A stretch of DNA of 64,000 nt from Actinokineospora sp. NBRC 105648 (GTDB taxonomy: Bacteria > Actinomycetota > Actinomycetes > Mycobacteriales > Pseudonocardiaceae). A program made the translations under genes and the position numbers. The notes beneath the pieces were generated by a model, which was not told the origin of the DNA, searched no databases, and saw nothing but the letters and a program-made list of their open reading frames with translations. Positions within the stretch are counted from its first letter, which is position 1. Each line of letters opens with the position of its first letter. Of the stretch, positions 1 through 64,000 are shown piece by piece. Where the stretch lies: the NCBI RefSeq assembly GCF_030269645.1, contig NZ_BSTR01000003.1, positions 186,001 through 250,000 on the forward strand. Reading direction: 5' to 3'.

Positions 1-1413
1 CGAGTAGAGCGTCGTGAGCTGGTCGTCGGTGGCGCCCTCGACCTCGATCACGTCGGTGACCGCCGCCCACGCCGCCCGGGCGCGCTCGCGCACCGCGTCG
101 AACGAGTCGGTCTCGGCCAGGTTGCGGCGGGCCTGCTCGGGGCTGATCAGCGAGGTCGCCACCCGCACGGTCACCTCGCTGGTGCCGGGGGCGAACCGCA
201 GCAGCATCGTCTGCCCGTAGGCCAAGCCGCGCCGCCGGTGCCGCGCGCTGACGACCTCGCCGTCGACGACCGCGTGCAGGTACATCCGGCCCGCGCCCAC
301 CGACAGCCCGCTCCGGACATCGGTGTGGCCGGTGATCGTGTTCCCGTCGACCGCGACCGCGCCGGTGCCGCCGAGGATCCCCGCGTTGTCCAGCACCAGG
401 TTCGCCGGCCCGGGCGGGAAACCGAAGCGCAGCACGGCGGCGTGGTCGGTGGGCACGACTTCCGCGCGCACGCCGTTGTCGAAGCGGACCGCGTAGTGGT
501 GGGGCAGCGCCTGTTCGTTCGCGCGGTCGAAGGTGAGCGCGCGGGCGCGGCGCCCGACCCGGGTGCCGGTGGTGGGCATGAAGTGGAAGGTGTGCCGGTC
601 GCCCATCCACGGGCTGGGCAGATGGCTGAGCCCGATCGCCTGCAGCGCCGGGCGGTTCGCCGCGGTGTTGTCCCGGTGGTAGGCGTAGGACCAGTTGGTG
701 ACCCTGGCCTTGGTCAGCGGGATCCAGAAGTTGAACCCGTGCGGCACCGCCGTGGCGGGCACGGTGTTGCCACGGGAGAAGGTGCCGGTGGAGTGCGTGC
801 CGCGGGTGGTCAGGATCCGGTCCACCGGGTGCGCGGGCGGCGCGGGGACCGGTTCGACGGCCAGGTCGTCGACCCAGCCCGCGAAGTCCACCGGGCCGTG
901 CGGGCTGTCGTAGGCGAGCACGATCCGCGCCACCGTGCGGCCCGCGGCGACGTCGAGGTCGACCACGCGGTGGTTCCACTGCTCGGGGAACAGCGCCCGC
1001 GACTCGCCCTGGGCGCGCGCGGTCAGGGCGAAGCCGAGCTGGTCGGTGGCGCCGAGCTCGGAGAGCCGGGTGCCATCGGCGAAGACCAGGTCGACCGCGA
1101 CGAAGGTGCTCGGGTACCGGAGGTCGCCGAACTCCGGGAAGACCACATAGGACAGTCGCATTCCGTTGCGCACCAGCAGGTCTGACCAGAACAGCCGGTT
1201 CACCGCCCGCCCGGGCGCGGCGGCCGCGCCCTCGTAGCGCAGCGACCGCGTCCCGGAGAACCCCACGCCCGCCTTCGCCGCGTAGGCCGACCGCGGCCCG
1301 GCCCCGACGCGGGTGCGCAGGGTGATCCCGGCGGGCTCGGTGCCCAGGTCCGGGGTGTCGTTCCAGGTGGGCACCGGGTCGTCGGCCTCGAACGAGGTGC
1401 GGAAGGCACTCAT
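1..1413 (-). CDS. GH92-family glycoside hydrolase, N-terminal part (runs off the left edge)
   Basis: Open for 471 codons from the ATG at 1413 to the window edge. It starts MSAFRTSFEADDPVPTWNDT and carries GH92 N-terminal-domain features, including a sugar-binding-like beta region and the stretch PHGFNFWIPLTKARVTNWSY followed by GLSHLPSPWMGD. GH92 enzymes are calcium-dependent exo-alpha-mannosidases; the catalytic domain lies mostly outside the window. No signal peptide is visible, so the protein is probably cytoplasmic. The start is supported by TAACTT, 6 bases upstream of the ATG, which fits a leaderless mRNA. The long open frames on the opposite strand are high-GC shadows. Confidence 0.8.
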   Translation of the reverse strand, partial: MSAFRTSFEADDPVPTWNDTPDLGTEPAGITLRTRVGAGPRSAYAAKAGVGFSGTRSLRYEGAAAAPGRAVNRLFWSDLLVRNGMRLSYVVFPEFGDLRYPSTFVAVDLVFADGTRLSELGATDQLGFALTARAQGESRALFPEQWNHRVVDLDVAAGRTVARIVLAYDSPHGPVDFAGWVDDLAVEPVPAPPAHPVDRILTTRGTHSTGTFSRGNTVPATAVPHGFNFWIPLTKARVTNWSYAYHRDNTAANRPALQAIGLSHLPSPWMGDRHTFHFMPTTGTRVGRRARALTFDRANEQALPHHYAVRFDNGVRAEVVPTDHAAVLRFGFPPGPANLVLDNAGILGGTGAVAVDGNTITGHTDVRSGLSVGAGRMYLHAVVDGEVVSARHRRRGLAYGQTMLLRFAPGTSEVTVRVATSLISPEQARRNLAETDSFDAVRERARAAWAAVTDVIEVEGATDDQLTTLYS

Positions 1414-1531
1414 GTGATCAAGTTACGCCCGGTGGCGGCCGGTCGCTCAGTGTTCCGGCCGGTGGCGGGACCGGGGTCCGGGAGGCGGGTTAGGGTCGGG
1501 GCTGTCGACGGGGGAGACGGAAGGGGGCGCT

Positions 1532-2059
1532 GTGGCGCCGGGGGTCGGGGAGCTGTTCATCGCCGAGGTCGACCAGGACGCCTGGTTGCGCCCGGTCGTG
1601 CCGTGGGTGGCGGGCGCGGGCCTGGTCGCGGTCGGCGCCCTGGTGGCGTTGGCTGCGGGCTGGGGTCCGCCGGTCGTGGCGCTCGCCGTGCTGGTCGTCG
1701 CGGTGGCCGTCGCCGCGGTCAAGGGTGGCGGCTACCTCTTCGGCGCCAAGCGGCGCTCGAGCCCGCTGATGGTGGACCTGGCCGGCGTGCGCCTGCCGAC
1801 CGGGCAGGGACCGGCGGTGCTGCCGTGGGACGCGCTGCGGTCCGTGGTCGTCGACGGTCCCACGCTGTACTTCCGGGTCCGGCCCAGCGTCACCCCGGGC
1901 ACCCCGGGCGTCGAGGGGCTGCACCGCCGCGACGCGTGGCCGGTGGCCTCCGGGCCCGGCCTGCCGGTCGACACCCGGCTGTTCACCCGCGACCGCGACG
2001 AGATCCTCGAGGCCGTGCGCGCCTTCTCCGGTGACGCGGTGCGCATCACCCAGGCCTGA
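1532..2059 (+). CDS. Small membrane protein with a C-terminal soluble domain, unknown function
   Basis: 175 aa, GTG start with a GGAAGGGGG ribosome-binding site 4 bases upstream. Residues about 20-65 form two strongly hydrophobic segments (VVPWVAGAGLVAVGALVALA and VVALAVLVVAVAVAAV). They are followed by about 105 soluble residues resembling the PH-like (bPH) domains of small actinobacterial membrane proteins. That resemblance is only at the level of pattern (a strand-rich stretch around LPWDALRSVVVDGPTLYFRV). The next gene (2167) is on the same strand after 107 bases, so the two may be co-transcribed. Function is unknown. Confidence 0.75.
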   Translation: MAPGVGELFIAEVDQDAWLRPVVPWVAGAGLVAVGALVALAAGWGPPVVALAVLVVAVAVAAVKGGGYLFGAKRRSSPLMVDLAGVRLPTGQGPAVLPWDALRSVVVDGPTLYFRVRPSVTPGTPGVEGLHRRDAWPVASGPGLPVDTRLFTRDRDEILEAVRAFSGDAVRITQA

Positions 2060-2166
2060 GAACCACTCACTTGGAGTGCTCACCCCGAGCGGGCGGCCGA
2101 CTACAGTCTGCGTCTGGACATCACTCGATCGTGAGTCGATCGTGCACTGGCAGGGGTGGTTAGGCC

Positions 2167-2946
2167 GTGATCTCCCGTTCCGTGCCGCACACGCGGGTTC
2201 GTTCACCGCTCCTCGACCTGGTCCGGCTCACCCGAGTGGTGCGCAGGCCCACCACCGGCACCGAGCCCGTCGAGGTGTTCGCCACCGCCACCGACGCGCC
2301 GCACCTGGCCGCCGTGGGCGGGAGCGCGGCCCTGGGGATCTGCCCCGACTCGCCGGTGCGCACCCGGCCGCTCGCCCCGGGCAGCCCACCCGAGGACCTG
2401 GCCGCCGCCCTGCGCGCCCGCACCGCGCGGATCACCCTGGTCAGCCTCCCGCTGGGCCCCGGCACCGAGCACCGCACCCGCCTGCTGCACGAGGAACTCG
2501 ACCGGGCGAGCGAACACGGCACCCTCGTGATCGCCTCGGGCGCCACCCCGGGCCCCGTGGCCGCGCACCCGTGGGTGCTGCCGGTCCTGTCATGCGCGGC
2601 GTCGGGCCGGGCGAGCTGGTTCGTCGACCAGGAACCCGGGGCGGAGCCGCGCGGGGTGTTCGCGCCGGGGGAGGACGTGCCCGGGCCGCTGGGCCCGGCG
2701 ACCGGCAACGGCGTCGCCGCGGCCGTGGTCGCCTGCACCGCCGCGCTGCTGTGGTCGCTGTTCCCGACCGCGCGGGCCGCCCAGCTCCGCTCGGCGCTGC
2801 TGATCGGCGCCACCAACCCCCGCCGGTCCGGACCGCCGCTGCTCGACGCCGAGCGCGCCCACGAGTTCCTGGCCCGCTACGCCCAGACCCCGCGCACCGA
2901 CGACCGCGCCGAAAACCCGGTGCGCCCGCGCGGACCCGGCTGCTAG
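2167..2946 (+). CDS. Subtilisin-fold (S8-like) protein lacking the catalytic residues
   Basis: 259 aa, GTG start. Residues about 115-220 follow the second half of the S8 fold: HGTLVIASGATPGP (where active enzymes have a V-V-A-A-G-N type strand), AHPWVLPVLSCAASGRASWF, then GPATGNGVAAAVVACTAALL where active enzymes have G-T-S-x-A-x-P. The nucleophile position reads N or G instead of S, and no D-T/S-G or H-G-T-H motif is found in the N-terminal part. It is therefore probably a pseudo-protease, used for binding or as a scaffold. No signal peptide or C-terminal anchor is visible. The upstream neighbour is the small membrane protein at 1532. Confidence 0.6.
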   Translation: MISRSVPHTRVRSPLLDLVRLTRVVRRPTTGTEPVEVFATATDAPHLAAVGGSAALGICPDSPVRTRPLAPGSPPEDLAAALRARTARITLVSLPLGPGTEHRTRLLHEELDRASEHGTLVIASGATPGPVAAHPWVLPVLSCAASGRASWFVDQEPGAEPRGVFAPGEDVPGPLGPATGNGVAAAVVACTAALLWSLFPTARAAQLRSALLIGATNPRRSGPPLLDAERAHEFLARYAQTPRTDDRAENPVRPRGPGC

Positions 2947-3139
2947 CGTCGCCGCGTCCTACCCCCGAGATCTCGCTGAGGGAGTCCTAGAAGCACAGGG
3001 AGGGCCGCTCCGCCGTCGAGGCGGACCCGCGGTCGAGAGGCCCAAGAGGGCCGATCCGCGCCGGGCCACGCGTCCGGCGGCATCGTTCTCCGCCGTCCAC
3101 GCGACGGCGTCTTCCGCGTGTCAGCTTCGAGGAGAAGTC

Positions 3140-3979
3140 ATGATCGTCATCACCGGTGCCACCGGCACCGTCGGGTCCGAGCTCGTCCGCCTGCTCGTCG
3201 ACGGCGGCTCGGCCGTCCGCGCCGTCACCCGCACCCCCGGCAAGACCCGGTTCGACCCCGCCGTCGAGGTCGTCGCGGGCGACCTCGACCAGCCCGACTC
3301 CCTGACCGCCGCGTTCGACGGCGCCGAGCGGGTGTTCGTCCTGGTCCCCGGGCATGACACCAGCCACGACCACGCCGTGGTCGACGCCGCTCGCCGGGCG
3401 GGCGTGGCCCACCTGGTGCGGCTGTCCACCACCGGCGTCGAGTTCGGCGCCACCGACCCGATCAGCACCGGCCACCGCGCGGGCGAGCGGGTGCTGGCCA
3501 AGGCCGGCCTGCCGTGGACTGTCCTGCGACCGGGCACCTTCATGTCGAACCTGCTCGGCAGCGCCGAGACCATCCGCGCCGAGCGCGCCCTGCACGTCAC
3601 CGAGGACCCGCCGGTCTCGGCGATGATCCACCCGCGCGACATCGCCGCGGTGGCCGCGCTCGTGCTCACCACGCCCGGCCACGAGGGCCGGACCTACCCG
3701 CTCACCGGCGGCGCGGCACTCACCGCCCAACAGCAGGCCGAGGTCATCGGCGAGGTCCTGGGCCACCCGATCACCGTGGTCGAGCGCACCGCCGCGCAGA
3801 CCCGCGCCGACTTCGAGCGCCGCGGCTGGGGCGGGCACTGGGTCGACGAGCTGTTCGAGATCAAGCGCCAGGCCGCCGCCTGGGACTGGCGCGTGTTCGA
3901 CACCGTCGAACGCCTCACCGGCACCCCGCCGCGCACCCTGCGCGAGTGGGTCACCGAGAACGCCGCGCGCCTGCGCTGA
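3140..3979 (+). CDS. NmrA-like NAD(P)-binding atypical short-chain dehydrogenase
   Basis: 279 aa. It begins MIVITGATGTVGSELVRLL, a Rossmann dinucleotide motif GATGTVG at residues 6-12, after a GAGGAGAAG ribosome-binding site. The central part (LVRLSTTGVEFG; LPWTVLRPGTFMSNLL) and the C-terminal helix region follow the NmrA / NAD(P)H-binding family, whose members are redox sensors or quinone-type reductases. The classical Tyr-x3-Lys catalytic pair is absent. The substrate cannot be told. It converges on the M20 peptidase with a 3-base gap. Confidence 0.85.
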   Translation: MIVITGATGTVGSELVRLLVDGGSAVRAVTRTPGKTRFDPAVEVVAGDLDQPDSLTAAFDGAERVFVLVPGHDTSHDHAVVDAARRAGVAHLVRLSTTGVEFGATDPISTGHRAGERVLAKAGLPWTVLRPGTFMSNLLGSAETIRAERALHVTEDPPVSAMIHPRDIAAVAALVLTTPGHEGRTYPLTGGAALTAQQQAEVIGEVLGHPITVVERTAAQTRADFERRGWGGHWVDELFEIKRQAAAWDWRVFDTVERLTGTPPRTLREWVTENAARLR

Positions 3980-3982
3980 GGC

Positions 3983-5293
3983 TCAGCCGGACAGGAACCG
4001 GTCGAGGACCTCCACCCCGAAGCGCAGGCCCTCGACCGGGACCCGTTCGTCCACCCCGTGCGCCATCGCCCGGTAGTCGAAGCCCTCCGGCAGCAGCAGC
4101 GGCGCGAACCCGAAGCACTCGATGCCCAACCGGGAGAACGCCTTGGCGTCGGTGCCCCCGCCCATGCAGTAGGGCACCACCACCGCCGCCGGGTCGGGCG
4201 CCCGCAGCGCCGCGGCCATCGCGTCGAACCACGGCGAGTCGACCCGGGCCTGCACCGGCGGCTGGTGCCCGATGAACTCCCGGCGCACCCCCGGCCCGAG
4301 CAGCCGGTCGACCTCGGCGAGCAGGTCCTCCTCGGTGCCCGGCAGCACCCGGGTGTCGACCTGCGCGTGCGCCACCCGGGGGACCACGTTGACCTTGTAC
4401 CCGGCCGAGAGCACCGTCGGCCGGGTGCTGTTGCGCACCGTGTTCTCCACCAGCTTCGCCGCCACCCCGAACCGGCCGATCGTGGCGTCCACGCCTGCCG
4501 CCGACCCCAGGTCCACCTCGACACCCAGCTCGGCGCCCACCCGCTCCAGGTAGGCGCGCACCGCCGGGGTCAGCACCACCGGCCACTCGTGCGCGGACAG
4601 CCGGTGCAGCGCATCGACCAGCTTGACCACCGCGTTGTCGTCGTTGCGCCGCGACCCGTGCCCGGCCTGCCCGGTGGCGGTCAGCAGCAGGTGCGCGACC
4701 CCGCGCTCGGCCGTGCCCACCGGGTAGATCCGGGCCAGCGACCCGTCCGGGCGCCGGGTGGGCACGGTGTAGCCGCCCGACTCCCCGACCGCCACCACGC
4801 ACCCCTCGAACAGCTCGCGGTGCTCCTCGACGAGCCAGTGCGCGCCGTAGGTGCCGGTGTCCTCCTCGTCGGCGACGAAGGCCAGCACGATGTCGCGCTC
4901 GGGCACCTGCCCCCGCGCCGCCCACCGGGACAACACGGTCAGCACGGTCGCGCACATGTCCTTCATGTCCACCGCGCCCCGACCCCACACGTACCCGTCG
5001 CGGATCTCGCCCGCGAACGGGTCGACCGCCCACTCGTCCTTGTCCGCGGGCACCACGTCCAGGTGCATCTGCACCAGCACCGCGCCCAGGTCCGGGCGCG
5101 ACCCGGGCACCCGGGCCAGCACGTTGCTGCGGTAGGGCGCGCGCTCGAGCAGCACCGGTTTGAGTCCGGCGTCGGTCAGCCGGTCGGCGACGAACTCGGC
5201 CGCCTCCCGCTCACCGTTGCCCTGCCCGTGACCGCGGTTGGTCGTGTCGAACCGGATCAACTCGGCACACAGGTCCTCCACCGGCTGGGTCAT
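3983..5293 (-). CDS. M20-family zinc metallopeptidase (ArgE/DapE/carboxypeptidase type)
   Basis: 436 aa from ATG 5293, which follows a GAGAGGA ribosome-binding site; a longer open frame to 5323 is not used. Metal ligands of the di-zinc M20 site are visible: H77 and D79 in QMHLDVVPA, D109 in WGRGAVDMKD, the catalytic/ligand pair E143-E144 in ADEEDTGTYG, and a late His in MAHGVDERVP. The middle dimerisation (lid) domain is present. The family removes acyl groups or terminal residues from amino acids and peptides; the precise substrate is not determinable. The protein is cytoplasmic. Confidence 0.9.
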   Translation of the reverse strand: MTQPVEDLCAELIRFDTTNRGHGQGNGEREAAEFVADRLTDAGLKPVLLERAPYRSNVLARVPGSRPDLGAVLVQMHLDVVPADKDEWAVDPFAGEIRDGYVWGRGAVDMKDMCATVLTVLSRWAARGQVPERDIVLAFVADEEDTGTYGAHWLVEEHRELFEGCVVAVGESGGYTVPTRRPDGSLARIYPVGTAERGVAHLLLTATGQAGHGSRRNDDNAVVKLVDALHRLSAHEWPVVLTPAVRAYLERVGAELGVEVDLGSAAGVDATIGRFGVAAKLVENTVRNSTRPTVLSAGYKVNVVPRVAHAQVDTRVLPGTEEDLLAEVDRLLGPGVRREFIGHQPPVQARVDSPWFDAMAAALRAPDPAAVVVPYCMGGGTDAKAFSRLGIECFGFAPLLLPEGFDYRAMAHGVDERVPVEGLRFGVEVLDRFLSG

Positions 5294-5499
5294 GCGCGTC
5301 CTCTCCGTGGTCCAGTAGCCCAACAGTGGTCACACTGAAGCACGGCGTGCAACGCGAGCCCACCTCACCCGGAAGTACCCGTGCGGCCGCCGCCGGCCCG
5401 ACGGCGGCGACGCGGTGTGACCACCCGCACCCCGCCAGTCCCCCCGGAACGACCATTGCGCGAAGGCCCCGGTCGTGCCCTGTGTAATCTCAACCCCCG

Positions 5500-7107
5500 A
5501 TGGCCACCAGCACAGATCCGTCTCCAGACGTGGAAGAGTCCTTGGTCGACGAGAACGCAGACGCAGCAGCAGAGCCCGCAGCACCCGCCGAGGCCGGTGG
5601 CGATGGTCGCACCGACCACCCCGACACTCGGCCCAGCCCGCTGCCCGTGCGCACGATCGCGCTGGGCACCGCGGGCAGCCTGCTGATCCTGCTCAGCGCG
5701 TTCGGCGCGGCGGGTGTGCTGGTCCACGACCCGGTCCTGGGCCACGGCCCGCTGTCCTGGATCCGCTACGGCCACGGCCAGATGCTCGCCACCGGCCTGC
5801 TCTACCTCGGCTTCGGCCTGGTGGTGTGGGCCTGGGTGCGGCTGGGCAGGCACGTGCTGGCGGGCCGGGTCGGCTCCCGACCGGTCCTGGTGGCCGCCGC
5901 CTGCTGGATGGCGCCGCTGGTGATCTCCCCACCGGTGTTCACCCGCGACGTGTTCTCCTACATCGCCCAGGGCTCGCTACCGCTGTTCGGGCAGGACCCG
6001 TACGCGGTCGGCCCGATCGTGCTGGGCCTGCCCGAGGTCGTGCAGAACGTGCACCCGTTCTGGCAGACCACCCCGGCGCCCTACGGCCCGATGTTCATCC
6101 TGCTGGCCAAGGGCGTGGCCTGGGTCGGCGGCACCAACATGATCCTAGGCGTGGTGCTGATGCGCCTGGTGCTGATGATCGGCCTCGGCCTGCTGCTGTG
6201 GGCGCTGCCCGGGCTGGTCCGCCACCTCGGCGGGCACCTGCCGACCACGCTGTGGCTGGCGGTCGCGGGCCCGATGACGGTCGTGCACCTGGTCGGCGGC
6301 CCGCACAACGACCTGCTGATGGTCGGTTTCCTGGCCGCGGGCACGCTGTGCGTGCTCGAGCGCAAGCACGTGCTGGGCATCGTGCTGGTCACCCTGGGCG
6401 CCGCGGTCAAGGCGACCGCGGCGATCGCGCTGCCGTTCCTGGTGTGGGTGTGGGCCGGGCACCTCAAGTCGACGTTCTGGAAGAACTTCGCCCGCGCGCT
6501 GGCCGCGGCGGTCGGCACGTTCGTGGCCACCTTCGCCGTGGCGACCCTGCTGGCCGGGGTGAACCTGGGCTGGTTCAAGGCCCTGCAGGCACCGACGATG
6601 ATCGTCAACTGGCTCTCGATCCCGACCGCGGTCGGCGAGTTCCTGCACGCGGTCGTGGACATCTTCTTCACCACGAACAAGTCCTGGTTCGTCAACACCA
6701 CCCGGGTCATCGGCGGCCTGATCTTCTTCACCATCGGCATCCGGCAGTGGTGGCTCTCCCGCGCGGGCGGCTCGGACGCGGTGCGCCGGATGTCGTTCGT
6801 GCTCTTCGCCGTCGCGGTCCTCTCGCCCGCCACCCTGCCCTGGTACCTCACCTGGGGCTTCGTGATCGCCGCGGCGCTGCCCTGGCAGCGGCGGCAGCTG
6901 GCGATCCTGGTCAGCGCGGCGGTGTTCCTGGTGCTCACCTACTCGCCCGCGGGCGAGGACCTGCTCTACAACTGGGCGTTCATCGCCGGCGCCGTCGCGG
7001 TCTCGATCCTGGCGGGCATCTCGCTGCTGCGCCCGGACCCGCTGCGGCTGTTCAGCGACCACGAGGAGCTCGTCTCCGTGCGCGTGCCACCGACCGCGAA
7101 GGTCTGA
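5500..7107 (+). CDS. mptB: MptB-like polyprenol-phosphomannose alpha-1,6-mannosyltransferase (GT-C membrane enzyme)
   Basis: 535 aa with a hydrophilic acidic N-terminus of about 45 residues and then about 12-13 membrane segments. The first extracytoplasmic loop carries the GT-C type acidic motif in PPVFTRDVFSYIAQGSLPLFGQ (split here as PPVFTRDVF and SYIAQG), typical of MptA/MptB. MptB-class enzymes add mannose from polyprenyl-phosphomannose to build the mannan core of lipomannan/LAM-like glycolipids. TAATCT lies 9 bases before the ATG. A strong hairpin terminator follows at 7120. The choice of MptB over MptA is by overall resemblance only. Confidence 0.75.
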   Translation: MATSTDPSPDVEESLVDENADAAAEPAAPAEAGGDGRTDHPDTRPSPLPVRTIALGTAGSLLILLSAFGAAGVLVHDPVLGHGPLSWIRYGHGQMLATGLLYLGFGLVVWAWVRLGRHVLAGRVGSRPVLVAAACWMAPLVISPPVFTRDVFSYIAQGSLPLFGQDPYAVGPIVLGLPEVVQNVHPFWQTTPAPYGPMFILLAKGVAWVGGTNMILGVVLMRLVLMIGLGLLLWALPGLVRHLGGHLPTTLWLAVAGPMTVVHLVGGPHNDLLMVGFLAAGTLCVLERKHVLGIVLVTLGAAVKATAAIALPFLVWVWAGHLKSTFWKNFARALAAAVGTFVATFAVATLLAGVNLGWFKALQAPTMIVNWLSIPTAVGEFLHAVVDIFFTTNKSWFVNTTRVIGGLIFFTIGIRQWWLSRAGGSDAVRRMSFVLFAVAVLSPATLPWYLTWGFVIAAALPWQRRQLAILVSAAVFLVLTYSPAGEDLLYNWAFIAGAVAVSILAGISLLRPDPLRLFSDHEELVSVRVPPTAKV

Positions 7108-7119
7108 AAACCGGTTGTC

Positions 7120-7155
7120 CGGCGCGGCTCGACCCGCCAGGGTCGAGCCGCGCCG
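7120..7155 (+). terminator. Hairpin terminator after the MptB-like gene
   Basis: Perfect 15-bp stem, arms CGGCGCGGCTCGACC and its complement, around a 6-base loop, starting 12 bases after the stop codon. There is no long T-tract, as is usual in actinobacteria. Confidence 0.8.
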
Positions 7156-7164
7156 TCGCTGTCG

Positions 7165-7753
7165 GTGAACCTCGTCTCGCGCTACTACGACGCCGCCCGA
7201 GCCCGTTTCAGCGGGAACACCTTCGGCGTCGCGGGTCATTCGAAACCACCTGGCCCCCGTACTCGTGCGGCGAGCGCTTCCGGCCGGCGATCACCCCGCC
7301 GCTGCCGGCACCCGAGGTCCGGATCGCGCTCCTGCCCGGCGGCAGCGCGACCGGTCGCGCTATCCGTCGGTGCGGTCGTGGCAGCTGGTGATCACGCGCC
7401 GGCCGACCGGTTCCCGGACGCGACGTTCCTGCTCGTGGGCAAGCGCGCCGCCGACGGCCGCACGGCCACCACCTACACCGCCGCCGGGCTGGAGGCGATC
7501 GAGCAACAAGTGGCCCGAGTACTACTTCACCGGCGTGCCGTTCCACTCGGTGCTGCCCGACATCGCCCGCTTCCCCTGCTACACGATGATGGGCCTCGAC
7601 CCGACCCCGGTCGAGGACGACGGCCCGTGCTCGCCGAACATGAGCCGCGAGCGGATCACCGCGGACCTAGCCGAGATCGTCGAGGGCGCCGCGCGACTGG
7701 TTGAGCGACGACTGCCGTACCGGACGGCACTGGCCGACCAGGCCCTCCGGTAG
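7165..7753 (+). pseudogene. Frameshifted gene remnant of unknown family next to the transposon end
   Basis: No single frame covers this stretch, but protein-like segments occur in successive frames. First is a WPPYSCGERFRPAITPPLPA-like part. Second, near 7400-7500, is HAPADRFPDATFLLVGKRAA and DGRTATTYTAAGLEAIEQ. Third, from about 7505, is WPEYYFTGVPFHSVLPDIA with CYTMMGLDPTPVEDDG and SRERITADLAEIVEGAARLV, ending at the TAG at 7751. This fits one gene broken by at least one frameshift and abutting the left end of the Tn3-family element. The family was not recognised. It could also be two fragments. Confidence 0.4.
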
Positions 7754-7793
7754 CGCACGCCGAGAAAACAACGATTAGCCGTTGGTCTGCTGG
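7753..7793 (+). repeat. Left terminal inverted repeat of the Tn3-family element
   Basis: It shares with the right end the outer GCGC-R-CGCCGA, then AAAACAACGATT-R-GCCGT, then a 6-base divergent patch and GCTGG. One extra G is inserted here relative to the right copy. The 38-40 bp length and purine-rich middle fit Tn3-family ends. Confidence 0.8.
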
Positions 7794-7871
7794 ATCCCGA
7801 GGTGTTGCCGTGCGGGAGAACATTGGGTCGGTGTTCCCGGTCGACGGTGGTTCGGCCGGGTCGGTAGGCGG

Positions 7872-8708
7872 TCAGGGGGTCTTGTGCCAGGGGGCGTCGG
7901 GGTCAGTGAGGGTGTCGAGTAGGAGTTGGCACCAGGTGACCGCGGCGTTGACGGCGAGGTGGGCGTGTCGGGGGTGGAGTCCGACGCGGGGGCCTGCTGC
8001 GCCGTGGCCGGTGCCGTAGCCGCGGTTGCGGAGTTCGCCGAGGCCGGTGGCGATGGTGGTGACGGCGCCGAGGATCTTGCGGACGGCGTCGCTGCCGTCG
8101 GGGCCTGGCGAGCTGGTGGAGGGGTGTAGGCCGAGGGCTTGCTGGGCGGCGCGTGCGAGTGCGGGGAGGTCGTCTTTGTCGTTGACTGGGCGGCCGCGTT
8201 CGGTGAGTACGACCTTGGCGGTGCTCTCGATGAGTTCCTTGGCGCTGCCGATGGCCAGGGCTGGGTCGTCGATGATCGCGCGCTGGATGCGGTCGAGTTG
8301 TTCCTGGATGGCGGAGGGGTCGGTGAGGGCGGCCAGGGACCGCAGCGTCCGAAGTGGGGTGGGGTCGGTGGGCGGGGTGATCCGGCCGGTCGTGGAGTCG
8401 ACGGTGCAGCCGTCGCGGCGTAAGGAGTGGTGGAAGCGTTGCAGGTCGGCGGTGTCGGGGGCCCATTCGGCGAGCAGTCGCTCGAATGCCCGACAGGCAC
8501 GGCCGACGTGGGCGGGGTCGGTCCAGTCGACGGATTCGAGGTACTGCTGGGTGGTGGTCCGCCGCACGCTGGAGTCGTCCCAGGTGCAGTCGGGGTTGGG
8601 GGCGAAGCCCTCGTCCTGGAATGCGTCGGCGACGCGCCTGTAGCTGCTGATGTCGGTCATGAGCTGGCGGAACTGGCCACGGGTGCTGCGGCTGATCAGA
8701 TCTTTCAC
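7872..8708 (-). CDS. Abi_C-domain protein (putative abortive-infection protein)
   Basis: 278 aa, GTG start whose GTGA overlaps the stop of the resolvase, so the two are translationally coupled. The C-terminal half fits the Abi_C domain (PF14355 as recalled): DDPALAIGSAKELIESTAKV with VLTERG, then DLPALARAAQQALGL, AVRKILGAVTTIATGLGELR followed by NRGYGTGHG, and a final helix HAHLAVNAAVTWCQLLLDTL. The N-terminal 130 residues are unassigned. Abi_C proteins occur in phage-exclusion loci; the activity of this one is not known. Its placement as transposon cargo supports a defence or element-competition role, which is inference. Confidence 0.75.
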   Translation of the reverse strand: MKDLISRSTRGQFRQLMTDISSYRRVADAFQDEGFAPNPDCTWDDSSVRRTTTQQYLESVDWTDPAHVGRACRAFERLLAEWAPDTADLQRFHHSLRRDGCTVDSTTGRITPPTDPTPLRTLRSLAALTDPSAIQEQLDRIQRAIIDDPALAIGSAKELIESTAKVVLTERGRPVNDKDDLPALARAAQQALGLHPSTSSPGPDGSDAVRKILGAVTTIATGLGELRNRGYGTGHGAAGPRVGLHPRHAHLAVNAAVTWCQLLLDTLTDPDAPWHKTP

Positions 8709-9682
8709 GCTCGGGCCTTGTCCTGGTGGGTTGGTGCCGCGGCCGTGAACTCGGCGTGGGCGGCGGCGACGGCGTCGGGGTGGCGCTGGCGGCGTTCGTG
8801 GTCGGCCAGGGCGCGGTAGATGCTGGCCAGGCTGGGGTTGCGGCCCTTGTTCTTGCCGGTGGGGATGATCAGGTCGGGGCGGATGTCCTCGACGGACTCG
8901 CCGCGGGCGCGGCGGCGCAGCACGGTGTGCAGCATGTCCTCGGTGATGACCGGCGGGCGTCCGCCGTGGTTTCCCTTGCGGGCGGCGGTGTTGAGTCCTT
9001 CGAGGGTGGCTTCGCGGATGTTCTCGCGTTCGGTCTCGGCCATCGCGGCGAAGAACGCGAACAGCATCCGTCCGCTGCCCGACGGGTCGTAGATGCCGGT
9101 GAGGGGTCCGGCGAGCATCTCCAGGGCGATGCCGTGGGCGGTGAGGTGGTCGGCCAGCGCGGTGAGCTCGGCGGAGTCGCGGCCCAGTCGCTTCATCTCG
9201 TAGACGGTGAGGATGACCCGGCAGTGCGGGGCGTGGGCCTTGATCTGCCGGCAGGTGTCGAGAGCCTTCTCGAACTTGGGACGCACGCGCACGCGGGTGG
9301 AGACCTTCTCGGCGAAGACCTTGTCGGCCGGGATGCCGTGCGCGGCCAGCGCGTCGAGCTGGGTGCGCAGCTCCTGGGTGAGGTGCGAGCAGCGGGCGTA
9401 GCCGATGCGGATGTCGGCGGCCGGGCGGTCGTCGGGGATCGGCGCCGGGGGCGGGGTGCCCGGCCGCCACGGCTGACCCGGTGAGCGGTCGGCGGGGACG
9501 GGCACGCGCAGCAGCTTGGCCAGTCGGGGCACCTTGGTGAACCGGCCGGTGTGGTAGGTGGTGGCGACCGCGCCGGAGCGGGACCGGCACGGCGAACCCG
9601 GCTGGACCGCGCAGCGGGGGCACGGGTGCCGCTCGACCTCATCGGCGTCGGACGGGACGGCGGGTTCCAACTCGCTGTTCAC
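8705..9682 (-). CDS. tnpR: Tn3-type serine recombinase (resolvase) with an N-terminal zinc-finger-like domain
   Basis: 325 aa. The resolvase catalytic domain starts at about residue 91: IRIGYARCSHLTQELRTQLD, with the nucleophile Ser99. It continues with the core YEMKRLGRDSAELTALADHL and the long helix AFFAAMAETERENIREATLE, and ends in a helix-turn-helix. An 80-residue N-terminal extension has C21-x2-C24-x7-C32-x11-H44, a pattern found in actinobacterial CxxC...C...H small domains and not in classical TnpR. It resolves cointegrates at res. It is divergent from the cargo operon at 9914, with the res-like region between, and is followed by the Abi_C gene in a 4-base overlap. Confidence 0.9.
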   Translation of the reverse strand: MNSELEPAVPSDADEVERHPCPRCAVQPGSPCRSRSGAVATTYHTGRFTKVPRLAKLLRVPVPADRSPGQPWRPGTPPPAPIPDDRPAADIRIGYARCSHLTQELRTQLDALAAHGIPADKVFAEKVSTRVRVRPKFEKALDTCRQIKAHAPHCRVILTVYEMKRLGRDSAELTALADHLTAHGIALEMLAGPLTGIYDPSGSGRMLFAFFAAMAETERENIREATLEGLNTAARKGNHGGRPPVITEDMLHTVLRRRARGESVEDIRPDLIIPTGKNKGRNPSLASIYRALADHERRQRHPDAVAAAHAEFTAAAPTHQDKARA

Positions 9683-9689
9683 CCCGGAA

Positions 9690-9830
9690 TCCTCTCACAA
9701 ACATTTCTCAAAACTAGGTGGCGACACGGTTTGAGTGAGAACGGGTTGTGAGAGAATAACCGGCCTGCGTAGGCCGTCTCGGAGGTGCTCTCGGCATCCT
9801 TCTCGAAATGGATCGTTTTGAGAAGTGACT
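9690..9830. promoter_or_regulatory. Putative res site: three dyads built on TTCTC / GAGAA
   Basis: Two facing copies (CTCTCACAA...TTCTC at 9692-9713 and its near-complement GAGAAC...TTGTGAGAG at 9737-9754) form one large inverted repeat. A third dyad, CTTCTC-GAAA...TTTT-GAGAAG, lies at 9799-9824. Tn3-family res regions hold three resolvase-binding dyads beside tnpR. This region starts 8 bases from the resolvase start codon and probably contains its promoter as well. Confidence 0.65.
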
Positions 9831-9913
9831 AGGCCGGATGGCCCTTGTGGAGTCAGTGGATAGCCTTTACTGTTCATCTTTAGTAGAGATTGGCAATTAA
9901 TCATGGAGGTCGG

Positions 9914-10258
9914 GTGGACAGCTACGAGGCACTGCGCACCGCAGTGGCGAACAACGACGGACTGCGCAAGACCACGATGGACACGCTCAAGAAGATCCAA
10001 GGGGCGGGTCGACTCGGGGTACACGTACGCACCGAGATCAGCCGGGCCCTCGAATCACACGGTCTCGGACACCTACCCCAGGAGCTTCCACCGAACCAGG
10101 AGGACGTGGTGCGGCTCTACCTGCTGGGCAGCCCGGTCGCCGACATCATCAAGGCGGTCCTGAACCCTAGCGACCGGGGCGACGAGACTCTCCGGTCCAT
10201 CGGCGGCTCCGAAGCCGAGGACCTGCTGCGCCAGATCCGGCAGCTCGTCTGTGGCTGA
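9914..10258 (+). CDS. Unknown 114-aa protein coupled to a NYN nuclease
   Basis: GTG start preceded by GGAGGT (spacing 3); a TTG at 9890 is a less likely alternative. The protein is helix-rich and charged, starts VDSYEALRTAVANNDGLRKT and has a conserved-looking middle, EISRALESHGLGHLPQELPP followed by LYLLGSPVADIIKAVLNP. There are no membrane segments or known motifs. It ends a few dozen bases before the nuclease start, and an alternative start of the nuclease frame overlaps it. The arrangement (small protein, then RNase-fold protein) resembles toxin-antitoxin pairs, but that is inference. Confidence 0.7.
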   Translation: MDSYEALRTAVANNDGLRKTTMDTLKKIQGAGRLGVHVRTEISRALESHGLGHLPQELPPNQEDVVRLYLLGSPVADIIKAVLNPSDRGDETLRSIGGSEAEDLLRQIRQLVCG

Positions 10259-10292
10259 CCCCGCGTTTCCCCACTACAAGAAAGGCACTCCC

Positions 10293-10853
10293 ATGACCCT
10301 GTACGTCTACGTCGACAACTCCAACATCTGGATCGAGGGCCAACGCATCCAAGCGGTCCGCACCGGCCTGGCCCCCGACGTCCGCACCGCGATGGCACGA
10401 CAGATCACCGCACCCTGGACCTACGACTTCGGTAAGTTCTACGACTTGCTCTGTCCACCGGACCAGTTCGTGGGCAGATCGATCCTGTTCGGCTCCAGAC
10501 CACCGGAGAACGACAGCATCTGGCAGAAGGTCCGCGACGCCGACTTCGAGGTGGTGACCTTCGACCGCAGCGTCTTCACCAACAAGGAGAAGCAGGTCGA
10601 CACCGCCCTGGCCACCAAGATGCTGGAGGACTCCTTCACCTACATGAAGTCCGACAAGGGGGACATGGCAGTCCTGGCCGCCGGTGACGGCGACTTCCTG
10701 CCCACGATCCGCTCGTTGCAGGGGCGCGGTCTCGGAGTGCGGGTCGTGTCCTGGAAGCACGCCGTCAGCCGCGAGCTCCGCGACACAGCCGATGAGTTCG
10801 TCGAGCTCGACCCTCACTTCGACTACCTGTCCAGGCCGCCGTCTATCTCATGA
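10293..10853 (+). CDS. NYN-domain (PIN-like) putative RNase
   Basis: 186 aa from ATG 10293 (GAAAGG upstream). NYN/LabA features: Y-V-D8-N-S-N at the N-terminus (YVYVDNSNIWIEG), the central acidic helix KQVDTALATKMLED, and MAVLAAGDGDFLPTIRSLQG with acidic residues followed by GLGVRVVSWKHAVSRELRD. These acidic residues build the Mg-dependent nuclease site in the PIN-like fold. The protein probably cuts RNA. Coupling to the 114-aa upstream gene and residence on a transposon suggest an addiction or defence module (inference). A strong terminator follows. Confidence 0.85.
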   Translation: MTLYVYVDNSNIWIEGQRIQAVRTGLAPDVRTAMARQITAPWTYDFGKFYDLLCPPDQFVGRSILFGSRPPENDSIWQKVRDADFEVVTFDRSVFTNKEKQVDTALATKMLEDSFTYMKSDKGDMAVLAAGDGDFLPTIRSLQGRGLGVRVVSWKHAVSRELRDTADEFVELDPHFDYLSRPPSIS

Positions 10854-10914
10854 CTGCACCAACGGCCAAGCAGCCGCGTGCGCGGATCGCGCCCCGCCGG
10901 TCGAGGTCGAGCAA

Positions 10915-10953
10915 CATCACAGCGTCCTGGCCAGCGGCCAGGACGCTGTGATG
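10915..10953. terminator. Bidirectional hairpin between convergent cargo genes
   Basis: Perfect 18-bp stem (arm CATCACAGCGTCCTGGCC and its complement) around a 3-base loop. It lies between the 3' ends of the NYN gene (+) and the kinase gene (-), so it can serve both. Confidence 0.85.
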
Positions 10954-11040
10954 AAGGCGCACAGCTGCGGTGCGCTGGCACGGCGGGGTTCCGTGCGACC
11001 AACCGGTCAGCTGGCCGGTACGTGCGGCCGCGCATGGTGG

Positions 11041-12522
11041 TCAACGGCGGCGGAAGCTGTTCTCCGGGCGCCGTTCGGGCATCGAGTTGGGGTGGCTCAG
11101 CCTGCCGTTCGAGGCTGTGGCCAACCATCCCGCCCACCTGCCGATGAACTCGTCCAGGTCGTCCACGGTCAGCGGTGTGAACGGCCAGGCAAGCTGCCAC
11201 TCCGCCATGCCGGTCCACAGTGCCTTGGCCGCCTCCGTGCCGGGGTCGAGGGCAAACGGATCCTGCCGCACCGGCCGGTTGAGCAGGGGCGACACCATGA
11301 ACGCCGTCTCGAACCACTGGTAACTGCCCTGGCCGGTGGGGGCGGCGTCGCAGAACCACAACGAGTGCTTGCGCCCCTCGTAGCCGTACCTATCGGCCGG
11401 GATGAGCAGATCGATCTCGGCGTGCGCGATCACGTCGAAGCCAGGGCGGTCCCACGAACCCCACGCCGATTCCGCCGTCCGCGTGGGACCGGTCAGGGTG
11501 AGCACAGCCTGCCCCAAGTGGATCTCCCAGCCGCCACCGCGCACCGCCCGGACGGTGGCTCCCGGGGCGTTACTGGTCAACGCGTCCTTGAAGGCGTCGG
11601 CGATCCTGGTGAAGCTGCGCGTGGCCGCCTCGAACAACCCTGCGCGCCGCTGCTGCTCCGACTGCGCCACGGACTCCGCTCGCACCGACGCGGCCTTGCT
11701 GACGGCTTGGGCGCGGTTGGACTCCTGCAACGCGGCCAACCCGGGTGAGGCAGCCTGTTCGGCCGCGCGTTCGAGGCGCTTGACCAGGTTCACGGCGTTG
11801 GGGCGGGCCTGCGGGGACTTGTACAGACACTCCTCCACCAACGCGGCCAGTACCGCCGGGGCGGACACCAGGTGCGGCACGTCGCCGTGCAGGTGCGCCT
11901 CGCGCAGTTCGTGGACGTACCCGCCGGTGAACGGCGGAGCGCCCGACAGCAGTTCGTAGGCGATGCACCCGAAGGAGTAGACGTCGGTGGCGGCGGTGGC
12001 ACGTTCGTTGCTCCACCGTTCCGGGGCCGCGTAAAGCACGGAGAAGGCACCCTTGCGCGTGTCCGGGGCGGTCGTGGCGTCCGCGTAGCGGGCGATACCG
12101 AAATCGGCCAGGCACCAGTGGCCGTCGAGCAGCAACACGTTGCCCGGTTTCAGGTCACGGTGCACGACGCGGCCTTCCAGATCGGCCAGCGTCACCGCGA
12201 TGTCGCGCAGCACCGCCACGGCCGAGCCGACGTCGAGAGAGCCGTCGACCTGCTTGAGATGTTCTTCCAGAGAGCGTTCCGCGCGTGGCATGACCAGCAC
12301 CCACGCGTCGTCGGTCTCACCATCGTCGATGATCGGCACGACGTTGCGGACCCCGTCCAGCTCCGCGAACAGCAGTTCGCGCTCCGCGCCAGGCTCCTTC
12401 GGCACCAGCTTGACCGCACCGTTCACCCCCGACTCGGAACGCGCCTCCAGCACTTGGCCGTAGCCGCCCCCACCGATCCGGTCGCCGAGCTCCCACACAC
12501 CGTTCTTGCAGGTAACACGCAT
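11041..12522 (-). CDS. Ser/Thr protein kinase with an unknown C-terminal domain (transposon cargo)
   Basis: 493 aa from ATG 12522 (GGAG upstream); an upstream ATG at 12597 overlaps tnpA and is less likely. The kinase domain (about residues 8-275) is complete: glycine loop GDRIGGGGYGQV, AVK Lys38, HRDLKPGN at 121-128, DFG at 140-142, YAAPERW, and DVYSFGCIAYELL. About 220 residues follow without membrane segments or PASTA repeats. They include a helical linker, then RAVRGGGWEIHLGQAVLTLT and a Trp-rich end (WTGMAEWQLAWPFTPL). Chromosomal actinobacterial STPKs usually have a membrane anchor, which this lacks. As mobile cargo it may act like phage-responsive kinases such as Stk2 (analogy only). 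Confidence 0.85.
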   Translation of the reverse strand: MRVTCKNGVWELGDRIGGGGYGQVLEARSESGVNGAVKLVPKEPGAERELLFAELDGVRNVVPIIDDGETDDAWVLVMPRAERSLEEHLKQVDGSLDVGSAVAVLRDIAVTLADLEGRVVHRDLKPGNVLLLDGHWCLADFGIARYADATTAPDTRKGAFSVLYAAPERWSNERATAATDVYSFGCIAYELLSGAPPFTGGYVHELREAHLHGDVPHLVSAPAVLAALVEECLYKSPQARPNAVNLVKRLERAAEQAASPGLAALQESNRAQAVSKAASVRAESVAQSEQQRRAGLFEAATRSFTRIADAFKDALTSNAPGATVRAVRGGGWEIHLGQAVLTLTGPTRTAESAWGSWDRPGFDVIAHAEIDLLIPADRYGYEGRKHSLWFCDAAPTGQGSYQWFETAFMVSPLLNRPVRQDPFALDPGTEAAKALWTGMAEWQLAWPFTPLTVDDLDEFIGRWAGWLATASNGRLSHPNSMPERRPENSFRRR

Positions 12523-12593
12523 CGAACCATCTCCGTTCACACCAGATCCAGAAATGTTAAACACCGGGTCCGACGACGTCGGACCAACGGCGG

Positions 12594-15500
12594 TCACAAG
12601 CCTGGCGAGGGGCGGTCACGGAGCGGGCGGAACCCTTGGCGGGCGTACTCGGCCTCGACCGGGAACTCGTAGGTGCCGTACGGGTTGACGTGTTCCATCA
12701 GCGCCGGGGAGACGTGGGCGAGCAGGTCATGGTCGATGCGGCCGCGGCGGGCGGCCAGATGTTCCAGGGCGAGTTCGAGGTAGGCGGTGTTCCAGGTGAT
12801 GATCGCGTTGACCACCAGCGATAGGCACAGGGCCTGTTCGGTCTGCTGGTCGTGGTGGCGGCGGCGCACCGAGCCCTCGTGGGCGAAGAACAGGTCGCGG
12901 CGCAGGCTGTGCAGCGACTCGCCCTTGTTGAGCTGGCGGGTGATACGGCGCCGGTAGGCCTCGTCGGCGAGGTAGCGCAGCGCGTAGAGGGTGCGCTGGA
13001 GCCCGCCGAACTCGACCAGGGCCTGGGCGGTGGCCGAGCGGCGGGAGGAGGCGTGCAGCCTGCCGACCACCAGCGAGGCGGTGGTGTGCCCGTACTTCAG
13101 GCTGGCGGCCAGGCGCAGCATCTCGCCCCACTGCGACCGGATCAGCCCGACGTTCACGGTTCCGGTGAGCAGCTTTCCCGCGTTGGGGAACGCGCTGGTC
13201 AGGTCCTTGCGGGAGCCGAGACGGTGCAGGGTGATGCCGCCCAGGTCGCGGATGCGCGGGGACAGGGTGAACCCGGTCAGGTTGAACAGGGAGAACACGG
13301 TAAGGGTCTGGCCGGCGGTGTCGGTGGCGTGCTCGGTGATGGGCAGGTCGGTGGCGTTGCCCAGGATCTCGTCGAGCACGTAGACGGCTTTGCGGTCGGT
13401 GACAGGGATGACCTTGGTGCCGTAGGTGGTGTGCTGGTCGGAGACGTGGGTGTAGGTCGACACGCCCTCGTCGACGAAGTACCGCGACATCGCCCGCGCG
13501 GTCAGGCTTTTGCCCCGCATCGGGAACCGCTGTCCGTCTGAGGACGACATCGTCCCGCCGCCCCACACGCTCGACAGCGGCAGCGTGTGGTGGTGATCGA
13601 CGATCGCGGCGTTCGCCGCACGCAGCGTGTCCTCGCGTAGGTACCACTCGGTGGTCCAGGCCAGGGTGTCGTAGGAGATGCCGGAGGCCTCGGACATGGC
13701 GGTCAGGCCGAAGTTGCAGGCCTGCGCGAGGATGGCGGCGTAGAGGTTGCGCCGCAGCTGCGGGTCGCGGTGGGTCTTCCCACCGGCGTGGGTGAGCCGG
13801 TCCGACCACGACGACCAGCGGTCGACCTCAATGAGCAACTCGGTCAGCTGCGGGCGCGGCAGCAGGTCCACCAGCTGCAGGCGCAGCTGCTCGACCGCGT
13901 CGGGCACCGCCATCGCCGACAGCCTGGAGACGACGACCTCGCCCTTGTCGGTCATCCGCACCGGCCCGTCCCCACCGGTCAGCAGCGGCTCCAACTCGCC
14001 CAGCGCGGCGCGCAACTGCTCGCCAACCCGCTCCAACGCCTCGTCCGCGCTCGGCGGGACGTCGACCAGCGCGCAGTACTCCGCCCGCATCCCCTCCCAC
14101 TTCCCAGGCGGGAGCAGCAGGGTGGTCGGGTCGGCGTAGCGGCGCGAACCGGGCACCCACACGTCCCCCGAGCGCAGCGCGTCGCGCAGGCCCAACAACG
14201 TGCACAGCTCCCAGTAGTGCCGGTAGGCGGTGGCATTGCCGGTCTTGCGCGCGTGGTCGAGGTAGCCCCGCCAGCGGGTCGGCACGAACTGCGCCCGCGC
14301 CCCGTCCGGCACCTTGCGCCCGCCCTTCGCGTACAACTCCCGCAACACCTCCACCGCCTCGACCAGCGGCTTCGCCTCGGCCGAGCCGACGAACTCCAGC
14401 GCGGCGACAACGTGCGGGGCGAACTCCCGCAGGTAGGCGAAGCTGGCGTCGATCAGCGCCAGGTGCCCGTGGTCGCGCTGCAACCGGTCGCGCGGGTCAC
14501 GCCGCGCCGCCCGCAGCCGGTCCATCCCGATCCCGCGCCGCAGACGGTCGCCGACCTCGACGTCGGCGACCGTCTCGTCCACCGCCACCGCGAGGATCTC
14601 CTCCAACAGGTCCAGCTTCCGCTCCGATGCCTTGGCCCGCGCGACCAACAGCTCATCGAGCCTGCGGCGGGCCCGGCCCTCCGTCCCGGAGACGGCCTGG
14701 TCGAACATCTGCACCAACTCGTCGAGCACCTCCACCGAACACTCCGCCACCGTCGCCAGCAGCACCGGGAACCTCGTGTCCTCCCCACGGCGGGCCAGCG
14801 CCTGGTTGCTCGCGCGCCGCCCCACCCCGGCCAACCTGCGCCGTCGCGCCTCCGGCAGCCCCGACAGGTCCAGCCGGTGCGCGTCCAACCCGCGCAGATA
14901 GCGCAGCTTGTCCAGCTCGCCCCGGATCGCCATCGGCGAGGCACTGGTCGCGCCGCGGTGCAGCCACGCCAGCCGGGAGACCGACATGCCCTCCTCGACC
15001 ACCAGCAGCCCGTCCAACTCCGCACGACGCGCCCCGGACAGCAGGTGCTCCACCCGCCCGAACACCTCGCCCACGGCGGAGCGACGGACGGTGGCGATGT
15101 GCTCCATCAGCGAGACCACACCCGGCCGCACGACCTTCGCCGAGTGCAGGTACTCGCACCCCAACCGGAACAGCACGCTCGGCGCGTCGTGCTCGATCGC
15201 CCGCGCCAGCAGGAACTCCTCCAAGTCCTTCCACTCCGCCCGGCCCGCGGTATGCCACCCCAACCGGTCCGCGACCACCCGCAGATGCTCCGTGCGGGTC
15301 TGCGCACGGGCTCCGTAACCGGCCAGGTCCGCGATCGGGATCCCCAACTGCACCCCGACCCTGTTCGCCGCGGCCGCCGGCACCGCGGCGACGTCATCGG
15401 GCACGAACCCCAACCAGGGCAACGTGCACAGCTGGATCGCCATCCCGATCCGGTTGCTTGTGCCCCGGGCCGCGCCCTCCAACCATGCTCGGTCGTCCGA

Positions 15501-15605
15501 GCCGAGGGTGAAGTGACGGATCAACTCGTCCCGGCCCAACTCCTCCGGCCACGACCGCAGCCGCCTGATCTCCGCATCGGAGAAGAACTTCGTCGACACC
15601 GCCAC
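12594..15605 (-). CDS. tnpA: Tn3-family transposase TnpA
   Basis: 1003 aa, the usual length for the family. The N-terminal DUF4158-type end-binding region starts MAVSTKFFSDAEIRRLRSWP; the C-terminal catalytic domain keeps the DDE triad: D690 in SSSDGQRFPMRGK, D762 in TEHATDTAGQT, and E896 in LNKGESLHSLRRDLFFAHEG. It catalyses replicative transposition through cointegrates. The GTG start lies about 110 bases inside the right terminal repeat. The frame is intact, so the element may be active. The kinase gene follows after 71 bases on the same strand. Confidence 0.97.
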   Translation of the reverse strand: MAVSTKFFSDAEIRRLRSWPEELGRDELIRHFTLGSDDRAWLEGAARGTSNRIGMAIQLCTLPWLGFVPDDVAAVPAAAANRVGVQLGIPIADLAGYGARAQTRTEHLRVVADRLGWHTAGRAEWKDLEEFLLARAIEHDAPSVLFRLGCEYLHSAKVVRPGVVSLMEHIATVRRSAVGEVFGRVEHLLSGARRAELDGLLVVEEGMSVSRLAWLHRGATSASPMAIRGELDKLRYLRGLDAHRLDLSGLPEARRRRLAGVGRRASNQALARRGEDTRFPVLLATVAECSVEVLDELVQMFDQAVSGTEGRARRRLDELLVARAKASERKLDLLEEILAVAVDETVADVEVGDRLRRGIGMDRLRAARRDPRDRLQRDHGHLALIDASFAYLREFAPHVVAALEFVGSAEAKPLVEAVEVLRELYAKGGRKVPDGARAQFVPTRWRGYLDHARKTGNATAYRHYWELCTLLGLRDALRSGDVWVPGSRRYADPTTLLLPPGKWEGMRAEYCALVDVPPSADEALERVGEQLRAALGELEPLLTGGDGPVRMTDKGEVVVSRLSAMAVPDAVEQLRLQLVDLLPRPQLTELLIEVDRWSSWSDRLTHAGGKTHRDPQLRRNLYAAILAQACNFGLTAMSEASGISYDTLAWTTEWYLREDTLRAANAAIVDHHHTLPLSSVWGGGTMSSSDGQRFPMRGKSLTARAMSRYFVDEGVSTYTHVSDQHTTYGTKVIPVTDRKAVYVLDEILGNATDLPITEHATDTAGQTLTVFSLFNLTGFTLSPRIRDLGGITLHRLGSRKDLTSAFPNAGKLLTGTVNVGLIRSQWGEMLRLAASLKYGHTTASLVVGRLHASSRRSATAQALVEFGGLQRTLYALRYLADEAYRRRITRQLNKGESLHSLRRDLFFAHEGSVRRRHHDQQTEQALCLSLVVNAIITWNTAYLELALEHLAARRGRIDHDLLAHVSPALMEHVNPYGTYEFPVEAEYARQGFRPLRDRPSPGL

Positions 15606-15717
15606 ACCACCCGTCTAGAAGATCAACGACGGGCACATCCTCACGACGCTCTCGCAGCAGACGGAGCCGGGGCCTCACCGGCCTACCTTGCCTCCACGAG
15701 CCATCTCGCAGTTCTGA

Positions 15718-15757
15718 CCAGCGCTAACACGGCCAATCGTTGTTTTTCGGCGCGCGC
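15718..15757 (-). repeat. Right terminal inverted repeat of the Tn3-family element
   Basis: Read on the minus strand it matches the left end (GCGC-R-CGCCGA, AAAACAACGATT-R-GCCGT, GCTGG), with one base fewer than the left copy. It lies upstream of tnpA. Confidence 0.8.
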
Positions 15758-15893
15758 GACCGAGAGGCCGACCACGTCACCCGGATGTCCGCCGTGGGCA
15801 GCCTGGCGTGGCCGGTGGACAACGCCACCAGCTCCAGTGATCCGCCGCAGCGGGCGCAGTCTCCTTGCGGAGACCAGGCGCTGCGCCGGGGTG
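15758..15893 (-). pseudogene. Possible gene fragment with half a zinc ribbon, cut by the transposon
   Basis: The minus-strand frame reads GDCARCGGSLELVALSTGHA then RLPTADIRVTWSASRS and continues directly into the transposon end, where it stops. The C-x2-C knuckle with no second knuckle looks like the N-terminal part of a zinc-ribbon protein truncated by the insertion. No convincing start codon is visible. Evidence is weak, and it does not obviously join to the remnant on the left flank. Confidence 0.25.
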
Positions 15894-16811
15894 TCAGCTC
15901 AGGGCGGCGTCGGACATGGTCAACGTGCCGTTGTCGGCGTCCAGGACCGCCTCGGCGCCCAGTGGGACCGTCAACTGGCCCGGGCAGTGGCCGAAGCCCA
16001 GCTCCCACACCATCGGCAGCCCCAGCCCGCCGAGCAGGTCCTCCACGACCCGGTCGATCTCGGCTAGGTCGCCGCAGCGCGCCCAGGAGCCGAGGGCGAC
16101 GCCGGAGACGCTGGTGAACCAGCCCGCGCGCAGCAGTTGGGTGAGCATCCGGTCGATCCGGTACGGGGCCTCGCCGACGTCCTCCAGCAGCAGGATCGCG
16201 CCGTCCGGGGGTGGGAAGAAGTTCGCCGCGCCCAGGTTGGCGGTGATCAGGGACAGGTTGCCGCCCACCGTCACGCCCTCGGCGACACCGTGGCCCGCGG
16301 TGGCGGTGTTCGGGCCGATGAGCCGCTTGACGCTCTCCGGGTAGAACAGCGTGTCCTGCAGGTGCCGCTGCGCGTCGGCGTCGAACAGCGGTCCGGCGAT
16401 CATCGGCGCGAACAGCGTCACCACGTCGAGCGCGGCGCCCACCGCGTCGTGCAGGACGGTGGTGTCGCTCGAGCCCGCGAGGATCTTGGGACCGGCGGCG
16501 GCCATGGCGTCCCAGTCGAGCAGGTCGAGGACCCGCTGGCTGCCGTACCCGCCGCGCGCGCACAGCACGGCCGCGACCTCCGGGTCGCACCAGGCCGCCT
16601 CGAAGTCCGCGGCGCGGTCGACGTCGCGACCCGCCAGGTAGGGCAGCGTCGGGTGCCGGTCGAGCACGTGCGGGGCGAGCTTGACCGTGAGGTCCCAGGA
16701 CTCCAGCACGGCCACGCCCGCGGCCAGCAGGTCGGGGTCGACTGGGCCCGCCGGGGCGACCACGGCCACCGTGGAGCCGCGGCGCAACCGGGCGGGACGG
16801 GTCCGGGTCAC
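15894..16811 (-). CDS. LD-carboxypeptidase (peptidase S66)
   Basis: 305 aa. S66 features: N-terminal GSTVAVVAPAGPVDPD, the stretch VLCARGGYGSQRVLDLLD, and the nucleophile Ser in KILAGSSDTTVLHDA (G-x-S-D-x-T, the Ser of the Ser-His-Glu triad). They continue with GGNLSLITANLGA and a late acidic/His part (ELGFGHCPGQLTVPLG). The family cuts the L,D-bond in muropeptide tetrapeptides during cell-wall recycling, or self-immunity peptides such as microcin C. Its GTG start overlaps the stop of the S9 peptidase (GTGA), so the pair is an operon. Confidence 0.9.
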   Translation of the reverse strand: MTRTRPARLRRGSTVAVVAPAGPVDPDLLAAGVAVLESWDLTVKLAPHVLDRHPTLPYLAGRDVDRAADFEAAWCDPEVAAVLCARGGYGSQRVLDLLDWDAMAAAGPKILAGSSDTTVLHDAVGAALDVVTLFAPMIAGPLFDADAQRHLQDTLFYPESVKRLIGPNTATAGHGVAEGVTVGGNLSLITANLGAANFFPPPDGAILLLEDVGEAPYRIDRMLTQLLRAGWFTSVSGVALGSWARCGDLAEIDRVVEDLLGGLGLPMVWELGFGHCPGQLTVPLGAEAVLDADNGTLTMSDAALS

Positions 16812-18733
16812 CGGTGCAGCTCCAACTCCGGGGCGTCGGTGGCGAAGCCGAACACCTGGCCGAAGAACGACAGCTCGGCCTCGTGCGCGGCCGTGATCGA
16901 CTCCGCCCGGCGGAACCCGTGCTGCTCACCGGCGAAGGTCAGGTACGCGTGCGGGACGCCGGTGCCGTCCAGCGCGGCGACGAACCGGTTCGCCTGCTCC
17001 GGCGGGCACACCTCGTCCTCCAGGCCCTGCAGCAGCAGCACCGGACCGGCGAGCCGGTCGACGTGGTTGAGCGGCGAGCGCTCGGCGTAGCGGTCGCGGT
17101 GCTCGGGCAGCGTGCCGACCAGGCCCTCGATGTAGCGGGACTCGAAGTCGTGGCTCTCCGCACCGCCGTCGGCCCACGGCGACAGGTCCAGGATCGGGTA
17201 GCTGATCGCCGCGCAGGCGAACACGTCCACGCTGGTGATCGCCGCCGCCGAGGTCCAGCCCCCGGCGCTGCCGCCCCGGATGGCCAGCCGCGCGCGGTCG
17301 GCGGTCCCCTCCGCGGCCAAGGCGAGGGCGACGGTGGCGCAGTCCTGCACGTCGACGACGCCCCACTGGCCCTTGAGCACCTCGCGGTAGGCGCGGCCGC
17401 GGCCGGTGGAACCGCCGTAGTCCACGGCCACCACACCGAGGCCGCGGCTGGTGAAGTACGCGATCCCCAGGTTCAGCGCCGGGGTGAACTGGCTGGTGGG
17501 GCCACCGTGCGCGATCACCACGTACGGCGGCAGCTCACCCTCGGGCGCGCCGTACTCGGGGTTGGCGGGCGGGAACACGTAGGCGGGGATCTGCCTGCCG
17601 TCCGCACTCGCGAAGAGCCGCTGCTGGGCCACCGGCAGGTACGCCGCGGCGGGCAGCCCGTCACTCGTGGAGAACTCGACCTGCTCACCGGTGGACAGGT
17701 CCAGCCGCACCGCGGTCAGCTCGTGCCGGGTGCTCGCCGCCCGACCGACCACGACACCGTCGGGCCCGGCCGTGACGTCGGACCAGAGCGGGAAGTCGCT
17801 GTCCAGGTCGGTGATCGTCCCGGTGCGCTCGTCGAGGACGGCGGGCCCGCCCGCGCGCAGCACCAGGAACCGGCCCCGGCCCAGCTGGGCGAACCAGCTC
17901 GTGCCCAGCAGCCACATCGGGCCGCCCAGCTCCTCCTCGACCGGCGCCAGGTTGGTCGCCACGCCGTCGAGGCCGATCCGGTACAGGTTCCACCAGCCGG
18001 TCGGGTCGGTCAGCGCCAGCAGCGAGTCCGGCGCCTCCCACTCGACCTGGCAGACCGCCTCGCGGCGCCCGCCCGCGACCACGCGGTGCGGGCCGAGGGT
18101 GCCGTCGTCGAGCACCGCGGCCACGCACAGCTCGGTGCCGTCCCACGGCATGTCCGGGTGGTCCCAGCCCAACCAGGCGGCGTTGCGGCCGTCGGGGGAG
18201 AGCTTGGGCGCGGTCATGAAGTGGTGGCTCGCGCCCAGCACCCGGGTGGCGCCGCCGTCGAGCGGCACGGCGACCAGGTCGCGGCGCACGTCGGTGGACC
18301 CGTCGCCGGTGACGCTCTCCCGGACGCACCACACCTCGGCGTCGCCCGGTCCGGGCTGCAGGTCGGCGTAGCGCAGCCCGTGGTGGCGCTCGGGCTCGGG
18401 GGTGACCGGCGTCGGGGTGTCCGCGCCGGGTTCGAGCAGGTACACCCGCTGGTCGTCCCAGTTGGTGAACAGCACCCGCTCGCCGAGCACGACGTAGGGC
18501 TTCCCGCCGTACTCCTGCACCCGGTTGCGCATGTTCCACGGGGCGGGCAGCACTTCGCGCACGCCGTCGGGGCCGTGGCGCAGCAGGCGCACCCGACCGC
18601 CCTCGGCGGGGACGCTCTCGCCCCACCACACCTCGTCCCCGTGCGCTCGGACCCACGAGGGGGTGTTGCCCGAGCGCGCGACAGCCGCCGCGCTGACCGG
18701 GGAGGGCCACGTACCGTAAGGAGCGATCTTCAC
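16808..18733 (-). CDS. Prolyl oligopeptidase-family (S9) serine peptidase
   Basis: 641 aa from GTG 18733 (protein begins VKIAPYGTWPSPVSAAAVAR, as in relatives); a tandem GTG at 18736 is also possible. A beta-propeller N-terminal two thirds precedes an alpha/beta-hydrolase domain. The catalytic Ser is in RLAIRGGSAGGWTSAAA, the Asp in LLQGLEDEVCPPEQA, and the His in GEQHGFRRAES. No signal peptide is visible, so it acts in the cytoplasm on short peptides. It is translationally coupled to the downstream LD-carboxypeptidase, suggesting joint peptide turnover. Confidence 0.9.
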   Translation of the reverse strand: MKIAPYGTWPSPVSAAAVARSGNTPSWVRAHGDEVWWGESVPAEGGRVRLLRHGPDGVREVLPAPWNMRNRVQEYGGKPYVVLGERVLFTNWDDQRVYLLEPGADTPTPVTPEPERHHGLRYADLQPGPGDAEVWCVRESVTGDGSTDVRRDLVAVPLDGGATRVLGASHHFMTAPKLSPDGRNAAWLGWDHPDMPWDGTELCVAAVLDDGTLGPHRVVAGGRREAVCQVEWEAPDSLLALTDPTGWWNLYRIGLDGVATNLAPVEEELGGPMWLLGTSWFAQLGRGRFLVLRAGGPAVLDERTGTITDLDSDFPLWSDVTAGPDGVVVGRAASTRHELTAVRLDLSTGEQVEFSTSDGLPAAAYLPVAQQRLFASADGRQIPAYVFPPANPEYGAPEGELPPYVVIAHGGPTSQFTPALNLGIAYFTSRGLGVVAVDYGGSTGRGRAYREVLKGQWGVVDVQDCATVALALAAEGTADRARLAIRGGSAGGWTSAAAITSVDVFACAAISYPILDLSPWADGGAESHDFESRYIEGLVGTLPEHRDRYAERSPLNHVDRLAGPVLLLQGLEDEVCPPEQANRFVAALDGTGVPHAYLTFAGEQHGFRRAESITAAHEAELSFFGQVFGFATDAPELELHR

Positions 18734-18848
18734 CACAGGCAGGACCCTACCGACTCCTGGTCGGCGGCCCGATACGGTGGACCCGCGCGGCGACACCGGC
18801 GGGCACGGCCTGCTCGTCGCGGCGAAGTCCCATAAGGTCGGAGGTGCC

Positions 18849-19415
18849 ATGGCCCGTGTCATCCACGTCTTCCGTCAGCCCGACCGCTTCGTAGCCGGAA
18901 CGGTCGGGCAGCCCGGCGACCGCGTCTTCTACCTGCAGGCTGTCGAGAGCGCCCGCACGGTCAGCGTGACGATCGAGAAGCAGCAGGTCGCGGTCCTCGC
19001 CGAGCGCATCGGCTCGCTGCTGGAGGAGGTCCACCGCCGCTTCGGCGCGGAGGTCCCCGACGACGTCCCGCAGGAGGTGGTCGACGCCGACCCGCTGCAG
19101 GTGCCGGTCGAGGAGGAGTTCCGGGTCGGCACCATGGGCCTGGGCTGGGACGCCGAGACCCGCGCGGTGGTCATCGAGCTGCTCGCCGCCACCGAGGGCG
19201 AGGTCGACGAGTCGGTCGTGCTCGACGACACCGACGAGGGCCCGGACGCGGTCCGGGTGTTCCTCTCCCCGGTCGAGGCGCGCGCCTTCGCCGAACGCGC
19301 CGACCGGGTGGTCAACGCCGGCCGCAAGCCGTGCCCGCTGTGCGCGGAGCCGCTGGACCCGGCGGGCCACGTCTGCCCCCGGCAGAACGGGTACCGCCGC
19401 AGCGAAGAGACCTGA
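18849..19415 (+). CDS. DUF3090 family protein
   Basis: 188 aa, ATG after GGAGGTG. It starts MARVIHVFRQPDRFVAGTVG and ends with a short zinc-ribbon-like motif CPLCAEPLDPAGHVCPRQNG, both characteristic of DUF3090. The family is conserved in actinobacteria, usually between a histidine-phosphatase-fold protein and an SCO1664-family gene. The phosphatase gene is not next to it here, but the SCO1664-family gene is, 6 bases downstream. Molecular function is not established. Confidence 0.92.
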   Translation: MARVIHVFRQPDRFVAGTVGQPGDRVFYLQAVESARTVSVTIEKQQVAVLAERIGSLLEEVHRRFGAEVPDDVPQEVVDADPLQVPVEEEFRVGTMGLGWDAETRAVVIELLAATEGEVDESVVLDDTDEGPDAVRVFLSPVEARAFAERADRVVNAGRKPCPLCAEPLDPAGHVCPRQNGYRRSEET

Positions 19416-19421
19416 CCCGCG

Positions 19422-20216
19422 GTGCTGCCCACCGACCCGGACGCCGGGGAGCTCCTGCTGCGCGGGTCGCTGGAGGTCGAGGGACGCCTCGTCGACGCCT
19501 CCAACGCCACCCTGTTCTGCGCCATCGAGGCCGACGGCGTGGCCGCCCAGTGCGTGTACAAGCCGGTGCGCGGCGAGCGGCCGCTGTGGGACTTCCCCGA
19601 CGGCACCCTCGCCGGGCGCGAGGTCGCGGCGTACCTGGTGTGCCGTGCGGCCGGGCTGGACCTGATCCCGCCGACGGTGCTGCGCCCCGGTCCGTTCGGT
19701 CCCGGGATGGTGCAGCTGTGGGTGGACACCAAGGAGGGCGACGACCTGGTCGACGTCCTCGCCCCGGACGAGCTCCCGCCGGGCTGGCGGCCGGTCCTGC
19801 GCGCGCACGACCGCCACGGCGACCCCGCGGTGCTGGCCCACTCCGACGTCGAGCCGGTCGCGTTGATGTCGGCGGTGGACGTCGTGCTCAACAACGCCGA
19901 CCGCAAGGGCGGCCACGTCCTGCACGGCACCGACGGCGGCGTGTACGGGGTGGACCACGGCATCTGCCTGCACCAGGAGAACAAGCTGCGCACGGTGCTG
20001 TGGGGCTGGGCGGGGGAGGCCCTGCCCGACCCGGCCGTCGAGGCCCTGCACACCCTGGACGCGGCGTTGCGGGGTCCGTTGGCGGACACGCTCAACGAGC
20101 ACATCACCCGGCGGGAGGTGGCCGCCCTGCGGTCCCGGACCAAGGCGCTGCTGGCCGCCCCGGTCTACCCGGTGCCCGACGAGGACGGCCGCCCCATCCC
20201 GTGGCCGGCGTTCTGA
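19422..20216 (+). CDS. SCO1664-family protein (PI3/4-kinase-like fold)
   Basis: 264 aa, GTG start 6 bases after the DUF3090 stop. Family hallmarks: N-terminal LLLRGSLEVEGRLVDASNAT, CVYKPVRGERPLWDFPDGTL (candidate nucleotide-binding Lys), DVVLNNADRKGGHVL, and GVYGVDHGICLHQENKLRTV. The last two resemble the HxxN / D-x-G catalytic and metal loops of PI3/4K and HipA-like kinases. Substrate is unknown. The pairing with DUF3090 is conserved and suggests a joint pathway. Confidence 0.9.
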   Translation: MLPTDPDAGELLLRGSLEVEGRLVDASNATLFCAIEADGVAAQCVYKPVRGERPLWDFPDGTLAGREVAAYLVCRAAGLDLIPPTVLRPGPFGPGMVQLWVDTKEGDDLVDVLAPDELPPGWRPVLRAHDRHGDPAVLAHSDVEPVALMSAVDVVLNNADRKGGHVLHGTDGGVYGVDHGICLHQENKLRTVLWGWAGEALPDPAVEALHTLDAALRGPLADTLNEHITRREVAALRSRTKALLAAPVYPVPDEDGRPIPWPAF

Positions 20217-20222
20217 CCGGCG

Positions 20223-20777
20223 CTACGACAGCGGGTACGGCAGTACGTAGGCCTCGACGCGCACGAAGCTGTAGCCCGCGTTGACGGCGTCGGCGTAGCC
20301 CTGGGCGGTCGCGGTGGACAGGTTGTCCTGGGTGACCGGGTTCCACAGGGTGTACAGGGGGACCGTGCCGTTGGCCTGGTACGGAAAGGCGTAACCCTCC
20401 ACGCGCACCCGGACGTAGCCCGCCACGACCGCCGACCAGTTGCCGTCAGGGCTCGCCGCGAGGAAGTTGTCACCGCGACCCGCGTGCCAGTACTGGTACA
20501 GCGCGACGGTTCCCTGCACGGGGAAGATGAACGCGTTGCCCTCCATGGAGCGCTGCCGGTAACCGGAGTTGCGGGCGTCGGAGTCACCGGCGAGGGTGCC
20601 CGAGACCATCGCGTCGCCGCGATCGGGGTTCCACCAGGTCACCAACCAGGTGACACCGGGCGGGTTCTGGGCCGCGGCGGTGGCGGGCGCGGCGACCGAC
20701 AGGGAGAGCAGGCAGGCCAGCACGGTCGCGATGCGACGGAACCGGCGGCGAGTGCGCGAAGTGGACACACCCGGCAT
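20223..20777 (-). CDS. Secreted protein with three DUF5648-like repeats
   Basis: About 184 aa. An N-terminal Arg-rich stretch precedes a hydrophobic core (IATVLACLLSLSVAAPATAA) ending in A-x-A, a Sec signal peptide. The mature part has three imperfect repeats of about 45 residues. Each carries W/Y-N/H-x2-R/T-x-D, an A-rich helix, G-Y and a final E-x-Y/F-x-F/L-P (for example LYQYWHAGRGDNFLAASP and VRVEGYAFPYQANGTVPLY). This layout occurs in DUF5648 domains beside secreted enzymes. Start is uncertain between 20777, 20768 and 20813. Role is unknown. Confidence 0.7.
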   Translation of the reverse strand: MPGVSTSRTRRRFRRIATVLACLLSLSVAAPATAAAQNPPGVTWLVTWWNPDRGDAMVSGTLAGDSDARNSGYRQRSMEGNAFIFPVQGTVALYQYWHAGRGDNFLAASPDGNWSAVVAGYVRVRVEGYAFPYQANGTVPLYTLWNPVTQDNLSTATAQGYADAVNAGYSFVRVEAYVLPYPLS

Positions 20778-20852
20778 CTCGACCACAGTGGAATGTCCGT
20801 TTCGCCCTGTCACCCGATCAGCCCAACGCCCGCCTGGTCAGAGCCCCTGTGC

Positions 20853-22136
20853 TCAGGCGCCCCACCGCGCGAACGCCTCCCGCACGTCGCGGGGTGAGTG
20901 CTCCAGCGCGGCCCGGTCGGGTTCGGCCGCGGTGACGCGCGGCAGGTGGATGATCAGGTCGTAGGCGTCCGCGGCGTTCGACTCGACGTAGAAGGTGCCG
21001 AAACGCTGGTGCGCCACGGCCCGGACGGCGCTCAGGTCGGCGGGGGACAGGGTGCGCAGGTCGGTCGCGAAGGGGCCGTCGTGGCAGGAGGCGGCCATGA
21101 GGGCGTCGAGGCTGCCGGGCCGGGGCACGTCCATCTCCTCGAAGAGGGTGCCCCCGAAGAAGTCGGTGCTCAGGGTTTGCCCGGTACCCGTGGTCGTGCC
21201 GATGACGAGGTAGTCCGCGCCCAACCGGTCGGCGAGGTGCGTACCCGCCGTCGCGGCCGGGGCCAACCCGGGCATGGCGACCGGGCCGCGGTGCAGGTGT
21301 CCGTTGTGGGCGGCCAAGACGACGCGGTCCTCCCGGCGCAGGATCCAGTCGACGGTGTCGGCGATCGCGGCCTCGCGGGTGAGCATCATGGCGCGCTGGT
21401 CGCCGCGGGCCAGTTCGCGGAAGACGGCGTCGAGTGCGACGGTCAGGTGCAACGACTGGAGAGCGCGGTCGTAGCCGGTGGCGCGGCGGGGGTAGTCGGT
21501 GCGGTGGGCCGTCATCCGGGCGGTGAGGTCGGCCAGGCCCGCCGTGAGCGCGTTCCTGGCCCCGACCGGGAGATCGCCGTAAGCGGCGAAGGTGGCGGGG
21601 ATCGCGAACGCCGAGCTCGCGGCGAAGGCGGCGGCCGTCTCGCGGATTGCGGGATCGGGCACGAACCCCGGGTCCGCGCGCGCCAGGTAGGCGTACACCG
21701 CGTCGATGCCGGGCAGCAGGGACGCGTTCGAGCCCGGGGTGTCGATGCCGTACAGGCGGGGGGTCTCGTGGTGCTGCCGCATCCACCGCAGGTGCTCGCC
21801 CATCGGCGTCCACAGCCCCATGAGCGATGTCATGCCCTCGGCCATGACCCGGCCGAGCTCGTCCGCACCGCCCTGGATCCACCTGTCGACCTGAACACCC
21901 TCGACGAAGCCTGACTCCACGGCGTACGCGCCGAACCCGTGCCGCTCGACCAGGTAGCGCAGCAGGCGGTGGCGGAGTTGGTAGGACTCGCGGTTGTAGT
22001 GCGCGCTCTCGCCGATCGCCACCACGCGGGCGTCGCCGATGGCCGCGCCCAGCCAGTCGAGGTCGTCGAGCGGGTCTGCGGGCTCGAGCGTGCGCAATCG
22101 CGTCACCGCTCGCTCGCTCAGCTGGTCCACTGCCAT
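20853..22136 (-). CDS. Erythromycin-esterase family hydrolase
   Basis: 427 aa, ATG 22136 after a G-rich ribosome-binding site. Family motifs: VVAIGESAHYNRESYQLRHR (catalytic-site E and H), GFGAYAVESGFVEG, YGIDTPG, and VVLAAHNGHLHRG (active-site H). Erm-esterase-like proteins include macrolide esterases (Ere) and the succinoglycan-biosynthesis type; most environmental members have no proven substrate. It is divergent from an HTH regulator, with a palindrome between them, suggesting the regulator controls it. Confidence 0.85.
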   Translation of the reverse strand: MAVDQLSERAVTRLRTLEPADPLDDLDWLGAAIGDARVVAIGESAHYNRESYQLRHRLLRYLVERHGFGAYAVESGFVEGVQVDRWIQGGADELGRVMAEGMTSLMGLWTPMGEHLRWMRQHHETPRLYGIDTPGSNASLLPGIDAVYAYLARADPGFVPDPAIRETAAAFAASSAFAIPATFAAYGDLPVGARNALTAGLADLTARMTAHRTDYPRRATGYDRALQSLHLTVALDAVFRELARGDQRAMMLTREAAIADTVDWILRREDRVVLAAHNGHLHRGPVAMPGLAPAATAGTHLADRLGADYLVIGTTTGTGQTLSTDFFGGTLFEEMDVPRPGSLDALMAASCHDGPFATDLRTLSPADLSAVRAVAHQRFGTFYVESNAADAYDLIIHLPRVTAAEPDRAALEHSPRDVREAFARWGA

Positions 22137-22145
22137 CGCGCCCCC

Positions 22146-22163
22146 GTTTCCATTTTTGGAAAC
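22146..22163. promoter_or_regulatory. Palindromic operator between the esterase and the HTH regulator
   Basis: GTTTCCA and TGGAAAC arms around TTTT, a perfect 7-bp dyad with an AT-rich centre. It lies in the 53-base gap between two divergent start codons, placed to control both promoters. Confidence 0.7.
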
Positions 22164-22189
22164 GGTATCAGATGTGGGATCATGGCGGC

Positions 22190-22732
22190 GTGGACACGCT
22201 TGACCTGCTGCTGCACCCGGTTCGCCTGCGCGTCGTGCACACCTTCTCCGGTGACCGCACACGCACGACGACCGACCTGTGCGTCGCGCTGCCCGACGTC
22301 CCCAAGACCACCGTGTACCGGCACGTCGGACTGCTGGCGGACGCGGGCGTGCTGGAGGTCGTCGACGAGCGGCGGGTGCACGGCGCCGTCGAGCGCCACT
22401 ACCGGTTACGCCGCGACCAGGCGGGCATCGACGCCGAACTGGCCGCGGCGATGTCACCCGCCGACCACCGCCGCGGGTTCGCCGCGGCCATGGCGGCCCT
22501 GCACGCGGAGTTCAACGCCTACCTCGACCGCGAAGGCGCCGACCCGACCGCCGATTCCGCGGGCTACCGGCAGGCCACCCTGTGGCTGAACCAAGACGAA
22601 CTCGCCGGGATGATCACCGTCCTGCGCGGCCTGTTCGCCGATCTGGCGGACAACGAGCCCACCCGCGGGCGCAGCCCCTACCTGGTGAGCCCGATCTTCT
22701 TCCCGACCGGGGGACCGCCCGCGAGCGGCTGA
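22190..22732 (+). CDS. ArsR-type helix-turn-helix transcriptional regulator
   Basis: 180 aa from GTG 22190; an in-frame ATG at 22172 is possible. The winged helix is at about residues 2-75: DTLDLLLHPVRLRVVHTFSG, the recognition helix in DVPKTTVYRHVGLLADAGVL, and a wing VVDERRVHGAVERHYRL. The C-terminal part (HRRGFAAAMAALHAEFNAYL) is a dimerisation/effector region of unknown ligand. Divergence from the esterase gene and the palindrome between them suggest autoregulation and control of the esterase. Confidence 0.85.
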   Translation: MDTLDLLLHPVRLRVVHTFSGDRTRTTTDLCVALPDVPKTTVYRHVGLLADAGVLEVVDERRVHGAVERHYRLRRDQAGIDAELAAAMSPADHRRGFAAAMAALHAEFNAYLDREGADPTADSAGYRQATLWLNQDELAGMITVLRGLFADLADNEPTRGRSPYLVSPIFFPTGGPPASG

Positions 22733-22844
22733 CCACCCCCGCACCGTCCAATGTGGATGGCGGTCGGGCCGGCGCACCCGAGACTTCCCCTCCGACGGCG
22801 CGCCGCGCGCCGCCCGGACGGGTGATCTCGCTAGCGTGGCCGCC

Positions 22845-23660
22845 GTGCGCTCCAACGACTACGGCGACATCCTCTCCGGCAGGCCGCGCAAGCAGGTCCC
22901 GGAGGTCACCGCCGAGACCGGTCTCGTGGTGGAGGACCCCGCCAGTGGCTTCTGCGGGGCGGTGGTGCGGTTCGAGTACGGCAACGTGGTGCTCGAGGAC
23001 CGGCACGGCCGCCACCGGCTCTTCCCGCTGACCCCGGCCGGGTTCCTCGTCGACGGCCGCCCGGTGACCCTGGTGCGCCCCAAGGCCGCCGCGCCGACGG
23101 CGCGCACGGTGTCGGCTTCGGGGTCGGTGCGGGTGGACGGGCTGCGGGCCCGCACCGCGCGGGAGAGCCGGATCTGGGTGGAGGGCATCCACGACGCCGA
23201 GTTGGTCGAGCGGGTGTGGGGGCACGACCTGCGAGTGGAGGGCGTGGTCGTGGAGCCGCTGCAGGGCATCGACCACCTCGCCGAGCGGGTCGAGGAGTTC
23301 GGCACCGGACCCGGTCGGCGGCTGGGTGTGCTGGTGGACCACCTGGTCGCCGGCAGCAAGGAGTCCCGCATCGTCGACGCGCTCGGCGACGAGAATGTCC
23401 TGGTCACCGGCCACCCCTACGTCGACGTGTGGGAGGCGGTCAAACCCTCGGTCCTCGGGATCGCGGCCTGGCCCCGGGTCCCGCGCGGCGTAGCGTGGAA
23501 GGACGGGGTGTGCGCGGCCCTGGGCTGGGGCGACCCGGCCGACGGGTGGCGGCGGGTGCGTGCCGCGGTCACCGGGTTCCGCGACCTCGAACCGCCGCTG
23601 GTCGGCGCGGTCGAGCGGTTGATCGACTTCGTCACCGACCCCGGCGGGGAGATCGGGTGA
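22845..23660 (+). CDS. DUF3097 family protein
   Basis: 271 aa. It starts VRSNDYGDILSGRPRKQVPE and has the family's N-terminal beta domain (VVRFEYGNVVLEDRHGRHRL) and a Toprim-like C-terminal part: IWVEGIHDAELVERVWG, GVLVDHLVAGSKESRIV, and ENVLVTGHPYVDVWEAV. TAGCGT lies 7 bases before the GTG, a leaderless start; GTG 22836 is the alternative. It is conserved in actinobacteria with no proven function. Acidic Toprim-type residues suggest a nucleic-acid or nucleotide activity (inference). Confidence 0.88.
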   Translation: MRSNDYGDILSGRPRKQVPEVTAETGLVVEDPASGFCGAVVRFEYGNVVLEDRHGRHRLFPLTPAGFLVDGRPVTLVRPKAAAPTARTVSASGSVRVDGLRARTARESRIWVEGIHDAELVERVWGHDLRVEGVVVEPLQGIDHLAERVEEFGTGPGRRLGVLVDHLVAGSKESRIVDALGDENVLVTGHPYVDVWEAVKPSVLGIAAWPRVPRGVAWKDGVCAALGWGDPADGWRRVRAAVTGFRDLEPPLVGAVERLIDFVTDPGGEIG

Positions 23661-23700
23661 TCGACCCCGCGACCCGCGGGTGATCTGCGAGGATGGCGAC

Positions 23701-24129
23701 ATGGCGGCACTGATCTGGCTCATCGGCGGGGTGCTGCTGATGGTGGCGGAGGTCCTCTCCGGCGACTTCGTGCTGCTGATGCTGGGCGCCGCCGCGCTGG
23801 GGGGCGCGGGAGCGGAGTACCTGTTCGGCAACGCGGGCATCAGCGTGGCGGTGTTCTCCCTGGTGGCACTGGGGTTGACCACGGTCGCGCGGCCGGTCCT
23901 CAAGCGGCGCCTGCACGGCGCGCACGTGCCGGACAACGTCGCCGCGCTGGTCGGCGCGACGGCGACGGTGACCGTGTCGGTGGACCAGCACGGTGGGCGG
24001 GTGAAGCTGCGCGGCCAGGAGTGGTCGGCGCGCACGCTCGACGCCACCCAGGTGATCGAGCCGGGCACCGCGGTGACCGTCATGGAGATCTCGGGAGCGA
24101 CCGCGGTCGTGTGGGCGGACCACGCCTGA
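23701..24129 (+). CDS. NfeD-family membrane protein
   Basis: 142 aa. Three hydrophobic segments within the first 80 residues (ALIWLIGGVLLMVAEVL; LLMLGAAALGGAGAEYL; AVFSLVALGLTTVA) precede the soluble OB-fold NfeD domain (ALVGATATVTVSVDQHGGRV to PGTAVTVMEISGATAVV). NfeD proteins pair with stomatin/SPFH proteins in membrane microdomains. The SPFH gene follows 25 bases later, the same arrangement as mycobacterial Rv1487-Rv1488. Confidence 0.92.
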   Translation: MAALIWLIGGVLLMVAEVLSGDFVLLMLGAAALGGAGAEYLFGNAGISVAVFSLVALGLTTVARPVLKRRLHGAHVPDNVAALVGATATVTVSVDQHGGRVKLRGQEWSARTLDATQVIEPGTAVTVMEISGATAVVWADHA

Positions 24130-24154
24130 ACCCGGTCGGAGTTGGAGGAGACAG

Positions 24155-25390
24155 ATGAGCGTGCCGTTGATCGTGACGATCGTGGTGGCGCTGTTCGTGC
24201 TCACGGTCGTACTGAAGTCGATCAAGGTGATCCCGCAGGCGCAGTCCGCGGTGATCGAGCGGCTGGGCCGGTTCCGGACGGTGGCCGAACCGGGCCTGAA
24301 CTTCCTGGTCCCGTTCTTCGACCGGATCCGGGCCAGGATCGACCTGCGCGAACAGGTGGTCTCGTTCCCGCCGCAGCCGGTGATCACCCAGGACAACCTG
24401 ACCGTCTCGATAGACACGGTCGTCTACTTCCAGGTGACCGACTCGCGCGCCGCGGTCTACGAGATCGCCAACTACATCATCGCCGTGGAGCAGCTGACCA
24501 CGACGACCCTGCGCAACGTCGTCGGCGGGATGAGCCTGGAGGAGACCCTCACCTCCCGCGACCACATCAACGGCCAGCTGCGCGGCGTCCTCGACGAGGA
24601 GACCGGCCGCTGGGGCATCCGGGTGGCCCGGGTCGAGCTCAAGGCGATCGACCCGCCACCGTCCATCCAGGACTCGATGGAGAAGCAGATGCGCGCCGAC
24701 CGCGAGAAGCGCGCGATCATCCTCACCGCGGAGGGCCAGCGCGAGGCGGCCATCAAGACCGCCGAGGGCCAGAAGCAGAGCCAGATCCTCTACGCCGAGG
24801 GCGCCAAGCAGGCCACCATCATGGCCGCCGAGGCCGACCGGCAGTCCCGCATCCTCAAGGCCCAGGGTGAGCGCGCCGCGCAGTTCCTGCAGGCGCAGGG
24901 CCAGGCCAAGGCCATCGAGAAGGTGTTCGCCGCGATCAAGGCGGGCCGCCCGACCCCGGAGGTGCTGGCCTACCAGTACCTGCAGACCCTGCCGGAGATG
25001 GCCCGCGGCGACGCGAACAAGGTGTGGATGATCCCCACCGACTTCGGCAAGGCGCTGGAGGGCTTCGCCCGCCAGTTCGGCATCAAGAGCGACGACGGCG
25101 TCTTCCGCTACGAGGCCCCCACCGAACCGGCCGCCACCACGTCCGCGTCCGACGACGACGTGGAGGACTGGTTCGACACCTCCACCGACCCCAAGATCGC
25201 CGAAGCGGTCCGCGCGGCCGAGGCGGTGGCCCGCAAGGAGGTCGACGCCCCGCTGGTGCCGCCGGTCCCTCCCGTCCCGCCGGTGCCGTCCCTGCGGGCG
25301 CCCGAGCCGACCCCGGCACCCACCCCGCAGCAGCCCGACGTGGAGCGGACGGTGGCGATCACCCCGCCGCCGCGCCCCGACCTCAGGTAG
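24155..25390 (+). CDS. SPFH/band 7 (stomatin-prohibitin) membrane scaffold protein
   Basis: 411 aa, ATG after GGAGGAG. An N-terminal membrane anchor (LIVTIVVALFVLTVVLKSI) is followed by the SPFH domain (VIERLGRFRTVAEPGLNFLV; VVSFPPQPVITQDNLTVSID). A long Ala/Glu/Gln coiled coil comes next (ADREKRAIILTAEGQREAAI, repeated EGxKQ units), then a proline-rich C-terminus (VPPVPPVPPVPSLRAPEPTP). It organises membrane microdomains together with the upstream NfeD protein. A hairpin follows the gene. Confidence 0.93.
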   Translation: MSVPLIVTIVVALFVLTVVLKSIKVIPQAQSAVIERLGRFRTVAEPGLNFLVPFFDRIRARIDLREQVVSFPPQPVITQDNLTVSIDTVVYFQVTDSRAAVYEIANYIIAVEQLTTTTLRNVVGGMSLEETLTSRDHINGQLRGVLDEETGRWGIRVARVELKAIDPPPSIQDSMEKQMRADREKRAIILTAEGQREAAIKTAEGQKQSQILYAEGAKQATIMAAEADRQSRILKAQGERAAQFLQAQGQAKAIEKVFAAIKAGRPTPEVLAYQYLQTLPEMARGDANKVWMIPTDFGKALEGFARQFGIKSDDGVFRYEAPTEPAATTSASDDDVEDWFDTSTDPKIAEAVRAAEAVARKEVDAPLVPPVPPVPPVPSLRAPEPTPAPTPQQPDVERTVAITPPPRPDLR

Positions 25391-25411
25391 CCGTGAAGGC
25401 AGCCATGACAG

Positions 25412-25450
25412 CGAACGGCCCCGGTGCGCATGCCGCACCGGGGCCGTTCG
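25412..25450. terminator. Bidirectional hairpin between the SPFH gene and the methyltransferase
   Basis: Perfect 17-bp stem (arm CGAACGGCCCCGGTGCG) with a 5-base loop, between two convergent stop codons. Confidence 0.85.
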
Positions 25451-25453
25451 TCA

Positions 25454-26140
25454 TCACGCGCGGGTCATCCGATAGGTGAAGTACTCGGCCGTCCAGTCGT
25501 CACGGGTGTGCGTGGCGGTGGCGAGGGTCTCGCGCCGCAGCCCGGTCTTCTCGGCCTGGGCGTGCAGGTGCCCGATGTCCCCGGACGTACCGAAGAAGAT
25601 CAGCACACGGCCGCCGTCGGCGAGGTGCTCGTCCAGACCGGCGAAGAAGGCGTTCATCGCCCGGTAGCCGTGGTCGGTGATCGCGGCCTCCACCGGCGAA
25701 CACGGCTCGAACCAGCGGAACGGCGGATCGAAGACCACGAGATCGAACCGCCCCTCCACGGCGGAGTAGACATCACTGTGCCGAACGACGACATTGCCCA
25801 ACCCGTTCCGCTCCACATTGGCCCGCGCGGCCTCGACGGCAGCAGGATTGACATCAACGGCCACCACCTCACCGGCGGTCCGGGCGGCGAGCACGGCGTT
25901 GACACCACAGCCAGTCCCCATGTCCAGGACACGATCACCGGGACGCACCTCGGCCAACACGGCCTCGCCGAGCAGGTGGGAGACACCGGTGATGGGGTGC
26001 ACGTCCCCAGGGATCACCAGAAACGCGCCGAGGTAGTCGAGGGCCAACTCACTCTGGTAGGCGGAGTCGATGACGACGCTCGCGTGCCAACGGCGAATCC
26101 GCTCGGCATGCTCGGCATCCATAGTGGGCTCATGCTCCAT
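25454..26140 (-). CDS. SAM-dependent methyltransferase (RsmC/HemK-like)
   Basis: 228 aa from ATG 26140, which has TAGCGT 8 bases upstream (leaderless). SAM motif I is VLDMGTGCGVNAVLAA, motif II VVAVDVNPAAVEAARAN, and the catalytic-type motif FDLVVFDPPFRW replaces the N-P-P-Y of HemK/RsmC enzymes with D-P-P-F. Members methylate nitrogen atoms in RNA bases or glutamine side chains; the target here is unknown. It converges on the SPFH gene. Confidence 0.85.
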   Translation of the reverse strand: MEHEPTMDAEHAERIRRWHASVVIDSAYQSELALDYLGAFLVIPGDVHPITGVSHLLGEAVLAEVRPGDRVLDMGTGCGVNAVLAARTAGEVVAVDVNPAAVEAARANVERNGLGNVVVRHSDVYSAVEGRFDLVVFDPPFRWFEPCSPVEAAITDHGYRAMNAFFAGLDEHLADGGRVLIFFGTSGDIGHLHAQAEKTGLRRETLATATHTRDDWTAEYFTYRMTRA

Positions 26141-26372
26141 GGCAGACAACGCTAGCCACAAACCCCACACCCCTCCACCCATTTAGCCGACCACTACCCC
26201 ACGCCGCCAATCCACCGAGAACACAACCTCACAACCCACCCCAAGGAAACACCCTCGCAAACCTCCTCCATTCACCACAAAAACCCGCCCCAAAGCACCC
26301 CCAATCCGTTCAGGCACAACAAACCCACCCCCCAGACCAACTCTCCCCCTGCATTCCATACGCAGCCAAAAC

Positions 26373-26432
26373 ACGGCCTGCGGGTCTTTGTCAAGGTACT
26401 CTTTCCCGCCTTGACAAAGACCCGCAGGCCGT
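26373..26432. repeat. 24-bp perfect inverted repeat with a 12-base loop
   Basis: The left arm begins ACGGCCTGCGGGTCTTTG, continues TCAAGG (26373-26396), and is mirrored exactly at 26409-26432. It is too long for an ordinary terminator of a nearby gene: the nearest gene ends are at 26881 and 25454. It may be the stem of an RNA or a dispersed palindromic element. Confidence 0.8.
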
Positions 26433-26540
26433 AGTGATAATTGGCGTAGGGGATTCAGGGCCCCGGGTGGGTCACGCTCCACAGGCAGCACGTACGCCCC
26501 AGGCAGCGCATACACATGGGCTGCCCGATTTACAAGCAGG

Positions 26541-26679
26541 GCTCGATCTAGTGAACTCGCTTCGTGTGGGGCCCCTAGAGCACCGCGGTGGAGAGAAAAG
26601 GGCAGGGTAAGGGCATCCCCACCCACGGCAAGTTTAGCGGTGCTCTCCCCCCACACGAAGCGAGTCCACTAGATCGAGC
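26541..26679. repeat. 31-bp inverted repeat (one mismatch), MITE-like
   Basis: The arm at 26541-26571 starts GCTCGATCTAGTGAACTCGC and ends TTCGTGTGGGG. The partner at 26649-26679 is complementary except one base. Just inside, AGAGCACCGC and GCGGTGCTCT continue the complementarity after a short bulge. The total is about 139 bp, with a 45-bp imperfect stem. No coding capacity. Confidence 0.8.
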
Positions 26680-26711
26680 ATCCGTAGCGGGCGTTGCGTT
26701 CCAGCGCAGTC

Positions 26712-26839
26712 GGCCTAACCGCTGCGGTTTGCTGGGGGAAGGGATTTGCTTCGGTGTCGGTGTGGTCGGCCTATCCGCTGCGGCACCAGCGGGGTGGGGA
26801 TCTAATTGCGTTCCAGCGGAGTTGGCCTATCCGCTGCGG
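26712..26839. repeat. Three direct repeats GGCCTAWCCGCTGCGG, 56-bp period
   Basis: Copies at 26712-26727, 26768-26783 and 26824-26839, each starting exactly 56 bases after the previous one. The first and third copies are also preceded by GCGTTCCAGCGSAGT. The spacers differ, and the 16-bp unit is shorter than CRISPR repeats. Confidence 0.75.
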
Positions 26840-26880
26840 TTGTGGGCGGGGCGGCCGCAGGGTTTGCTCCAGGTGAGAGA

Positions 26881-27981
26881 TTAAGCCGGGATCGTTACCC
26901 TGGCTTCGGTGAAAGCTCGCGCTGCCGCCACTACCTGAGCTTCCTGCTCCACCTTCTTCCGTACCGCCGTAGACAGCTTCTCGAACGGCTCGACAGTCAC
27001 CTCCAGCCGCTTCCCTGCCGCCTTGGTGCGCCAGATCCCGGCGATCTCACCGCCAGCGAGGATCGCGCCTGGGTTGCTGATCATGCGCCACAGGCTCTTG
27101 CGGCGGGCCTCGTCAGGGACCAGCAGTTCGCGGTCGCGGGCTTGGAGCAGGGGGTCCAGTGGGGGGATGAGTCGCACGAGGTCCGGGGTGGGTGGGGTGC
27201 GCAGGTCGGGGAGGTCGCGTTCGTGCAGGTGGCGCGTCTTGCGCTCGACGGTGACCTCGACCAGGTCCGTGGGCCAGGCCGGTTTGGCCTGGGTCTGGGT
27301 GGTTTCCAGGAATCCCGCTGCCTCGCCGGGGCCGGCCGGGCCGTGGAGGTGGAGGTAGTTCTCGATCACCGGGGTGGGGTCGCCGGGGGAGTCGGGTACC
27401 GGGTGGCGCGGTGTCAGCGGGGTGAGCGTGGTCGGGCGGGATTCGGCGTGGACCTCGACGCCCGCGGCCAGGCCGATCAGTTGGAACAGGCTGCCGTAGA
27501 TGTGGGTCGCCTTGCAGACGGTGCAGTCGTAGGAGTACGGGGCGGGCAGTCGGGCGGTGATCTCGGTGCTGACCTGTCCGCGTGATTTCTCGGTGTCGAC
27601 CACGTCGCGCAAGGCCGTCGCGGCTGTTGTGTAGGCGGTCAGGCCGGAGACGCCCGCTTGCTTGAAGGACCTGCCCGAAGCGCCGAGTCGGGTGATGGCG
27701 TCGGCGTCGGTGCGGGGCCACAGGGCCTTGGCGAGCGCGGCCAGATCGGTTCGGCGGAGCAGGTGTGGTGCGCCGCGGTGGGCCCAGACCGTGGTCAGGG
27801 AGTCGTCATCGAGTGCGGTGCCCTCGGGCAGCCGGGCGGCGAGCGCGACCCGGGGTGATCGGGCGCCCGCGTCCTGGATGCCGAGGTCCAGGACGGTCAA
27901 GTCGCTCGCGGTGGTGGCGTCGCGGTGCAGGCCTTGGCGGGCGAAGCGGTAGGCGAGGACTTGCGCGCGGGTCACGTCCAT
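26881..27981 (-). CDS. AlkZ/HTH_42 winged-helix protein with an altered active-site motif
   Basis: 366 aa; the ATG at 27981 has CACAAT 6 bases upstream. The family pattern of tandem winged helices plus beta barrel is seen: N-terminal MDVTRAQVLAYRFARQGLHR, TVWAHRGAPHLLRRTDLAAL, and the C-terminal LLVPDEARRKSLWRMISNPG and AILAGGEIAGIWR. In AlkZ-type DNA glycosylases a Q-x-Q/D motif follows the first helices; here the aligned stretch reads LGIQDAGARSP (Q-D-A). It may therefore bind DNA without, or with changed, glycosylase activity. A small YDCTVCKATHIYG insertion carries two Cys. A paralogue with intact Q-A-Q lies at 30011. Confidence 0.8.
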   Translation of the reverse strand: MDVTRAQVLAYRFARQGLHRDATTASDLTVLDLGIQDAGARSPRVALAARLPEGTALDDDSLTTVWAHRGAPHLLRRTDLAALAKALWPRTDADAITRLGASGRSFKQAGVSGLTAYTTAATALRDVVDTEKSRGQVSTEITARLPAPYSYDCTVCKATHIYGSLFQLIGLAAGVEVHAESRPTTLTPLTPRHPVPDSPGDPTPVIENYLHLHGPAGPGEAAGFLETTQTQAKPAWPTDLVEVTVERKTRHLHERDLPDLRTPPTPDLVRLIPPLDPLLQARDRELLVPDEARRKSLWRMISNPGAILAGGEIAGIWRTKAAGKRLEVTVEPFEKLSTAVRKKVEQEAQVVAAARAFTEARVTIPA

Positions 27982-28008
27982 GGCGCCATTGTGGTCACTC
28001 GCCGACGC

Positions 28009-28923
28009 TCAATCGATGCGGATCACCACGTGCGCGGTCACCGGGCCCGGGGTGGCCCCGCAGCTCGCGGCGCGGTCGGGGGTGAGGGTTCGGGGGGCCA
28101 CCGTCACCCGCCAGCCGCGGCCGTCGACGTGGCCGACCTGGACCCGCCAGTGGCCGTCGTCGTCGCGTTCGGGGTCGCGCACCCGCAGCACGTCGGGGTG
28201 GGTGGTGTGGGTCAGCTCCCGGACGGCGATCTCGGCGGCCTGCCCGGCCGGGTGCCAGGTGGACCGGCCGCGGCAGCGGTCGGTGACCACGGTGGTCTCC
28301 GACAGCAGGGCGCGCGCCCGAGGCAGGTCGAGTCCCCCGTAGGCGTAGCCGGTGGGGAGCAGCAGGCCGGTCGCGGCGAAGCGGTGACCGCCGATGTGCG
28401 AGCACTCCCAGACGGCCTCGCCGTGGGTGGCGGCCAGGTCGACGGCGACCGGTCTGCCCAGCACCGCGCAGCAGACATCGCGGCGGCCGTTGGTGCAGAC
28501 CAGCAGCATCGGCGAGGTGACCCGCTCACCGAAGGCGCCTGCCTCGCCCGCGCCCGCGGCGGCGAAGTCGAGGTCGAGCAGCTGTTTGGGGTCGGCGAAG
28601 GTGTCCCGGCGCAGGAACGAGCGGCCCGGCGCGGTGTGGGCCAGGTAGACCCGGCGGGGGACCGGTCGGTGCCGGTCGGGGTGCGGTCCGGGGCGGCGGA
28701 TCAGCAGCACCCGCACCCCGGTGCCGGCGGCGCGCTCGGCCAGCTCCGCGGCGAGCCCGGCGTCCAGGTGGCTCTCGCGCGCGGCGTCGCGGCCCCACGG
28801 GCCGGGTTGCTCCACGCACAACCAGGTCGCCGCGGTGGCCGCGGTGCCCGCGTGGGGTTCGTCGAGCGCGCGCGACACCGCGGAGCACGCGGTGGCGGGC
28901 AACGCCGGGGGAGGGGTCGCCAT
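28009..28923 (-). CDS. Sucrase/ferredoxin-like family protein (thioredoxin-like ferredoxin fold)
   Basis: 304 aa from ATG 28923. Features: N-terminal CSAVSRALDEPHAGTAATAA, WLCVEQPGPWGRDA, a Cys-rich strand LVCTNGRRDVCCAVLGRPVA and WECSHIGGHRFAATGLLLPT followed by GYAYGGL, all typical of PF06999. The clustered Cys residues probably hold a [2Fe-2S] cluster as in thioredoxin-like ferredoxins; the reaction is unknown. The WYL regulator gene lies 65 bases upstream on the same strand. Confidence 0.85.
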   Translation of the reverse strand: MATPPPALPATACSAVSRALDEPHAGTAATAATWLCVEQPGPWGRDAARESHLDAGLAAELAERAAGTGVRVLLIRRPGPHPDRHRPVPRRVYLAHTAPGRSFLRRDTFADPKQLLDLDFAAAGAGEAGAFGERVTSPMLLVCTNGRRDVCCAVLGRPVAVDLAATHGEAVWECSHIGGHRFAATGLLLPTGYAYGGLDLPRARALLSETTVVTDRCRGRSTWHPAGQAAEIAVRELTHTTHPDVLRVRDPERDDDGHWRVQVGHVDGRGWRVTVAPRTLTPDRAASCGATPGPVTAHVVIRID

Positions 28924-28988
28924 CCGCACAAGGCTCTCATGGGAGGTACCGCCGATCGAGTGCACCCACGACATCGGCCGAGTGAAGA

Positions 28989-29948
28989 TCAGGAACCGGC
29001 CGCCGCCCTGGTCAGCCGCTGCGCCATGCCCGCCACCCGCGCCACCAGCTCCGGCGGCTCGCGCACCTGGAACTCGCAGCCGATCAGCGACACCCACACC
29101 GCCAGCCCGTCGAGGGAGTTCGCGCCCGCGCGCAGCGTGCAGGAGTGCTCGTCGATCGGCTCGAGCACGCCGGAGGTAGGGCTGATGTGCTCGGCCGCCT
29201 CGTCCACCGGCAGCCGCAGGGTGATCACGGCCTGGTGCCGGTAGGCCGCGTTGGACAGCCCGTAGCTGGTGTACGCGGCCAGATCGGCGTCGGGCGGGTC
29301 GCGCGGGGCGAACCGGGGACCGGTCGGGGTGCGCGGGGTGAGCCGGTCGACCCGGAAGGTGCGCCAGTCGTCCCGGTCGAGGTCGAAGGCCACCAGGTAC
29401 CAGCGGCGCCCGGTGTGCACCAGCCGCAACGGCTCCACCCGGCGCAGCGTCTCCCCGCCGTGGTGGTCGCGGTAGTCGAACCGCAGGACCTCGTGGTCGC
29501 GGCAGGCCCCGGCCAGCGCCGACAGCGTGGCCGCGTCCACCGTCGGCCCGCGCCCGCGCAGCGGCACCATCACCGACTGCAACGCGTTCACCCGGTTGCG
29601 CAGCCGGGCGGGCAACACCTGCTCCAGCTTCGCCAACGCCCGCACCGAGGTCTCCTCGATACCGGCCACCGTGCCCGCCGCGGCGGTGCGCAACCCGACG
29701 GCGACGGCCACCGCCTCCTCGTCGTCGAGCAGCAGCGGGGGCAGCGCCGCGCCCGCGCCCAGCCGGTAGCCACCCGCGGTCCCGGTCACCGCGTGCACCG
29801 GGTAGCCCAGCGACCGCAGCTTGTCCACGTCGCGCCGCACGGTCCGGTCGGTCACCCCGAGCCGCTCGGCCAGGTCGGCACCCGACCAGTCACGCCGGGT
29901 CTGCAACAGCGACAGCATCCGCAGCAACCGGGCCGAGGTCTCCAACAT
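28989..29948 (-). CDS. HTH-WYL domain transcriptional regulator
   Basis: 319 aa from ATG 29948. The N-terminal HTH is LAERLGVTDRTVRRDVDKLR with LGYPVHAVTGTAGGYRLGAG. The WYL domain lies at about 140-215 (VLRFDYRDHHGGETLRRVEP; the W-Y-L triad itself in TGRRWYLVAFDL) and a C-terminal WCX extension follows. WYL proteins sense ligands, often nucleic-acid related, and control DNA-repair or defence genes. It is divergent from the AlkZ-like gene at 30011, 62 bases away, a plausible target. Confidence 0.92.
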   Translation of the reverse strand: MLETSARLLRMLSLLQTRRDWSGADLAERLGVTDRTVRRDVDKLRSLGYPVHAVTGTAGGYRLGAGAALPPLLLDDEEAVAVAVGLRTAAAGTVAGIEETSVRALAKLEQVLPARLRNRVNALQSVMVPLRGRGPTVDAATLSALAGACRDHEVLRFDYRDHHGGETLRRVEPLRLVHTGRRWYLVAFDLDRDDWRTFRVDRLTPRTPTGPRFAPRDPPDADLAAYTSYGLSNAAYRHQAVITLRLPVDEAAEHISPTSGVLEPIDEHSCTLRAGANSLDGLAVWVSLIGCEFQVREPPELVARVAGMAQRLTRAAAGS

Positions 29949-30010
29949 GCCCCCAGTCTGGCACCGGTTGCGGACAGGACCCGTCCGCAACGTGGCCTAG
30001 GCTCGGCGCC

Positions 30011-31111
30011 GTGACCGACCTGCTCACCGGCCGCGCCCTCAACCGCGCCCTGCTCGCGCGCCAACTGCTGCTCCGCCGCGCCCCGATGACCGCCACCGCG
30101 GCGATCGACCACCTGGTCGGCATGCAAGCCCAGGCACCCCACCCGCCCTACGTCGGGCTGTGGTCACGGCTGGCGGACTTCGACTTCACCGAACTGTCGG
30201 ACCTGCTGCGCACCCGCCAGGTCGTGCGGATCGCGCTGATGCGCTCCACCATCCACCTGGTCACCGCCGCCGACTGCCTCCCGCTGCGCGCCCTGCTGCA
30301 ACCGGTGCACGACCGAGGCTTCCGCGGCGCGGCGGGCAAGTCCCTCGCCCACCTCGACCACGACGCCATCGCCGCGGCGGGCGCCGACCTGCTCACCACC
30401 GAACCGATGACCTTCGCCGAACTCGGCAAGCGCCTGGCCCCGCACTGGCCCGACGCCGACCCCGCCCGCCTGGCCACCCTCGTGCGCGTCCGGGTCCCGC
30501 TCGTCCAGGTCCCGCCACGCGGCCTGTGGGGACACAGCGGCCAGGCCCGGCACACCCCGGCCCGCGCCTGGCTGGGGGAGGGGAGCCCAGCGCCGATGAC
30601 CGTCGACGACCTCGTCCTGCGCTACCTCGCCGCCTTCGGCCCCGCCACCCCGGCCGACGCCCAGGCGTGGTCCGGGCTCACCGGCCTGCGCGAGGTCTTC
30701 GACCGCCTGGCGCCGCGCCTGCGCGCGTTCACCGACGAGACCGGCCGCGTCCTGCACGACCTGCCCGACGCCCCGCGCCCCGACCCGGACACCCCGGCCC
30801 CGGTGCGGCTGGTCGCCGACTTCGACAACCTGATCCTCGGACACGCCGACCGCTCCCGGGTGATCGCCGACGAGCACCGCGGCCCGGTGATCATGGGCAC
30901 CGGCAACGGCGTCGTCCGCGCCACCGTCCTGCTCGACGGCCGGGTCGCGGCGATGTGGCGGGTCGAACGAACCCGCGGCACCGCCACGGTCCTGGTGGAG
31001 CCCTTCGGCCGGATCACCGCCGGCGACCGGCACGCCGTCGAGGCCGAGGCGCACCGGCTGCTCGCCGCGACCGACCCGACCGCGACGAGCACCGGCGTCC
31101 GCCTCGGCTAG
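30011..31111 (+). CDS. AlkZ-like HTH_42 DNA glycosylase family protein
   Basis: 366 aa. TAGGCT sits 7 bases before the GTG, so it is leaderless. Tandem winged-helix features are followed by HLVGMQAQAPHPPYVGLWSR, which contains the Q-A-Q (Q-x-Q) motif that AlkZ enzymes use to excise crosslinked or alkylated bases. Further family blocks: RTRQVVRIALMRSTIHLVTA, DFDNLILGHADRSRVI, and VLLDGRVAAMWRVERTRG. In Streptomyces AlkZ gives self-resistance to azinomycin; other members have unknown substrates. It is divergent from a WYL regulator. Confidence 0.82.
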   Translation: MTDLLTGRALNRALLARQLLLRRAPMTATAAIDHLVGMQAQAPHPPYVGLWSRLADFDFTELSDLLRTRQVVRIALMRSTIHLVTAADCLPLRALLQPVHDRGFRGAAGKSLAHLDHDAIAAAGADLLTTEPMTFAELGKRLAPHWPDADPARLATLVRVRVPLVQVPPRGLWGHSGQARHTPARAWLGEGSPAPMTVDDLVLRYLAAFGPATPADAQAWSGLTGLREVFDRLAPRLRAFTDETGRVLHDLPDAPRPDPDTPAPVRLVADFDNLILGHADRSRVIADEHRGPVIMGTGNGVVRATVLLDGRVAAMWRVERTRGTATVLVEPFGRITAGDRHAVEAEAHRLLAATDPTATSTGVRLG

Positions 31112-31773
31112 CCGGTCACCAGCACGAGGGTGAACCCGTCGTAACCCTTGCTGCCCACCGTCTGCACCGCGGTGGCGTCCACCCGCGGCTCGGCGGCGAT
31201 CAGCTCGTGCAGCTCCCGGGTGCCGACCACCCCCGGGTCGGTGCTGTCGGCCTCCACGATCGCCCCGCCGCGCACCACGTTGTCCACCACGATCACCGAA
31301 CCCGGGCGGGTCAGCCGCAGCGCCCACCGGAAGTAGTCGGGGTTGCTCGGCTTGTCGGCGTCGACGAACACCAGGTCGAACGGCTCCTCCTCGAGCAGCG
31401 CGGGCAACGAGTCCAGCGCCGCCCCGGTGCGCACCTCCGCGACCTCGGCCAACCCGGCCGCGGCGAGGTTCGCCCGCGCCACCTCGGCGTGCTTGGCGTC
31501 GTATTCCAGCGACACCAGCCGCCCGCCTGCGGGCAGCGCCCGACCCAGCCAGATCGTGCTGTACCCGCCCAGGGTGCCGATCTCCAGGATCCGCCGGGCG
31601 CCGTGCACCCGGGCCAGCAGGTTGAGCAGCTTGCCCTGGTTGGGGGCCACCGCGATCCGCGGCAGCCCGGCCTCGTCGCTGCGCCGCAGGGCGTCCTCGA
31701 GCACCGGGTCCCCGGGCAGCAGGACGGAGCAGAGGTAGTCGTCGACATCGGTCCACTGTGTCTGTTCGCTCAC
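31108..31773 (-). CDS. O-methyltransferase family 3 (catechol-O-methyltransferase-like)
   Basis: 221 aa; TACGGT lies 6 bases before the GTG. Class-I SAM fold: motif I ILEIGTLGGYSTIWLGRAL, motif II LVSLEYDAKHAEVARANL, the metal-site aspartates in FDLVFVDADKPSNPDYFRWA and VIVVDNVVRGG. Such enzymes O-methylate catechol-like or other small aromatics using a divalent metal. The last 4 bases overlap the convergent AlkZ-like gene. Confidence 0.9.
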   Translation of the reverse strand: MSEQTQWTDVDDYLCSVLLPGDPVLEDALRRSDEAGLPRIAVAPNQGKLLNLLARVHGARRILEIGTLGGYSTIWLGRALPAGGRLVSLEYDAKHAEVARANLAAAGLAEVAEVRTGAALDSLPALLEEEPFDLVFVDADKPSNPDYFRWALRLTRPGSVIVVDNVVRGGAIVEADSTDPGVVGTRELHELIAAEPRVDATAVQTVGSKGYDGFTLVLVTG

Positions 31774-31833
31774 GCCGCCACCGTACCTTTCATGCCTTGA
31801 CGGGCATATACGGCGCCGGCTACCGTCGGGGCC

Positions 31834-32649
31834 ATGGACGCCACCCTGCACACCGACGCGGGCCGCCACGTACTGCGCTTCGAGCGCGCCCTGCGCCACC
31901 CACCGGAGAAGGTCTGGCGCGCCATCACCGAGCCCGAGCACCTCGACCACTGGTTCCCGGCCGCCCTGCACGATAAGCGCGGCGTGGGGGAGCGGATCAC
32001 CTTCCGCTTCCCCGACGGCACCGACGGCGGCACCGGCACCATCACCGACCTGGACCCACCGCGCCGCTTCGCCTTCACCTGGCAGGGCGAGACCCTGCGG
32101 TTCGACCTGCGCCCCACCGACACCGGCTGCCTGCTCGTGTTCACCCACCACTTCGACGACCACGCTGGCGCCGCCTCCTTCGCCGCGGGTTGGCAGATCT
32201 GCCTGGGTGCCCTCGACGACCTCCTCGACGGCACCCCGCCCACCGACCACGACTGGGTCGCCGCCCACGAGCACTACGTCGACCGTTTCGACCTGCTGCG
32301 CGGCACCACCCACCCCGACGGTGACACCTGGCGCGTCCAGTTCGAACGCCAACTTCCCACCCCCGCCGACGACGTCCGCCCGCACCTGCCCACCCTCATC
32401 GGCGCCGAGCCCACGGCCGAGACCGACACCCGGTACGACGCCGACCTCGGCACGGGCCAGACCGTCCGCGTCGAACTCCGCCCCGGACCCGGCGGCGCCC
32501 GCCTCACCCTCACCCACCGCGGCCTCACCGACACCGACCTCGACGCCGCCCACACCTGCTGGCGCACCGCCATCCAGACCCTCGCCACCACCCTCACCGG
32601 CCACCCGCACCAGACCGAACACCCGGTGGCGCACCACCCGATGACCTAG
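31834..32649 (+). CDS. SRPBCC (AHSA1-type) domain protein
   Basis: 271 aa, longer than a single AHSA1 domain (about 140). The first domain is LRFERALRHPPEKVWRAITE, DHWFPAALHDKRGVGERITF, HHFDDHAGAASFAAGWQICL. The second half, from about residue 150, resembles another START-like fold (VRVELRPGPGGARLTLTHRG to CWRTAIQTLA). TACCGT lies 7 bases before the ATG (leaderless). Ligand unknown. It is divergent from the O-methyltransferase, with only 60 bases between the starts. Confidence 0.85.
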   Translation: MDATLHTDAGRHVLRFERALRHPPEKVWRAITEPEHLDHWFPAALHDKRGVGERITFRFPDGTDGGTGTITDLDPPRRFAFTWQGETLRFDLRPTDTGCLLVFTHHFDDHAGAASFAAGWQICLGALDDLLDGTPPTDHDWVAAHEHYVDRFDLLRGTTHPDGDTWRVQFERQLPTPADDVRPHLPTLIGAEPTAETDTRYDADLGTGQTVRVELRPGPGGARLTLTHRGLTDTDLDAAHTCWRTAIQTLATTLTGHPHQTEHPVAHHPMT

Positions 32650-32659
32650 ACTCGCCCGC

Positions 32660-33181
32660 ATGTCGATCACCGGGCCGGTCCCCAGCCTGGAGCGCTCCTG
32701 GCCCGCCCACGACGCTCGTGACGAACTGCGCCTGCAGCTGGAGTTCCTCACCTTCCTGCGGATCACCGCCGTGAACAAGGCCGCCGGTCTCACCCCCGCC
32801 CAGGCCACCGACACCCCACTGCCCAGCTCACCGCTGATGAGCGTGCTCGGCGTCCTCAAGCACCTCACCGCCGTCGAGCGCTACTGGCTCACCCGCACCG
32901 CGGGCGGCTCACCGGCCCCCCTGCTCTGGGAGCCCGACGACGTCCACGCCGAGTGGCGCCTCACCCCGGCCGACACCCCCACCACCGTCGTCGGCGCCTA
33001 CCGCGACGAGTGGGCCACCGTCGACGTCGTCCTCGCCGACCTCACCCCGGACGACCACGCCCGCGCCGACCCCGGGCGCACCGTCCGCTGGATCCTCGCC
33101 CACGTCGTGCAGGAGACCGCCCGGCACGTCGGCCACCTCGACATCCTGCGCGAACTGGCCGACGGCCAGACCGGCGAATAA
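32660..33181 (+). CDS. DinB-family (DUF664) protein
   Basis: 173 aa. A four-helix bundle with the DinB metal-site histidines: SVLGVLKHLTAVERYWLTR, VRWILAHVVQETARHVGHLD. TAGACT is 7 bases before the ATG. Actinobacterial DUF664 proteins belong to the mycothiol/bacillithiol S-transferase-like superfamily; the substrate is unknown. It lies directly after the SRPBCC gene. Confidence 0.88.
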   Translation: MSITGPVPSLERSWPAHDARDELRLQLEFLTFLRITAVNKAAGLTPAQATDTPLPSSPLMSVLGVLKHLTAVERYWLTRTAGGSPAPLLWEPDDVHAEWRLTPADTPTTVVGAYRDEWATVDVVLADLTPDDHARADPGRTVRWILAHVVQETARHVGHLDILRELADGQTGE

Positions 33182-33184
33182 CCC

Positions 33185-34084
33185 GTGAAGGCGGCCCAGT
33201 TCAGCCGGTTCGGCGGCCCGGAGGTCCTCGAGATCGCCGACCTCCCGGATCCCCACCCGGGCCCCGGCGAGGTCCGCGTCGCGGTGCGGGCGGCCGGGGT
33301 CAACGCGAGCGACTGGAAGAAACGCCAGGGCCTGATGGACCAGGAGCTCCCGCAGACCATGGGGTACGAGGTGGCGGGCGTCGTCGACGAACTCGGCGAA
33401 GGCGTCACCGATATCGCGGTCGGTGACCGCGTCTTCGGGTTCGCCACCGGTGCCGGGCAGGCCGAACTGGCGGTGCTGCCCCACTACGCACCCATCCCGC
33501 CGTCGCTCGACTTCGCCGCGGCCGCCGCGCTGCCGGTCGCGGTCGAGACGGCCGCGCGCGCACTCGACCAACTCGGCGTCCGCAGCGGCGGCACACTGCT
33601 CGTCAACGGCGCCTCCGGGACCATCGGCCGCGCCGCCGTCCAGCTCGCCGTGGCGCGGGGCGCGCGCGTGATCGGCACCTGCGGCCCCGGCAACCACGAG
33701 ATGATCCGCGCGCTCGGCGCCGAACCCGTCACCTACGGGGATGGCATGGCCCACCGAGTCTCCGCACTCGCCCCGGCCGGGGTCGACCTGGCGCTCGACG
33801 TCGCCGGAAGCGGCGTCCTGCCCGAACTCATCGACCTCGTCGGTGGCCCGGAGCACGTGATCACCATCGCCGACTTCGAGGGCGCCCAACGGCACGGCGT
33901 GCGCTTCAGCCGGGGAGACACCGGTCGCGCCCTCTACACGCTCGACCAACTCGGCGACCTGGTCGAGTCCGGGCGGCTCACACTCCCCGTGGGGCAGACG
34001 TTCCCGCTGGCGGAGGTCGCGCAGGCACATCGCGTCGGCGAAGCGGGCCAGGTGCGCGGAAAGCTCGTACTGCTGGTCGACTGA
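33185..34084 (+). CDS. NADP-dependent quinone-oxidoreductase-like MDR enzyme
   Basis: 299 aa, GTG start 3 bases after the previous stop. Zinc-independent medium-chain dehydrogenase/reductase: AAQFSRFGGPEVLEIADLPD, VRAAGVNASDWKKRQG, MGYEVAGVVDELGEGVTDIA, and the cofactor loop LLVNGASGTIGRAAVQLAVA followed by RGARVIGTCGPGN. No catalytic-zinc Cys/His set. It probably reduces quinones or enones with NADPH. It is likely co-transcribed with the DinB gene. A hairpin follows at 34108. Confidence 0.92.
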   Translation: MKAAQFSRFGGPEVLEIADLPDPHPGPGEVRVAVRAAGVNASDWKKRQGLMDQELPQTMGYEVAGVVDELGEGVTDIAVGDRVFGFATGAGQAELAVLPHYAPIPPSLDFAAAAALPVAVETAARALDQLGVRSGGTLLVNGASGTIGRAAVQLAVARGARVIGTCGPGNHEMIRALGAEPVTYGDGMAHRVSALAPAGVDLALDVAGSGVLPELIDLVGGPEHVITIADFEGAQRHGVRFSRGDTGRALYTLDQLGDLVESGRLTLPVGQTFPLAEVAQAHRVGEAGQVRGKLVLLVD

Positions 34085-34107
34085 CGCGCATCCGAGTCGA
34101 CGACGGT

Positions 34108-34142
34108 GCTGACCGGCCGGTGCGCGGCACCGACCGGTCAGC
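34108..34142 (+). terminator. Hairpin terminator after the oxidoreductase
   Basis: 15-bp stem (GCTGACCGGCCGGTG against its complement with one G-U pair) and a 5-base loop, 24 bases after the stop codon. Confidence 0.75.
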
Positions 34143-34153
34143 TAGGAGCCTCA

Positions 34154-34264
34154 CGTGGCGATGGTGGCCACCGGCTCCACGTCGTAGGTGCGGGCGTAGC
34201 CGTTCTCGACGCCCACGAGCAGGTCCACGACGTCGAAGTAGCGGTCGCAGAACGGGGTTTCACG
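34154..34264 (-). pseudogene. Short C-terminal gene remnant
   Basis: Directly after the stop of the NmrA gene and in the same frame, the minus strand reads [20 protein letters not shown] then [17 protein letters not shown] and a stop. The composition is protein-like rather than random, but there is no start codon or ribosome-binding site. It may be the tail of a deleted gene, or a longer ancestral C-terminus cut off by a new stop codon. Confidence 0.3.
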
Positions 34265-35182
34265 TCAGCGGGCATCGACTGCCCCCGGCGTGCCGAGGAC
34301 GGCGGGCTTGAGGGTCTCGGCGCACCACTGGGCGAACCCGGTGGCCGGGAACGCCTGTGGCACACGGTCGACACCCGAGTCCAGGCCCTGGCCCTTGGCG
34401 CGCTTCATCTCGACCATGCCCTCGACGAAGGCCTCGTTGAGGCCGTAGCCCAGCAAGGCCGACCGCAACTCGTCGAGCGACTCGCGCTGGTAGCGGACCG
34501 GACGCCCCAACTCCTCGGACATGATGCGCGCCAGGTCATCGGGGGAGAGGTCCTGCGGCCCGACAACCGGAAGACTGCCGACGCCGGTCCACGAGCGGTC
34601 CAGCAGCAGCCCGGCCGCCGCCGCGGCGATGTCGGCGACGGCCACCATCGGGACCGGGCGGTCCGCGGCGGCGGTGTCGGTGAAGACGCCGTTCTCACGG
34701 ATCGAGTCGGCGTCCTCCAACAGGTTCTCGTAGAACGACGGGTTGGCCAGGGCGCGGTAGGCGACACCGGAGCCTGCGATCAGGTCGTCCATCGCCAGGC
34801 AGGCGGTGACCAGCCCGGCCCGGGCGGCCAGCGGGGTGCCGCGGCCGAGCGCCGAGACGCCGACGACATGGCTGACCCCGTAGGCGGCGAACGCCCGCGC
34901 GGCCGGACGGGTGAAACCGCTGTAGGCCTCGTCGGGTGTGATTGAGGCGTCCGGCGGGACCAACCAGAAGACGGCGTCGGCCCCGGTGAGGGCGCGCCCG
35001 ACGGTCTCGGCGTCTCCGTGCGAGCCGGTGACCACCTCGACCCGTCCGCGCACGGCCTCGGGGAGCCGGGTCGGATCGCGGACCACGACGCGCAACTGCT
35101 CTTCGTGCGCGGGTGCGGCCTCGACCAGCAGGGACAGCAGCCGCCTGCCGATGTTCCCGGTGGGGGCGGTGATGACGATCAT
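34265..35182 (-). CDS. NmrA-family NAD(P)-binding protein
   Basis: 305 aa from ATG 35182 with GAGGA upstream. N-terminal MIVITAPTGNIGRRLLSLLV has the Rossmann G-x2-G-x2-G-like motif. VVGVSALGRGTPLA, YRALANPSFYENLLEDADSI and DIAAAAAGLLLDRSW follow the NmrA/HSCARG pattern. It is a paralogue of the gene at 3140. No substrate can be proposed. The 34154-34264 remnant follows its stop in frame. Confidence 0.88.
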   Translation of the reverse strand: MIVITAPTGNIGRRLLSLLVEAAPAHEEQLRVVVRDPTRLPEAVRGRVEVVTGSHGDAETVGRALTGADAVFWLVPPDASITPDEAYSGFTRPAARAFAAYGVSHVVGVSALGRGTPLAARAGLVTACLAMDDLIAGSGVAYRALANPSFYENLLEDADSIRENGVFTDTAAADRPVPMVAVADIAAAAAGLLLDRSWTGVGSLPVVGPQDLSPDDLARIMSEELGRPVRYQRESLDELRSALLGYGLNEAFVEGMVEMKRAKGQGLDSGVDRVPQAFPATGFAQWCAETLKPAVLGTPGAVDAR

Positions 35183-35319
35183 GAATCCTCGCGGTCTGTG
35201 GGGGATCGTTCTGGCCCACCCATCGTGCGGACCCACCCCGCGTTGCCACAATGGGAACTTCGGCATCCCATCATTGCCCAAATCGGAATTACTCCTATGA
35301 CCAGCTCAAACCCGCCCGA

Positions 35320-36393
35320 CTAGCTTCCCCCGGCCCGCTTCAGCAACCCCCGGATGAACCCGACGAGCTCGGCGGGGGAGAACTCCACCGCGCTCTCCCC
35401 GACGCTCACCTCGAACGAACACCGACCGGGATCCGGCGACGACCGCACCGCCCCGAACAGCTGCACACCCTCCTCGGCCGCCAACGCCGCCCCGGCCCGC
35501 TCCACCGCGGCCCTCGACGCGGGCAACACAACGTGGAACAGCGGCGTCAACGGCACCCCCGGCACCGTGAACGCCACCCCATCGGCGTTGATCGCCGCCG
35601 CCAACGCCACCGCGTGATCACGGAACTCCGGCATCCGCGGCAACAACTCGTCCAACCCGTAGAGCGCCGACGCCGCCAACGGCCACGCGGCGTGGATCTC
35701 CCCACCCAACCGCAACCGCCACACCGCCGCGTGCGCCACGAAGTCCGCGTCCCCGGCCAACACCGAGCCCGCCACCCCCTGCAGTCCCTTGTAGAGGGAC
35801 ACGTACACCGAGTCGAACAACCCCGCGACGTCGGCCAACGGCCGGTCGTAGTACGTCTGCGCCTCCCACAACCGCGCGCCGTCCATGTGCGCGGCCGCAC
35901 CCCGGGAACGCGCCAAACCCGTCTGCGCGACCAACTCGTCCCACGTCGGCAGCAGACCCCCGAGATCACGCTGCGGCAACTCCCACAGCACCGCAGCCAA
36001 CGGCTCCGCCACCCGCTCCAGATCCGCCAACGAGATCAACTCGTGGCGGTCGGCCACCGCGGCGAACCGCAGCCCGTGCACCACCGAGAACCCCTGCGCC
36101 TCCCACTCGACCAGGTGGCAGTGCGGATGCGCCGCGAACGTCCACCGCCCGCGGCGCTCCGCGTGCACCCGGAGCGCGACCTGCTGCGCCATCTTCCCCG
36201 TGGGGAACAGCAGCCCCGCCTCCTTGCCCAACAACCCCGCGACCCGCCGCTCCACCACCGCCACCGGCCCGTCCGGACCGCCTGCCGGGACCTCCGGCCC
36301 GATCCGCTCGAGCATGCGGCGCAACACCTCGTGCGGCGACCGCCGCGGCGAGGCGTGCGAGAACAACGATCTGGTCACCCGGTTGGACGTCAC
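35320..36393 (-). CDS. Threonine-aldolase-like PLP enzyme (beta-eliminating lyase family)
   Basis: 357 aa; TAGAGT lies 6 bases before the GTG. PLP fold type I: LLGKEAGLLFPTGKMAQQVA, PHCHLVEWEAQGFSVVHGLR, AAHMDGARLWEAQTYY (PLP-binding Asp), and the Schiff-base Lys in FDSVYVSLYKGLQGVAGSVL. The family splits beta-hydroxy-amino acids (L-threonine to glycine and acetaldehyde) or related substrates. It stands alone. Confidence 0.9.
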   Translation of the reverse strand: MTSNRVTRSLFSHASPRRSPHEVLRRMLERIGPEVPAGGPDGPVAVVERRVAGLLGKEAGLLFPTGKMAQQVALRVHAERRGRWTFAAHPHCHLVEWEAQGFSVVHGLRFAAVADRHELISLADLERVAEPLAAVLWELPQRDLGGLLPTWDELVAQTGLARSRGAAAHMDGARLWEAQTYYDRPLADVAGLFDSVYVSLYKGLQGVAGSVLAGDADFVAHAAVWRLRLGGEIHAAWPLAASALYGLDELLPRMPEFRDHAVALAAAINADGVAFTVPGVPLTPLFHVVLPASRAAVERAGAALAAEEGVQLFGAVRSSPDPGRCSFEVSVGESAVEFSPAELVGFIRGLLKRAGGS

Positions 36394-36426
36394 CGAGGCA
36401 CTCTATTGCACATCATGTTCAACAAG

Positions 36427-36696
36427 CTAGACCGAGGTCAACCGACCCAACACCGACGTCCCCGCCTCGGTCACCCGCACCACCGCGTCCCGCGCCCCCG
36501 CCGCCGCCCGGATGACCACCAGGCCACGCCGCTCCAACACGGTCAACGCGTCCGCCGCCCACTGCGGCAACCTGCCCGCGGGGGAGCCGTCCGCCCCCGC
36601 CCACAGGAACCCCATCGGCACACCCCACAACCCGGAGTGGAACAACACCACTCCCTCGGCCACGTGCCGCAACGCCCTCGTCTCGTTCTCCGTCAT
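36427..36696 (-). CDS. Small winged-helix-like protein, unknown function
   Basis: 89 aa from ATG 36696 after GGGAGG. Sequence LRHVAEGVVLFHSGLWGVPM, WAADALTVLERRGLVVIRAA, VRVTEAGTSVLGRLTSV has the helix-turn-helix plus wing look of small MarR-like fragments, but there is no clear family. It is 30 bases upstream of the PLP-enzyme start and could be co-transcribed with it. Confidence 0.65.
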   Translation of the reverse strand: MTENETRALRHVAEGVVLFHSGLWGVPMGFLWAGADGSPAGRLPQWAADALTVLERRGLVVIRAAAGARDAVVRVTEAGTSVLGRLTSV

Positions 36697-36800
36697 CTCC
36701 GGACCTCCCCAGAAGTGGCGCCGGTCACAGCCCTTGGTAGCAGGCTGCCCTGACGGGACGCTGACCAAAACCCCAGGTCACCCCCGCCAGACCCCCTACC

Positions 36801-37787
36801 TCACCCCAACCACCGGCCGACACCCGCCAGCAACTCCGCCTTCGTCTCCGGTGGAGCGAAGGACGCTCGCACCGACGCCCGCGCCAACCCCGCCAACGCC
36901 GCGTCGTCCCACCCGAACACCGACCGCAGCAACCCGTACTCCTCGGCCAACCCCCGACCGGTCACATTCGGCACATCCGTGTTGACCGTGACCACCAACC
37001 CCGCCGCCACCAACTCCGGCAACGGGTGCGCGCGCACCGACGGCACCAACCCCAACGCCACGTTCGACGACACGCACACCTCCAACGGCACCCCCCGGTC
37101 CCGCACCTCGGCCACCACCGCCGGGTCCTCCAACACCCGGAACCCGTGCCCGACCCGATCCGCCCCACCCGCGGTGACCGCCTCCAACACGCTCGCCGCC
37201 CCCGCGACCTCACCGGCGTGGTGGACCAACCGCAGCCCGGCGTCCCGAGCCACACCTAACAAGTCCGCGAACGGCGCCAGTGGATACGTCTCGTCACCCG
37301 CCAGGCCCACACCCACCACCCCACGGTGGGAAAACCGCCGAGCCAGCTCGATCGTCCGCCGCAACCGCTCCGGCGACCTCCGCCGCGAGTGGTCCAACAG
37401 CACCCGCACCACGATCCCGTGCTCCCGCTGCCCCTGCGCCAACCCGTCCAACACCGCCTCAAGCGGCATGGCCAGATCACCGAGCCGCTCACCGTGCGAG
37501 GCGGCCGTGAACGTCACCTCGGCGTACCCGGTGCCCTGCGCCGCCTCATCCGCGCAGTACTCCACCGCTACCCGCCGGAAGTCCTCCGGCCGCCGCAAGC
37601 AGTCCCGCACCAACGAGTTCTGATCCGCGAACGCCCGGAACCCGGCGAACGCGAACGGCCCATGGCTCACCTCGGGCCCCACGGCCACACCGTTGCCCGC
37701 CCCGATCGCCACCAGCGTCTCCGGGCGGACCGTGCTCTCCAGGTGGACGTGCAGGTGCGCCTTCGGCAACCGCGACAACTCGCGCAT
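36801..37787 (-). CDS. add: Adenosine deaminase-family protein
   Basis: 328 aa; TACCCT is 7 bases before the ATG. TIM-barrel amidohydrolase with the metal-site HLHVHLESTVRPETL (H-x-H), the catalytic-type LRLVHHAGEVAGAASVLEAV, DRVGHGFRVLEDPAVV, VSSNVALGLVPSV and VNTDVPNVTGRGLAEEY (metal Asp). It hydrolyses the 6-amino group of adenosine-like substrates. Some motifs differ from canonical Add (the usual E-G-T after H-x-H-L reads E-S-T; the late S-D-D-P reads N-T-D-V-P), so the substrate may be a modified purine. Confidence 0.85.
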   Translation of the reverse strand: MRELSRLPKAHLHVHLESTVRPETLVAIGAGNGVAVGPEVSHGPFAFAGFRAFADQNSLVRDCLRRPEDFRRVAVEYCADEAAQGTGYAEVTFTAASHGERLGDLAMPLEAVLDGLAQGQREHGIVVRVLLDHSRRRSPERLRRTIELARRFSHRGVVGVGLAGDETYPLAPFADLLGVARDAGLRLVHHAGEVAGAASVLEAVTAGGADRVGHGFRVLEDPAVVAEVRDRGVPLEVCVSSNVALGLVPSVRAHPLPELVAAGLVVTVNTDVPNVTGRGLAEEYGLLRSVFGWDDAALAGLARASVRASFAPPETKAELLAGVGRWLG

Positions 37788-37927
37788 ACCCCCGAGGGTA
37801 GAAGCAAGCGCACACCGCACGCTTCCGGTTTTCCGGAAACACCACCCACGTGGCAACCTTTCCCGGCACCCGAGAACTCTGGGGGAGTAGCGGAAGTCGA
37901 TCAACCAGGAAAGGCGCGGGATCCACC

Positions 37928-38341
37928 GTGGCACTGAGGTTCGCCCGGTCAGCCGAGGAACAGGCACTCCGGGAACTGGACATCACCGTCGAACGCACCG
38001 GCCGCACCACCGCCGTCCGCGCCGTCGGCCGCATCGACCTCGCCACCGAGACACCCTGGCACGACCAGGTCATGGGCGCGGCCACCGCGACCGACGACAC
38101 CACCAGCGTCACCGTCGACCTCACCGCGGTCACCTTCCTCAGCTGGGCCAGCACCGCGGTCCTGATCCGCGCCCACCGGGCCTGCCTGCGCCGCGGCCGC
38201 GCCCTGCGCGTGCTGGCCTGCGGCCCGGTGCTCACCGGCCTGCAGCTCACCCGGATGAACGAGGAGATCACCATCGTCCCGGCCACGCGGCCGGTGCACG
38301 TCGAACGCCCGCGCGCCGCCACCAGCTGGTTGATCGCCTGA
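37928..38341 (+). CDS. STAS-domain protein (anti-sigma-factor antagonist-like)
   Basis: 137 aa from GTG 37928. STAS core: LDITVERTGRTTAVRAVGRI, VTVDLTAVTFLSWASTAVLI, RALRVLACGPVLTGLQLTRM. The phospho-acceptor loop reads TFLSWASTAVL, with Ser residues in the place expected for SpoIIAA-type regulation. No partner anti-sigma kinase is adjacent. It probably works in a partner-switch cascade encoded elsewhere. Confidence 0.88.
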   Translation: MALRFARSAEEQALRELDITVERTGRTTAVRAVGRIDLATETPWHDQVMGAATATDDTTSVTVDLTAVTFLSWASTAVLIRAHRACLRRGRALRVLACGPVLTGLQLTRMNEEITIVPATRPVHVERPRAATSWLIA

Positions 38342-38375
38342 CGTACCGTGGCCCGGCGGACCAGGGGAGGCGGCG

Positions 38376-38585
38376 GTGTTCAGCTACGAGTTCGGCACGA
38401 TCGAGTGGATGTGGGGCAACGGCACCATCCGCCTCAACCTGCCCGGCGGCGTCGAGCAGACGCAGAACGGCGGCTACCAGGAGGTCGTGGACGTCCTGAC
38501 CGGCCTCGGCCGCCAGGGCTGGGACGTCGCCACCTGCGCGGCCGGCGGCAACTGGCTGTTCTGGACCCTGCGCAGACAACACTGA
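38376..38585 (+). CDS. Small DUF4177-like protein
   Basis: 69 aa, GTG start preceded by GGGGAGG. MFSYEFGTIEWMWGNGTIRL ... LGRQGWDVATCAAGGNWLFW TLRRQ has the W-D-V and terminal L-R-R pattern of DUF4177-like proteins. Function unknown; it follows the STAS gene by 34 bases. Confidence 0.7.
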   Translation: MFSYEFGTIEWMWGNGTIRLNLPGGVEQTQNGGYQEVVDVLTGLGRQGWDVATCAAGGNWLFWTLRRQH

Positions 38586-38604
38586 CCGCTCAGCCGACCG
38601 CGAC

Positions 38605-39243
38605 TCAGACGACCGCCACGACGGCGTAGCGCTCGTCGTCGATCACCCGCCCCCAGAGCCCGGGATCGACGAGCGGCTCGACGCGCAGCTCGGACACCAA
38701 CGGCCGCAACGCCTCGGCCAGGGCATCGGCACCGACACCACCCATCCAGGGCAGCGAACCGGGGGAGTCGAGGTAGTCGCCACTGGTGTTCCACCGGCCC
38801 TCGACAAGCACCAGGACACCACCGGGCCGAGTCGCGCCGATCCAGTGGCGCAGCGCGGCAACCGGGTCCGGCAACGTCCAGAGCAGGTGCCGCGCCAAGA
38901 CGACGTCGAACTCGCGGTCGAACGGTGGCAGGGCGGCGGCATCGCCGACCTCGAAGCGGGCCTGCAACCCGGCATCGGCGAGTTTGCGCCGGGCGCGCTC
39001 GACCATGGCGGGCGCCAAGTCCACGCCGACCACGCGGTGCCCGTGCGCGGCCAGCACCAGGGACAGCGACCCCGTGCCACAACCGACATCCAGGACATCG
39101 CGAGTCGACCCCGGGATCCAGGACCGCAGCCGGGCGGCCCAAGCGTCCCGGACACGGGGGAGGCGCAGACCGTGATCGGCCTCGACGTCGAAGGTGTCAG
39201 CGGCGGCGTCCCAGAACGCGGCGATCTCAGAAGGCGAATCCAC
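38605..39243 (-). CDS. Class I SAM-dependent methyltransferase
   Basis: 212 aa. Motif I VLDVGCGTGSLSLVLAAHGH, motif II VVGVDLAPAMVERARRKL, then FEVGDAAALPPFDREFDVVL and the post-motif GATRPGGVLVLVEGRWNTSG. UbiE/COQ5-like small-molecule methyltransferase without a recognisable substrate domain. GACAAT lies 6 bases before the GTG start. Confidence 0.9.
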   Translation of the reverse strand: MDSPSEIAAFWDAAADTFDVEADHGLRLPRVRDAWAARLRSWIPGSTRDVLDVGCGTGSLSLVLAAHGHRVVGVDLAPAMVERARRKLADAGLQARFEVGDAAALPPFDREFDVVLARHLLWTLPDPVAALRHWIGATRPGGVLVLVEGRWNTSGDYLDSPGSLPWMGGVGADALAEALRPLVSELRVEPLVDPGLWGRVIDDERYAVVAVV

Positions 39244-39304
39244 CAGCTGATTGTCCTGTCCCGCCGGTCGGTGCGGCCGGCTTCGACCAGTCGGGTCGAC
39301 GGCT

Positions 39305-40078
39305 TCAGAGTCGCCGGACGCGCAGGACGCCGGTCAGCATCGGGAGGGTGAACTCGCCGTGGCCGGTTTCTGGTCTGCCTGCGAGGAAAGCGCGGATCTT
39401 GTCGCACTTGGCCGCTCGGTCCCGTTCCGGCAGGACCAGCATCCCGGCGCGGGTCGCGAGTGTCTCGACGAGGGAGTCGGCGGTTCGGCGCTGACCGTGC
39501 GGGAACTCGGACTGCTCGGCCGAGCCGAACCGGGGGACCAGACCACTGTTCGGAAGGTGCAGGTCTGCCGTCGCGGCGCGCCAGTTGCTCAGCGTGTCCC
39601 GCGGGCCGATCGCCCCGGGGCCACTCACCCGTTCGAGGCCCGTGATCCACTCGACCCGGTCGTCCAGGACGTTCCACAGGCCGGCCAGGATGCCGCCGGG
39701 AACGAGGACCCTGGCGATCTCGGGTCCCGCGATGGCCATGTCGAACCAGTGCAGGGCATTGCCGGCGACCACAGCGTCAACGGACCCGTCGGGCAGCGCT
39801 AGTGCCTCGGCACTGCCCGAAAGGGCACGGACGGCCGGCAGCGCACGGCGCAGCTCGGTCAGCATCGCCGGGTCAGGCTCGACCGCGATGACCTCAGCGC
39901 CCAGCGCGACCAGCGTGGCGGTGAGCTTGCCGGTTCCGGCGCCGAGGTCGAGCACCCGGAGGCCGGGCGCGAGTTCCAGCGCCCAACGAACCGCGGCCCG
40001 TGCGTAGTCCGGGCGGTGCTCGGCGTAGGCGGTCGCCGCCGAGCCGAACGAGGATCCAAGGACTAGGCGTTCCTCCAC
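39305..40078 (-). CDS. Class I SAM-dependent methyltransferase (Methyltransf_11 type)
   Basis: 257 aa from GTG 40078 with GGAGGG upstream. FGSAATAYAEHRPDYARAAV at the start, motif I RVLDLGAGTGKLTATLVALG, motif II VIAVEPDPAMLTELRRAL and ALPDGSVDAVVAGNALHWFD. It resembles the trans-aconitate / UbiE-like group. The dif-like site lies 113 bases upstream of its start. Confidence 0.9.
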   Translation of the reverse strand: MEERLVLGSSFGSAATAYAEHRPDYARAAVRWALELAPGLRVLDLGAGTGKLTATLVALGAEVIAVEPDPAMLTELRRALPAVRALSGSAEALALPDGSVDAVVAGNALHWFDMAIAGPEIARVLVPGGILAGLWNVLDDRVEWITGLERVSGPGAIGPRDTLSNWRAATADLHLPNSGLVPRFGSAEQSEFPHGQRRTADSLVETLATRAGMLVLPERDRAAKCDKIRAFLAGRPETGHGEFTLPMLTGVLRVRRL

Positions 40079-40191
40079 GAGATCACCCTCCAGCAAGATC
40101 ACGAGTGGCGGGGCCCAGCCTAGGGAGGCGTCGTGGCTCAGCGCGAACAGGAACCAGCCCAACCGCGGCAGGGGACGGTCTCCAGCGCACT

Positions 40192-40219
40192 ACTTGACAT
40201 AATGTCGATTATCGAACAT
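40192..40219 (-). other. dif: Candidate chromosomal dif site (XerC/XerD target)
   Basis: Read on the minus strand: left arm ATGTTCGATAA, 6-base spacer TCGACA, right arm TTATGTCAAGT. The inner ATAA / TTAT halves match bacterial dif architecture, and the right arm matches what I recall of the actinobacterial dif XerD arm. It would be the chromosome-dimer resolution point and mark the replication terminus. Confidence 0.7.
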
Positions 40220-40450
40220 TGACCGACCCGCAGATCAACCCTGAAAGCGGCCGGTTCATACGTCACCGTGACGTTTCACCCCAAAGCGCCCGGATGTGCC
40301 TCCTGGGCGCCTGACAAGGCACTCCAGTGCGTGGTGGCGGATCGGCGGGCGCGCCAGGGGCGCAACGGGCACGAAAGGCGCGAATCGGCGCGCGAACGCG
40401 TTGGCGCGCACATGCCGTCCCCTGATCATCCTGAGCCGTCGAACACCTGT

Positions 40451-40478
40451 TTGATGGATAATCGCGGTTATCCATGGT
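40451..40478 (+). other. Second dif-like site upstream of the tyrosine recombinase
   Basis: Left arm TTGATGGATAA, spacer TCGCGG, right arm TTATCCATGGT. It is nearly symmetrical (ATGGATAA / TTATCCAT). It has the same 11-6-11 plan as the dif candidate 259 bases earlier but different arms. It could be a recombination site of the adjacent recombinase or its operator. Confidence 0.5.
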
Positions 40479-40517
40479 TCGCGAACTGTCGGTGTGGTCG
40501 GGTATGCACTGCGGGTG

Positions 40518-41498
40518 ATGTTGATCGAGGCGCAGGACGGGTTCTTCCTGGCTCGGCGGTCCCGCAAGGACTCGCCGCACACGACCGCGGCCTACCGGCG
40601 GGACCTGGCGGGGGTGTCGGCGCTGGTGGCCGAGGTGGTCGGCCGGGACGTCGGCGCCATCGGGCTCGACGAGGTGTCCGCGCAGGTGTTGCGAGAGGCG
40701 TTCGGGCTCTTCGCCGACACGCACGCCAAGAGTTCCGTGGCGCGGGCGTGGTCGACCTGGAACCAGTTCTTCCAGTTCTGCGTAGCCGACGGGCTCGCGG
40801 CGGGCAACCCGATGGGCGCGATCGGCAGACCGCGACCCGCTCCGCTGTCCCCCAAGCCGCTGCGCGGCGAGGAGACCCCCGAGCAGCTGCTCGCCGCGAT
40901 CGCTGGTGGGGCGCGCAAGGCGCGGGCGCCGTGGCCGGAGCGCGATCTGCTGGTGCTCGCCCTCGGCTTGGTCGCCGGGTTGCGGGCGGCCGAGATGCGG
41001 GCGCTGCGGCGGTCCTCTGTGGTCGGTCGGCCCGGTGAGCGGCGGCTCTACGTGCACGGCAAGGCGAACCGGGAGCGGTCGATCCCGATCGAGGCGCCGC
41101 TGGAACGGGTGATCGAGGCGTACCTGGCCTCGTGCGACGGGCGGTTCCCGGGAGCGCGGTTCGCCGCGGACTCGCCGTTCCTGCTGGGTTCCGACGGCGC
41201 CGGGATCGGGCGGGGTGCGCTGGATTACCTGGTCAAGGCGTGCTTCCGCGGTGCGGGGATGCATGACCGGGTGCCGGTGGGGGCGAACCTGCACGCGCTG
41301 CGGCACACCTTCGCCACGCGGTTGGCCGAGGACGGGGCGAACGCGGTGGAGATCATGATGCTGCTGGGGCACGCGAGCCTGAACACGAGTCAGAACTACA
41401 TCGACGCGACCGGGCGGGAGCGGCGCGCGGCGGCGGCGAGCAACCGGACCTACCGGGTGCTGGCGGAGCTGGCCGGGGACGAGGAGGCCGGTCAGTAG
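40518..41498 (+). CDS. XerC/D-like tyrosine recombinase
   Basis: 326 aa from ATG 40518 (MLIEAQDGFFLARRSRKDSP); GTG 40494 is the alternative. The N-terminal SAM-like core-binding domain includes SPHTTAAYRRDLAGVSALVA. Catalytic residues: R in VAGLRAAEMRALRRSSVV, K in LYVHGKANRERSIPI, H-x-x-R in LHALRHTFATRLAEDG, H in MLLGHASLNTSQNYI, with Tyr in QNYI. Length and layout are Xer-like rather than phage-integrase-like. The two dif-like sites lie immediately upstream. Whether it is the housekeeping Xer or a separate recombinase is unknown. Confidence 0.9.
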   Translation: MLIEAQDGFFLARRSRKDSPHTTAAYRRDLAGVSALVAEVVGRDVGAIGLDEVSAQVLREAFGLFADTHAKSSVARAWSTWNQFFQFCVADGLAAGNPMGAIGRPRPAPLSPKPLRGEETPEQLLAAIAGGARKARAPWPERDLLVLALGLVAGLRAAEMRALRRSSVVGRPGERRLYVHGKANRERSIPIEAPLERVIEAYLASCDGRFPGARFAADSPFLLGSDGAGIGRGALDYLVKACFRGAGMHDRVPVGANLHALRHTFATRLAEDGANAVEIMMLLGHASLNTSQNYIDATGRERRAAAASNRTYRVLAELAGDEEAGQ

Positions 41499-41507
41499 GC
41501 TCGGCCG

Positions 41508-42431
41508 ATGAGACGCAGGCTCCGCTCCCCCTTGCCGCAGCGACACGGTCTCGACGCGGCGCGGTTGCGGCTGCCCGAGGTGGGCTCGTGGGCGACGGTG
41601 CTGGAGCACCTGGTGGAGCGGCTCCCGCGGGTCGAGCCCGCGCGGATCGAGATGATGCTGCGGGAGCGGCGGATCGTCGGGCTGGACGGGCCGGTGGCGG
41701 TGGACGCGCCGTACGTGCCGGGGATGTTCGTGTGGTTCCACCGGGACCTGCCGGTGGAGGTGCCGGTGCCGTTCGAGTTGGGGGTCGTGCACCAGGACGA
41801 GGACGTGGTCGTGGTGGACAAGCCGCACTTCCTGGCGACGATCCCGCGTGGCAAGCACGTCGTGCAGACGGCGCTGGTGCGGTTGCGCCGTGAGCTGGGG
41901 ATCCCGGCGTTGAGCCCGGCGCACCGGTTGGACCGGGTGACGGCGGGGTTGTTGCTGTTCGTGGTGCGCCCGGAGGTGCGGGGCGCGTACCAGACGATGT
42001 TCCGGGATCGGTCGGTGGGCAAGGAGTACGAGGCCGTCGCACCGTTCGACCCCGCGGTGGTGTTGCCCGCGGTGGTGCGGAGTCGGATCGTGAAGGAGCG
42101 TGGGGTGATCACCGCGCAGGAGGTCCCGGGTGAGCCGAACGCGGAGACCCTGGTGGAGTTGGTCGAGCACCGCGCGGGGGTGGGTCGGTACCGCCTCTCC
42201 CCCGCCACCGGTCGTACGCACCAGCTCCGGCTGCACATGGCGGGTCTGGGGTTGCCGATCCTGGGTGACGACTTCTACCCGGTGCTGACCGAGAAGCCGT
42301 TGGACGATTTCAGTCGGCCGTTGCAGTTGTTGGCCCGGGTGTTGGAGTTCGTCGATCCGGTGTCGGGTGAGCCGCGGCGGTTCGAGAGCCGGTTGCGGTT
42401 GGCCGCGTGGGAGTCGCCCGAGTCCTGGTAG
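41508..42431 (+). CDS. RluA-family 23S rRNA/tRNA pseudouridine synthase
   Basis: 307 aa; TAGGCT lies 6 bases before the ATG (leaderless). Catalytic motif SPAHRLDRVTAGLLLFVV with the nucleophile Asp, preceded by the RluA core VVHQDEDVVVVDKPHFLATI and followed by GRYRLSPATGRTHQLRLHMA with LGLPILGDDFYP. It isomerises uridine to pseudouridine in structured RNA. An N-terminal S4-like region is present in part. It is 9 bases after the recombinase gene. Confidence 0.93.
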   Translation: MRRRLRSPLPQRHGLDAARLRLPEVGSWATVLEHLVERLPRVEPARIEMMLRERRIVGLDGPVAVDAPYVPGMFVWFHRDLPVEVPVPFELGVVHQDEDVVVVDKPHFLATIPRGKHVVQTALVRLRRELGIPALSPAHRLDRVTAGLLLFVVRPEVRGAYQTMFRDRSVGKEYEAVAPFDPAVVLPAVVRSRIVKERGVITAQEVPGEPNAETLVELVEHRAGVGRYRLSPATGRTHQLRLHMAGLGLPILGDDFYPVLTEKPLDDFSRPLQLLARVLEFVDPVSGEPRRFESRLRLAAWESPESW

Positions 42432-42454
42432 GGCTCCCCCGATCGGTGCATCGC

Positions 42455-42485
42455 TTGACCTTGACACTGTGACAGGGTTTTCACT
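42455..42485 (+). promoter_or_regulatory. MerR-type promoter with an internal dyad
   Basis: TTGACC (42455) as -35 region is followed by the dyad ACCTTGACAC / GTGACAGGGT (42458-42478; 8 of 10 positions symmetric). This is the kind of long-spacer, palindrome-containing promoter activated by MerR/CueR-type regulators. The downstream operon encodes a MerR protein. Confidence 0.65.
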
Positions 42486-42487
42486 GG

Positions 42488-43180
42488 GTGCAGGAGGTGG
42501 TCCCGATCAACTCGACACCAGGAACCCAGCAGACCCGGCTGCTCGACGCGTTGAGCGCTGCCAGTTCAGGGACACGGCTCAGGGCGGCCCTGGCGGTGGG
42601 CACATACCCCGACCCCGGTCTCGTCGAAGCGCTCGTGGCGCGGTGCGCGGTCGAGCCGAACTTCTTCGTGCGCGACATGCTCACGTGGGCGTTGACCCGT
42701 TTCCCGTCGGAGTCCACGGTGCCCCGACTTGTCGCGGAGCTCGGTTCCGGGTGCGCGCAGGCGCGGAGCCAGGCGTTGCACACACTGTCCAAGATCGGGG
42801 ACGAGGGCGTGTGGCCCGCGATCACGCGGTCGTTGCTGTGCGACGCCGACGACGAGGTCGCGCGTAGCGCGTGGCGTGCCGCGGTCGTCCTCGTGCCTGC
42901 CGGGCAGGAGGAAGCGCTGGCCGCGGTGTTGGTCGCCCAGCTCGGTCGCGGCGACCGGGACGTGCGGCTGAGTCTGAGCCGAGCGCTGGTCGCGCTCGGG
43001 GACGTGATCGAGCCTGCCCTGCGGTCGGGGCTGGCGAGTGTGGACCCGACGGTGCGTGCCCATGCCCACGCGACGCTGCTGCTCCTGAGCGACCCGGAGG
43101 TCGGGTTCGATTCGGCCCTGGAGGAGGCGACCCGGGTCCTGGTGCTGGGTCCGGACCGGGCCGACGGCGCGGCGTGCTGA
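42488..43180 (+). CDS. HEAT-repeat protein
   Basis: 230 aa, all-helical. About five HEAT-like units with alternating helices (RLRAALAVGTYPDPGLVEAL; FVRDMLTWALTRFPSESTVP; RSQALHTLSKIGDEGVWPAI; VRLSLSRALVALGDVIEPAL; VRAHAHATLLLLSDPEVGFD). GTG start; since the inferred promoter lies very close, the true start could be slightly downstream. It overlaps the following MerR-HEAT gene, so both proteins are made together. It probably binds a partner protein, plausibly the MerR-HEAT protein itself (inference). Confidence 0.8.
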   Translation: MQEVVPINSTPGTQQTRLLDALSAASSGTRLRAALAVGTYPDPGLVEALVARCAVEPNFFVRDMLTWALTRFPSESTVPRLVAELGSGCAQARSQALHTLSKIGDEGVWPAITRSLLCDADDEVARSAWRAAVVLVPAGQEEALAAVLVAQLGRGDRDVRLSLSRALVALGDVIEPALRSGLASVDPTVRAHAHATLLLLSDPEVGFDSALEEATRVLVLGPDRADGAAC

Positions 43181-44187
43181 TCGGGGAGGTGGCCCGCCGG
43201 GCGGGGGTGAGTACCCGGATGCTGCGGCACTACGACTCCCTCGGGCTGGTGCGGCCGACAGGTCGCACCGTGGGTGGCTACCGCGAGTACTCCGCCGAGG
43301 ACATCCGTCGGATCTTCCACGTGGAGAGCCTGCGGTCGCTGGGCTTGTCGTTGCGGCAGGTCGGTCGCGCGCTGGCGGATCCCGCGTTCACGCCGTCCGC
43401 GCTGGTCGGCGACCTGATCCGGCGGACCGAGGACCGGCTGGGCCGGGAACGGGAGCTGCTCGACCGGCTGCGCGCGATCGACGCGTCGTCGCCGTCCGGT
43501 TGGGAGGGCGTGCTGCGTGTCGTGGAGTTGTTGCAGGGGCTCGCCTCGCCCAGTGCCGCGCGCAGGCAGCAGGCGGTCCTGGCCCCGGCCGAGGAGGTGC
43601 CGGTCCCGGTCGAGGTGTTGGCCGGGGCGGTCCTGGCCGAATCGGATCCGAACGTCGCGGGTGCCCTGCGGTGGGCCTTGGCGAGGTCGGGTGGGGGCGG
43701 TGTGGCGAGCGTGGCGTCCGGGGCGTATTCGGCGAATGTGGACATCCGGCGGCGGGCGGTCCTGGCGATCGCCGAGATGCCCGGGGACGAGGCGGACGCG
43801 GTGCTCGCGGACGCGCTCGGGGATTCGGACTCGACGGTGCGCGGGCATGCCGCTCTGGCGTTGGGCGCGCGTGGTGGGACCGCGGCCGTGCCGGTGCTGG
43901 TGGGCATGGTGGTCGAGGGCAGGAACGATGTGGAGGCGGCCGAGGTCCTGGGGGCGCTGGCGGCGGATCCCGGGCGGGCGGAGCGGATCATGGGTGCGCT
44001 GGTCGACGAGCTCGCCGCGCACGCGGCGGACTTCGGGGTGCGGATTCGCCTGGTCCAGGCTCTGGCCGAGATGCCTGCCGCCGTCGGGCTGGGGGTTCTG
44101 CGGCAGTTGGCAGGCGATGATGATCGTGCTGTCGCCCTGGTCGCCTCGGCGTTCGTGGGGGTGCTCGAAGGGCGGGGTGGCGGCTGA
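43174..44187 (+). CDS. MerR regulator fused to HEAT repeats
   Basis: 337 aa; GTG start lies inside the preceding gene, 4 bases before the end of its stop. The MerR DNA-binding domain covers residues 1-75: LIGEVARRAGVSTRMLRHYD, SLGLVRPTGRTVGGYREYSA, SLGLSLRQVGRALADPAF. A linker coiled coil follows. Residues about 130-330 are HEAT-type helical repeats (VAGALRWALARSGGGGVASV; DIRRRAVLAIAEMPGDEADA; VRGHAALALGARGGTAAVPV). No metal-binding Cys pair is visible. The upstream dyad suggests autoregulation. Confidence 0.85.
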   Translation: MLIGEVARRAGVSTRMLRHYDSLGLVRPTGRTVGGYREYSAEDIRRIFHVESLRSLGLSLRQVGRALADPAFTPSALVGDLIRRTEDRLGRERELLDRLRAIDASSPSGWEGVLRVVELLQGLASPSAARRQQAVLAPAEEVPVPVEVLAGAVLAESDPNVAGALRWALARSGGGGVASVASGAYSANVDIRRRAVLAIAEMPGDEADAVLADALGDSDSTVRGHAALALGARGGTAAVPVLVGMVVEGRNDVEAAEVLGALAADPGRAERIMGALVDELAAHAADFGVRIRLVQALAEMPAAVGLGVLRQLAGDDDRAVALVASAFVGVLEGRGGG

Positions 44188-44196
44188 GGTCGTTTG

Positions 44197-45429
44197 TCAG
44201 TGGCTTGGTCTGGGCGGGGTTTCCGGGGTTGGGGGGCGTAGGGCGTCGGCCACTAGGTCCACTGCGCTGCGGGAGGGGTCGCGGGCGGCGTTGTTGTAGA
44301 CCTGTTCTGTGGTGTCGATGCTGGTGTGGCCCACGTCGGCCTGGATGTGGACGAGTTGGGCGCCTGCTTCGACGGCGGTGGTGACGTAGAAGTGGCGTAG
44401 GGCGTGGGGGTGCATGGCGTCGGCGATGTCGTGGAGGGGGTCGCCCGCGGTTCTGGCCAGGCGGCGGAGGAGTTGCCAGATGGCTTGGCGTTGGTAGCGG
44501 TTGCCGGTTCTGGTGATGAGCAGTGGGGTGGGTGGGCCGTGGTGGGTGCCGCGGCGGGTGGGGGTGGTGTTGGTGGGGTCGGCGGCGTCTCGGGTGCGCA
44601 GGTAGGTGGTGATGGCGCGGTCGGCCATGGTGGAGAGGTAGACGATGCGGGTTTTGCCGCCTTTGCCGTGGACGCGCAGGGCGCGGCGGCCGCGGGTGAC
44701 GTGCAGGTCGGCGCGGTCGAGGGCGCAGAGTTCGCTGACGCGCAGGCCCAGGGTGAACAGGGCGACGACGGCGGAGGCGCGGGCGGTGTCGAGGGGGCCG
44801 TTGCCCCGGCGGGGGGTGGCCGCGGTGTCGATGAGGGTGCGGACCTGGTCGGTGGTGAGGGTGACGGTGCTGGTGGTGCTGCCGGTGGGGACGACCAGGC
44901 CGAGGCGGCGGCGGTCGAGGGCGGCGGGGTTGCCGGTGGTGAGGCCGGTGTCGGCGAGGTGGGTGTAGAGGGCTTTGAGGGTGGCGAGCATGCGGTCGCG
45001 GGTGGCCGGGGCGGTGCCGGCGTCGGTGAGGGCGGTGAGCCAGTCCTTGACGTCGGTGGTGCGGGCGGTGCGGGGGTCGTGGCCGTGTCGGGCGCACCAG
45101 CGGAACCAGTGCAGATGGCGGTAGCGGCCTCGGGGGGCGGGTGGGGGGCGGTGCGCGGCGGGTGGGGGTTTGCCGGTGCCGACGGCGGCGGCGTAGGTGG
45201 TGAGGGCGGTGTCCCAGGTGGGGTCGGCGGTGCCTGCCCAGTCGGTGATGTCGTGGGCGGTGACGGGCAGGCCGAGTCCTTCGGCGTAGGTGCGGCGGGT
45301 GGCGCGGTTACCGTAGCCGGTGAGCCAGTCGGTGATCGCGGTGAGCAGGTCGGTGGGGTTGTCGACGCCGGGCCAGGTGGTCTGACCGGTGCTGGGCTCG
45401 ATCGCGTTCACCGGGCAAGGATCGCGCAC
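44197..45429 (-). CDS. Tyrosine-type recombinase/integrase
   Basis: 410 aa (start 45429; GTG 45411 is the alternative). A long N-terminal arm and core-binding domain (RYRHLHWFRWCARHGHDPRT) precede the catalytic domain: R in LGLRVSELCALDRADLHV, K in RVHGKGGKTRIVYLS, H-x-x-R in HPHALRHFYVTTAVEAG, H in QADVGHTSIDTTEQVYNN, with the final Tyr in EQVY. It is larger than Xer proteins and belongs to the phage-integrase-like group. It converges on the MerR-HEAT gene with a 9-base gap. No attachment site was recognised next to it. Confidence 0.9.
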   Translation of the reverse strand: MRDPCPVNAIEPSTGQTTWPGVDNPTDLLTAITDWLTGYGNRATRRTYAEGLGLPVTAHDITDWAGTADPTWDTALTTYAAAVGTGKPPPAAHRPPPAPRGRYRHLHWFRWCARHGHDPRTARTTDVKDWLTALTDAGTAPATRDRMLATLKALYTHLADTGLTTGNPAALDRRRLGLVVPTGSTTSTVTLTTDQVRTLIDTAATPRRGNGPLDTARASAVVALFTLGLRVSELCALDRADLHVTRGRRALRVHGKGGKTRIVYLSTMADRAITTYLRTRDAADPTNTTPTRRGTHHGPPTPLLITRTGNRYQRQAIWQLLRRLARTAGDPLHDIADAMHPHALRHFYVTTAVEAGAQLVHIQADVGHTSIDTTEQVYNNAARDPSRSAVDLVADALRPPTPETPPRPSH

Positions 45430-45469
45430 GGGTCGGGCGGGGTCGGTACTCCCCCGCCCGGGTGCGGGT

Positions 45470-46024
45470 TCAGGGGCGGCGGCCGACGAGGTCGAGGAGG
45501 CGGTCCTGCAGGGGGCTGTCGGGGCCGAGGGTGCCGCTGGGTCCGGTGCCGAAGATGCCGAGTTCGCTGATGGTGGCCGCGAGCGGGTGCATGAACTCCC
45601 ACATGCCCTGGACGAGGGTGGGGTCGAGGGTGTCGTCGGTGTGCAGGGCGCGGGCGAGGTCCCAGGCGTGCACGAGGTGTTCGCCGATGCGGAAGCCGAT
45701 GAGCGTGCGGCCGGGGATGGGGCCGCTGGGGTGGGCGACGACGCGGTCGAGGGCGCCGGGGGCCGCGGCGGCGTGGTGGAGCGCGTCGGCGGCGGTGGTG
45801 AAGGCGGCGATGGGGTCGTCGTGGAGCCATTCGCTGGTCAGGATGTCGATGGCGGTCTCGGTGGTGGCGCCCTCGAACAGGGCGACGGCCATCCGGTCGC
45901 CGGCGACGACGTGGTTGGCCAGGTCGCGGGCGGTCCACGCGGGGCACGGGGTGGGGGCGGTGGAGTTGTCGGGCGTGAGGTGGACGAGGCGGCGGCGGAA
46001 CTCGTCGTGAGCGGCGTGCAGCAC
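45470..46024 (-). CDS. TIGR03086-family DinB-like metal-binding protein
   Basis: 184 aa; GTG preceded by GGAGAAACC. The start LLHAAHDEFRRRLVHLTPDN-type helix is followed by TPCPAWTARDLANHVVAGD (metal His) and GFRIGEHLVHAWDLARAL (second His set), the mycothiol-dependent maleylpyruvate-isomerase-like fold. The MerR gene lies 8 bases upstream on the same strand, suggesting one operon. Confidence 0.88.
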   Translation of the reverse strand: MLHAAHDEFRRRLVHLTPDNSTAPTPCPAWTARDLANHVVAGDRMAVALFEGATTETAIDILTSEWLHDDPIAAFTTAADALHHAAAAPGALDRVVAHPSGPIPGRTLIGFRIGEHLVHAWDLARALHTDDTLDPTLVQGMWEFMHPLAATISELGIFGTGPSGTLGPDSPLQDRLLDLVGRRP

Positions 46025-46032
46025 GGTTTCTC

Positions 46033-46797
46033 CTAGCGGGGGGTGCGGGTGAGGGGCCAGCAGACCTCGGTGCGCCGGGTGGCGGGGTCGAGGTCGAGGT
46101 AGTGCTCGCGCAGGGGTCCTGGGGCGCCGAGGCCGAGGGTGGCGACGTGGGCGCCGAGGGGGCCGTAGGTCTCGTCGAGGTCTTCGTACCGGCCGTGGTG
46201 GACGGCGGTGGCCAGGTCGGCGGCGGGTACGAGGAGGGTGGCCGTGGCGGGGTCGGTGGGGCGGAAGACGGTGACCTCGCCGGTGCCCTCGGTGAACAGC
46301 TCCTCGGTGAACAGACTGCCGAGGGGGCCGCCCGCGGTGGGCAGGACGGCGAACGCCTCGGCGCAGAAGGCCCCGACGTCGGTGCGGGGGATGCGGCGGG
46401 TGAGTCCGACCGCGGGTGTGTCGGGGACCGACCGGTAGCGCACGGTGGTGTCGGGGGCGGGGTCCTCGAGGAGTCTGCGCAGTCCGGCGACGGCGAGGCT
46501 GGTGCGGTCGAGCTCGTCCTGGAGGCGGTCGAGGTGGGTGAGCAGGACGCGGTCGCGGTCGGCCGGGTGCGGGGCGCCCAGGAGTGCCTTGATGTCGGCC
46601 AGTGGCATGTCGAGCTCGCGGAGCCTGCGGATGGTGCGGGCGGGGCGGACCTGGTGGGCGGAGTAGGCGCGCAGTCCGGTGCGCGGGTCGACGTGGTCGG
46701 GTTCGAGCAGGCCCAGCCGGTGGTAGTGGCGCAGGGCCTTGACCGTCAGATGGGTCATCTTGGCGAACTCGCCGATGGCGATGTTGCTGCTGGGCAC
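46033..46797 (-). CDS. MerR-family regulator with a GyrI-like effector domain
   Basis: 254 aa from GTG 46797. DNA-binding domain: IGEFAKMTHLTVKALRHYHR, LGLLEPDHVDPRTGLRAYSA, ELDMPLADIKALLG, then a coiled coil. The C-terminal about 150 residues have the GyrI/BmrR-type ligand pocket look (VGLTRRIPRTDVGAFCAEAF ... TVFRPTDPATATLLVPAADL, HHGRYEDLDETYGPLGAHVA, REHYLDLDPATRRTEVCWPL). It probably senses a lipophilic or aromatic compound. It is followed by the TIGR03086 gene. Confidence 0.9.
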   Translation of the reverse strand: MPSSNIAIGEFAKMTHLTVKALRHYHRLGLLEPDHVDPRTGLRAYSAHQVRPARTIRRLRELDMPLADIKALLGAPHPADRDRVLLTHLDRLQDELDRTSLAVAGLRRLLEDPAPDTTVRYRSVPDTPAVGLTRRIPRTDVGAFCAEAFAVLPTAGGPLGSLFTEELFTEGTGEVTVFRPTDPATATLLVPAADLATAVHHGRYEDLDETYGPLGAHVATLGLGAPGPLREHYLDLDPATRRTEVCWPLTRTPR

Positions 46798-46841
46798 GCG
46801 GTCAGCATCGCGGCTCCCCCTGGGGGAGGCGCAAGTCGGGC

Positions 46842-48167
46842 TCAGCCGGTGGGGATGGACAGGTCCGCGCCCGCGGCCAGGACCGAGCTGGTCCAGCTCG
46901 CGGTGTCGGTGAAGACGATGCAGATCACGTTGCGGTAGCCGGCGTCCCAGGAGGCCTGGTCGGGGGCGAGGAAGCCGAGTTGGTCGGTCTCGGAGAGGGC
47001 GGCGACGTCGACGTTGCGCTGGGCGATCGGGAGGCACTTGGTCTCGGAGTCGGCGGTGAGGGTGGTCATGCCGGGCCAGGGGCCGGTGCCGCCGGTGTAG
47101 GCGCCGATGGCCTGGGCGTCGTGCCTGCTGCCGCAGGAGGTGAGGTCGACGTTGGGGATCGGGGCGGAGAACGAGGGCCGGATGAAGCAGTCGCCGGGTT
47201 TGAGGGTGCAGGCGGTGGCTTGGCCGCTGGGTGGGTGTTCGCAGTCGGCGGCGTTGGCCTCGTCGACGAGGTAGACCACGGCGACGGCCCAGGCGCTGCC
47301 CCAGACCCCGGAGAAGACCAGGCCCGCGACGGCCATGAACACGGCCAGGGCCTTGGACATCGCGACCGCGCCGCCGACCTTGACCGCCGCGGCCGCGGAC
47401 CCGGTGGCGGCGTGGCCGGCGAACGCCGATCCCGTGGTGGTCGCGCCTGCCCCGGCGCTGGTCGCCGCCGACCCGGTGGCGGCTGTGCTGGACAGGGCGG
47501 GTGTGGAGCTGGAGAGGGCGGGTGTGGCGTGGGCGGCCGCGGGGTGGCCGATCGTCCAGGTGGAGTTGGACACCGGGTCGATGGTGGGCACGTGCGGGGT
47601 GACCGGGGCGGTGGGCGGCGCGTACGCGGCGTGCGTGATGCCCGGGTCGGTGGTCGGCAGGTGTGGGGCGGCCTGGGGTGGTGGCGAGTAGGCGGCCTGC
47701 GTCGCCGCGGCGGGGTCGTGAGCCGGGACGCCGTGCTGCGGCGGGGCGGCCTGGGCTCCGGGGTGGGTGACCTGTGCGGTGCCCGCCGGGTCGTGCACCG
47801 GTGTGGTGGGCGGTTCGCCGATCGGGGCCGCGGCCTGCACCGCACCGGGGTCCCCGCTCGGGGGGTACGGGCCCGCGGCGCTCGGGTCGGGTCCGGGTTG
47901 GCGCACCTCGCCCAGCGCGGTCGGGCCGGCTCCGGGGTCGCCGCCCAGTTTCGAGATCTGCCGGAGCACGATCACCGCGAACACGATCGCGATCGGGATG
48001 AGCACCGGGACGAACCCGCACAGGCCCAGGATGAGCGCCGCGATGGCCATCCGGGTGGTCCGGCGGTCGAGGTGGCCCTGGTAGAGGTGCACGCCCGAGT
48101 GGATGGACCCGCCGACCTGGAGGACGTTGTGGCCACCGGTGGCCTGGTTGTGGACGTTCCCGCTCAC
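46842..48167 (-). CDS. Septum-formation-domain membrane protein with an N-terminal NVxQ-type motif
   Basis: 441 aa from GTG 48167 after GGGGAA. The N-terminal soluble motif VSGNVHNQATGGHNVLQVGG then SIHSGVHLYQG recurs in unrelated actinobacterial signalling proteins. A DUF4190-like membrane hairpin (IAALILGLCGFVPVLIPIAI) and about 180 Pro/Ala/Thr-rich linker residues follow, then a second membrane segment (ALAVFMAVAGLVFSGVWGSA). An extracytoplasmic Septum_form-type domain ends the protein, with CTLKPGDCFIRPSFSAPIPN, LTSCGSRHDAQAIGAYTGGT and paired Cys. Length and order fit actinobacterial DUF4190-Septum_form proteins. The actual role in division is unproven. Confidence 0.75.
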   Translation of the reverse strand: MSGNVHNQATGGHNVLQVGGSIHSGVHLYQGHLDRRTTRMAIAALILGLCGFVPVLIPIAIVFAVIVLRQISKLGGDPGAGPTALGEVRQPGPDPSAAGPYPPSGDPGAVQAAAPIGEPPTTPVHDPAGTAQVTHPGAQAAPPQHGVPAHDPAAATQAAYSPPPQAAPHLPTTDPGITHAAYAPPTAPVTPHVPTIDPVSNSTWTIGHPAAAHATPALSSSTPALSSTAATGSAATSAGAGATTTGSAFAGHAATGSAAAAVKVGGAVAMSKALAVFMAVAGLVFSGVWGSAWAVAVVYLVDEANAADCEHPPSGQATACTLKPGDCFIRPSFSAPIPNVDLTSCGSRHDAQAIGAYTGGTGPWPGMTTLTADSETKCLPIAQRNVDVAALSETDQLGFLAPDQASWDAGYRNVICIVFTDTASWTSSVLAAGADLSIPTG

Positions 48168-48423
48168 GAGTTCCCCTTCCGCGGGCCCCCCGGCCCCTTG
48201 GTTGGCGCGCCGCTGCCCCAGGGCGGACGTGGCCGGTCGGGACACCGGGTGTCGCGGAACTCCTGGCCGGCACAGGTAAGCAGGTCCGCGGCGGCGTGAT
48301 CCGGGATCGGTTCTCGACCACCCGGTCGGACGAACCACCGCTCCCGAAAGAGTTTCGCGTGTGCGGTCCGCGCGGAGCGTGATCGTGCTGTCCGTGTCCG
48401 GTGATGGGTCTCCCGTGTGCGCT
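48168..48423. other. Gene-free stretch upstream of the septum-formation gene
   Basis: Between the septum-formation gene start and the rox terminator hairpin. It has no open frame with family features and no repeats beyond the short G/C runs. It probably contains the minus-strand promoter of the septum-formation gene, but no clear box is visible. Confidence 0.5.
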
Positions 48424-48474
48424 GAGGTGGTCGGGCTCGGCCGGACGGCAGGTCCGACCGAGCCCGGCCACCTC
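48424..48474 (-). terminator. Long hairpin terminator downstream of rox
   Basis: 23-bp stem, arms GAGGTGGTCGGGCTCGGCCG with GAC and their complement (two wobble positions), 5-base loop; 14 bases after the rox stop codon. Confidence 0.85.
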
Positions 48475-48487
48475 GGTACGACAGTGC

Positions 48488-50372
<1,885 letters not shown>

Positions 50373-51542
50373 ATGAGCATGGAAGGCCTGGAAAACGGGG
50401 CCAAGACGCAGGGTTTGTGCGGGTTCAGCCGGTGTCGGGCGGCGCTGCCGCCGCCGGGACCGCGGGGTGGGCGGCCGGTCGAGTTCTGCCCCGACCGGAC
50501 CTGGCCGGGCGGCCGCACCTGCAAGCAGCTCGCGGGTGCCGAGGACGCGCTGCGCCAGGTCGTCGGAGACGCGACCGCTGTTCCCGGGGCACTCGTCGCC
50601 GTGGCACGGGGCCTGGAGGGCACGGCCGAGGGCCTCGCGGGGCCGCTTCGGGAAGTGCTGGCCGCGCTGGGCGAGGTCCGGGCGTTGGCGGCGGCGGAAC
50701 TGGCGGCCGCCGACGGCCGGGTGGCCGAGGCCGAGGCGGCGGCGCGGGAGGCGAAGGGACTGCGGGACCTGGCGGAAGACGCCGCCGCTCGGGCCGGGGC
50801 CGAGGCGGAGCAGGCCCGCGCCGAGACCGAGGCGGCGACGGCGCGGGCAGTGCGGTGGCAGCGCGAGCATGACGCGGCTGTCACCGCGGCCCGCGACGCC
50901 GAGAGTGAGCGGTCGGCTGCCGAGCGGGCCCAGTCCGTCGCGGAGGCGACCGCCGCGGTGGAGCGGGAGCACGCGCTCGCGGCCCGGGCCGAGGCGCAGG
51001 CCGCGCGGGACCAGGAGACCGCGACACGGTCCGAACTCGCGGGGGTGACCGAGCGGGTCTCGGTACTCACCGCCGAACGGGACGCCGCGACCACCGCGCT
51101 GGCCACCTCGACCGAAGCCGAGCGTCGCACGCGGGCCGAGCTCGACCAGATCCGGACCACCGCCGACGCCGAGCGCGTCCGCCTGACCGCCCTGCTCGAC
51201 GCCGCCCAGGTCCGCCTCGACGACACCCGTGACCGCGCCGCCACCGACCTCGACGAGACCCGGCGGGCCAAGGACGCCCTCCACCGCGATCTCGACGACG
51301 CCCGCGCCGCACTCGCCGCCCTCCAGCGCGAGCACGACCTGCGGCAGACCGAGCTCGACGCGGTGCGCGGGCAGCTCGACCTGCGCGGTGCCGAGCTCGA
51401 CGGCGAACGCGCCCGCCTGCGCGCGGTGCGCACCGCACTGCTCGCCCCGACCACCGGCGGCAACGCCAACGACGACACCAACGCCGCCGCCAGTGCCGAC
51501 GGCGTGCGGGCGGGCGTGTTGGCGATCTTGCTCGACACCTGA
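50373..51542 (+). CDS. KfrA-like long coiled-coil protein with an N-terminal zinc-binding motif
   Basis: 389 aa. The N-terminus has a Cys pattern CGFSRCRAALPPPGPRGGRP then VEFCPDRTWPGGRTCKQLAG (C16-x4-C21...C39...C48, all probably metal-binding). About 300 residues of uninterrupted Ala/Glu/Arg/Asp-rich coiled coil follow (for example ADGRVAEAEAAAREAKGLRD; LDDTRDRAATDLDETRRAKD). The pattern resembles the plasmid partition/stabilisation protein KfrA and its chromosomal actinobacterial relatives, which bind DNA and autoregulate. The palindromic region upstream fits. It may be plasmid-derived; that is inference. Confidence 0.75.
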   Translation: MSMEGLENGAKTQGLCGFSRCRAALPPPGPRGGRPVEFCPDRTWPGGRTCKQLAGAEDALRQVVGDATAVPGALVAVARGLEGTAEGLAGPLREVLAALGEVRALAAAELAAADGRVAEAEAAAREAKGLRDLAEDAAARAGAEAEQARAETEAATARAVRWQREHDAAVTAARDAESERSAAERAQSVAEATAAVEREHALAARAEAQAARDQETATRSELAGVTERVSVLTAERDAATTALATSTEAERRTRAELDQIRTTADAERVRLTALLDAAQVRLDDTRDRAATDLDETRRAKDALHRDLDDARAALAALQREHDLRQTELDAVRGQLDLRGAELDGERARLRAVRTALLAPTTGGNANDDTNAAASADGVRAGVLAILLDT

Positions 51543-51615
51543 TCGCGCCTGCGGGCGCGATGTGGCCGAGCACCCGTGTCGGCGGGTGGTCGCCGGTGGC
51601 TGTCAGGATGCCGGG

Positions 51616-52575
51616 GTGGACGAGGCGGAGCTGGTCGCGGCGGCGCGGCGTGGGGACCACGGGGCCTTCGAGCGCTTGGTGTCGGGACACCGGCGGGAGC
51701 TGCACGCGCACTGCTACCGCATGCTCGGGTCCGTGCAGGACGCCGAGGACGCAGTCCAGGAGGCGTTGCTCGCGGCGTGGCGGGGGCTGGGTGGGTTCGC
51801 CGGGCGTAGCTCCACGCGCACCTGGCTCTACCGGGTGGCGACCAACGTGTGTCTTCGTGTGGCCTCGCGGAGACCTCCGCGGGTCCTCTCCCCCGACTAC
51901 GGTCCTGCCCGCACCGACACCGCGGACCTGGGGGAACTCGTCACCGGGCCGGTCTGGCTCGAACCTTGGTTCGACGACGACCCCGCCGAGCGCTACCTGC
52001 GTCGGGAGAGCGTGGAGTTGGCGTTCGTCGCGGCGTTGCAGCACTTGCCCGGCACACAGCGTGCGGTGCTCATCCTGCGGGAGGTGCTGCAATTCTCCGC
52101 CGCGGAGGTCGCCGCCATCCTCGACACGTCGGTGCCCTCGGTGAACAGTGCCCTGCAGCGCGCCCGCAAGACCGTCGACGACCGCCTCCCGGAGACCGCC
52201 CAGCGCGACGAGTTGGCCGCGACCGACAGCGGTGTGCTGGTGGACAAGCTCGTCGCCGCCTGGGAGCGGGCGGACGTCGACGGGCTCAGGGAGCTGCTCA
52301 CCGAGGACGCCCGGTTCACCATGCCGCCGTTGCCCGCCTGGTTCGACGGCCGCGACGCCGTGCTCGCGTTCTTCGCCGACCGCGTCTTCGAGACCCCGTG
52401 GCGACTCACCCCGACCAGGGTGAACGGCCAACCCGGGCTCGTCTGCCTGCAGGGCCGCGAGGGCGGGTTCGCCCTCAGCGGCGTCAACGTGCTGACCCTG
52501 CGGTCGGGTCGGATCTCCGAGATCACCGCGTTCCTCGACCCGGCGCTGCACAGATTCTTCGCAGGGGACCGATGA
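51616..52575 (+). CDS. ECF sigma factor with a C-terminal SnoaL-like domain
   Basis: 319 aa, GTG start. Region 2 is AFERLVSGHRRELHAHCYRM and DAEDAVQEALLAAWRGLGGF, then STRTWLYRVATNVCLRVASR. Region 4 is LPGTQRAVLILREVLQFSAA with EVAAILDTSVPSVNSALQRA. The C-terminal about 120 residues are a SnoaL/NTF2-like domain (LVDKLVAAWERADVDGLREL; FFADRVFETPWRLTPTRVNG), which in this sigma subgroup replaces a separate anti-sigma factor. It is followed by a RibD-C gene 59 bases later, a likely target or operon mate. Confidence 0.9.
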   Translation: MDEAELVAAARRGDHGAFERLVSGHRRELHAHCYRMLGSVQDAEDAVQEALLAAWRGLGGFAGRSSTRTWLYRVATNVCLRVASRRPPRVLSPDYGPARTDTADLGELVTGPVWLEPWFDDDPAERYLRRESVELAFVAALQHLPGTQRAVLILREVLQFSAAEVAAILDTSVPSVNSALQRARKTVDDRLPETAQRDELAATDSGVLVDKLVAAWERADVDGLRELLTEDARFTMPPLPAWFDGRDAVLAFFADRVFETPWRLTPTRVNGQPGLVCLQGREGGFALSGVNVLTLRSGRISEITAFLDPALHRFFAGDR

Positions 52576-52634
52576 GTTCGCCGTACCCGCTGTCTCTACC
52601 CGGGTGAAGGCACCGACAACGGGAGGCACTCCAG

Positions 52635-53207
52635 ATGCGCAAGCTCATCGTCAGCACCATCGTCTCGCTCGACGGCTACTGCGCCGGCCCTGGCGGCGAC
52701 GTCATGGCGCTGCCCATGGACCACGCGTTCGACGCGCACAACGCCGAGCGGCTGCGCGCGGCCGACACGCTGCTGCTGGGCGCGACCAGCTACCGCATGT
52801 TCAGCGGCTACTGGCCCGCCATCGCCGAGGACGAGAACTCCTCGGCCGACAACCGGGAGATCTCGCGGCTCAACGGCGCCATCGCCAAGGTCGTCGTCTC
52901 CGACACGCTCACCCCGGCCGACGGCGGCGCCTGGCGGGACACCACCGAGGTGGTCAGCCGCGAGCAGGCGCACGCCCGGGTGGCGGCCCTGAAACTGGGC
53001 CCGGGTCGCGACATCCTGGTCTTCGCCAGCCCCACGCTCTGGCACGACCTCGCGCGCGGGGGCCTGGTGGACGAGGTGCACGCGATGGTCGGCCCGGTCG
53101 TGCTCGGCGACGGTATCCCCGGGCTGGTGCGGGGCGACCTGCGGTTGTTGGGCACCCGCACGTTCGCGGGCTCGGACAACGTGCTGCTCACCTACGGGCG
53201 CCCCTGA
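52635..53207 (+). CDS. Dihydrofolate-reductase-like RibD C-terminal domain protein
   Basis: 190 aa, ATG after GGAGGCACTCC. Start MRKLIVSTIVSLDGYCAGPG, ADTLLLGATSYRMFSGYWPA, GPGRDILVFASPTLWHDLAR and VDEVHAMVGPVVLGDGIPGL match the YyaP/RibD_C group of NADPH-dependent reductases. The substrate is unknown. It is probably co-transcribed with the ECF sigma gene and under its control. Confidence 0.92.
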   Translation: MRKLIVSTIVSLDGYCAGPGGDVMALPMDHAFDAHNAERLRAADTLLLGATSYRMFSGYWPAIAEDENSSADNREISRLNGAIAKVVVSDTLTPADGGAWRDTTEVVSREQAHARVAALKLGPGRDILVFASPTLWHDLARGGLVDEVHAMVGPVVLGDGIPGLVRGDLRLLGTRTFAGSDNVLLTYGRP

Positions 53208-53239
53208 CCGGCTTGGGTTCGATCTATTCGAACGAGCGC

Positions 53240-53282
53240 GCGGGGTATCGCCGCCCACTTCTGGTGGGCAGCGATACCCCGC
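53240..53282. terminator. Hairpin between the RibD-C and ricin-lectin genes
   Basis: Stem GCGGGGTATCGC and GCCCAC pair with GTGGGC and GCGATACCCCGC, one internal mismatch, 5-base loop; between convergent genes. Confidence 0.85.
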
Positions 53283-53304
53283 ACGCGATCGGCTTCAGAG
53301 GAGG

Positions 53305-53856
53305 TCAGGAAAACGACCACTGCTGGTCGAGACCATGATGGCAGTCCCAGATGACCAGACGTGTTCCGTTGGCCGTGCTGCCGTTGTCGGCCAGCCCGAC
53401 ACACTTGTTGGACGGCGTGTTCTTGAAAGCGTAGTATCCGGTTGGCCAATCCCATTGGAATGACCACCGTTGATCCAGTCCGTAGTGGCAGTCCCACAGG
53501 ACCAGACGTGTTCCATTGGCCGTGCTGCCGTTGTCGGCCAACCCGATGCACTTGCCGTTCGGGTAACCGGAAGCAAAACTGCCGAGAGAGCCGTTGGCGC
53601 CGCCGTACCAGTACTGGTCCCGACCAAAATGGCAGTCCCACAGGACCAGTTCGGTCCCGTTCGCCGTGCTGCCGTTGTTGGCCAAGCCCACACACTTCGG
53701 ATTCGAGCTGGTCTCACTCCTGATAAGGTTGATGCTACCCGAAGAAGTGGACTGCGCCTGCGGCGTGGTTTCTGTGGCGTTTGCGGGACAGGAAGGTGCC
53801 AGTACCAGTGCCAGCGCCCCGAACAGCGCCAACGTCCTCTTGGAAATGACGCGCAC
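53305..53856 (-). CDS. Secreted ricin-type beta-trefoil lectin
   Basis: 183 aa from GTG 53856 with GAGAGG upstream. The signal peptide VISKRTLALFGALALVLAPS ends before PANA-TETT. The mature protein is one beta-trefoil with three nearly identical repeats: KCVGLANNGSTANGTELVLW, KCIGLADNGSTANGTRLVLW, KCVGLADNGSTANGTRLVIW. Each is followed by D-C-H and the Q-x-W motifs DQYW, DQRW and DQQW. It binds sugars outside the cell. Unlike most Streptomyces relatives there is no attached catalytic domain. The DNA is less GC-rich than its neighbours. Confidence 0.92.
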   Translation of the reverse strand: MRVISKRTLALFGALALVLAPSCPANATETTPQAQSTSSGSINLIRSETSSNPKCVGLANNGSTANGTELVLWDCHFGRDQYWYGGANGSLGSFASGYPNGKCIGLADNGSTANGTRLVLWDCHYGLDQRWSFQWDWPTGYYAFKNTPSNKCVGLADNGSTANGTRLVIWDCHHGLDQQWSFS

Positions 53857-54123
53857 GATAATACCTCTCCTCTCACATTCCTCTACTTGCGAAAAATGGG
53901 ATTCCAGGAGCGTTGTCCAAGAGCCGTGATCGAGGCGGTAGCGCAGCGGCCCACCTGATTGAGATCGTTTTCCTCCGACAGAGGACATCCGACCTGGTGG
54001 GACGGCTGCCACCTCGCGCACGAAGATCGATTCGAGCATGGGGCGTTCGGTGGATCACGTCAAGCCGCCGTTCGACGTTCACCGCCGAGCGGAGGAGTTC
54101 CGTTCCGATCTTCCTCGAACGTC
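53857..54123. other. Gene-free stretch upstream of the lectin gene
   Basis: It carries the lectin ribosome-binding site and probably its minus-strand promoter. No repeats, RNA gene or plausible open frame were seen; base composition is lower in GC than the flanks. Confidence 0.5.
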
Positions 54124-55343
<1,220 letters not shown>

Positions 55344-55347
<4 letters not shown>

Positions 55348-55712
55348 ATGTCCGACCCGGCGGAGAACATCACCGGCCGCACCTCGACGGCCAGGCCCTC
55401 GATCCGGCTGTCCGGGATGAGCCCGGCGAGCTCGACGGCGCGCTCCTTGCTCTCGCAGTCGACCAGGTAGTAGCCGCCCATGTACTCCTTGGCCTCGACG
55501 AACGGCCCGTCGGTGACCACCGGGGTCCCGCCGCGGCTGGTGACGGTGACGCTGGTGGCCTGGTCGCCCAGGGCCTGCGTGCCGATCATCTCGCCGGACT
55601 CCTGGATGGTCTCCATGAACTCGCCGTGGCCCGCCATGACCGCCTCGCGCTCGGACTCGGTGAGCGCCTCCAGGACTGCGTTGTTGACCTGCATGATGAG
55701 GAGGTACTTCAT
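55344..55712 (-). CDS. YciI/DGPF-family protein
   Basis: 122 aa. MKYLLIMQVNNAVLEALTES, MIGTQALGDQATSVTVTSRG, then the family signature TDGPFVEAKEYMGGYYLVDC. A small ferredoxin-like-fold protein of unknown reaction, typically the partner and target of ECF42 sigma factors, as here with the overlapping downstream sigma gene. Confidence 0.95.
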
Positions 55713-55814
55713 TTGTGCTCCAGGTGGTCCACGCGCCCGTCGGGCGCTCTCACCGGGAAGACGGAGCGGGCGGCGGGTCCTCTACACACGTACCGCGAAA
55801 TCTCAGCACGACTT

Positions 55815-56408
55815 TCAGCGCAGCGCCGAGCGGGTGGTGGGCTCCACGATCAGCTGCTCGGGCTCGCGCGTCGCGCGGGCCGCCCAGGCCGCGGGCGCGG
55901 CGGGCGGGACCAGGTCGAACGAGACGGTGACCACGACGTGCTCGCCCTCGCGCACGGGCAGCGCGGGGAAGCCGTTGGGGCCGGGGTGGGTGGCCAGGAC
56001 CAGGGGCTCGGTGCTCAGCCGGGCGAGGTCGTCGGTGACCGGGCCGCCGAAGTGGTGCACGCCGACCCGCAGCGGGCCCGGTGTCGGGCGGGCGGCGGGG
56101 AACCGGCCGCGGACCGGGCGCAGCAGCAGCACGTCGTCTGAGTCGATCATGGTGGCGTTCGCGGCGTCGCGGTGCGCGCGCCACACCGGGCCGCCGTAGA
56201 ACGCCTCGAGGGCGGCGGTGCGGGCGTCGAGGTCGTCGAACCCGCGCAGCCACAGGAACACCTCCGGCGCGGCGGGCACCCGGAACAGGCCGGGCAGGGT
56301 GATCCCGCAGGCGAGTTGGGCGTCGACGAACTCGCGCTCGAACAGCTCGATCAGCACCTCGCGCCCACCAGGGTGCAGGGTGTAGCGGCGCAGCTCCAGC
56401 ACGGTCAT
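55815..56408 (-). CDS. NIPSNAP-family protein
   Basis: 197 aa from ATG 56408 with GAGAGGAG upstream. TVLELRRYTLHPGGREVLIE, LFRVPAAPEVFLWLRGFDDL and TAALEAFYGGPVWRAHRDAA follow the NIPSNAP dimeric alpha/beta-barrel pattern. A second barrel-like half follows (LVLATHPGPNGFPALPVREG). It probably binds a small molecule. It lies 46 bases after the GGDEF-EAL gene on the same strand. Confidence 0.88.
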   Translation of the reverse strand: MTVLELRRYTLHPGGREVLIELFEREFVDAQLACGITLPGLFRVPAAPEVFLWLRGFDDLDARTAALEAFYGGPVWRAHRDAANATMIDSDDVLLLRPVRGRFPAARPTPGPLRVGVHHFGGPVTDDLARLSTEPLVLATHPGPNGFPALPVREGEHVVVTVSFDLVPPAAPAAWAARATREPEQLIVEPTTRSALR

Positions 56409-56454
56409 GGCTCTCCTCTCGCGCGGCGCCCGGGCGGCGGCGCGCGGGGGCAAC

Positions 56455-58176
56455 CTAGGTGCGGTCCCTGACAGGTGCTGTCAGGGTGGCGTCGACCGAG
56501 CCGGGCTCGATGTCGGGCATCAGGGTGGGCTTGCGCATCCACACCCCGTGCGGGCGGGCGAGCAGGTCGGCCAGCGGTTCGGGCTCGCCGAGGTGGAAGC
56601 CCTGCGCGACCCGCACGCCCAGCCGGGAGAGGGCCTCGACCTGGGTGGCGCGCTCGACCCACTCGGCCACCACCGACAGGCCCAGGCCGCGGGCGATGTC
56701 GACGATGCCCTGGACCAGCACGGTGTCGCGGCTGCCGTAGTCGATGCCGTGGATGAACTCGCCGTCGATCTTCAGGCCGGTGATCGGCAGCCGCTTGAGG
56801 TGGACGAACGAGCCGAACCCGGAGCCGAAGTCGTCCAGGGTGATCCGGCAGCCGCTGGCGCGCAGCTGCTGGGCCAGGCTGCGGGCGGCGTCGAGGTTGG
56901 TGACCGCGGCGGTCTCGGTGATCTCGAAGCCCAGCCGCCCGGGGGCGACCCCGGCGGCGGTGAGCCGGTCGAGCACGAACCCGCCGAAGTCCTCGTCCTC
57001 CAGGGTGCGGCCGGAGACGTTGACGTTGAACCGCAGCCCCGGGTACGGGTGCTCGACCAGGGCCTGGATGGCCTTGTCGGCGACCCAGCGGTCGATCTCG
57101 AAGACCAGGTCGCTGCGCTCGGCGGCGAGCAGGAACTCCCCCGGGCCCAGCCGCGGCTCGCGGCCGTCCTCCAGGCGCAGCAGCAGCTCGTGGCCGATGA
57201 CCCGGCCGCTGCCCAGCTTGACCATCGGCATCGCGTTGAGCACGAACCCGCCGTGCTTGAGCGCGGCCCGGACCCGCTCGATGACGGTGACCCGCAGCGC
57301 GGTGTCCTGGTAGTGGCCCTGCTCGTAGACGGTGACCCGGTTGCGGCCCGCGGCCTTGGAGGCGTAGAGCGCCATGTCGGCGTTGGCCAGCACCTCCTGC
57401 CAGCCCACCGCGGAGTCGAAGGTGGCGATGCCGACGCTGACGGTGATCCGGCTGGCACCGGCGACCCCGCTCATCGGGATCGCGGCGATCGCGTTGCGCA
57501 GCCGGTCGGCCACCGCGACGGCCTCGCGCTCGTCGGTGTCGGCCAGCACCGCGGCGAACTCGTCGCCGGAGAGCCTGCCGAGGACCTGGCCCTGGACGCC
57601 GTGGCCGACGCGGTCGCGCAGCAGCGAGGCCAGCGCGCACATCACGCGGTCGCCGGTGGGGTGGCCGTGCAGGTCGTTGATGTCCTTGAAGTGGTCGAGG
57701 TCGAGCAGCAGGAACGCCCCGCGCGCGCCCAGGGCGAGCTGGCGCTCCAGCTCCCTGGTCAGCGCGCGGCGGTTGGGCAGGCCGGTCAGCGGGTCCTCGT
57801 CGACCATGCGCAGCAGTTCGTCCTGGTGCTCGGCGATGCCTGCGGCGTCGAGCTCGCGGGCGCGCCAGCGGGAGACGTCGGCGACGCGGTAGAGCAGCCG
57901 CTGCCGGGCGGCCTGGGTGCAGCGGATCTCCAGCCAGCGGTGGCCCGCGCCGTCGGGCAGCGGGATCGAGACCACCACGTCGGTGCCGCGCGGCCCGTCC
58001 GGGGCGCCCGCCAGCAGCGCGGGCAGCGACCGGCCGACGCTCTGCTCCTCGGTCAGGCCCAGCAGCACCGTCATCGCCGGGTTGACCCATTCGACGTGGC
58101 CGCGGTGGTCGGTGAGCGCGTAGGCCGTGTCGGTGGCCGCGAGTACCTCCGCCGGGGCCGTCCGCTGCTCCGTCAC
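56455..58176 (-). CDS. PAS-GGDEF-EAL cyclic-di-GMP signalling protein
   Basis: 573 aa, no membrane segments. PAS at about 10-125 (AYALTDHRGHVEWVNPAMTV). GGDEF at about 130-300 with DLDHFKDINDLHGHPTGDRV and the active-site RLSGDEFAAVL. EAL at about 310-560 with GHELLLRLEDG (E-L-L in place of E-A-L), FNVNVSGRTLEDEDFGGFVL, TLDDFGSGFGSFVHLKRLPI, LKIDGEFIHG and SVVAEWVERATQVEALSRLG. Both catalytic domains keep most ligands. The DDFGT loop reads D-D-F-G-S, so phosphodiesterase activity is likely but not certain. The PAS domain senses an unknown cytoplasmic signal. Confidence 0.92.
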   Translation of the reverse strand: MTEQRTAPAEVLAATDTAYALTDHRGHVEWVNPAMTVLLGLTEEQSVGRSLPALLAGAPDGPRGTDVVVSIPLPDGAGHRWLEIRCTQAARQRLLYRVADVSRWRARELDAAGIAEHQDELLRMVDEDPLTGLPNRRALTRELERQLALGARGAFLLLDLDHFKDINDLHGHPTGDRVMCALASLLRDRVGHGVQGQVLGRLSGDEFAAVLADTDEREAVAVADRLRNAIAAIPMSGVAGASRITVSVGIATFDSAVGWQEVLANADMALYASKAAGRNRVTVYEQGHYQDTALRVTVIERVRAALKHGGFVLNAMPMVKLGSGRVIGHELLLRLEDGREPRLGPGEFLLAAERSDLVFEIDRWVADKAIQALVEHPYPGLRFNVNVSGRTLEDEDFGGFVLDRLTAAGVAPGRLGFEITETAAVTNLDAARSLAQQLRASGCRITLDDFGSGFGSFVHLKRLPITGLKIDGEFIHGIDYGSRDTVLVQGIVDIARGLGLSVVAEWVERATQVEALSRLGVRVAQGFHLGEPEPLADLLARPHGVWMRKPTLMPDIEPGSVDATLTAPVRDRT

Positions 58177-58237
58177 CCGACCTCCCTCACCCGTTCTCGT
58201 GGGGACATGAGCACGAAGCGTAGTGGACCGGTGATGT

Positions 58238-58600
58238 TCAGCGCAGTCGCTCGAGCCCTTTGGCGCTCAAGTGGACCCGTTCGGCCAATTCACCCAGTTC
58301 GGCGCGGGTGGCGCCGTCGCGGGCGGCGGTGGCCACGTCCTCGGCGGCGCAGCGCAGCTGGAACAGCCGGTCCTGCAGGTCGGCCAGCTCGGCGGTGGAG
58401 AGCACCACGGCGTCCTCGGGCAGCCCGCCGCGCTGCACCGCGGCCCGCCGCTCGTAGGCGCGCTGCCTGCACGCCTGGGCGCAGTAGCGGCGGCGCCTGC
58501 CCGCGCGGTCCTCGGCGGGCAGCTGGGCGCCGCACCAGCCGCAGGGTCGGGACTGCTCACGCCGCCGGACCGGTTCGTCCGGTCGGGTATCCGCTGACAT
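58238..58600 (-). CDS. Small zinc-finger protein
   Basis: 120 aa from ATG 58600. CGWCGAQLPAEDRAGRRRRY then CAQACRQRAYERRAA gives C-x2-C ... C-x3-C, a treble-clef-like zinc knuckle common in short actinobacterial proteins. A helical tail follows (TAELADLQDRLFQLRCAAED). It may bind nucleic acid or a partner protein; function is unknown. It is divergent from the GDPD gene, 66 bases between starts. Confidence 0.82.
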   Translation of the reverse strand: MSADTRPDEPVRRREQSRPCGWCGAQLPAEDRAGRRRRYCAQACRQRAYERRAAVQRGGLPEDAVVLSTAELADLQDRLFQLRCAAEDVATAARDGATRAELGELAERVHLSAKGLERLR

Positions 58601-58666
58601 GGCCGGGACGGTAGCCAGACACCCTGCGTGCACCACAGCGCCACGCCGCTGGGGCACACTCGACGG

Positions 58667-59476
58667 GTGGCAGCTGACACCCCGGCCCAGCGAGCCCCGG
58701 CCCGGCACGGGTTCTTCGAGGGCGACCACCCGCGCGCGTTCGTGCACCGCGGGTGGCACGACGGCGACCTCGCCGGTATGGAGAACTCCCTCGCGGCGTT
58801 CCGCCGCGCGGTCGAGGAGGGCTACCGGTACCTGGAGACCGACGTCCACGCGACCAGCGACGGTGTGGTCGTCGTGCAGCACGACGCCACCCTGGAGCGC
58901 ACCAGCGACGGTGTGGGCGAGGTCGGTCGGCTGCCCTGGAGCACGGTGTCGCGCGCCAGGATCGGCGGGCGGGAGCCGATCAGCAGGCTCGAGGACCTGC
59001 TCGAGGAGCTGCCCGAGGCGCGGGTCAACATCGACGTCAAGGCCGAGGCCGCGATCGCCCCGGTGCTGGAGGTGCTGCGCCGCACCGGCGCGGCCGACCG
59101 GGTGTGCCTGGCCTCGTTCTCCGAGGCGCGGCTGGCGCGGATCCGCAAGCTCGCCGGGCCCGGGGTGCTGACCTCGATGGGGATGCGGGCGATGGTGGGC
59201 TTCTGGGCCGCCCGGCGGCTCCCGGGGGCCTTCGCCAAACCCGGGCCGCGGCCGCTGGTGGCGCAGGTGCCGGTGCGGCACGGGCCGCTGCGCGTGGTCG
59301 ACGCGGCGCTGATCGCCTCGGCCCGGCGGCGCGGCGCGGAGGTGCACGTGTGGACCATCGACGAGCCCGCCCAGATGCGCGAGCTGCTGGACCTGGGCGT
59401 CGACGGGCTGATGACCGACCGCCCGCAGGTGCTCAAGGACGTGTTCGTCGAACGCGGCCTGTGGCGGCGCGGCTGA
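58667..59476 (+). CDS. Glycerophosphodiester phosphodiesterase
   Basis: 269 aa from GTG 58667. Catalytic features of the TIM-barrel GDPD: AFVHRGWHDGDLAGMENSLA (H-R-G ... E-N), YRYLETDVHATSDGVVVVQH followed by DATLERTSDG (E-T-D metal ligands and the second catalytic His), and a C-terminal VHVWTIDEPAQMRELLDLGV DGLMTDRP. It hydrolyses glycerophosphodiesters to glycerol 3-phosphate and an alcohol, for phosphate or lipid recycling. No signal peptide. Confidence 0.94.
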   Translation: MAADTPAQRAPARHGFFEGDHPRAFVHRGWHDGDLAGMENSLAAFRRAVEEGYRYLETDVHATSDGVVVVQHDATLERTSDGVGEVGRLPWSTVSRARIGGREPISRLEDLLEELPEARVNIDVKAEAAIAPVLEVLRRTGAADRVCLASFSEARLARIRKLAGPGVLTSMGMRAMVGFWAARRLPGAFAKPGPRPLVAQVPVRHGPLRVVDAALIASARRRGAEVHVWTIDEPAQMRELLDLGVDGLMTDRPQVLKDVFVERGLWRRG

Positions 59477-59564
59477 GCCCGCTCGCTGGGACTAGGGCGC
59501 ACCGCGGGTATCAATCGGCACCTACACCTCCCGCTGACGGGTGCGGACCAGGCATCCTGGCGCG

Positions 59565-60332
59565 GTGACCGAGACACGGGTTGACCCGCTCGACCGCGCG
59601 CCGGTCGACTTGGCGGGCGCGGTCGAGCGGGAGTTGGGCGTGCCCGAGGGGCTCGTGGTGGCCGTCGGCGCCGGTCCGGGGCTGCTGCGGCGGTGGCGGG
59701 CGGCGGGCGCGCGGGTCGTCTCGGTCGGTGCCGCGGGCGCCGACCACGTGGACGTGGTGGCCGGGGTGTCGGCGTTGCCGGTGCGCGACGGGGCGGCGGC
59801 CGCGGTGGTGGTGCTGCACCGGTTGCACGAGGTGGCCGACGTCGACGCCGCGTTCGCCGGGATCGCCCGGGTGCTGGCGCCGGGCGGGCGGGTGGTCCTC
59901 TCGGCCAACGCGCTGGGCGACCGGCGTGAACTGCGGGGGCTGTGGGCGACCGCGGCCCGCGACTGCGGGGTGGTCCCGCCGCCGCCGTTCCTGGCCGCCG
60001 ACGAAAGCTTCCCCCTCGACCACGCCCAGGCGTGGCTGGCGCGGCACTTCGAGACCGTGGAGGTCACCCCGCTGCGCGGCACGAGCGTGCTGGACCTGGC
60101 CGAGGTGCTGGCGTTCGTGCGCGCCCAGCGCCCGGCCGAGGCGGGGGTCACCTGGGACCTGCTGGCCTCGGTGGTGGAGCGCAAGGTGCGCGAGGTCGTC
60201 GCGGCCGAGGGCGGTTTCGCGGTCTCGACGCTGGTGGGCATCGGGTCGGCGACCCGCGCGGCTACCGCCGAGGTGCCCGCCCCTGCCAAGCGGCCCGCCA
60301 GGTCTTGGGCCCGAGCAGGCCGGAGTCGTTGA
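59565..60332 (+). CDS. SAM-dependent methyltransferase-like protein
   Basis: 255 aa from GTG 59565 (CATCCT 6 bases before). LVVAVGAGPGLLRRWRAAGA is motif I, VVSVGAAGADHVDVVAGVSA stands in the motif II place, ALPVRDGAAAAVVVLHRLHE and IARVLAPGGRVVLSANALGD follow. Motif I is G-A-G-P-G and the acidic SAM-ribose residue after it is not obvious, so binding may be weak or altered. Its last 71 bases overlap the convergent Rpf-like gene. Confidence 0.75.
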   Translation: MTETRVDPLDRAPVDLAGAVERELGVPEGLVVAVGAGPGLLRRWRAAGARVVSVGAAGADHVDVVAGVSALPVRDGAAAAVVVLHRLHEVADVDAAFAGIARVLAPGGRVVLSANALGDRRELRGLWATAARDCGVVPPPPFLAADESFPLDHAQAWLARHFETVEVTPLRGTSVLDLAEVLAFVRAQRPAEAGVTWDLLASVVERKVREVVAAEGGFAVSTLVGIGSATRAATAEVPAPAKRPARSWARAGRSR

Positions 60333-60903
60333 TGCCGTTGGCGCGCTGCAGGTCGAGCACGGCGCGGCGGGTCTCGGCGTAGTAGCAGCCGGTGCCCTGG
60401 AAGGCGTAGCCGTGCGCGTTCATGCGCAGCTGCCAGGCGCGCAGCGCGGGGTCGCAGTCACCGTAGGCGTAGACCTTGCCCGGCCACGCGGGCATCGCCC
60501 TCGGGGTCGGGGAGCCGCCGATCGGCGCGGACTCGGCGTAGGTGGGCACGCGGCGGGAGCGGGCGTCGGCGTCGGCGCGCAGACCGAGCTTGCCCGCGCA
60601 CTCCCAGGGCTGCCAGCCGCGCATTCGGTAGAGGTAGAGCGCGCGGTAGTCCTGCTCGGCGGGGGTGGCCAGGTGCGGGCTGCCGGTGCCGCCGACGCTG
60701 CGCCAGGTGGGCAGGTCGAACTGGTAGGCGCCGTAGTAGCCGTTGCCGGTGGCGGTGCCGTAGCGGCCGGAGGACTCGCACATCCGCAGCCTCGACCAGT
60801 CCCCCGGTGGCGGGTCGGCCGCCGCCGAGCCCGCCGACAGCGCCGCGACCACGACCGCAACGGCGATCGAGACCAGTGCCCGCACACTCCGCCTACCAGC
60901 CAT
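60262..60903 (-). CDS. Secreted Rpf-like transglycosylase with a peptidoglycan-binding-type C-terminus
   Basis: 213 aa; TACCGT is 7 bases before ATG 60903. The signal peptide MAGRRSVRALVSIAVAVVVA to SAAA-DPPP is followed by the Rpf/transglycosylase core: WSRLRMCESSGRYGTATGNG then YYGAYQFDLPTWRSVGG (catalytic Glu43) and LYLYRMRGWQPWECAGKLG. The C-terminal half (LRAWQLRMNAHGYAFQGTGC; TRRAVLDLQRANGINDSGLL GPKTWRAAW) is a PG_binding_1-like repeat. It cleaves peptidoglycan glycan strands, supporting growth or spore outgrowth. It overlaps the methyltransferase gene tail-to-tail. Confidence 0.92.
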   Translation of the reverse strand: MAGRRSVRALVSIAVAVVVAALSAGSAAADPPPGDWSRLRMCESSGRYGTATGNGYYGAYQFDLPTWRSVGGTGSPHLATPAEQDYRALYLYRMRGWQPWECAGKLGLRADADARSRRVPTYAESAPIGGSPTPRAMPAWPGKVYAYGDCDPALRAWQLRMNAHGYAFQGTGCYYAETRRAVLDLQRANGINDSGLLGPKTWRAAWQGRAPRR

Positions 60904-61140
60904 GACTCCGACGGTAGGTCCACACCGGACAGACCACAAGCGCACCAGGGAACCCAGCAGCCTCACACATCCCCGGCGCGGGTGATCGTCGGACACGCGC
61001 GTGCGGCCGGGTGGACCACACGATCGTGGGACCAGGCGACCAGCGGGTGACACTTTGGCCTCGGCCGCGCTTCGGCCACCCGGACGTGGTGGCCGCGGCA
61101 GTACTCTCCCGCCCAGATCAGCGACCCCGCGGAGGCGGCC

Positions 61141-62568
61141 TTGAGCATCGTGGACGACAGCACCCCGGCCGCGGACGCCGCGGCGCGCAAGCGCGAACAG
61201 CGCGGGTGGTGCTGGTACGACTGGGCCAACTCGGTGTTCCCCACCTCGGTGATCACCGTGTTCGGGTCGCTCTACCTGACCGAGGTGGCGGCCAACGCCG
61301 CGATGGCGGACAAGGCGCTCAACGGCCCCAACCCGTGCCCGGCCGACGCCGCGGGCAACACCGACAAGCTGCGCGACTGCGACATCAGCCTGCTCGGGCT
61401 GCACTTCCCGGCCGGGTCGCTGTGGGGCTACCTGCTCTCCATCGCCACCGTGGTGCAGGTCCTGGTCGTGCCGCTGATGGGCGCCTTCGCCGACCGCTCG
61501 TCGAACAAGAAGCCGATGCTGGCCTTCTTCGCCTTCGGCGGGTCGCTGGCCACCATCGCGATGTCGCTGGTCAGCGGCTCGAACTGGGGCTTGGGGGTGG
61601 GGTTGTTCATCCTCGGCAACATCGGCTACGGCACCTCGGTGGTGATCTACTACTCGTTCCTGCCCGAGATCGCCACCGCCGACGAGCGCGACGGGCTCTC
61701 CTCGCGCGGGTGGGCCTTCGGGTACCTGGGCAGCGGCCTGGCCCTGGCCATCCAGCTGGTCATCTACCTGTTCCGGGAGAAGATCGGCATCACCTCCGGC
61801 AACGCCGCGCAGATCGCGTTCATCCTCTCGGGCATCTGGTGGGCGCTGTTCACCCTGATCCCGCTGCGCAGGCTGCGCGGGCACCACGAGCGCCCGCAGG
61901 GCACCGCCACCCAGGGCTCGCTGGTCACCGCCGGGTTCCGCGAGCTGCGCACCACGCTGCGCGAGGCGCGCGCGTTCCCGCTGACCCTGGCCTTCCTGGG
62001 CACCTACCTGATCTACACCGACGGCATCGCCACCGTCGCCAACGTCTCGGCCCAGTACGGCCGCGAGGAGCTCAAGTTCGAGGCCGACGTGCTGATCACC
62101 ACGATCCTGATCGTGCAGTTCGTGGCCTTCCTCGGCGGCGTGCTGCACGGGCTGCTCGCCCGCCGGATCGGCGCCAAGAAGACCATCATGATCAGCCTGG
62201 TGGTGTGGGTGCTGGTCATCGGCGCGGCCTACTTCGTCCAGGCCGGGCAGGCCCTGCAGTTCTACCTGCTCGCCGGCGGCATCGGCCTGGTCCTGGGCGG
62301 CACCAACGCCCTGTCTCGCTCGCTGTTCAGCCAGATGGTGCCCGCGGGCAAGGAGGCCCAGTACTTCTCGGTCTACGAGATGGGCGAGCGGGCCACCTCG
62401 TGGCTGGGCCCGCTGGTCTTCGCCGTGGCAGCCAGCACCACCGGCTCCTACCGGTACGCCATCCTGGCCCTGGTGGTCTTCTTCTTCGTGGGCTTGGTGC
62501 TGATGTACTTCGTCCCGGTGCGGCGCGCCATCGCCGCCGCGGGCAACCCGGAACCGGCGGTCCTCTAG
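61141..62568 (+). CDS. MFS transporter, UMF1/Atg22-like
   Basis: 475 aa with 12 predicted membrane segments. The TTG start lies 5 bases after GGAGG; GTG 61150 is an alternative. The UMF1 signature near the N-terminus (QRGWCWYDWANSVFPTSVIT) and RGWAFGYLGSGLALAIQLVI, GGTNALSRSLFSQMVPAGKE, AQYFSVYEMGERATSWLGPL are typical of the UMF1 family related to yeast Atg22. The substrate is probably a small solute such as an amino acid; it is not established. Confidence 0.9.
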   Translation: MSIVDDSTPAADAAARKREQRGWCWYDWANSVFPTSVITVFGSLYLTEVAANAAMADKALNGPNPCPADAAGNTDKLRDCDISLLGLHFPAGSLWGYLLSIATVVQVLVVPLMGAFADRSSNKKPMLAFFAFGGSLATIAMSLVSGSNWGLGVGLFILGNIGYGTSVVIYYSFLPEIATADERDGLSSRGWAFGYLGSGLALAIQLVIYLFREKIGITSGNAAQIAFILSGIWWALFTLIPLRRLRGHHERPQGTATQGSLVTAGFRELRTTLREARAFPLTLAFLGTYLIYTDGIATVANVSAQYGREELKFEADVLITTILIVQFVAFLGGVLHGLLARRIGAKKTIMISLVVWVLVIGAAYFVQAGQALQFYLLAGGIGLVLGGTNALSRSLFSQMVPAGKEAQYFSVYEMGERATSWLGPLVFAVAASTTGSYRYAILALVVFFFVGLVLMYFVPVRRAIAAAGNPEPAVL

Positions 62569-62601
62569 CGCCGCAGGCCCCCGCCGCCGGGTGCTCCCCG
62601 G

Positions 62602-64000
62602 TCAGCCGCTCGGCACCGGGATCGGCCTGGCCAACACCTGGTCCAGGACCCCGGTGAGGAACCGCGCCGGGTCTGGGACCGGCGCCGTGACCCGCATCGC
62701 GACGATCGCGTCTGGTCGCACGAGCACGGCCCCGTCGTCGGACAGCCACGGCGCGTGAACCTGGTGCGCCGGCAGGCCGACCTCCGCGGCGGCGGTGAGC
62801 CAGCGGTCGCCCTGCGCGCCCACCAGCAGGGTCCACCGGGACGCGACCAGGTCGAGGGTCGAGACCCCGTCGACCCACGCGTGGGGGACCCGTGAGCCCG
62901 GGGAACCGTCCAGCACCGCCGCCAGGTCCAGCGTGGACGGCAGTTCCGGCCGCGGGTCGACGACGGCGGCCGAGTCGTACCGCTGGCCCAGGTGCACCAC
63001 CGGTGCCGCCCACACCCCCGCCGCCACCCTGGCGGCATCGGCCTCGGGTCCACGCCCCCAATGCAACGCCGGGTCGCCGAGTCGGCGCATCGCCTGGTCC
63101 AGCGTCGCCGCGGCCACCGGTTCACGCTCCTGCGCGTAGGTGTCGAGCAGGCCGGGGCCCGCCTCGCCGTGGTGCACGGCGGCCAGCTTCCACGCCAGGT
63201 TGTGCGCGTCGGCGACACCGGTGTTGAGGCCGAAGGCGCCCAGCGGCGACACCGTGTGCGCGGCGTCGCCGACGAGGAACACGCGCCCGACGGTGAAGCG
63301 GTCGGCCAGGGCGCTGCGGGGCCGCCACGGGAGCACGCTGCGCACCTCGACGTCGAGGTCGGGATCGCCGACCGCGGTCCGCACGACCGCGGCGCAGCGC
63401 TCCGGCGTGAAGTCCTCGGGGCGTTCGCCCGCGTCGAGGTCGCAGGCCACGTGGAAGACCCAGTTCGTCGCCCCGTCCACGGTGGCCAGCAGACCCGGTG
63501 CCGCCGGTGTGGTGATGGTGCAGGTGGCGAAGGACATCCCCCGCAGGTGGGGGCGCAGGTCCGCGCGGAACAAGATGTTGATCATCGACTTGCCGAGGTC
63601 GCCCGGACCGGAGGTGCCCACGCCGAGGGCGGTCCGCACGGCGCTGTGCGTGCCGTCGGCGGCGACCACGCGCGCGCACCGCAACGCGTAGCGGCCATCG
63701 GGTCCCTCCAGCTCGACGTCCACGCCGTCGGTGTCCTGCGCGACGCCGACCAGGCGGGTCGACCAGCGCAGGTCCGCGCCGCGGCGCGCCAGGTCGGCGG
63801 CCACCACGGCGTCGAGACGGTCCTGGGCGCAGACCCCGCGCAGCCGGAACGGCGTCACGTCCAGCTCGTCGGCGGACGGGGTCGGCATGGGCACGGCCAC
63901 GACATCGCCCGCGCCCATCTCGACGACCGTCCGCGCCACCGCCTTGCCCGCGGCGCCCCGCAGGTCGACCGCGGCGGCGTCCACGGCGGAGTCGAGCCCG
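62602..64000 (-). CDS. FAD-dependent aromatic monooxygenase (runs off the right edge)
   Basis: More than 465 aa visible; the N-terminal FAD-binding loop lies beyond the edge. ALRCARVVAADGTHSAVRTA (DG motif), RVFLVGDAAHTVSPLGAFGL then NTGVADAHNLAWKLAAV (FAD ribityl GD motif), and LLDTYAQEREPVAAATLDQA define a class A phenol/PHBH-type hydroxylase. A C-terminal thioredoxin-like domain (VASRWTLLVGAQGDRWLTAA) is as in PheA/TetX-like polyketide hydroxylases. It inserts one oxygen atom into an aromatic or polyketide substrate that cannot be named. A distant paralogue of rox. Confidence 0.88.
   Translation of the reverse strand, partial: GLDSAVDAAAVDLRGAAGKAVARTVVEMGAGDVVAVPMPTPSADELDVTPFRLRGVCAQDRLDAVVAADLARRGADLRWSTRLVGVAQDTDGVDVELEGPDGRYALRCARVVAADGTHSAVRTALGVGTSGPGDLGKSMINILFRADLRPHLRGMSFATCTITTPAAPGLLATVDGATNWVFHVACDLDAGERPEDFTPERCAAVVRTAVGDPDLDVEVRSVLPWRPRSALADRFTVGRVFLVGDAAHTVSPLGAFGLNTGVADAHNLAWKLAAVHHGEAGPGLLDTYAQEREPVAAATLDQAMRRLGDPALHWGRGPEADAARVAAGVWAAPVVHLGQRYDSAAVVDPRPELPSTLDLAAVLDGSPGSRVPHAWVDGVSTLDLVASRWTLLVGAQGDRWLTAAAEVGLPAHQVHAPWLSDDGAVLVRPDAIVAMRVTAPVPDPARFLTGVLDQVLARPIPVPSG

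What the first reader, a model, noticed from the sequence alone, without database searches (positions are those of the whole stretch)
7753..15757. Tn3-family transposon carrying Abi_C, NYN nuclease and kinase cargo: a possible mobile defence unit
The element is complete (TnpA with D690, D762 and E896, resolvase, res-like region, terminal repeats). Its cargo is not antibiotic, metal or catabolic genes. It is three proteins of types linked to phage or conflict biology: an Abi_C protein, a PIN-like NYN nuclease with a small partner, and a soluble Ser/Thr kinase with an uncharacterised C-terminal domain. I know of no described Tn3-family element with this set. That the cargo gives phage resistance is inference.
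Basis: partly seen in the sequence, partly recalled or inferred. Interest (0 to 1): 0.85.

Follow-up and report, generated by a model that had tools for sequence, protein, structure and literature searches.

The report
Transposon with swappable conflict-gene cargo
This is a complete jumping gene of the Tn3 family in a soil actinomycete that carries an abortive-infection-type gene, a paired nuclease module and a protein kinase instead of the usual resistance genes, and comparison with relatives shows that such cargo is swapped at the element's own recombination site; a role against phages is likely but untested.

Summary
Window 7741-15769 (8,029 bp) is a complete Tn3-family transposon with 37/38-bp terminal repeats and a perfect 5-bp target duplication (GACCA). 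Three congeners have the uninterrupted site.

Gene order is abi_C and tnpR (minus strand), res, small and NYN (plus strand), then kinase and tnpA (minus strand). Abi_C starts inside the tnpR stop and the kinase inside the tnpA stop (4-nt GTGA overlaps). The small-NYN pair sits beside the res crossover palindrome, the slot where known Tn3 elements carry toxin-antitoxin pairs.

A sister element in another genus (tnpA 98%, tnpR 96%, own TSD) carries AbiTii and a DndB-like protein instead. A third genome has small-NYN-kinase (97-98%) on a tnpA stump. The homology breaks fall at the res palindrome. More distant tnpA relatives carry heavy-metal genes.

Homologues of the small protein lie beside AbiE, Dnd, XamI R-M and Hma genes; one kinase homologue lies near CBASS.

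Best reading: a Tn3 element with exchangeable conflict cargo, including an undescribed TA-like pair. Phage defence is plausible but untested.

The parts
7736..7740 (.). Target-site duplication, left copy (GACCA)
   Evidence: Identical to 15770-15774; empty site in three congeners
7741..7778 (+). Left terminal inverted repeat GGCCCTCCGGTAGCGCACGCCGAGAAAACAACGATTAG
   Evidence: 31/38 match with the right repeat, one 1-nt gap; conserved in the sister element L048
7872..8708 (-). Abi_C protein, 278 aa, with an RN...GTGH motif resembling that of HEPN-type RNases; GTG start overlaps the tnpR stop by 4 nt (GTGA)
   Evidence: Pfam Abi_C E 2e-23; PADLOC AbiJ E 5e-9 over the same domain; motif kept in the homologues checked, and overlap read in sequence
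8705..9682 (-). Serine resolvase TnpR, 325 aa, with N-terminal zinc-finger domain (PF24623); GYARCS motif
   Evidence: Pfam; motif; 96% identical in L048
9692..9755 (.). Probable tnpR-proximal res subsites (CTCTCACAA...TTGTGAGAG inverted repeat)
   Evidence: Read from sequence; nearly identical in L048
9799..9825 (.). Probable res site I (crossover palindrome CTTCTCGAAATGGATCGTTTTGAGAAG)
   Evidence: Shared by window, L048 and L045; homology switches at its two edges
9914..10258 (+). Small protein, 114 aa, putative antitoxin or partner; no Pfam match
   Evidence: 97% in L045; homologues at 33-90% in alignment A1; no Pfam, PADLOC or NCBIfam hit
10293..10853 (+). NYN (PIN-like) nuclease, 186 aa, putative toxin or effector
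   Evidence: Pfam NYN E 6e-13; D8, D103, D132 and D134 invariant in 10 sequences
11041..12597 (-). Soluble Ser/Thr kinase, 518 aa (AVK, HRDLK, DFG), with an uncharacterised C-terminal domain; GTG start overlaps the tnpA stop by 4 nt
   Evidence: Pfam Pkinase E 2e-31; motifs; full-length homologues on plasmids
12594..15605 (-). Tn3-family transposase TnpA, 1003 aa (D690, D762, E896)
   Evidence: Pfam; NCBIfam NF033527 above its cut-off; residues
15733..15769 (-). Right terminal inverted repeat GGCCTCTCGGTCGCGCGCGCCGAAAAACAACGATTGG
15770..15774 (.). Target-site duplication, right copy (GACCA)
7165..7740 (+). Degenerate target gene (resembles a glycosyltransferase by eye, no Pfam hit), interrupted near its 3' end; the reading continues at 15775-15813
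   Evidence: Intact 356-369 aa homologues in three congeners; Pfam negative

Best explanation
A complete Tn3-family transposon, acquired since the split from its congeners, with exchangeable cargo positions filled by conflict-type genes. (1) TnpA and TnpR do paste-and-copy transposition and cointegrate resolution. (2) Just outside res site I lies a two-gene module, small then NYN nuclease, in the slot and order (<tnpR, res, A>, T>) where other Tn3 elements carry antitoxin and PIN toxin genes. I infer that the small protein restrains or recruits the NYN nuclease. (3) Abi_C, probably a HEPN-type RNase, is translationally coupled to tnpR, and the kinase to tnpA. (4) Modules are swapped between elements by crossover at the res palindrome (strongly indicated by sequence) and by replacement at the left end. 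(5) The cargo probably benefits the element and its host as abortive-infection or toxin-antitoxin functions that act on RNA, against phages or rival mobile elements. The anatomy of steps 1-3 and the homology breaks of step 4 are shown; small-NYN interaction, RNase activity, coupling of expression and phage protection are inferred.
For: Ends, TSD and empty sites. Sister element L048: same ends, own TSD GTTCC, TnpA 98%, TnpR 96%, but AbiTii (PADLOC E 2e-40), an unknown 316-aa gene, a 153-aa gene and a DndB-like gene; its left end keeps about 25 codons of Abi_C. L045: small, NYN and kinase 97-98%, on a tnpA stump, with a Mu-like/TniQ unit beyond the palindrome. Homology switches at the res palindrome. 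The TA slot and res-site exchange are as described for Tn3 TA pairs (PMC7157771). NYN partner swap: small in L032 and DndB-like in L033 and L035. Small partner swap: NYN or DUF3800-like genes. Small near AbiEi/ii, DndD, XamI R-M and HmaC. Kinase homologue near CBASS. 38 other genes of the window gave only generic PADLOC hits. Catalytic motifs intact.
Against: No assay. No cargo gene completes a PADLOC system on its hits, and kinase hits to PD-T4-6 and mad6 are kinase-domain similarity only. The small protein is also conserved beside nifV/nifH in Frankia-like genomes and often stands without a nuclease, so it may be a general regulator. Abi_C homologues in other genomes of the family are mostly not next to Tn3 genes. 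Structure models were too poor to identify the small protein or the kinase C-domain. The cargo set in this exact form is seen once; only parts recur.
Confidence: 0.6

Rival explanations
1. Addiction, not immunity: small-NYN is a toxin-antitoxin pair of a new family that stabilises the transposon, and Abi_C and the kinase are further maintenance or regulatory genes; phage resistance is incidental or absent.
For: Position and order match the TA slot of Tn3 elements, for which a stabilising role is proposed (PMC7157771). Homologues lie on plasmids, near recombinases and TA genes.
Against: The sister element has AbiTii and DndB-like genes instead of a TA-like pair. Defence genes lie near the small-protein and kinase homologues.
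Confidence: 0.25
2. Regulatory passengers: the small protein is a DNA-binding regulator, NYN an RNA-processing enzyme and the kinase a signalling protein that tune expression of the transposon or of host genes.
For: The small-protein family is conserved next to nif genes in Frankia-like genomes. The kinase and abi genes overlap tnpA and tnpR (coordinates, sequence).
Against: Patchy distribution: the kinase family at E<=1e-100 in 1 of 396 phylum-wide genomes and NYN at E<=1e-30 in 1 of 395 class-wide genomes, the window's own in both cases. Conflict-type neighbours.
Confidence: 0.1
3. Unselected hitchhikers: the genes were picked up by chance and the association has no function.
For: The exact combination is seen once in this form.
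Against: All reading frames and catalytic motifs are intact; small-NYN-kinase persists at 97-98% in another genus even where tnpA has decayed; two different Abi genes occupy the same place in sister elements.
Confidence: 0.05

Closest known systems
Tn3-family transposons with toxin-antitoxin pairs (e.g. Tn5563a, Tn5044, TnXc4; Lima-Mendez et al. 2020, PMC7157771)
   Same: Tn3 DDE transposase, divergent tnpR, two-gene module with the PIN-like gene second, directly outside res site I; module exchange at res I
   Different: NYN instead of PIN_3 or PIN; partner unrelated by Pfam to the listed antitoxins; additional Abi_C and kinase overlapping tnpR and tnpA; tnpA faces the module
Heavy-metal Tn3 elements of the same tnpA clade in the same family (L049, L051, L053, L054; 64-81% TnpA)
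   Same: Related TnpA and terminal repeats (GG...CGGTAGC...GAAAACAACG.TTAG)
   Different: Cargo is P-type ATPase, MFS, rhodanese and similar genes (read from sequence); shorter, different resolvase at the far end
Tn7-like transposons with defence cargo (PMC8649781)
   Same: Transposon as a carrier of defence genes
   Different: Different transposase family; exchange at a resolvase site is not the mechanism described there (from the abstract and my own knowledge)
Abi_C / AbiJ-type abortive infection proteins
   Same: Abi_C domain with RN..GTGH motif
   Different: N-terminal half gave no AbiJ match at the threshold used; no phage test
PD-T4-6 / MADS kinase MAD6 / Stk2
   Same: Ser/Thr kinase domain
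   Different: C-terminal domain not shared; match limited to the kinase part

Membership tests
Tn3-family transposon | Tn3-type DDE transposase of about 1000 aa with catalytic D, D, E | tested here: met
   NF033527 851 bits against cut-off 500; D690, D762, E896
Tn3-family transposon | Terminal inverted repeats of about 38 bp at both ends | tested here: met
   31/38 match, conserved in the sister element
Tn3-family transposon | 5-bp target-site duplication | tested here: met
   GACCA on both sides; empty site in congeners
Tn3-family transposon | Site-specific resolvase with res site | tested here: met
   Serine resolvase; palindrome at a conserved place; recombination activity itself not tested
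Tn3-associated toxin-antitoxin pair | Two-gene pair abutting res site I | tested here: met
   small starts 89 bp after the palindrome, NYN 35 bp after small
Tn3-associated toxin-antitoxin pair | Toxin and antitoxin belong to the families described in Tn3 elements | tested here: not met
   NYN and the small protein match none of the listed families
Tn3-associated toxin-antitoxin pair | Second protein toxic and neutralised by the first | not testable with these tools
   Needs an expression assay
Abi_C abortive infection protein | Abi_C domain above gathering score | tested here: met
   82.6 bits against 24
Abi_C abortive infection protein | Blocks phage propagation | not testable with these tools
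   Needs a phage assay
PD-T4-6 / MAD6 defence kinase | Similarity beyond the kinase domain and above the NCBIfam cut-off | tested here: not met
   MAD6 103 bits against 460, residues 85-299 only; PD-T4-6 hits within the kinase part
Complete PADLOC defence system | All core genes of a system present | tested here: inconclusive
   Individual hits only; system rules were not run

The most novel reading that the evidence does not exclude
A Tn3 lineage acts as a shuttle for interchangeable immune modules: res site I is the swap point, expression of Abi_C and kinase is tied to resolvase and transposase, and small-NYN (with small-DUF3800 and DndB-NYN relatives) is an undescribed family of partner-swapping nuclease systems used against phages or rival mobile elements.
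Probability: 0.3. Interest if true: 0.78.

Novelty: new variant of a known kind. Interest (0 to 1): 0.58.

Why it matters
Tn3 elements are best known for spreading antibiotic and metal resistance. If this lineage spreads immune or addiction genes by swapping them at the resolvase site, the same machinery that resolves transposition also assembles defence cargo. It also offers a small, testable two-gene system (small-NYN) whose partners swap between nuclease types and whose relatives sit beside several known defence systems.

Tried and rejected
Abi_C as recurrent Tn3 cargo: an Arthrobacter plasmid has Abi_C next to a Tn3, but the terminal repeats leave it outside, and most Abi_C homologues in the family are not beside Tn3 genes. 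AlphaFold models of the small protein (pLDDT 50) and kinase (45) were too poor for fold search, so none was run. PDB sequence search with the small-protein profile: no credible hit. Viral contig searches for kinase, Abi_C, small and NYN: no relatives. Class-wide search for NYN to count partners: no further member at E<=1e-30 in that sample. Nearly full-length copies of the element on plasmids: none. Reading the PD-T4-6 and mad6 hits as family membership: rejected, kinase-domain similarity only. Literature search for Tn3 elements with phage-defence passengers: no matching paper in the held library; subscription journals and preprints are not covered.

Full report
What is there. The ends were reset by comparison with a sister element found in another genus of the same family (G105, locus L048). 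Both elements begin GGCC and end in ACAACGATT(A/G)G, 38 bp (37 on the right here), and each is bounded by its own perfect 5-bp duplication: GACCA here and GTTCC in L048. Joining the window's flanks and comparing with congeners G544, G545 and G548 gives uninterrupted homology across the junction. The target is an already degenerate gene whose intact 356-369 aa homologues lie in these congeners. The genome has no second full-length tnpA of this type.

Anatomy. Abi_C starts inside the stop codon of tnpR, and the kinase inside the stop codon of tnpA, both as GTGA overlaps (coordinates; sequence). So one cargo gene is probably translated with resolvase and another with transposase (inference). The small gene and NYN run the other way from res. 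Their GC (66 and 63%) is below that of the flanks (73%). Abi_C keeps an RN...GTGH motif in the homologues checked, which fits the Rx4-6H RNase motif of HEPN proteins loosely (6-7 spacer residues from the first R; PMC3710099). NYN keeps its acidic residues in all ten sequences aligned. The kinase keeps AVK, HRDLK and DFG.

Cargo is swapped at res. L048 matches the window from the tnpR gene to the right edge of the palindrome CTTCTCGAAATGGATCGTTTT(T)GAGAAG (9799-9825), then differs until tnpA. L045 (G110) matches from the left edge of the same palindrome through small, NYN and kinase into the last 128 aa of tnpA, and on its far side carries a Mu-like transposase and TniQ. Three copies that share the palindrome and switch at its edges are what crossover at res site I would leave. 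The same exchange was described for toxin-antitoxin modules of Tn3 elements, which with TnpR resolvases lie just outside res site I (PMC7157771). At the other position, L048 has AbiTii (PADLOC E 2e-40), a 316-aa protein weakly like a PADLOC candidate, and a 153-aa protein, and keeps about 25 codons of Abi_C, so an Abi_C gene was probably replaced there. Between res and tnpA it has a DndB-like gene. TnpA relatives at 64-81% (L049, L051, L053, L054) carry metal and transporter genes with another resolvase, so the conflict cargo marks a sub-lineage, not the clade.

Where the cargo occurs elsewhere. NYN is paired with small in Streptomyces griseoruber, and lies directly downstream of a DndB-like gene in Micromonospora okii and Specibacter cremeus. 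Small is paired with DUF3800 or DUF3800-like genes in three settings (G342 by Pfam; G396 and Rhodococcus plasmids by mutual similarity and motif only), one of them beside a Tn3 transposase. It lies near AbiEi/AbiEii (G377), DndD (Aureimonas), XamI R-M (Gordonia) and HmaC (R. rhodochrous). It is also conserved beside nifV/nifH in Frankia-like genomes (names nif and Frankia are my reading of the sequences), which is not a conflict setting. The kinase has homologues near a CBASS operon in Variovorax, near a TIR-domain gene in G141, and near the ends of linear Streptomyces plasmids beside a helicase gene. As a rough control, 38 other genes of this window gave only generic PADLOC hits (mad2, WYL, CARF, Cas3c). 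This control is small and not matched for mobile DNA. Gene calls in unannotated loci are my own GC-frame calls.

How it most likely works. Transposition and resolution are ordinary. The res-proximal pair most likely acts as a nuclease held by, or guided by, the small partner; the partner swaps (small-NYN, small-DUF3800, DndB-NYN) are typical of conflict modules. Abi_C most likely cleaves RNA on infection. Whether the benefit is phage resistance, exclusion of rival elements or addiction is open; I give about 60% to a conflict function that includes immunity and 25% to addiction alone.

Limits. No experiment. The two structure models failed. Rare families limit statistics: NYN (E<=1e-30) in 1 of 395 class-wide genomes and the kinase (E<=1e-100) in 1 of 396 phylum-wide genomes, the window's own in both. 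The literature library is open-access only, so absence of a described Tn3 element with this set is weak evidence of novelty.

Noticed in passing
L126-L131 (Frankia-like family f19): A homologue of the small protein is conserved next to nifV/nifH/nifD-like genes in these genomes; its role there is unknown.
   Followed up: partly
L084, L097, L098: Kinase homologues (54-55%) lie near the ends of linear Streptomyces plasmids beside a DEAD/DEAH-type helicase gene.
   Followed up: partly
L087 (Variovorax plasmid): A 41% kinase homologue lies a few kilobases from a CBASS operon (cyclase, E2, effector).
   Followed up: partly
window 8705-9682: The resolvase has an N-terminal zinc-finger domain (PF24623); close relatives are on 97 actinomycete plasmid records, and in several fetched neighbourhoods no Tn3 transposase is next to them.
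   Followed up: partly
L045 9581-12688: On the far side of the res palindrome G110 has a Mu-like transposase and TniQ, which suggests exchange between Tn3 and Tn5053/Tn7-like elements at res.
   Followed up: partly
L033 8617-10603, L035 8715-10591: DndB-like genes directly upstream of NYN nucleases, a possible two-gene system without other dnd genes noticed nearby.
   Followed up: no
window 7165-7740 and 15775-15813: The gene hit by the transposon was already degenerate (frameshifts, deletion) compared with three congeners.
   Followed up: yes
window 26001-27000 and 53001-54000: Two further stretches of low GC (62-63%) in a 72% GC window; not examined.
   Followed up: no
L133, L134 (G396): The small-DUF3800-like pair and its surroundings occur on two contigs of one genome, with an inverted repeat of the region; duplication or assembly effect.
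   Followed up: no

Follow-up and report, generated by a model that had tools for sequence, protein, structure and literature searches.

The site at 40192-40219 is very likely the chromosomal dif, of the textbook actinobacterial type, and it is accompanied by a second Xer-type site, a 13-bp palindrome and the gene of a further Xer-like tyrosine recombinase. Positions refer to the window, the whole stretch of 64,000 nucleotides of Actinokineospora sp. NBRC 105648 DNA that was analysed. The arrangement is best explained as a plasmid-type single-recombinase resolution module that has been domesticated beside dif; we consider this explanation likely, with the activity of the module being inferred. 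The following features carry the argument:

40192-40219, minus strand: dif in the 11-6-11 layout, with XerC arm ATGTTCGATAA and XerD arm TTATGTCAAGT as read on the minus strand
40261-40273, no strand assigned: 13-bp palindrome CGTCACCGTGACG, separated by 41 bp from dif and by 177 bp from the second site
40451-40478, plus strand: second Xer-type site, TTGATGGATAA-TCGCGG-TTATCCATGGT, with near-palindromic arms, candidate substrate of the neighbouring recombinase
40494-41498, plus strand: gene of the Xer-like tyrosine recombinase P0001, with its likely true start at GTG 40515 or ATG 40518

Identity and Position of the dif Site

On the plus strand, the 28 bases at 40192-40219 read ACTTGACATAA-TGTCGA-TTATCGAACAT, corresponding to ATGTTCGATAA-TCGACA-TTATGTCAAGT on the minus strand. 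The XerD arm TTATGTCAAGT and the core are identical to those of CACGCCGATAATGCACATTATGTCAAGT, the suggested actinobacterial dif of Frankia alni (PMC3025954). When the genome (8,428,408 bases, a draft in 149 contigs) was scanned with the pattern TTGACATAA-N6-TTAT-N3-ACA, a single match without mismatches was returned, the runners-up having 3 mismatches. A 15-base part of dif is expected by chance 0.0001 times per genome on base composition only, and the shorter pattern ATAA-N6-TTAT occurs just twice in the window, at dif and at 40451. The site is flanked by a methyltransferase ORF (39305-40162, minus strand) and the recombinase ORF (40494-41498, plus strand), which leave an ORF-free gap of about 330 bp. 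A canonical XerD is encoded on another contig (337.7 bits against a cut-off of 329.6), as is a canonical XerC, whose best model reaches 287 bits, below the cut-off of 335, and which has an N-terminal extension; the neighbours of these XerC/XerD genes are what we take to be a NUDIX protein and a WhiG-like sigma factor, both named from a reading of their sequences. Within the family, the dif pattern (up to 2 mismatches) is present in 185 of 200 Pseudonocardiaceae genomes. The assignment rests on the match to the Frankia alni arm, the presence of XerC and XerD in the genome and the single copy, while binding and recombination by XerCD are inferred.

A sequence-only reading had proposed a 28-bp site with 11-6-11 layout, a second minus-strand arm equal to the actinobacterial dif arm, and a location free of genes. 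All three claims held, the first down to the exact bases, and the single-copy check that it suggested was passed, with no better match found genome-wide. The second site, the 13-bp palindrome and the adjoining recombinase gene had been overlooked.

The same reading placed the replication terminus in the window, for which the complete relatives offer support. The distance between dif and oriC is beyond reach in the draft genome itself. Among relatives, dnaA was sought in 19 genomes, three of which (G012, G079 and G101) were left out of the count; in 15 of the remaining 16, all with exact lengths and listed dif positions, dif lies at 0.47-0.54 of the circle from dnaA, opposite to it, the exception being G003 at 0.354. 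The switch in GC skew that had been expected at the site failed to appear. Skew averages +0.006 to the left and +0.023 to the right of dif across the 373-kb contig, and the 20 samples taken from the complete relative G055 average -0.022 and -0.011, with no switch at dif in either case; samples from G179 were likewise uninformative on the terminus. An inversion of the skew has been reported at the dif of Kutzneria albida (PMC4210621). Here the skew is weak and uninformative on the terminus, and we regard it as supporting evidence only, outside the definition of dif. Polar octamers derived from G055 (best z 4.1, 1567 tested) were also tried and abandoned as too weak, showing no polarity switch at the dif of the contig.

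A Second Xer-Type Site with Symmetric Arms

Between dif and the recombinase gene lies a second 28-bp site with the consensus TTSATGSATAA-N6-TTATSCATSAA, which keeps strictly to the 11-6-11 layout of Xer sites while its central hexamer varies. Dyad symmetry of the outer arms extends on average to 5.5 of 7 bases, versus 0.94 of 7 in 54 dif sequences. The arms also covary: among 76 distinct sites, positions 7 and 22 are paired in 64 (38.2 in shuffles, with none of 2000 reaching the observed value) and positions 4 and 25 in 56 (46.7 in shuffles, 1 of 2000). Covariation is weak at positions 1 and 28 (58 of 2000 shuffles) and not clear at 3 and 26 (265 of 2000). It has to be kept in mind that the shuffles ignore relatedness and that related site sequences are not independent. 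Since the arms are dyad-symmetric and covary, we read them as being bound by one protein, unlike the arms of dif with XerC and XerD. The second site would then be the own, dyad-armed site of a single enzyme, with binding remaining an inference.

The order of the elements is well preserved in the 80 named loci that were kept of the 132 found: dif precedes the gene in the same orientation in 78 of them, and the second site precedes it in 79. Of the loci that deviate, L168 has a contig that starts 175 bp ahead of the gene, and L154 (Actinoalloteichus) shows neither dif nor the second site within 8 kb. One strain is represented twice in the count, by its scaffolds L156 and L157, which share the same arrangement. 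Dif and the second site are separated by a median of 291 bp (227-610 bp, with one case of 4188 bp), and 15 to 4585 bp lie between the second site and the gene. Gaps above 650 bp occur between dif and site in 1 of 78 loci and between site and gene in 10 of 78. In 52 of the 78, the site is found 17-113 bp from the matched gene start.

The palindrome CGTCACNGTGACG is present in exact form between dif and the second site in 54 of 105 distinct loci. This amounts to 54 exact copies in 42,752 bp between the two sites versus 1 in 1,342,151 bp outside, and the copy at 40261-40273 is the sole exact match in the 373-kb contig. Many loci carry it about midway between dif and the second site. It is degraded in Lentzea and not recognisable in Kribbella. 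The 13-mer remains with dif and the second site where the gene is distant, and with the second site where dif is distant (G017). We infer that it is a candidate site for an accessory protein, which is as yet unidentified.

The Adjoining Recombinase

P0001 contains the Pfam domains Phage_integrase (67.3 bits) and Phage_int_SAM_1, and its catalytic residues R, K, HxxR, H and Y are all conserved across 12 orthologues. None of the cut-offs of the NCBIfam XerC, XerD, XerS and XerA equivalogs was reached (best score 137.5 bits against 335.15), and P0001 is neither XerC nor XerD, both of which are encoded elsewhere in the genome. The structure model (mean pLDDT 75.9, pTM 0.54) is matched best by XerD, XerA, the Brujita integrase and XerH; TM-scores are near 0.4, and we therefore accept only the general fold. 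Orthologues with 63-100% identity occur in 73 of the 200 family genomes and orthologues with 49-54% identity in 34, and at E 1e-40 the protein is found in only 4 of 396 sampled genomes of the phylum, its own genome included.

Several other elements are located nearby. At 40485-40520, a conserved stretch similar to TTGTCGGTG...GGTAYAAGAT extends in relatives into the beginning of the recombinase ORF and resembles a promoter with the start directly downstream. The minus-strand gene at 44197-45429, 4 kb from dif, encodes a second Xer-like tyrosine recombinase (139 bits with the XerD model, below the cut-off). It was considered as a partner and rejected, the sole match near dif being one of 52% identity in 1 of 26 relatives. 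The plus-strand gene at 42871-44187 combines a MerR-type DNA-binding domain and HEAT repeats in a single chain.

Linkage of Gene, Site and dif

The gene and the second site occur together. With the site pattern at up to 1 mismatch (109 genomes) and the gene at E 1e-40 (107 genomes), 107 of 200 Pseudonocardiaceae genomes, from 23 genera, have both, none has the gene alone, 2 have the pattern alone and 91 have neither. The two genomes with the pattern alone (G044 and G077) were rejected as cases of a site without the gene: the match is part of a conserved coding sequence, its dyad is wrong, and this sequence recurs as a second match in other genera. All 107 gene-bearing genomes have dif, and the 15 genomes without a dif match all lack the gene. 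No second site was detected near dif in 23 loci from 17 gene-less genomes, in which stretches of about 2-10 kb were scanned. When 12 genes of the window were followed in 26 relatives, only the recombinase adjoined dif across genera; the gene of an RluA-like pseudouridine synthase stays near dif within Actinokineospora.

The relation between site and dif becomes clearer where the gene has moved away. Measurement was possible in 26 of the 34 genomes that carry the 49-54% orthologue. In every one of the 26, 335-659 bp separate the start of the second site from that of dif, the site being on the XerC-arm side, and the gene is located on a different contig or no closer than 120 kb. The distance between the second site and dif stays at about 0.25-0.65 kb, with the site on the side of the XerC arm, even when the gene is 120 kb to more than 1 Mb distant; in G023, too, dif and site are 535 bp apart and the gene is about 530 kb away. 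In G403, from another family, the order dif, site and gene is retained with dif inverted, so that the site is on the opposite side of dif. The closeness of site and dif is tighter than location in the terminus alone would require, which points at a coupling of the two, with shared ancestry of the arrangement as a possible alternative.

Relatives on Plasmids and in Other Lineages

Homologues of P0001 with 30-40% identity were detected in 60 PLSDB plasmid records, chiefly from Mycobacterium and Rhodococcus with a few other genera, and none in phage records. A 28-bp site of like type precedes the gene by 94-924 bp in 9 of 12 plasmid regions, one of them with an altered core. The other 3 lack such a site, two of these having an IS element just upstream. 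In one plasmid, the 13-mer occurs as well, 224 bp ahead of the site. The chromosomal module resembles a plasmid multimer resolution module in its protein family and its type of site, multimer resolution itself being inferred.

A quick tree, for which XerC and XerD were chosen as outgroup, resolves the plasmid and the chromosomal sequences as two clades joined at an SH-aLRT of 80, with long-branch warnings. Recombinases of Kribbella (L152, L158 and L161 placed) nest among those of Pseudonocardiaceae, which suggests transfer. The Kribbella loci L152, L158, L161, L169, L170 and L172, counting a record named Streptomyces sp. SID13031, have the module beside a dif with the altered arm AGTTGACATAA.

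Some further occurrences stand apart. Genome G157 has a 176-kb contig (C55) with a ParA-type gene, a second dif-like site and a second palindromic site (L252, 6710 and 8033), whose arms are as on the chromosome and whose central bases differ; a recombinase homologue is absent. Such a contig might be a secondary replicon relying on host enzymes, its status as a plasmid being unproven. A Rhodococcus plasmid (L282, 4394) has two tyrosine recombinase genes, the second of which is preceded by a further palindromic site. Scanning of IMG/VR for the palindromic site returned one AT-rich contig without evident relation.

Proposed Mechanism

In the explanation that we favour, the canonical XerC and XerD, encoded elsewhere, would resolve chromosome dimers at dif, while the single Xer-like recombinase would occupy the two nearly identical arms of a 28-bp site of its own. 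It would assemble on the site in each sister terminus and carry out strand exchange in the manner of XerS, XerH or XerL, and an accessory protein would probably act on the 13-bp palindrome. Accessory proteins are known to act at plasmid resolution sites such as cer. The plasmid-carried modules would most likely resolve plasmid multimers, and the chromosomal module of Pseudonocardiaceae and Kribbella would most likely offer sister termini a second or a conditional means of resolution. Binding by the gene product, recombination at the second site, the accessory role of the 13-mer and dimer resolution are all inferred at this point. Crossovers at both sites, separated by only a few hundred bp, would undo each other, and we infer that a single event involves either dif or the second site, resolution requiring an odd number of crossovers. 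What speaks against this explanation is that no recombination has been demonstrated. Further points against it are the closeness of the site to the gene start in 52 of 78 loci, the three plasmid regions without a site, the weak or unclear covariation at two of the position pairs, the absence of an exact 13-mer from about half of the loci, the opposite side of the site in G403, and the support of only 80 in a quick, long-branched tree on which the kinship to the plasmid clade depends.

A bolder reading sees in Pseudonocardiaceae chromosomes a composite terminus with two independent Xer systems, in which the protein bound to the 13-mer decides which of them fires, because firing of both would undo resolution. 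We hold it to be less likely than not.

Alternative Explanations

The palindromic site could instead be an operator, controlling transcription of the recombinase through its own protein or a regulator, with no second recombination site present. The 17-113 bp between site and gene start in 52 of 78 loci agree with this, and an operator role is therefore not excluded in those loci. However, the site follows dif and not the gene in all 26 distant-gene genomes and in G023 (530 kb), and since it keeps with dif after the gene has parted, the operator reading fails to explain its conservation. Its strict Xer-type 11-6-11 spacing and the variability of the central hexamers also argue against an operator, and overall we find this reading unlikely. 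A structural role is harder to dismiss and remains possible: the recombinase bound at the site, together with a 13-mer protein, might aid XerCD-dif synapsis or cohesion of the sister termini without strand exchange. The tight distance to dif wherever the gene lies and the 13-mer midway in many loci would suit such a role, but the catalytic residues are all conserved, and the plasmid relatives carry a like site type beside their own recombinase (the plasmids were not scanned for dif).

An IMEX-type mobile element integrated at or near dif, leaving behind an integrase and one attachment site, would account for the plasmid-borne homologues and for the transfer suggested by the nesting of Kribbella in Pseudonocardiaceae. 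Yet there is only a single dif, without a second copy flanking an element, and no common cargo, the recombinase being the only one of 12 window genes that adjoins dif across genera in the 26 relatives; with gene and site jointly conserved in 107 of 200 genomes and 23 genera, this origin appears improbable. Least convincing is a plain dif to which the recombinase and the palindrome are unrelated passengers. Family genomes with dif and without gene and site do exist, and dif is therefore independent of both, but the passenger view is contradicted by the co-occurrence of gene and site and by their constant closeness and side relative to dif, and we hold it to be very unlikely.

Significance and Comparison with Known Systems

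A chromosome is commonly taken to require a single resolution system. In the present case another has apparently been kept beside the first across more than 20 genera, and one may ask how a terminus can accommodate both. As two nearby crossovers cancel, the cell must choose between them, or else the second site serves another role, such as synapsis, decatenation or septation-specific resolution. This question of terminus management is directly testable by deletion of the gene. In addition, putative cognate pairs of site and recombinase can now be named for a little-studied family of Mycobacterium and Rhodococcus plasmid recombinases. Neither a second site at dif nor a recombinase of the P0001 type was found reported in the open-access literature searched, subscription papers being mostly outside its scope.

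In comparison with the Frankia-type XerCD/dif of Actinobacteria, the 28 bp, the arms, the single copy and the presence of both XerC and XerD are the same, and the dif of 15 of 16 complete relatives is antipodal to dnaA as in those systems; the difference is that dif is here adjoined by another site of Xer type and, in most cases, by the gene of a third recombinase. With the Mycobacterium and Rhodococcus plasmid recombinases the module shares 30-40% protein identity, the like type of site in 9 of 12 regions and the 13-mer in one. These relatives are plasmid-borne and annotated merely as tyrosine-type recombinase or integrase, whereas the chromosomal form adjoins dif. In XerS/difSL, XerH/difH and XerL/dif, one recombinase with its own site near the terminus replaces XerCD (PMC5357621, PMC9765430). 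Like these, the module pairs one recombinase with a dyad-symmetric site near the terminus, and as in XerS/difSL the gene adjoins the site. In contrast to all three, XerC, XerD and dif are retained, and the module is not the sole Xer system of the chromosome. Because XerCD/dif is kept and the cut-offs are missed, it is by definition not XerS, XerH, XerA or XerL.
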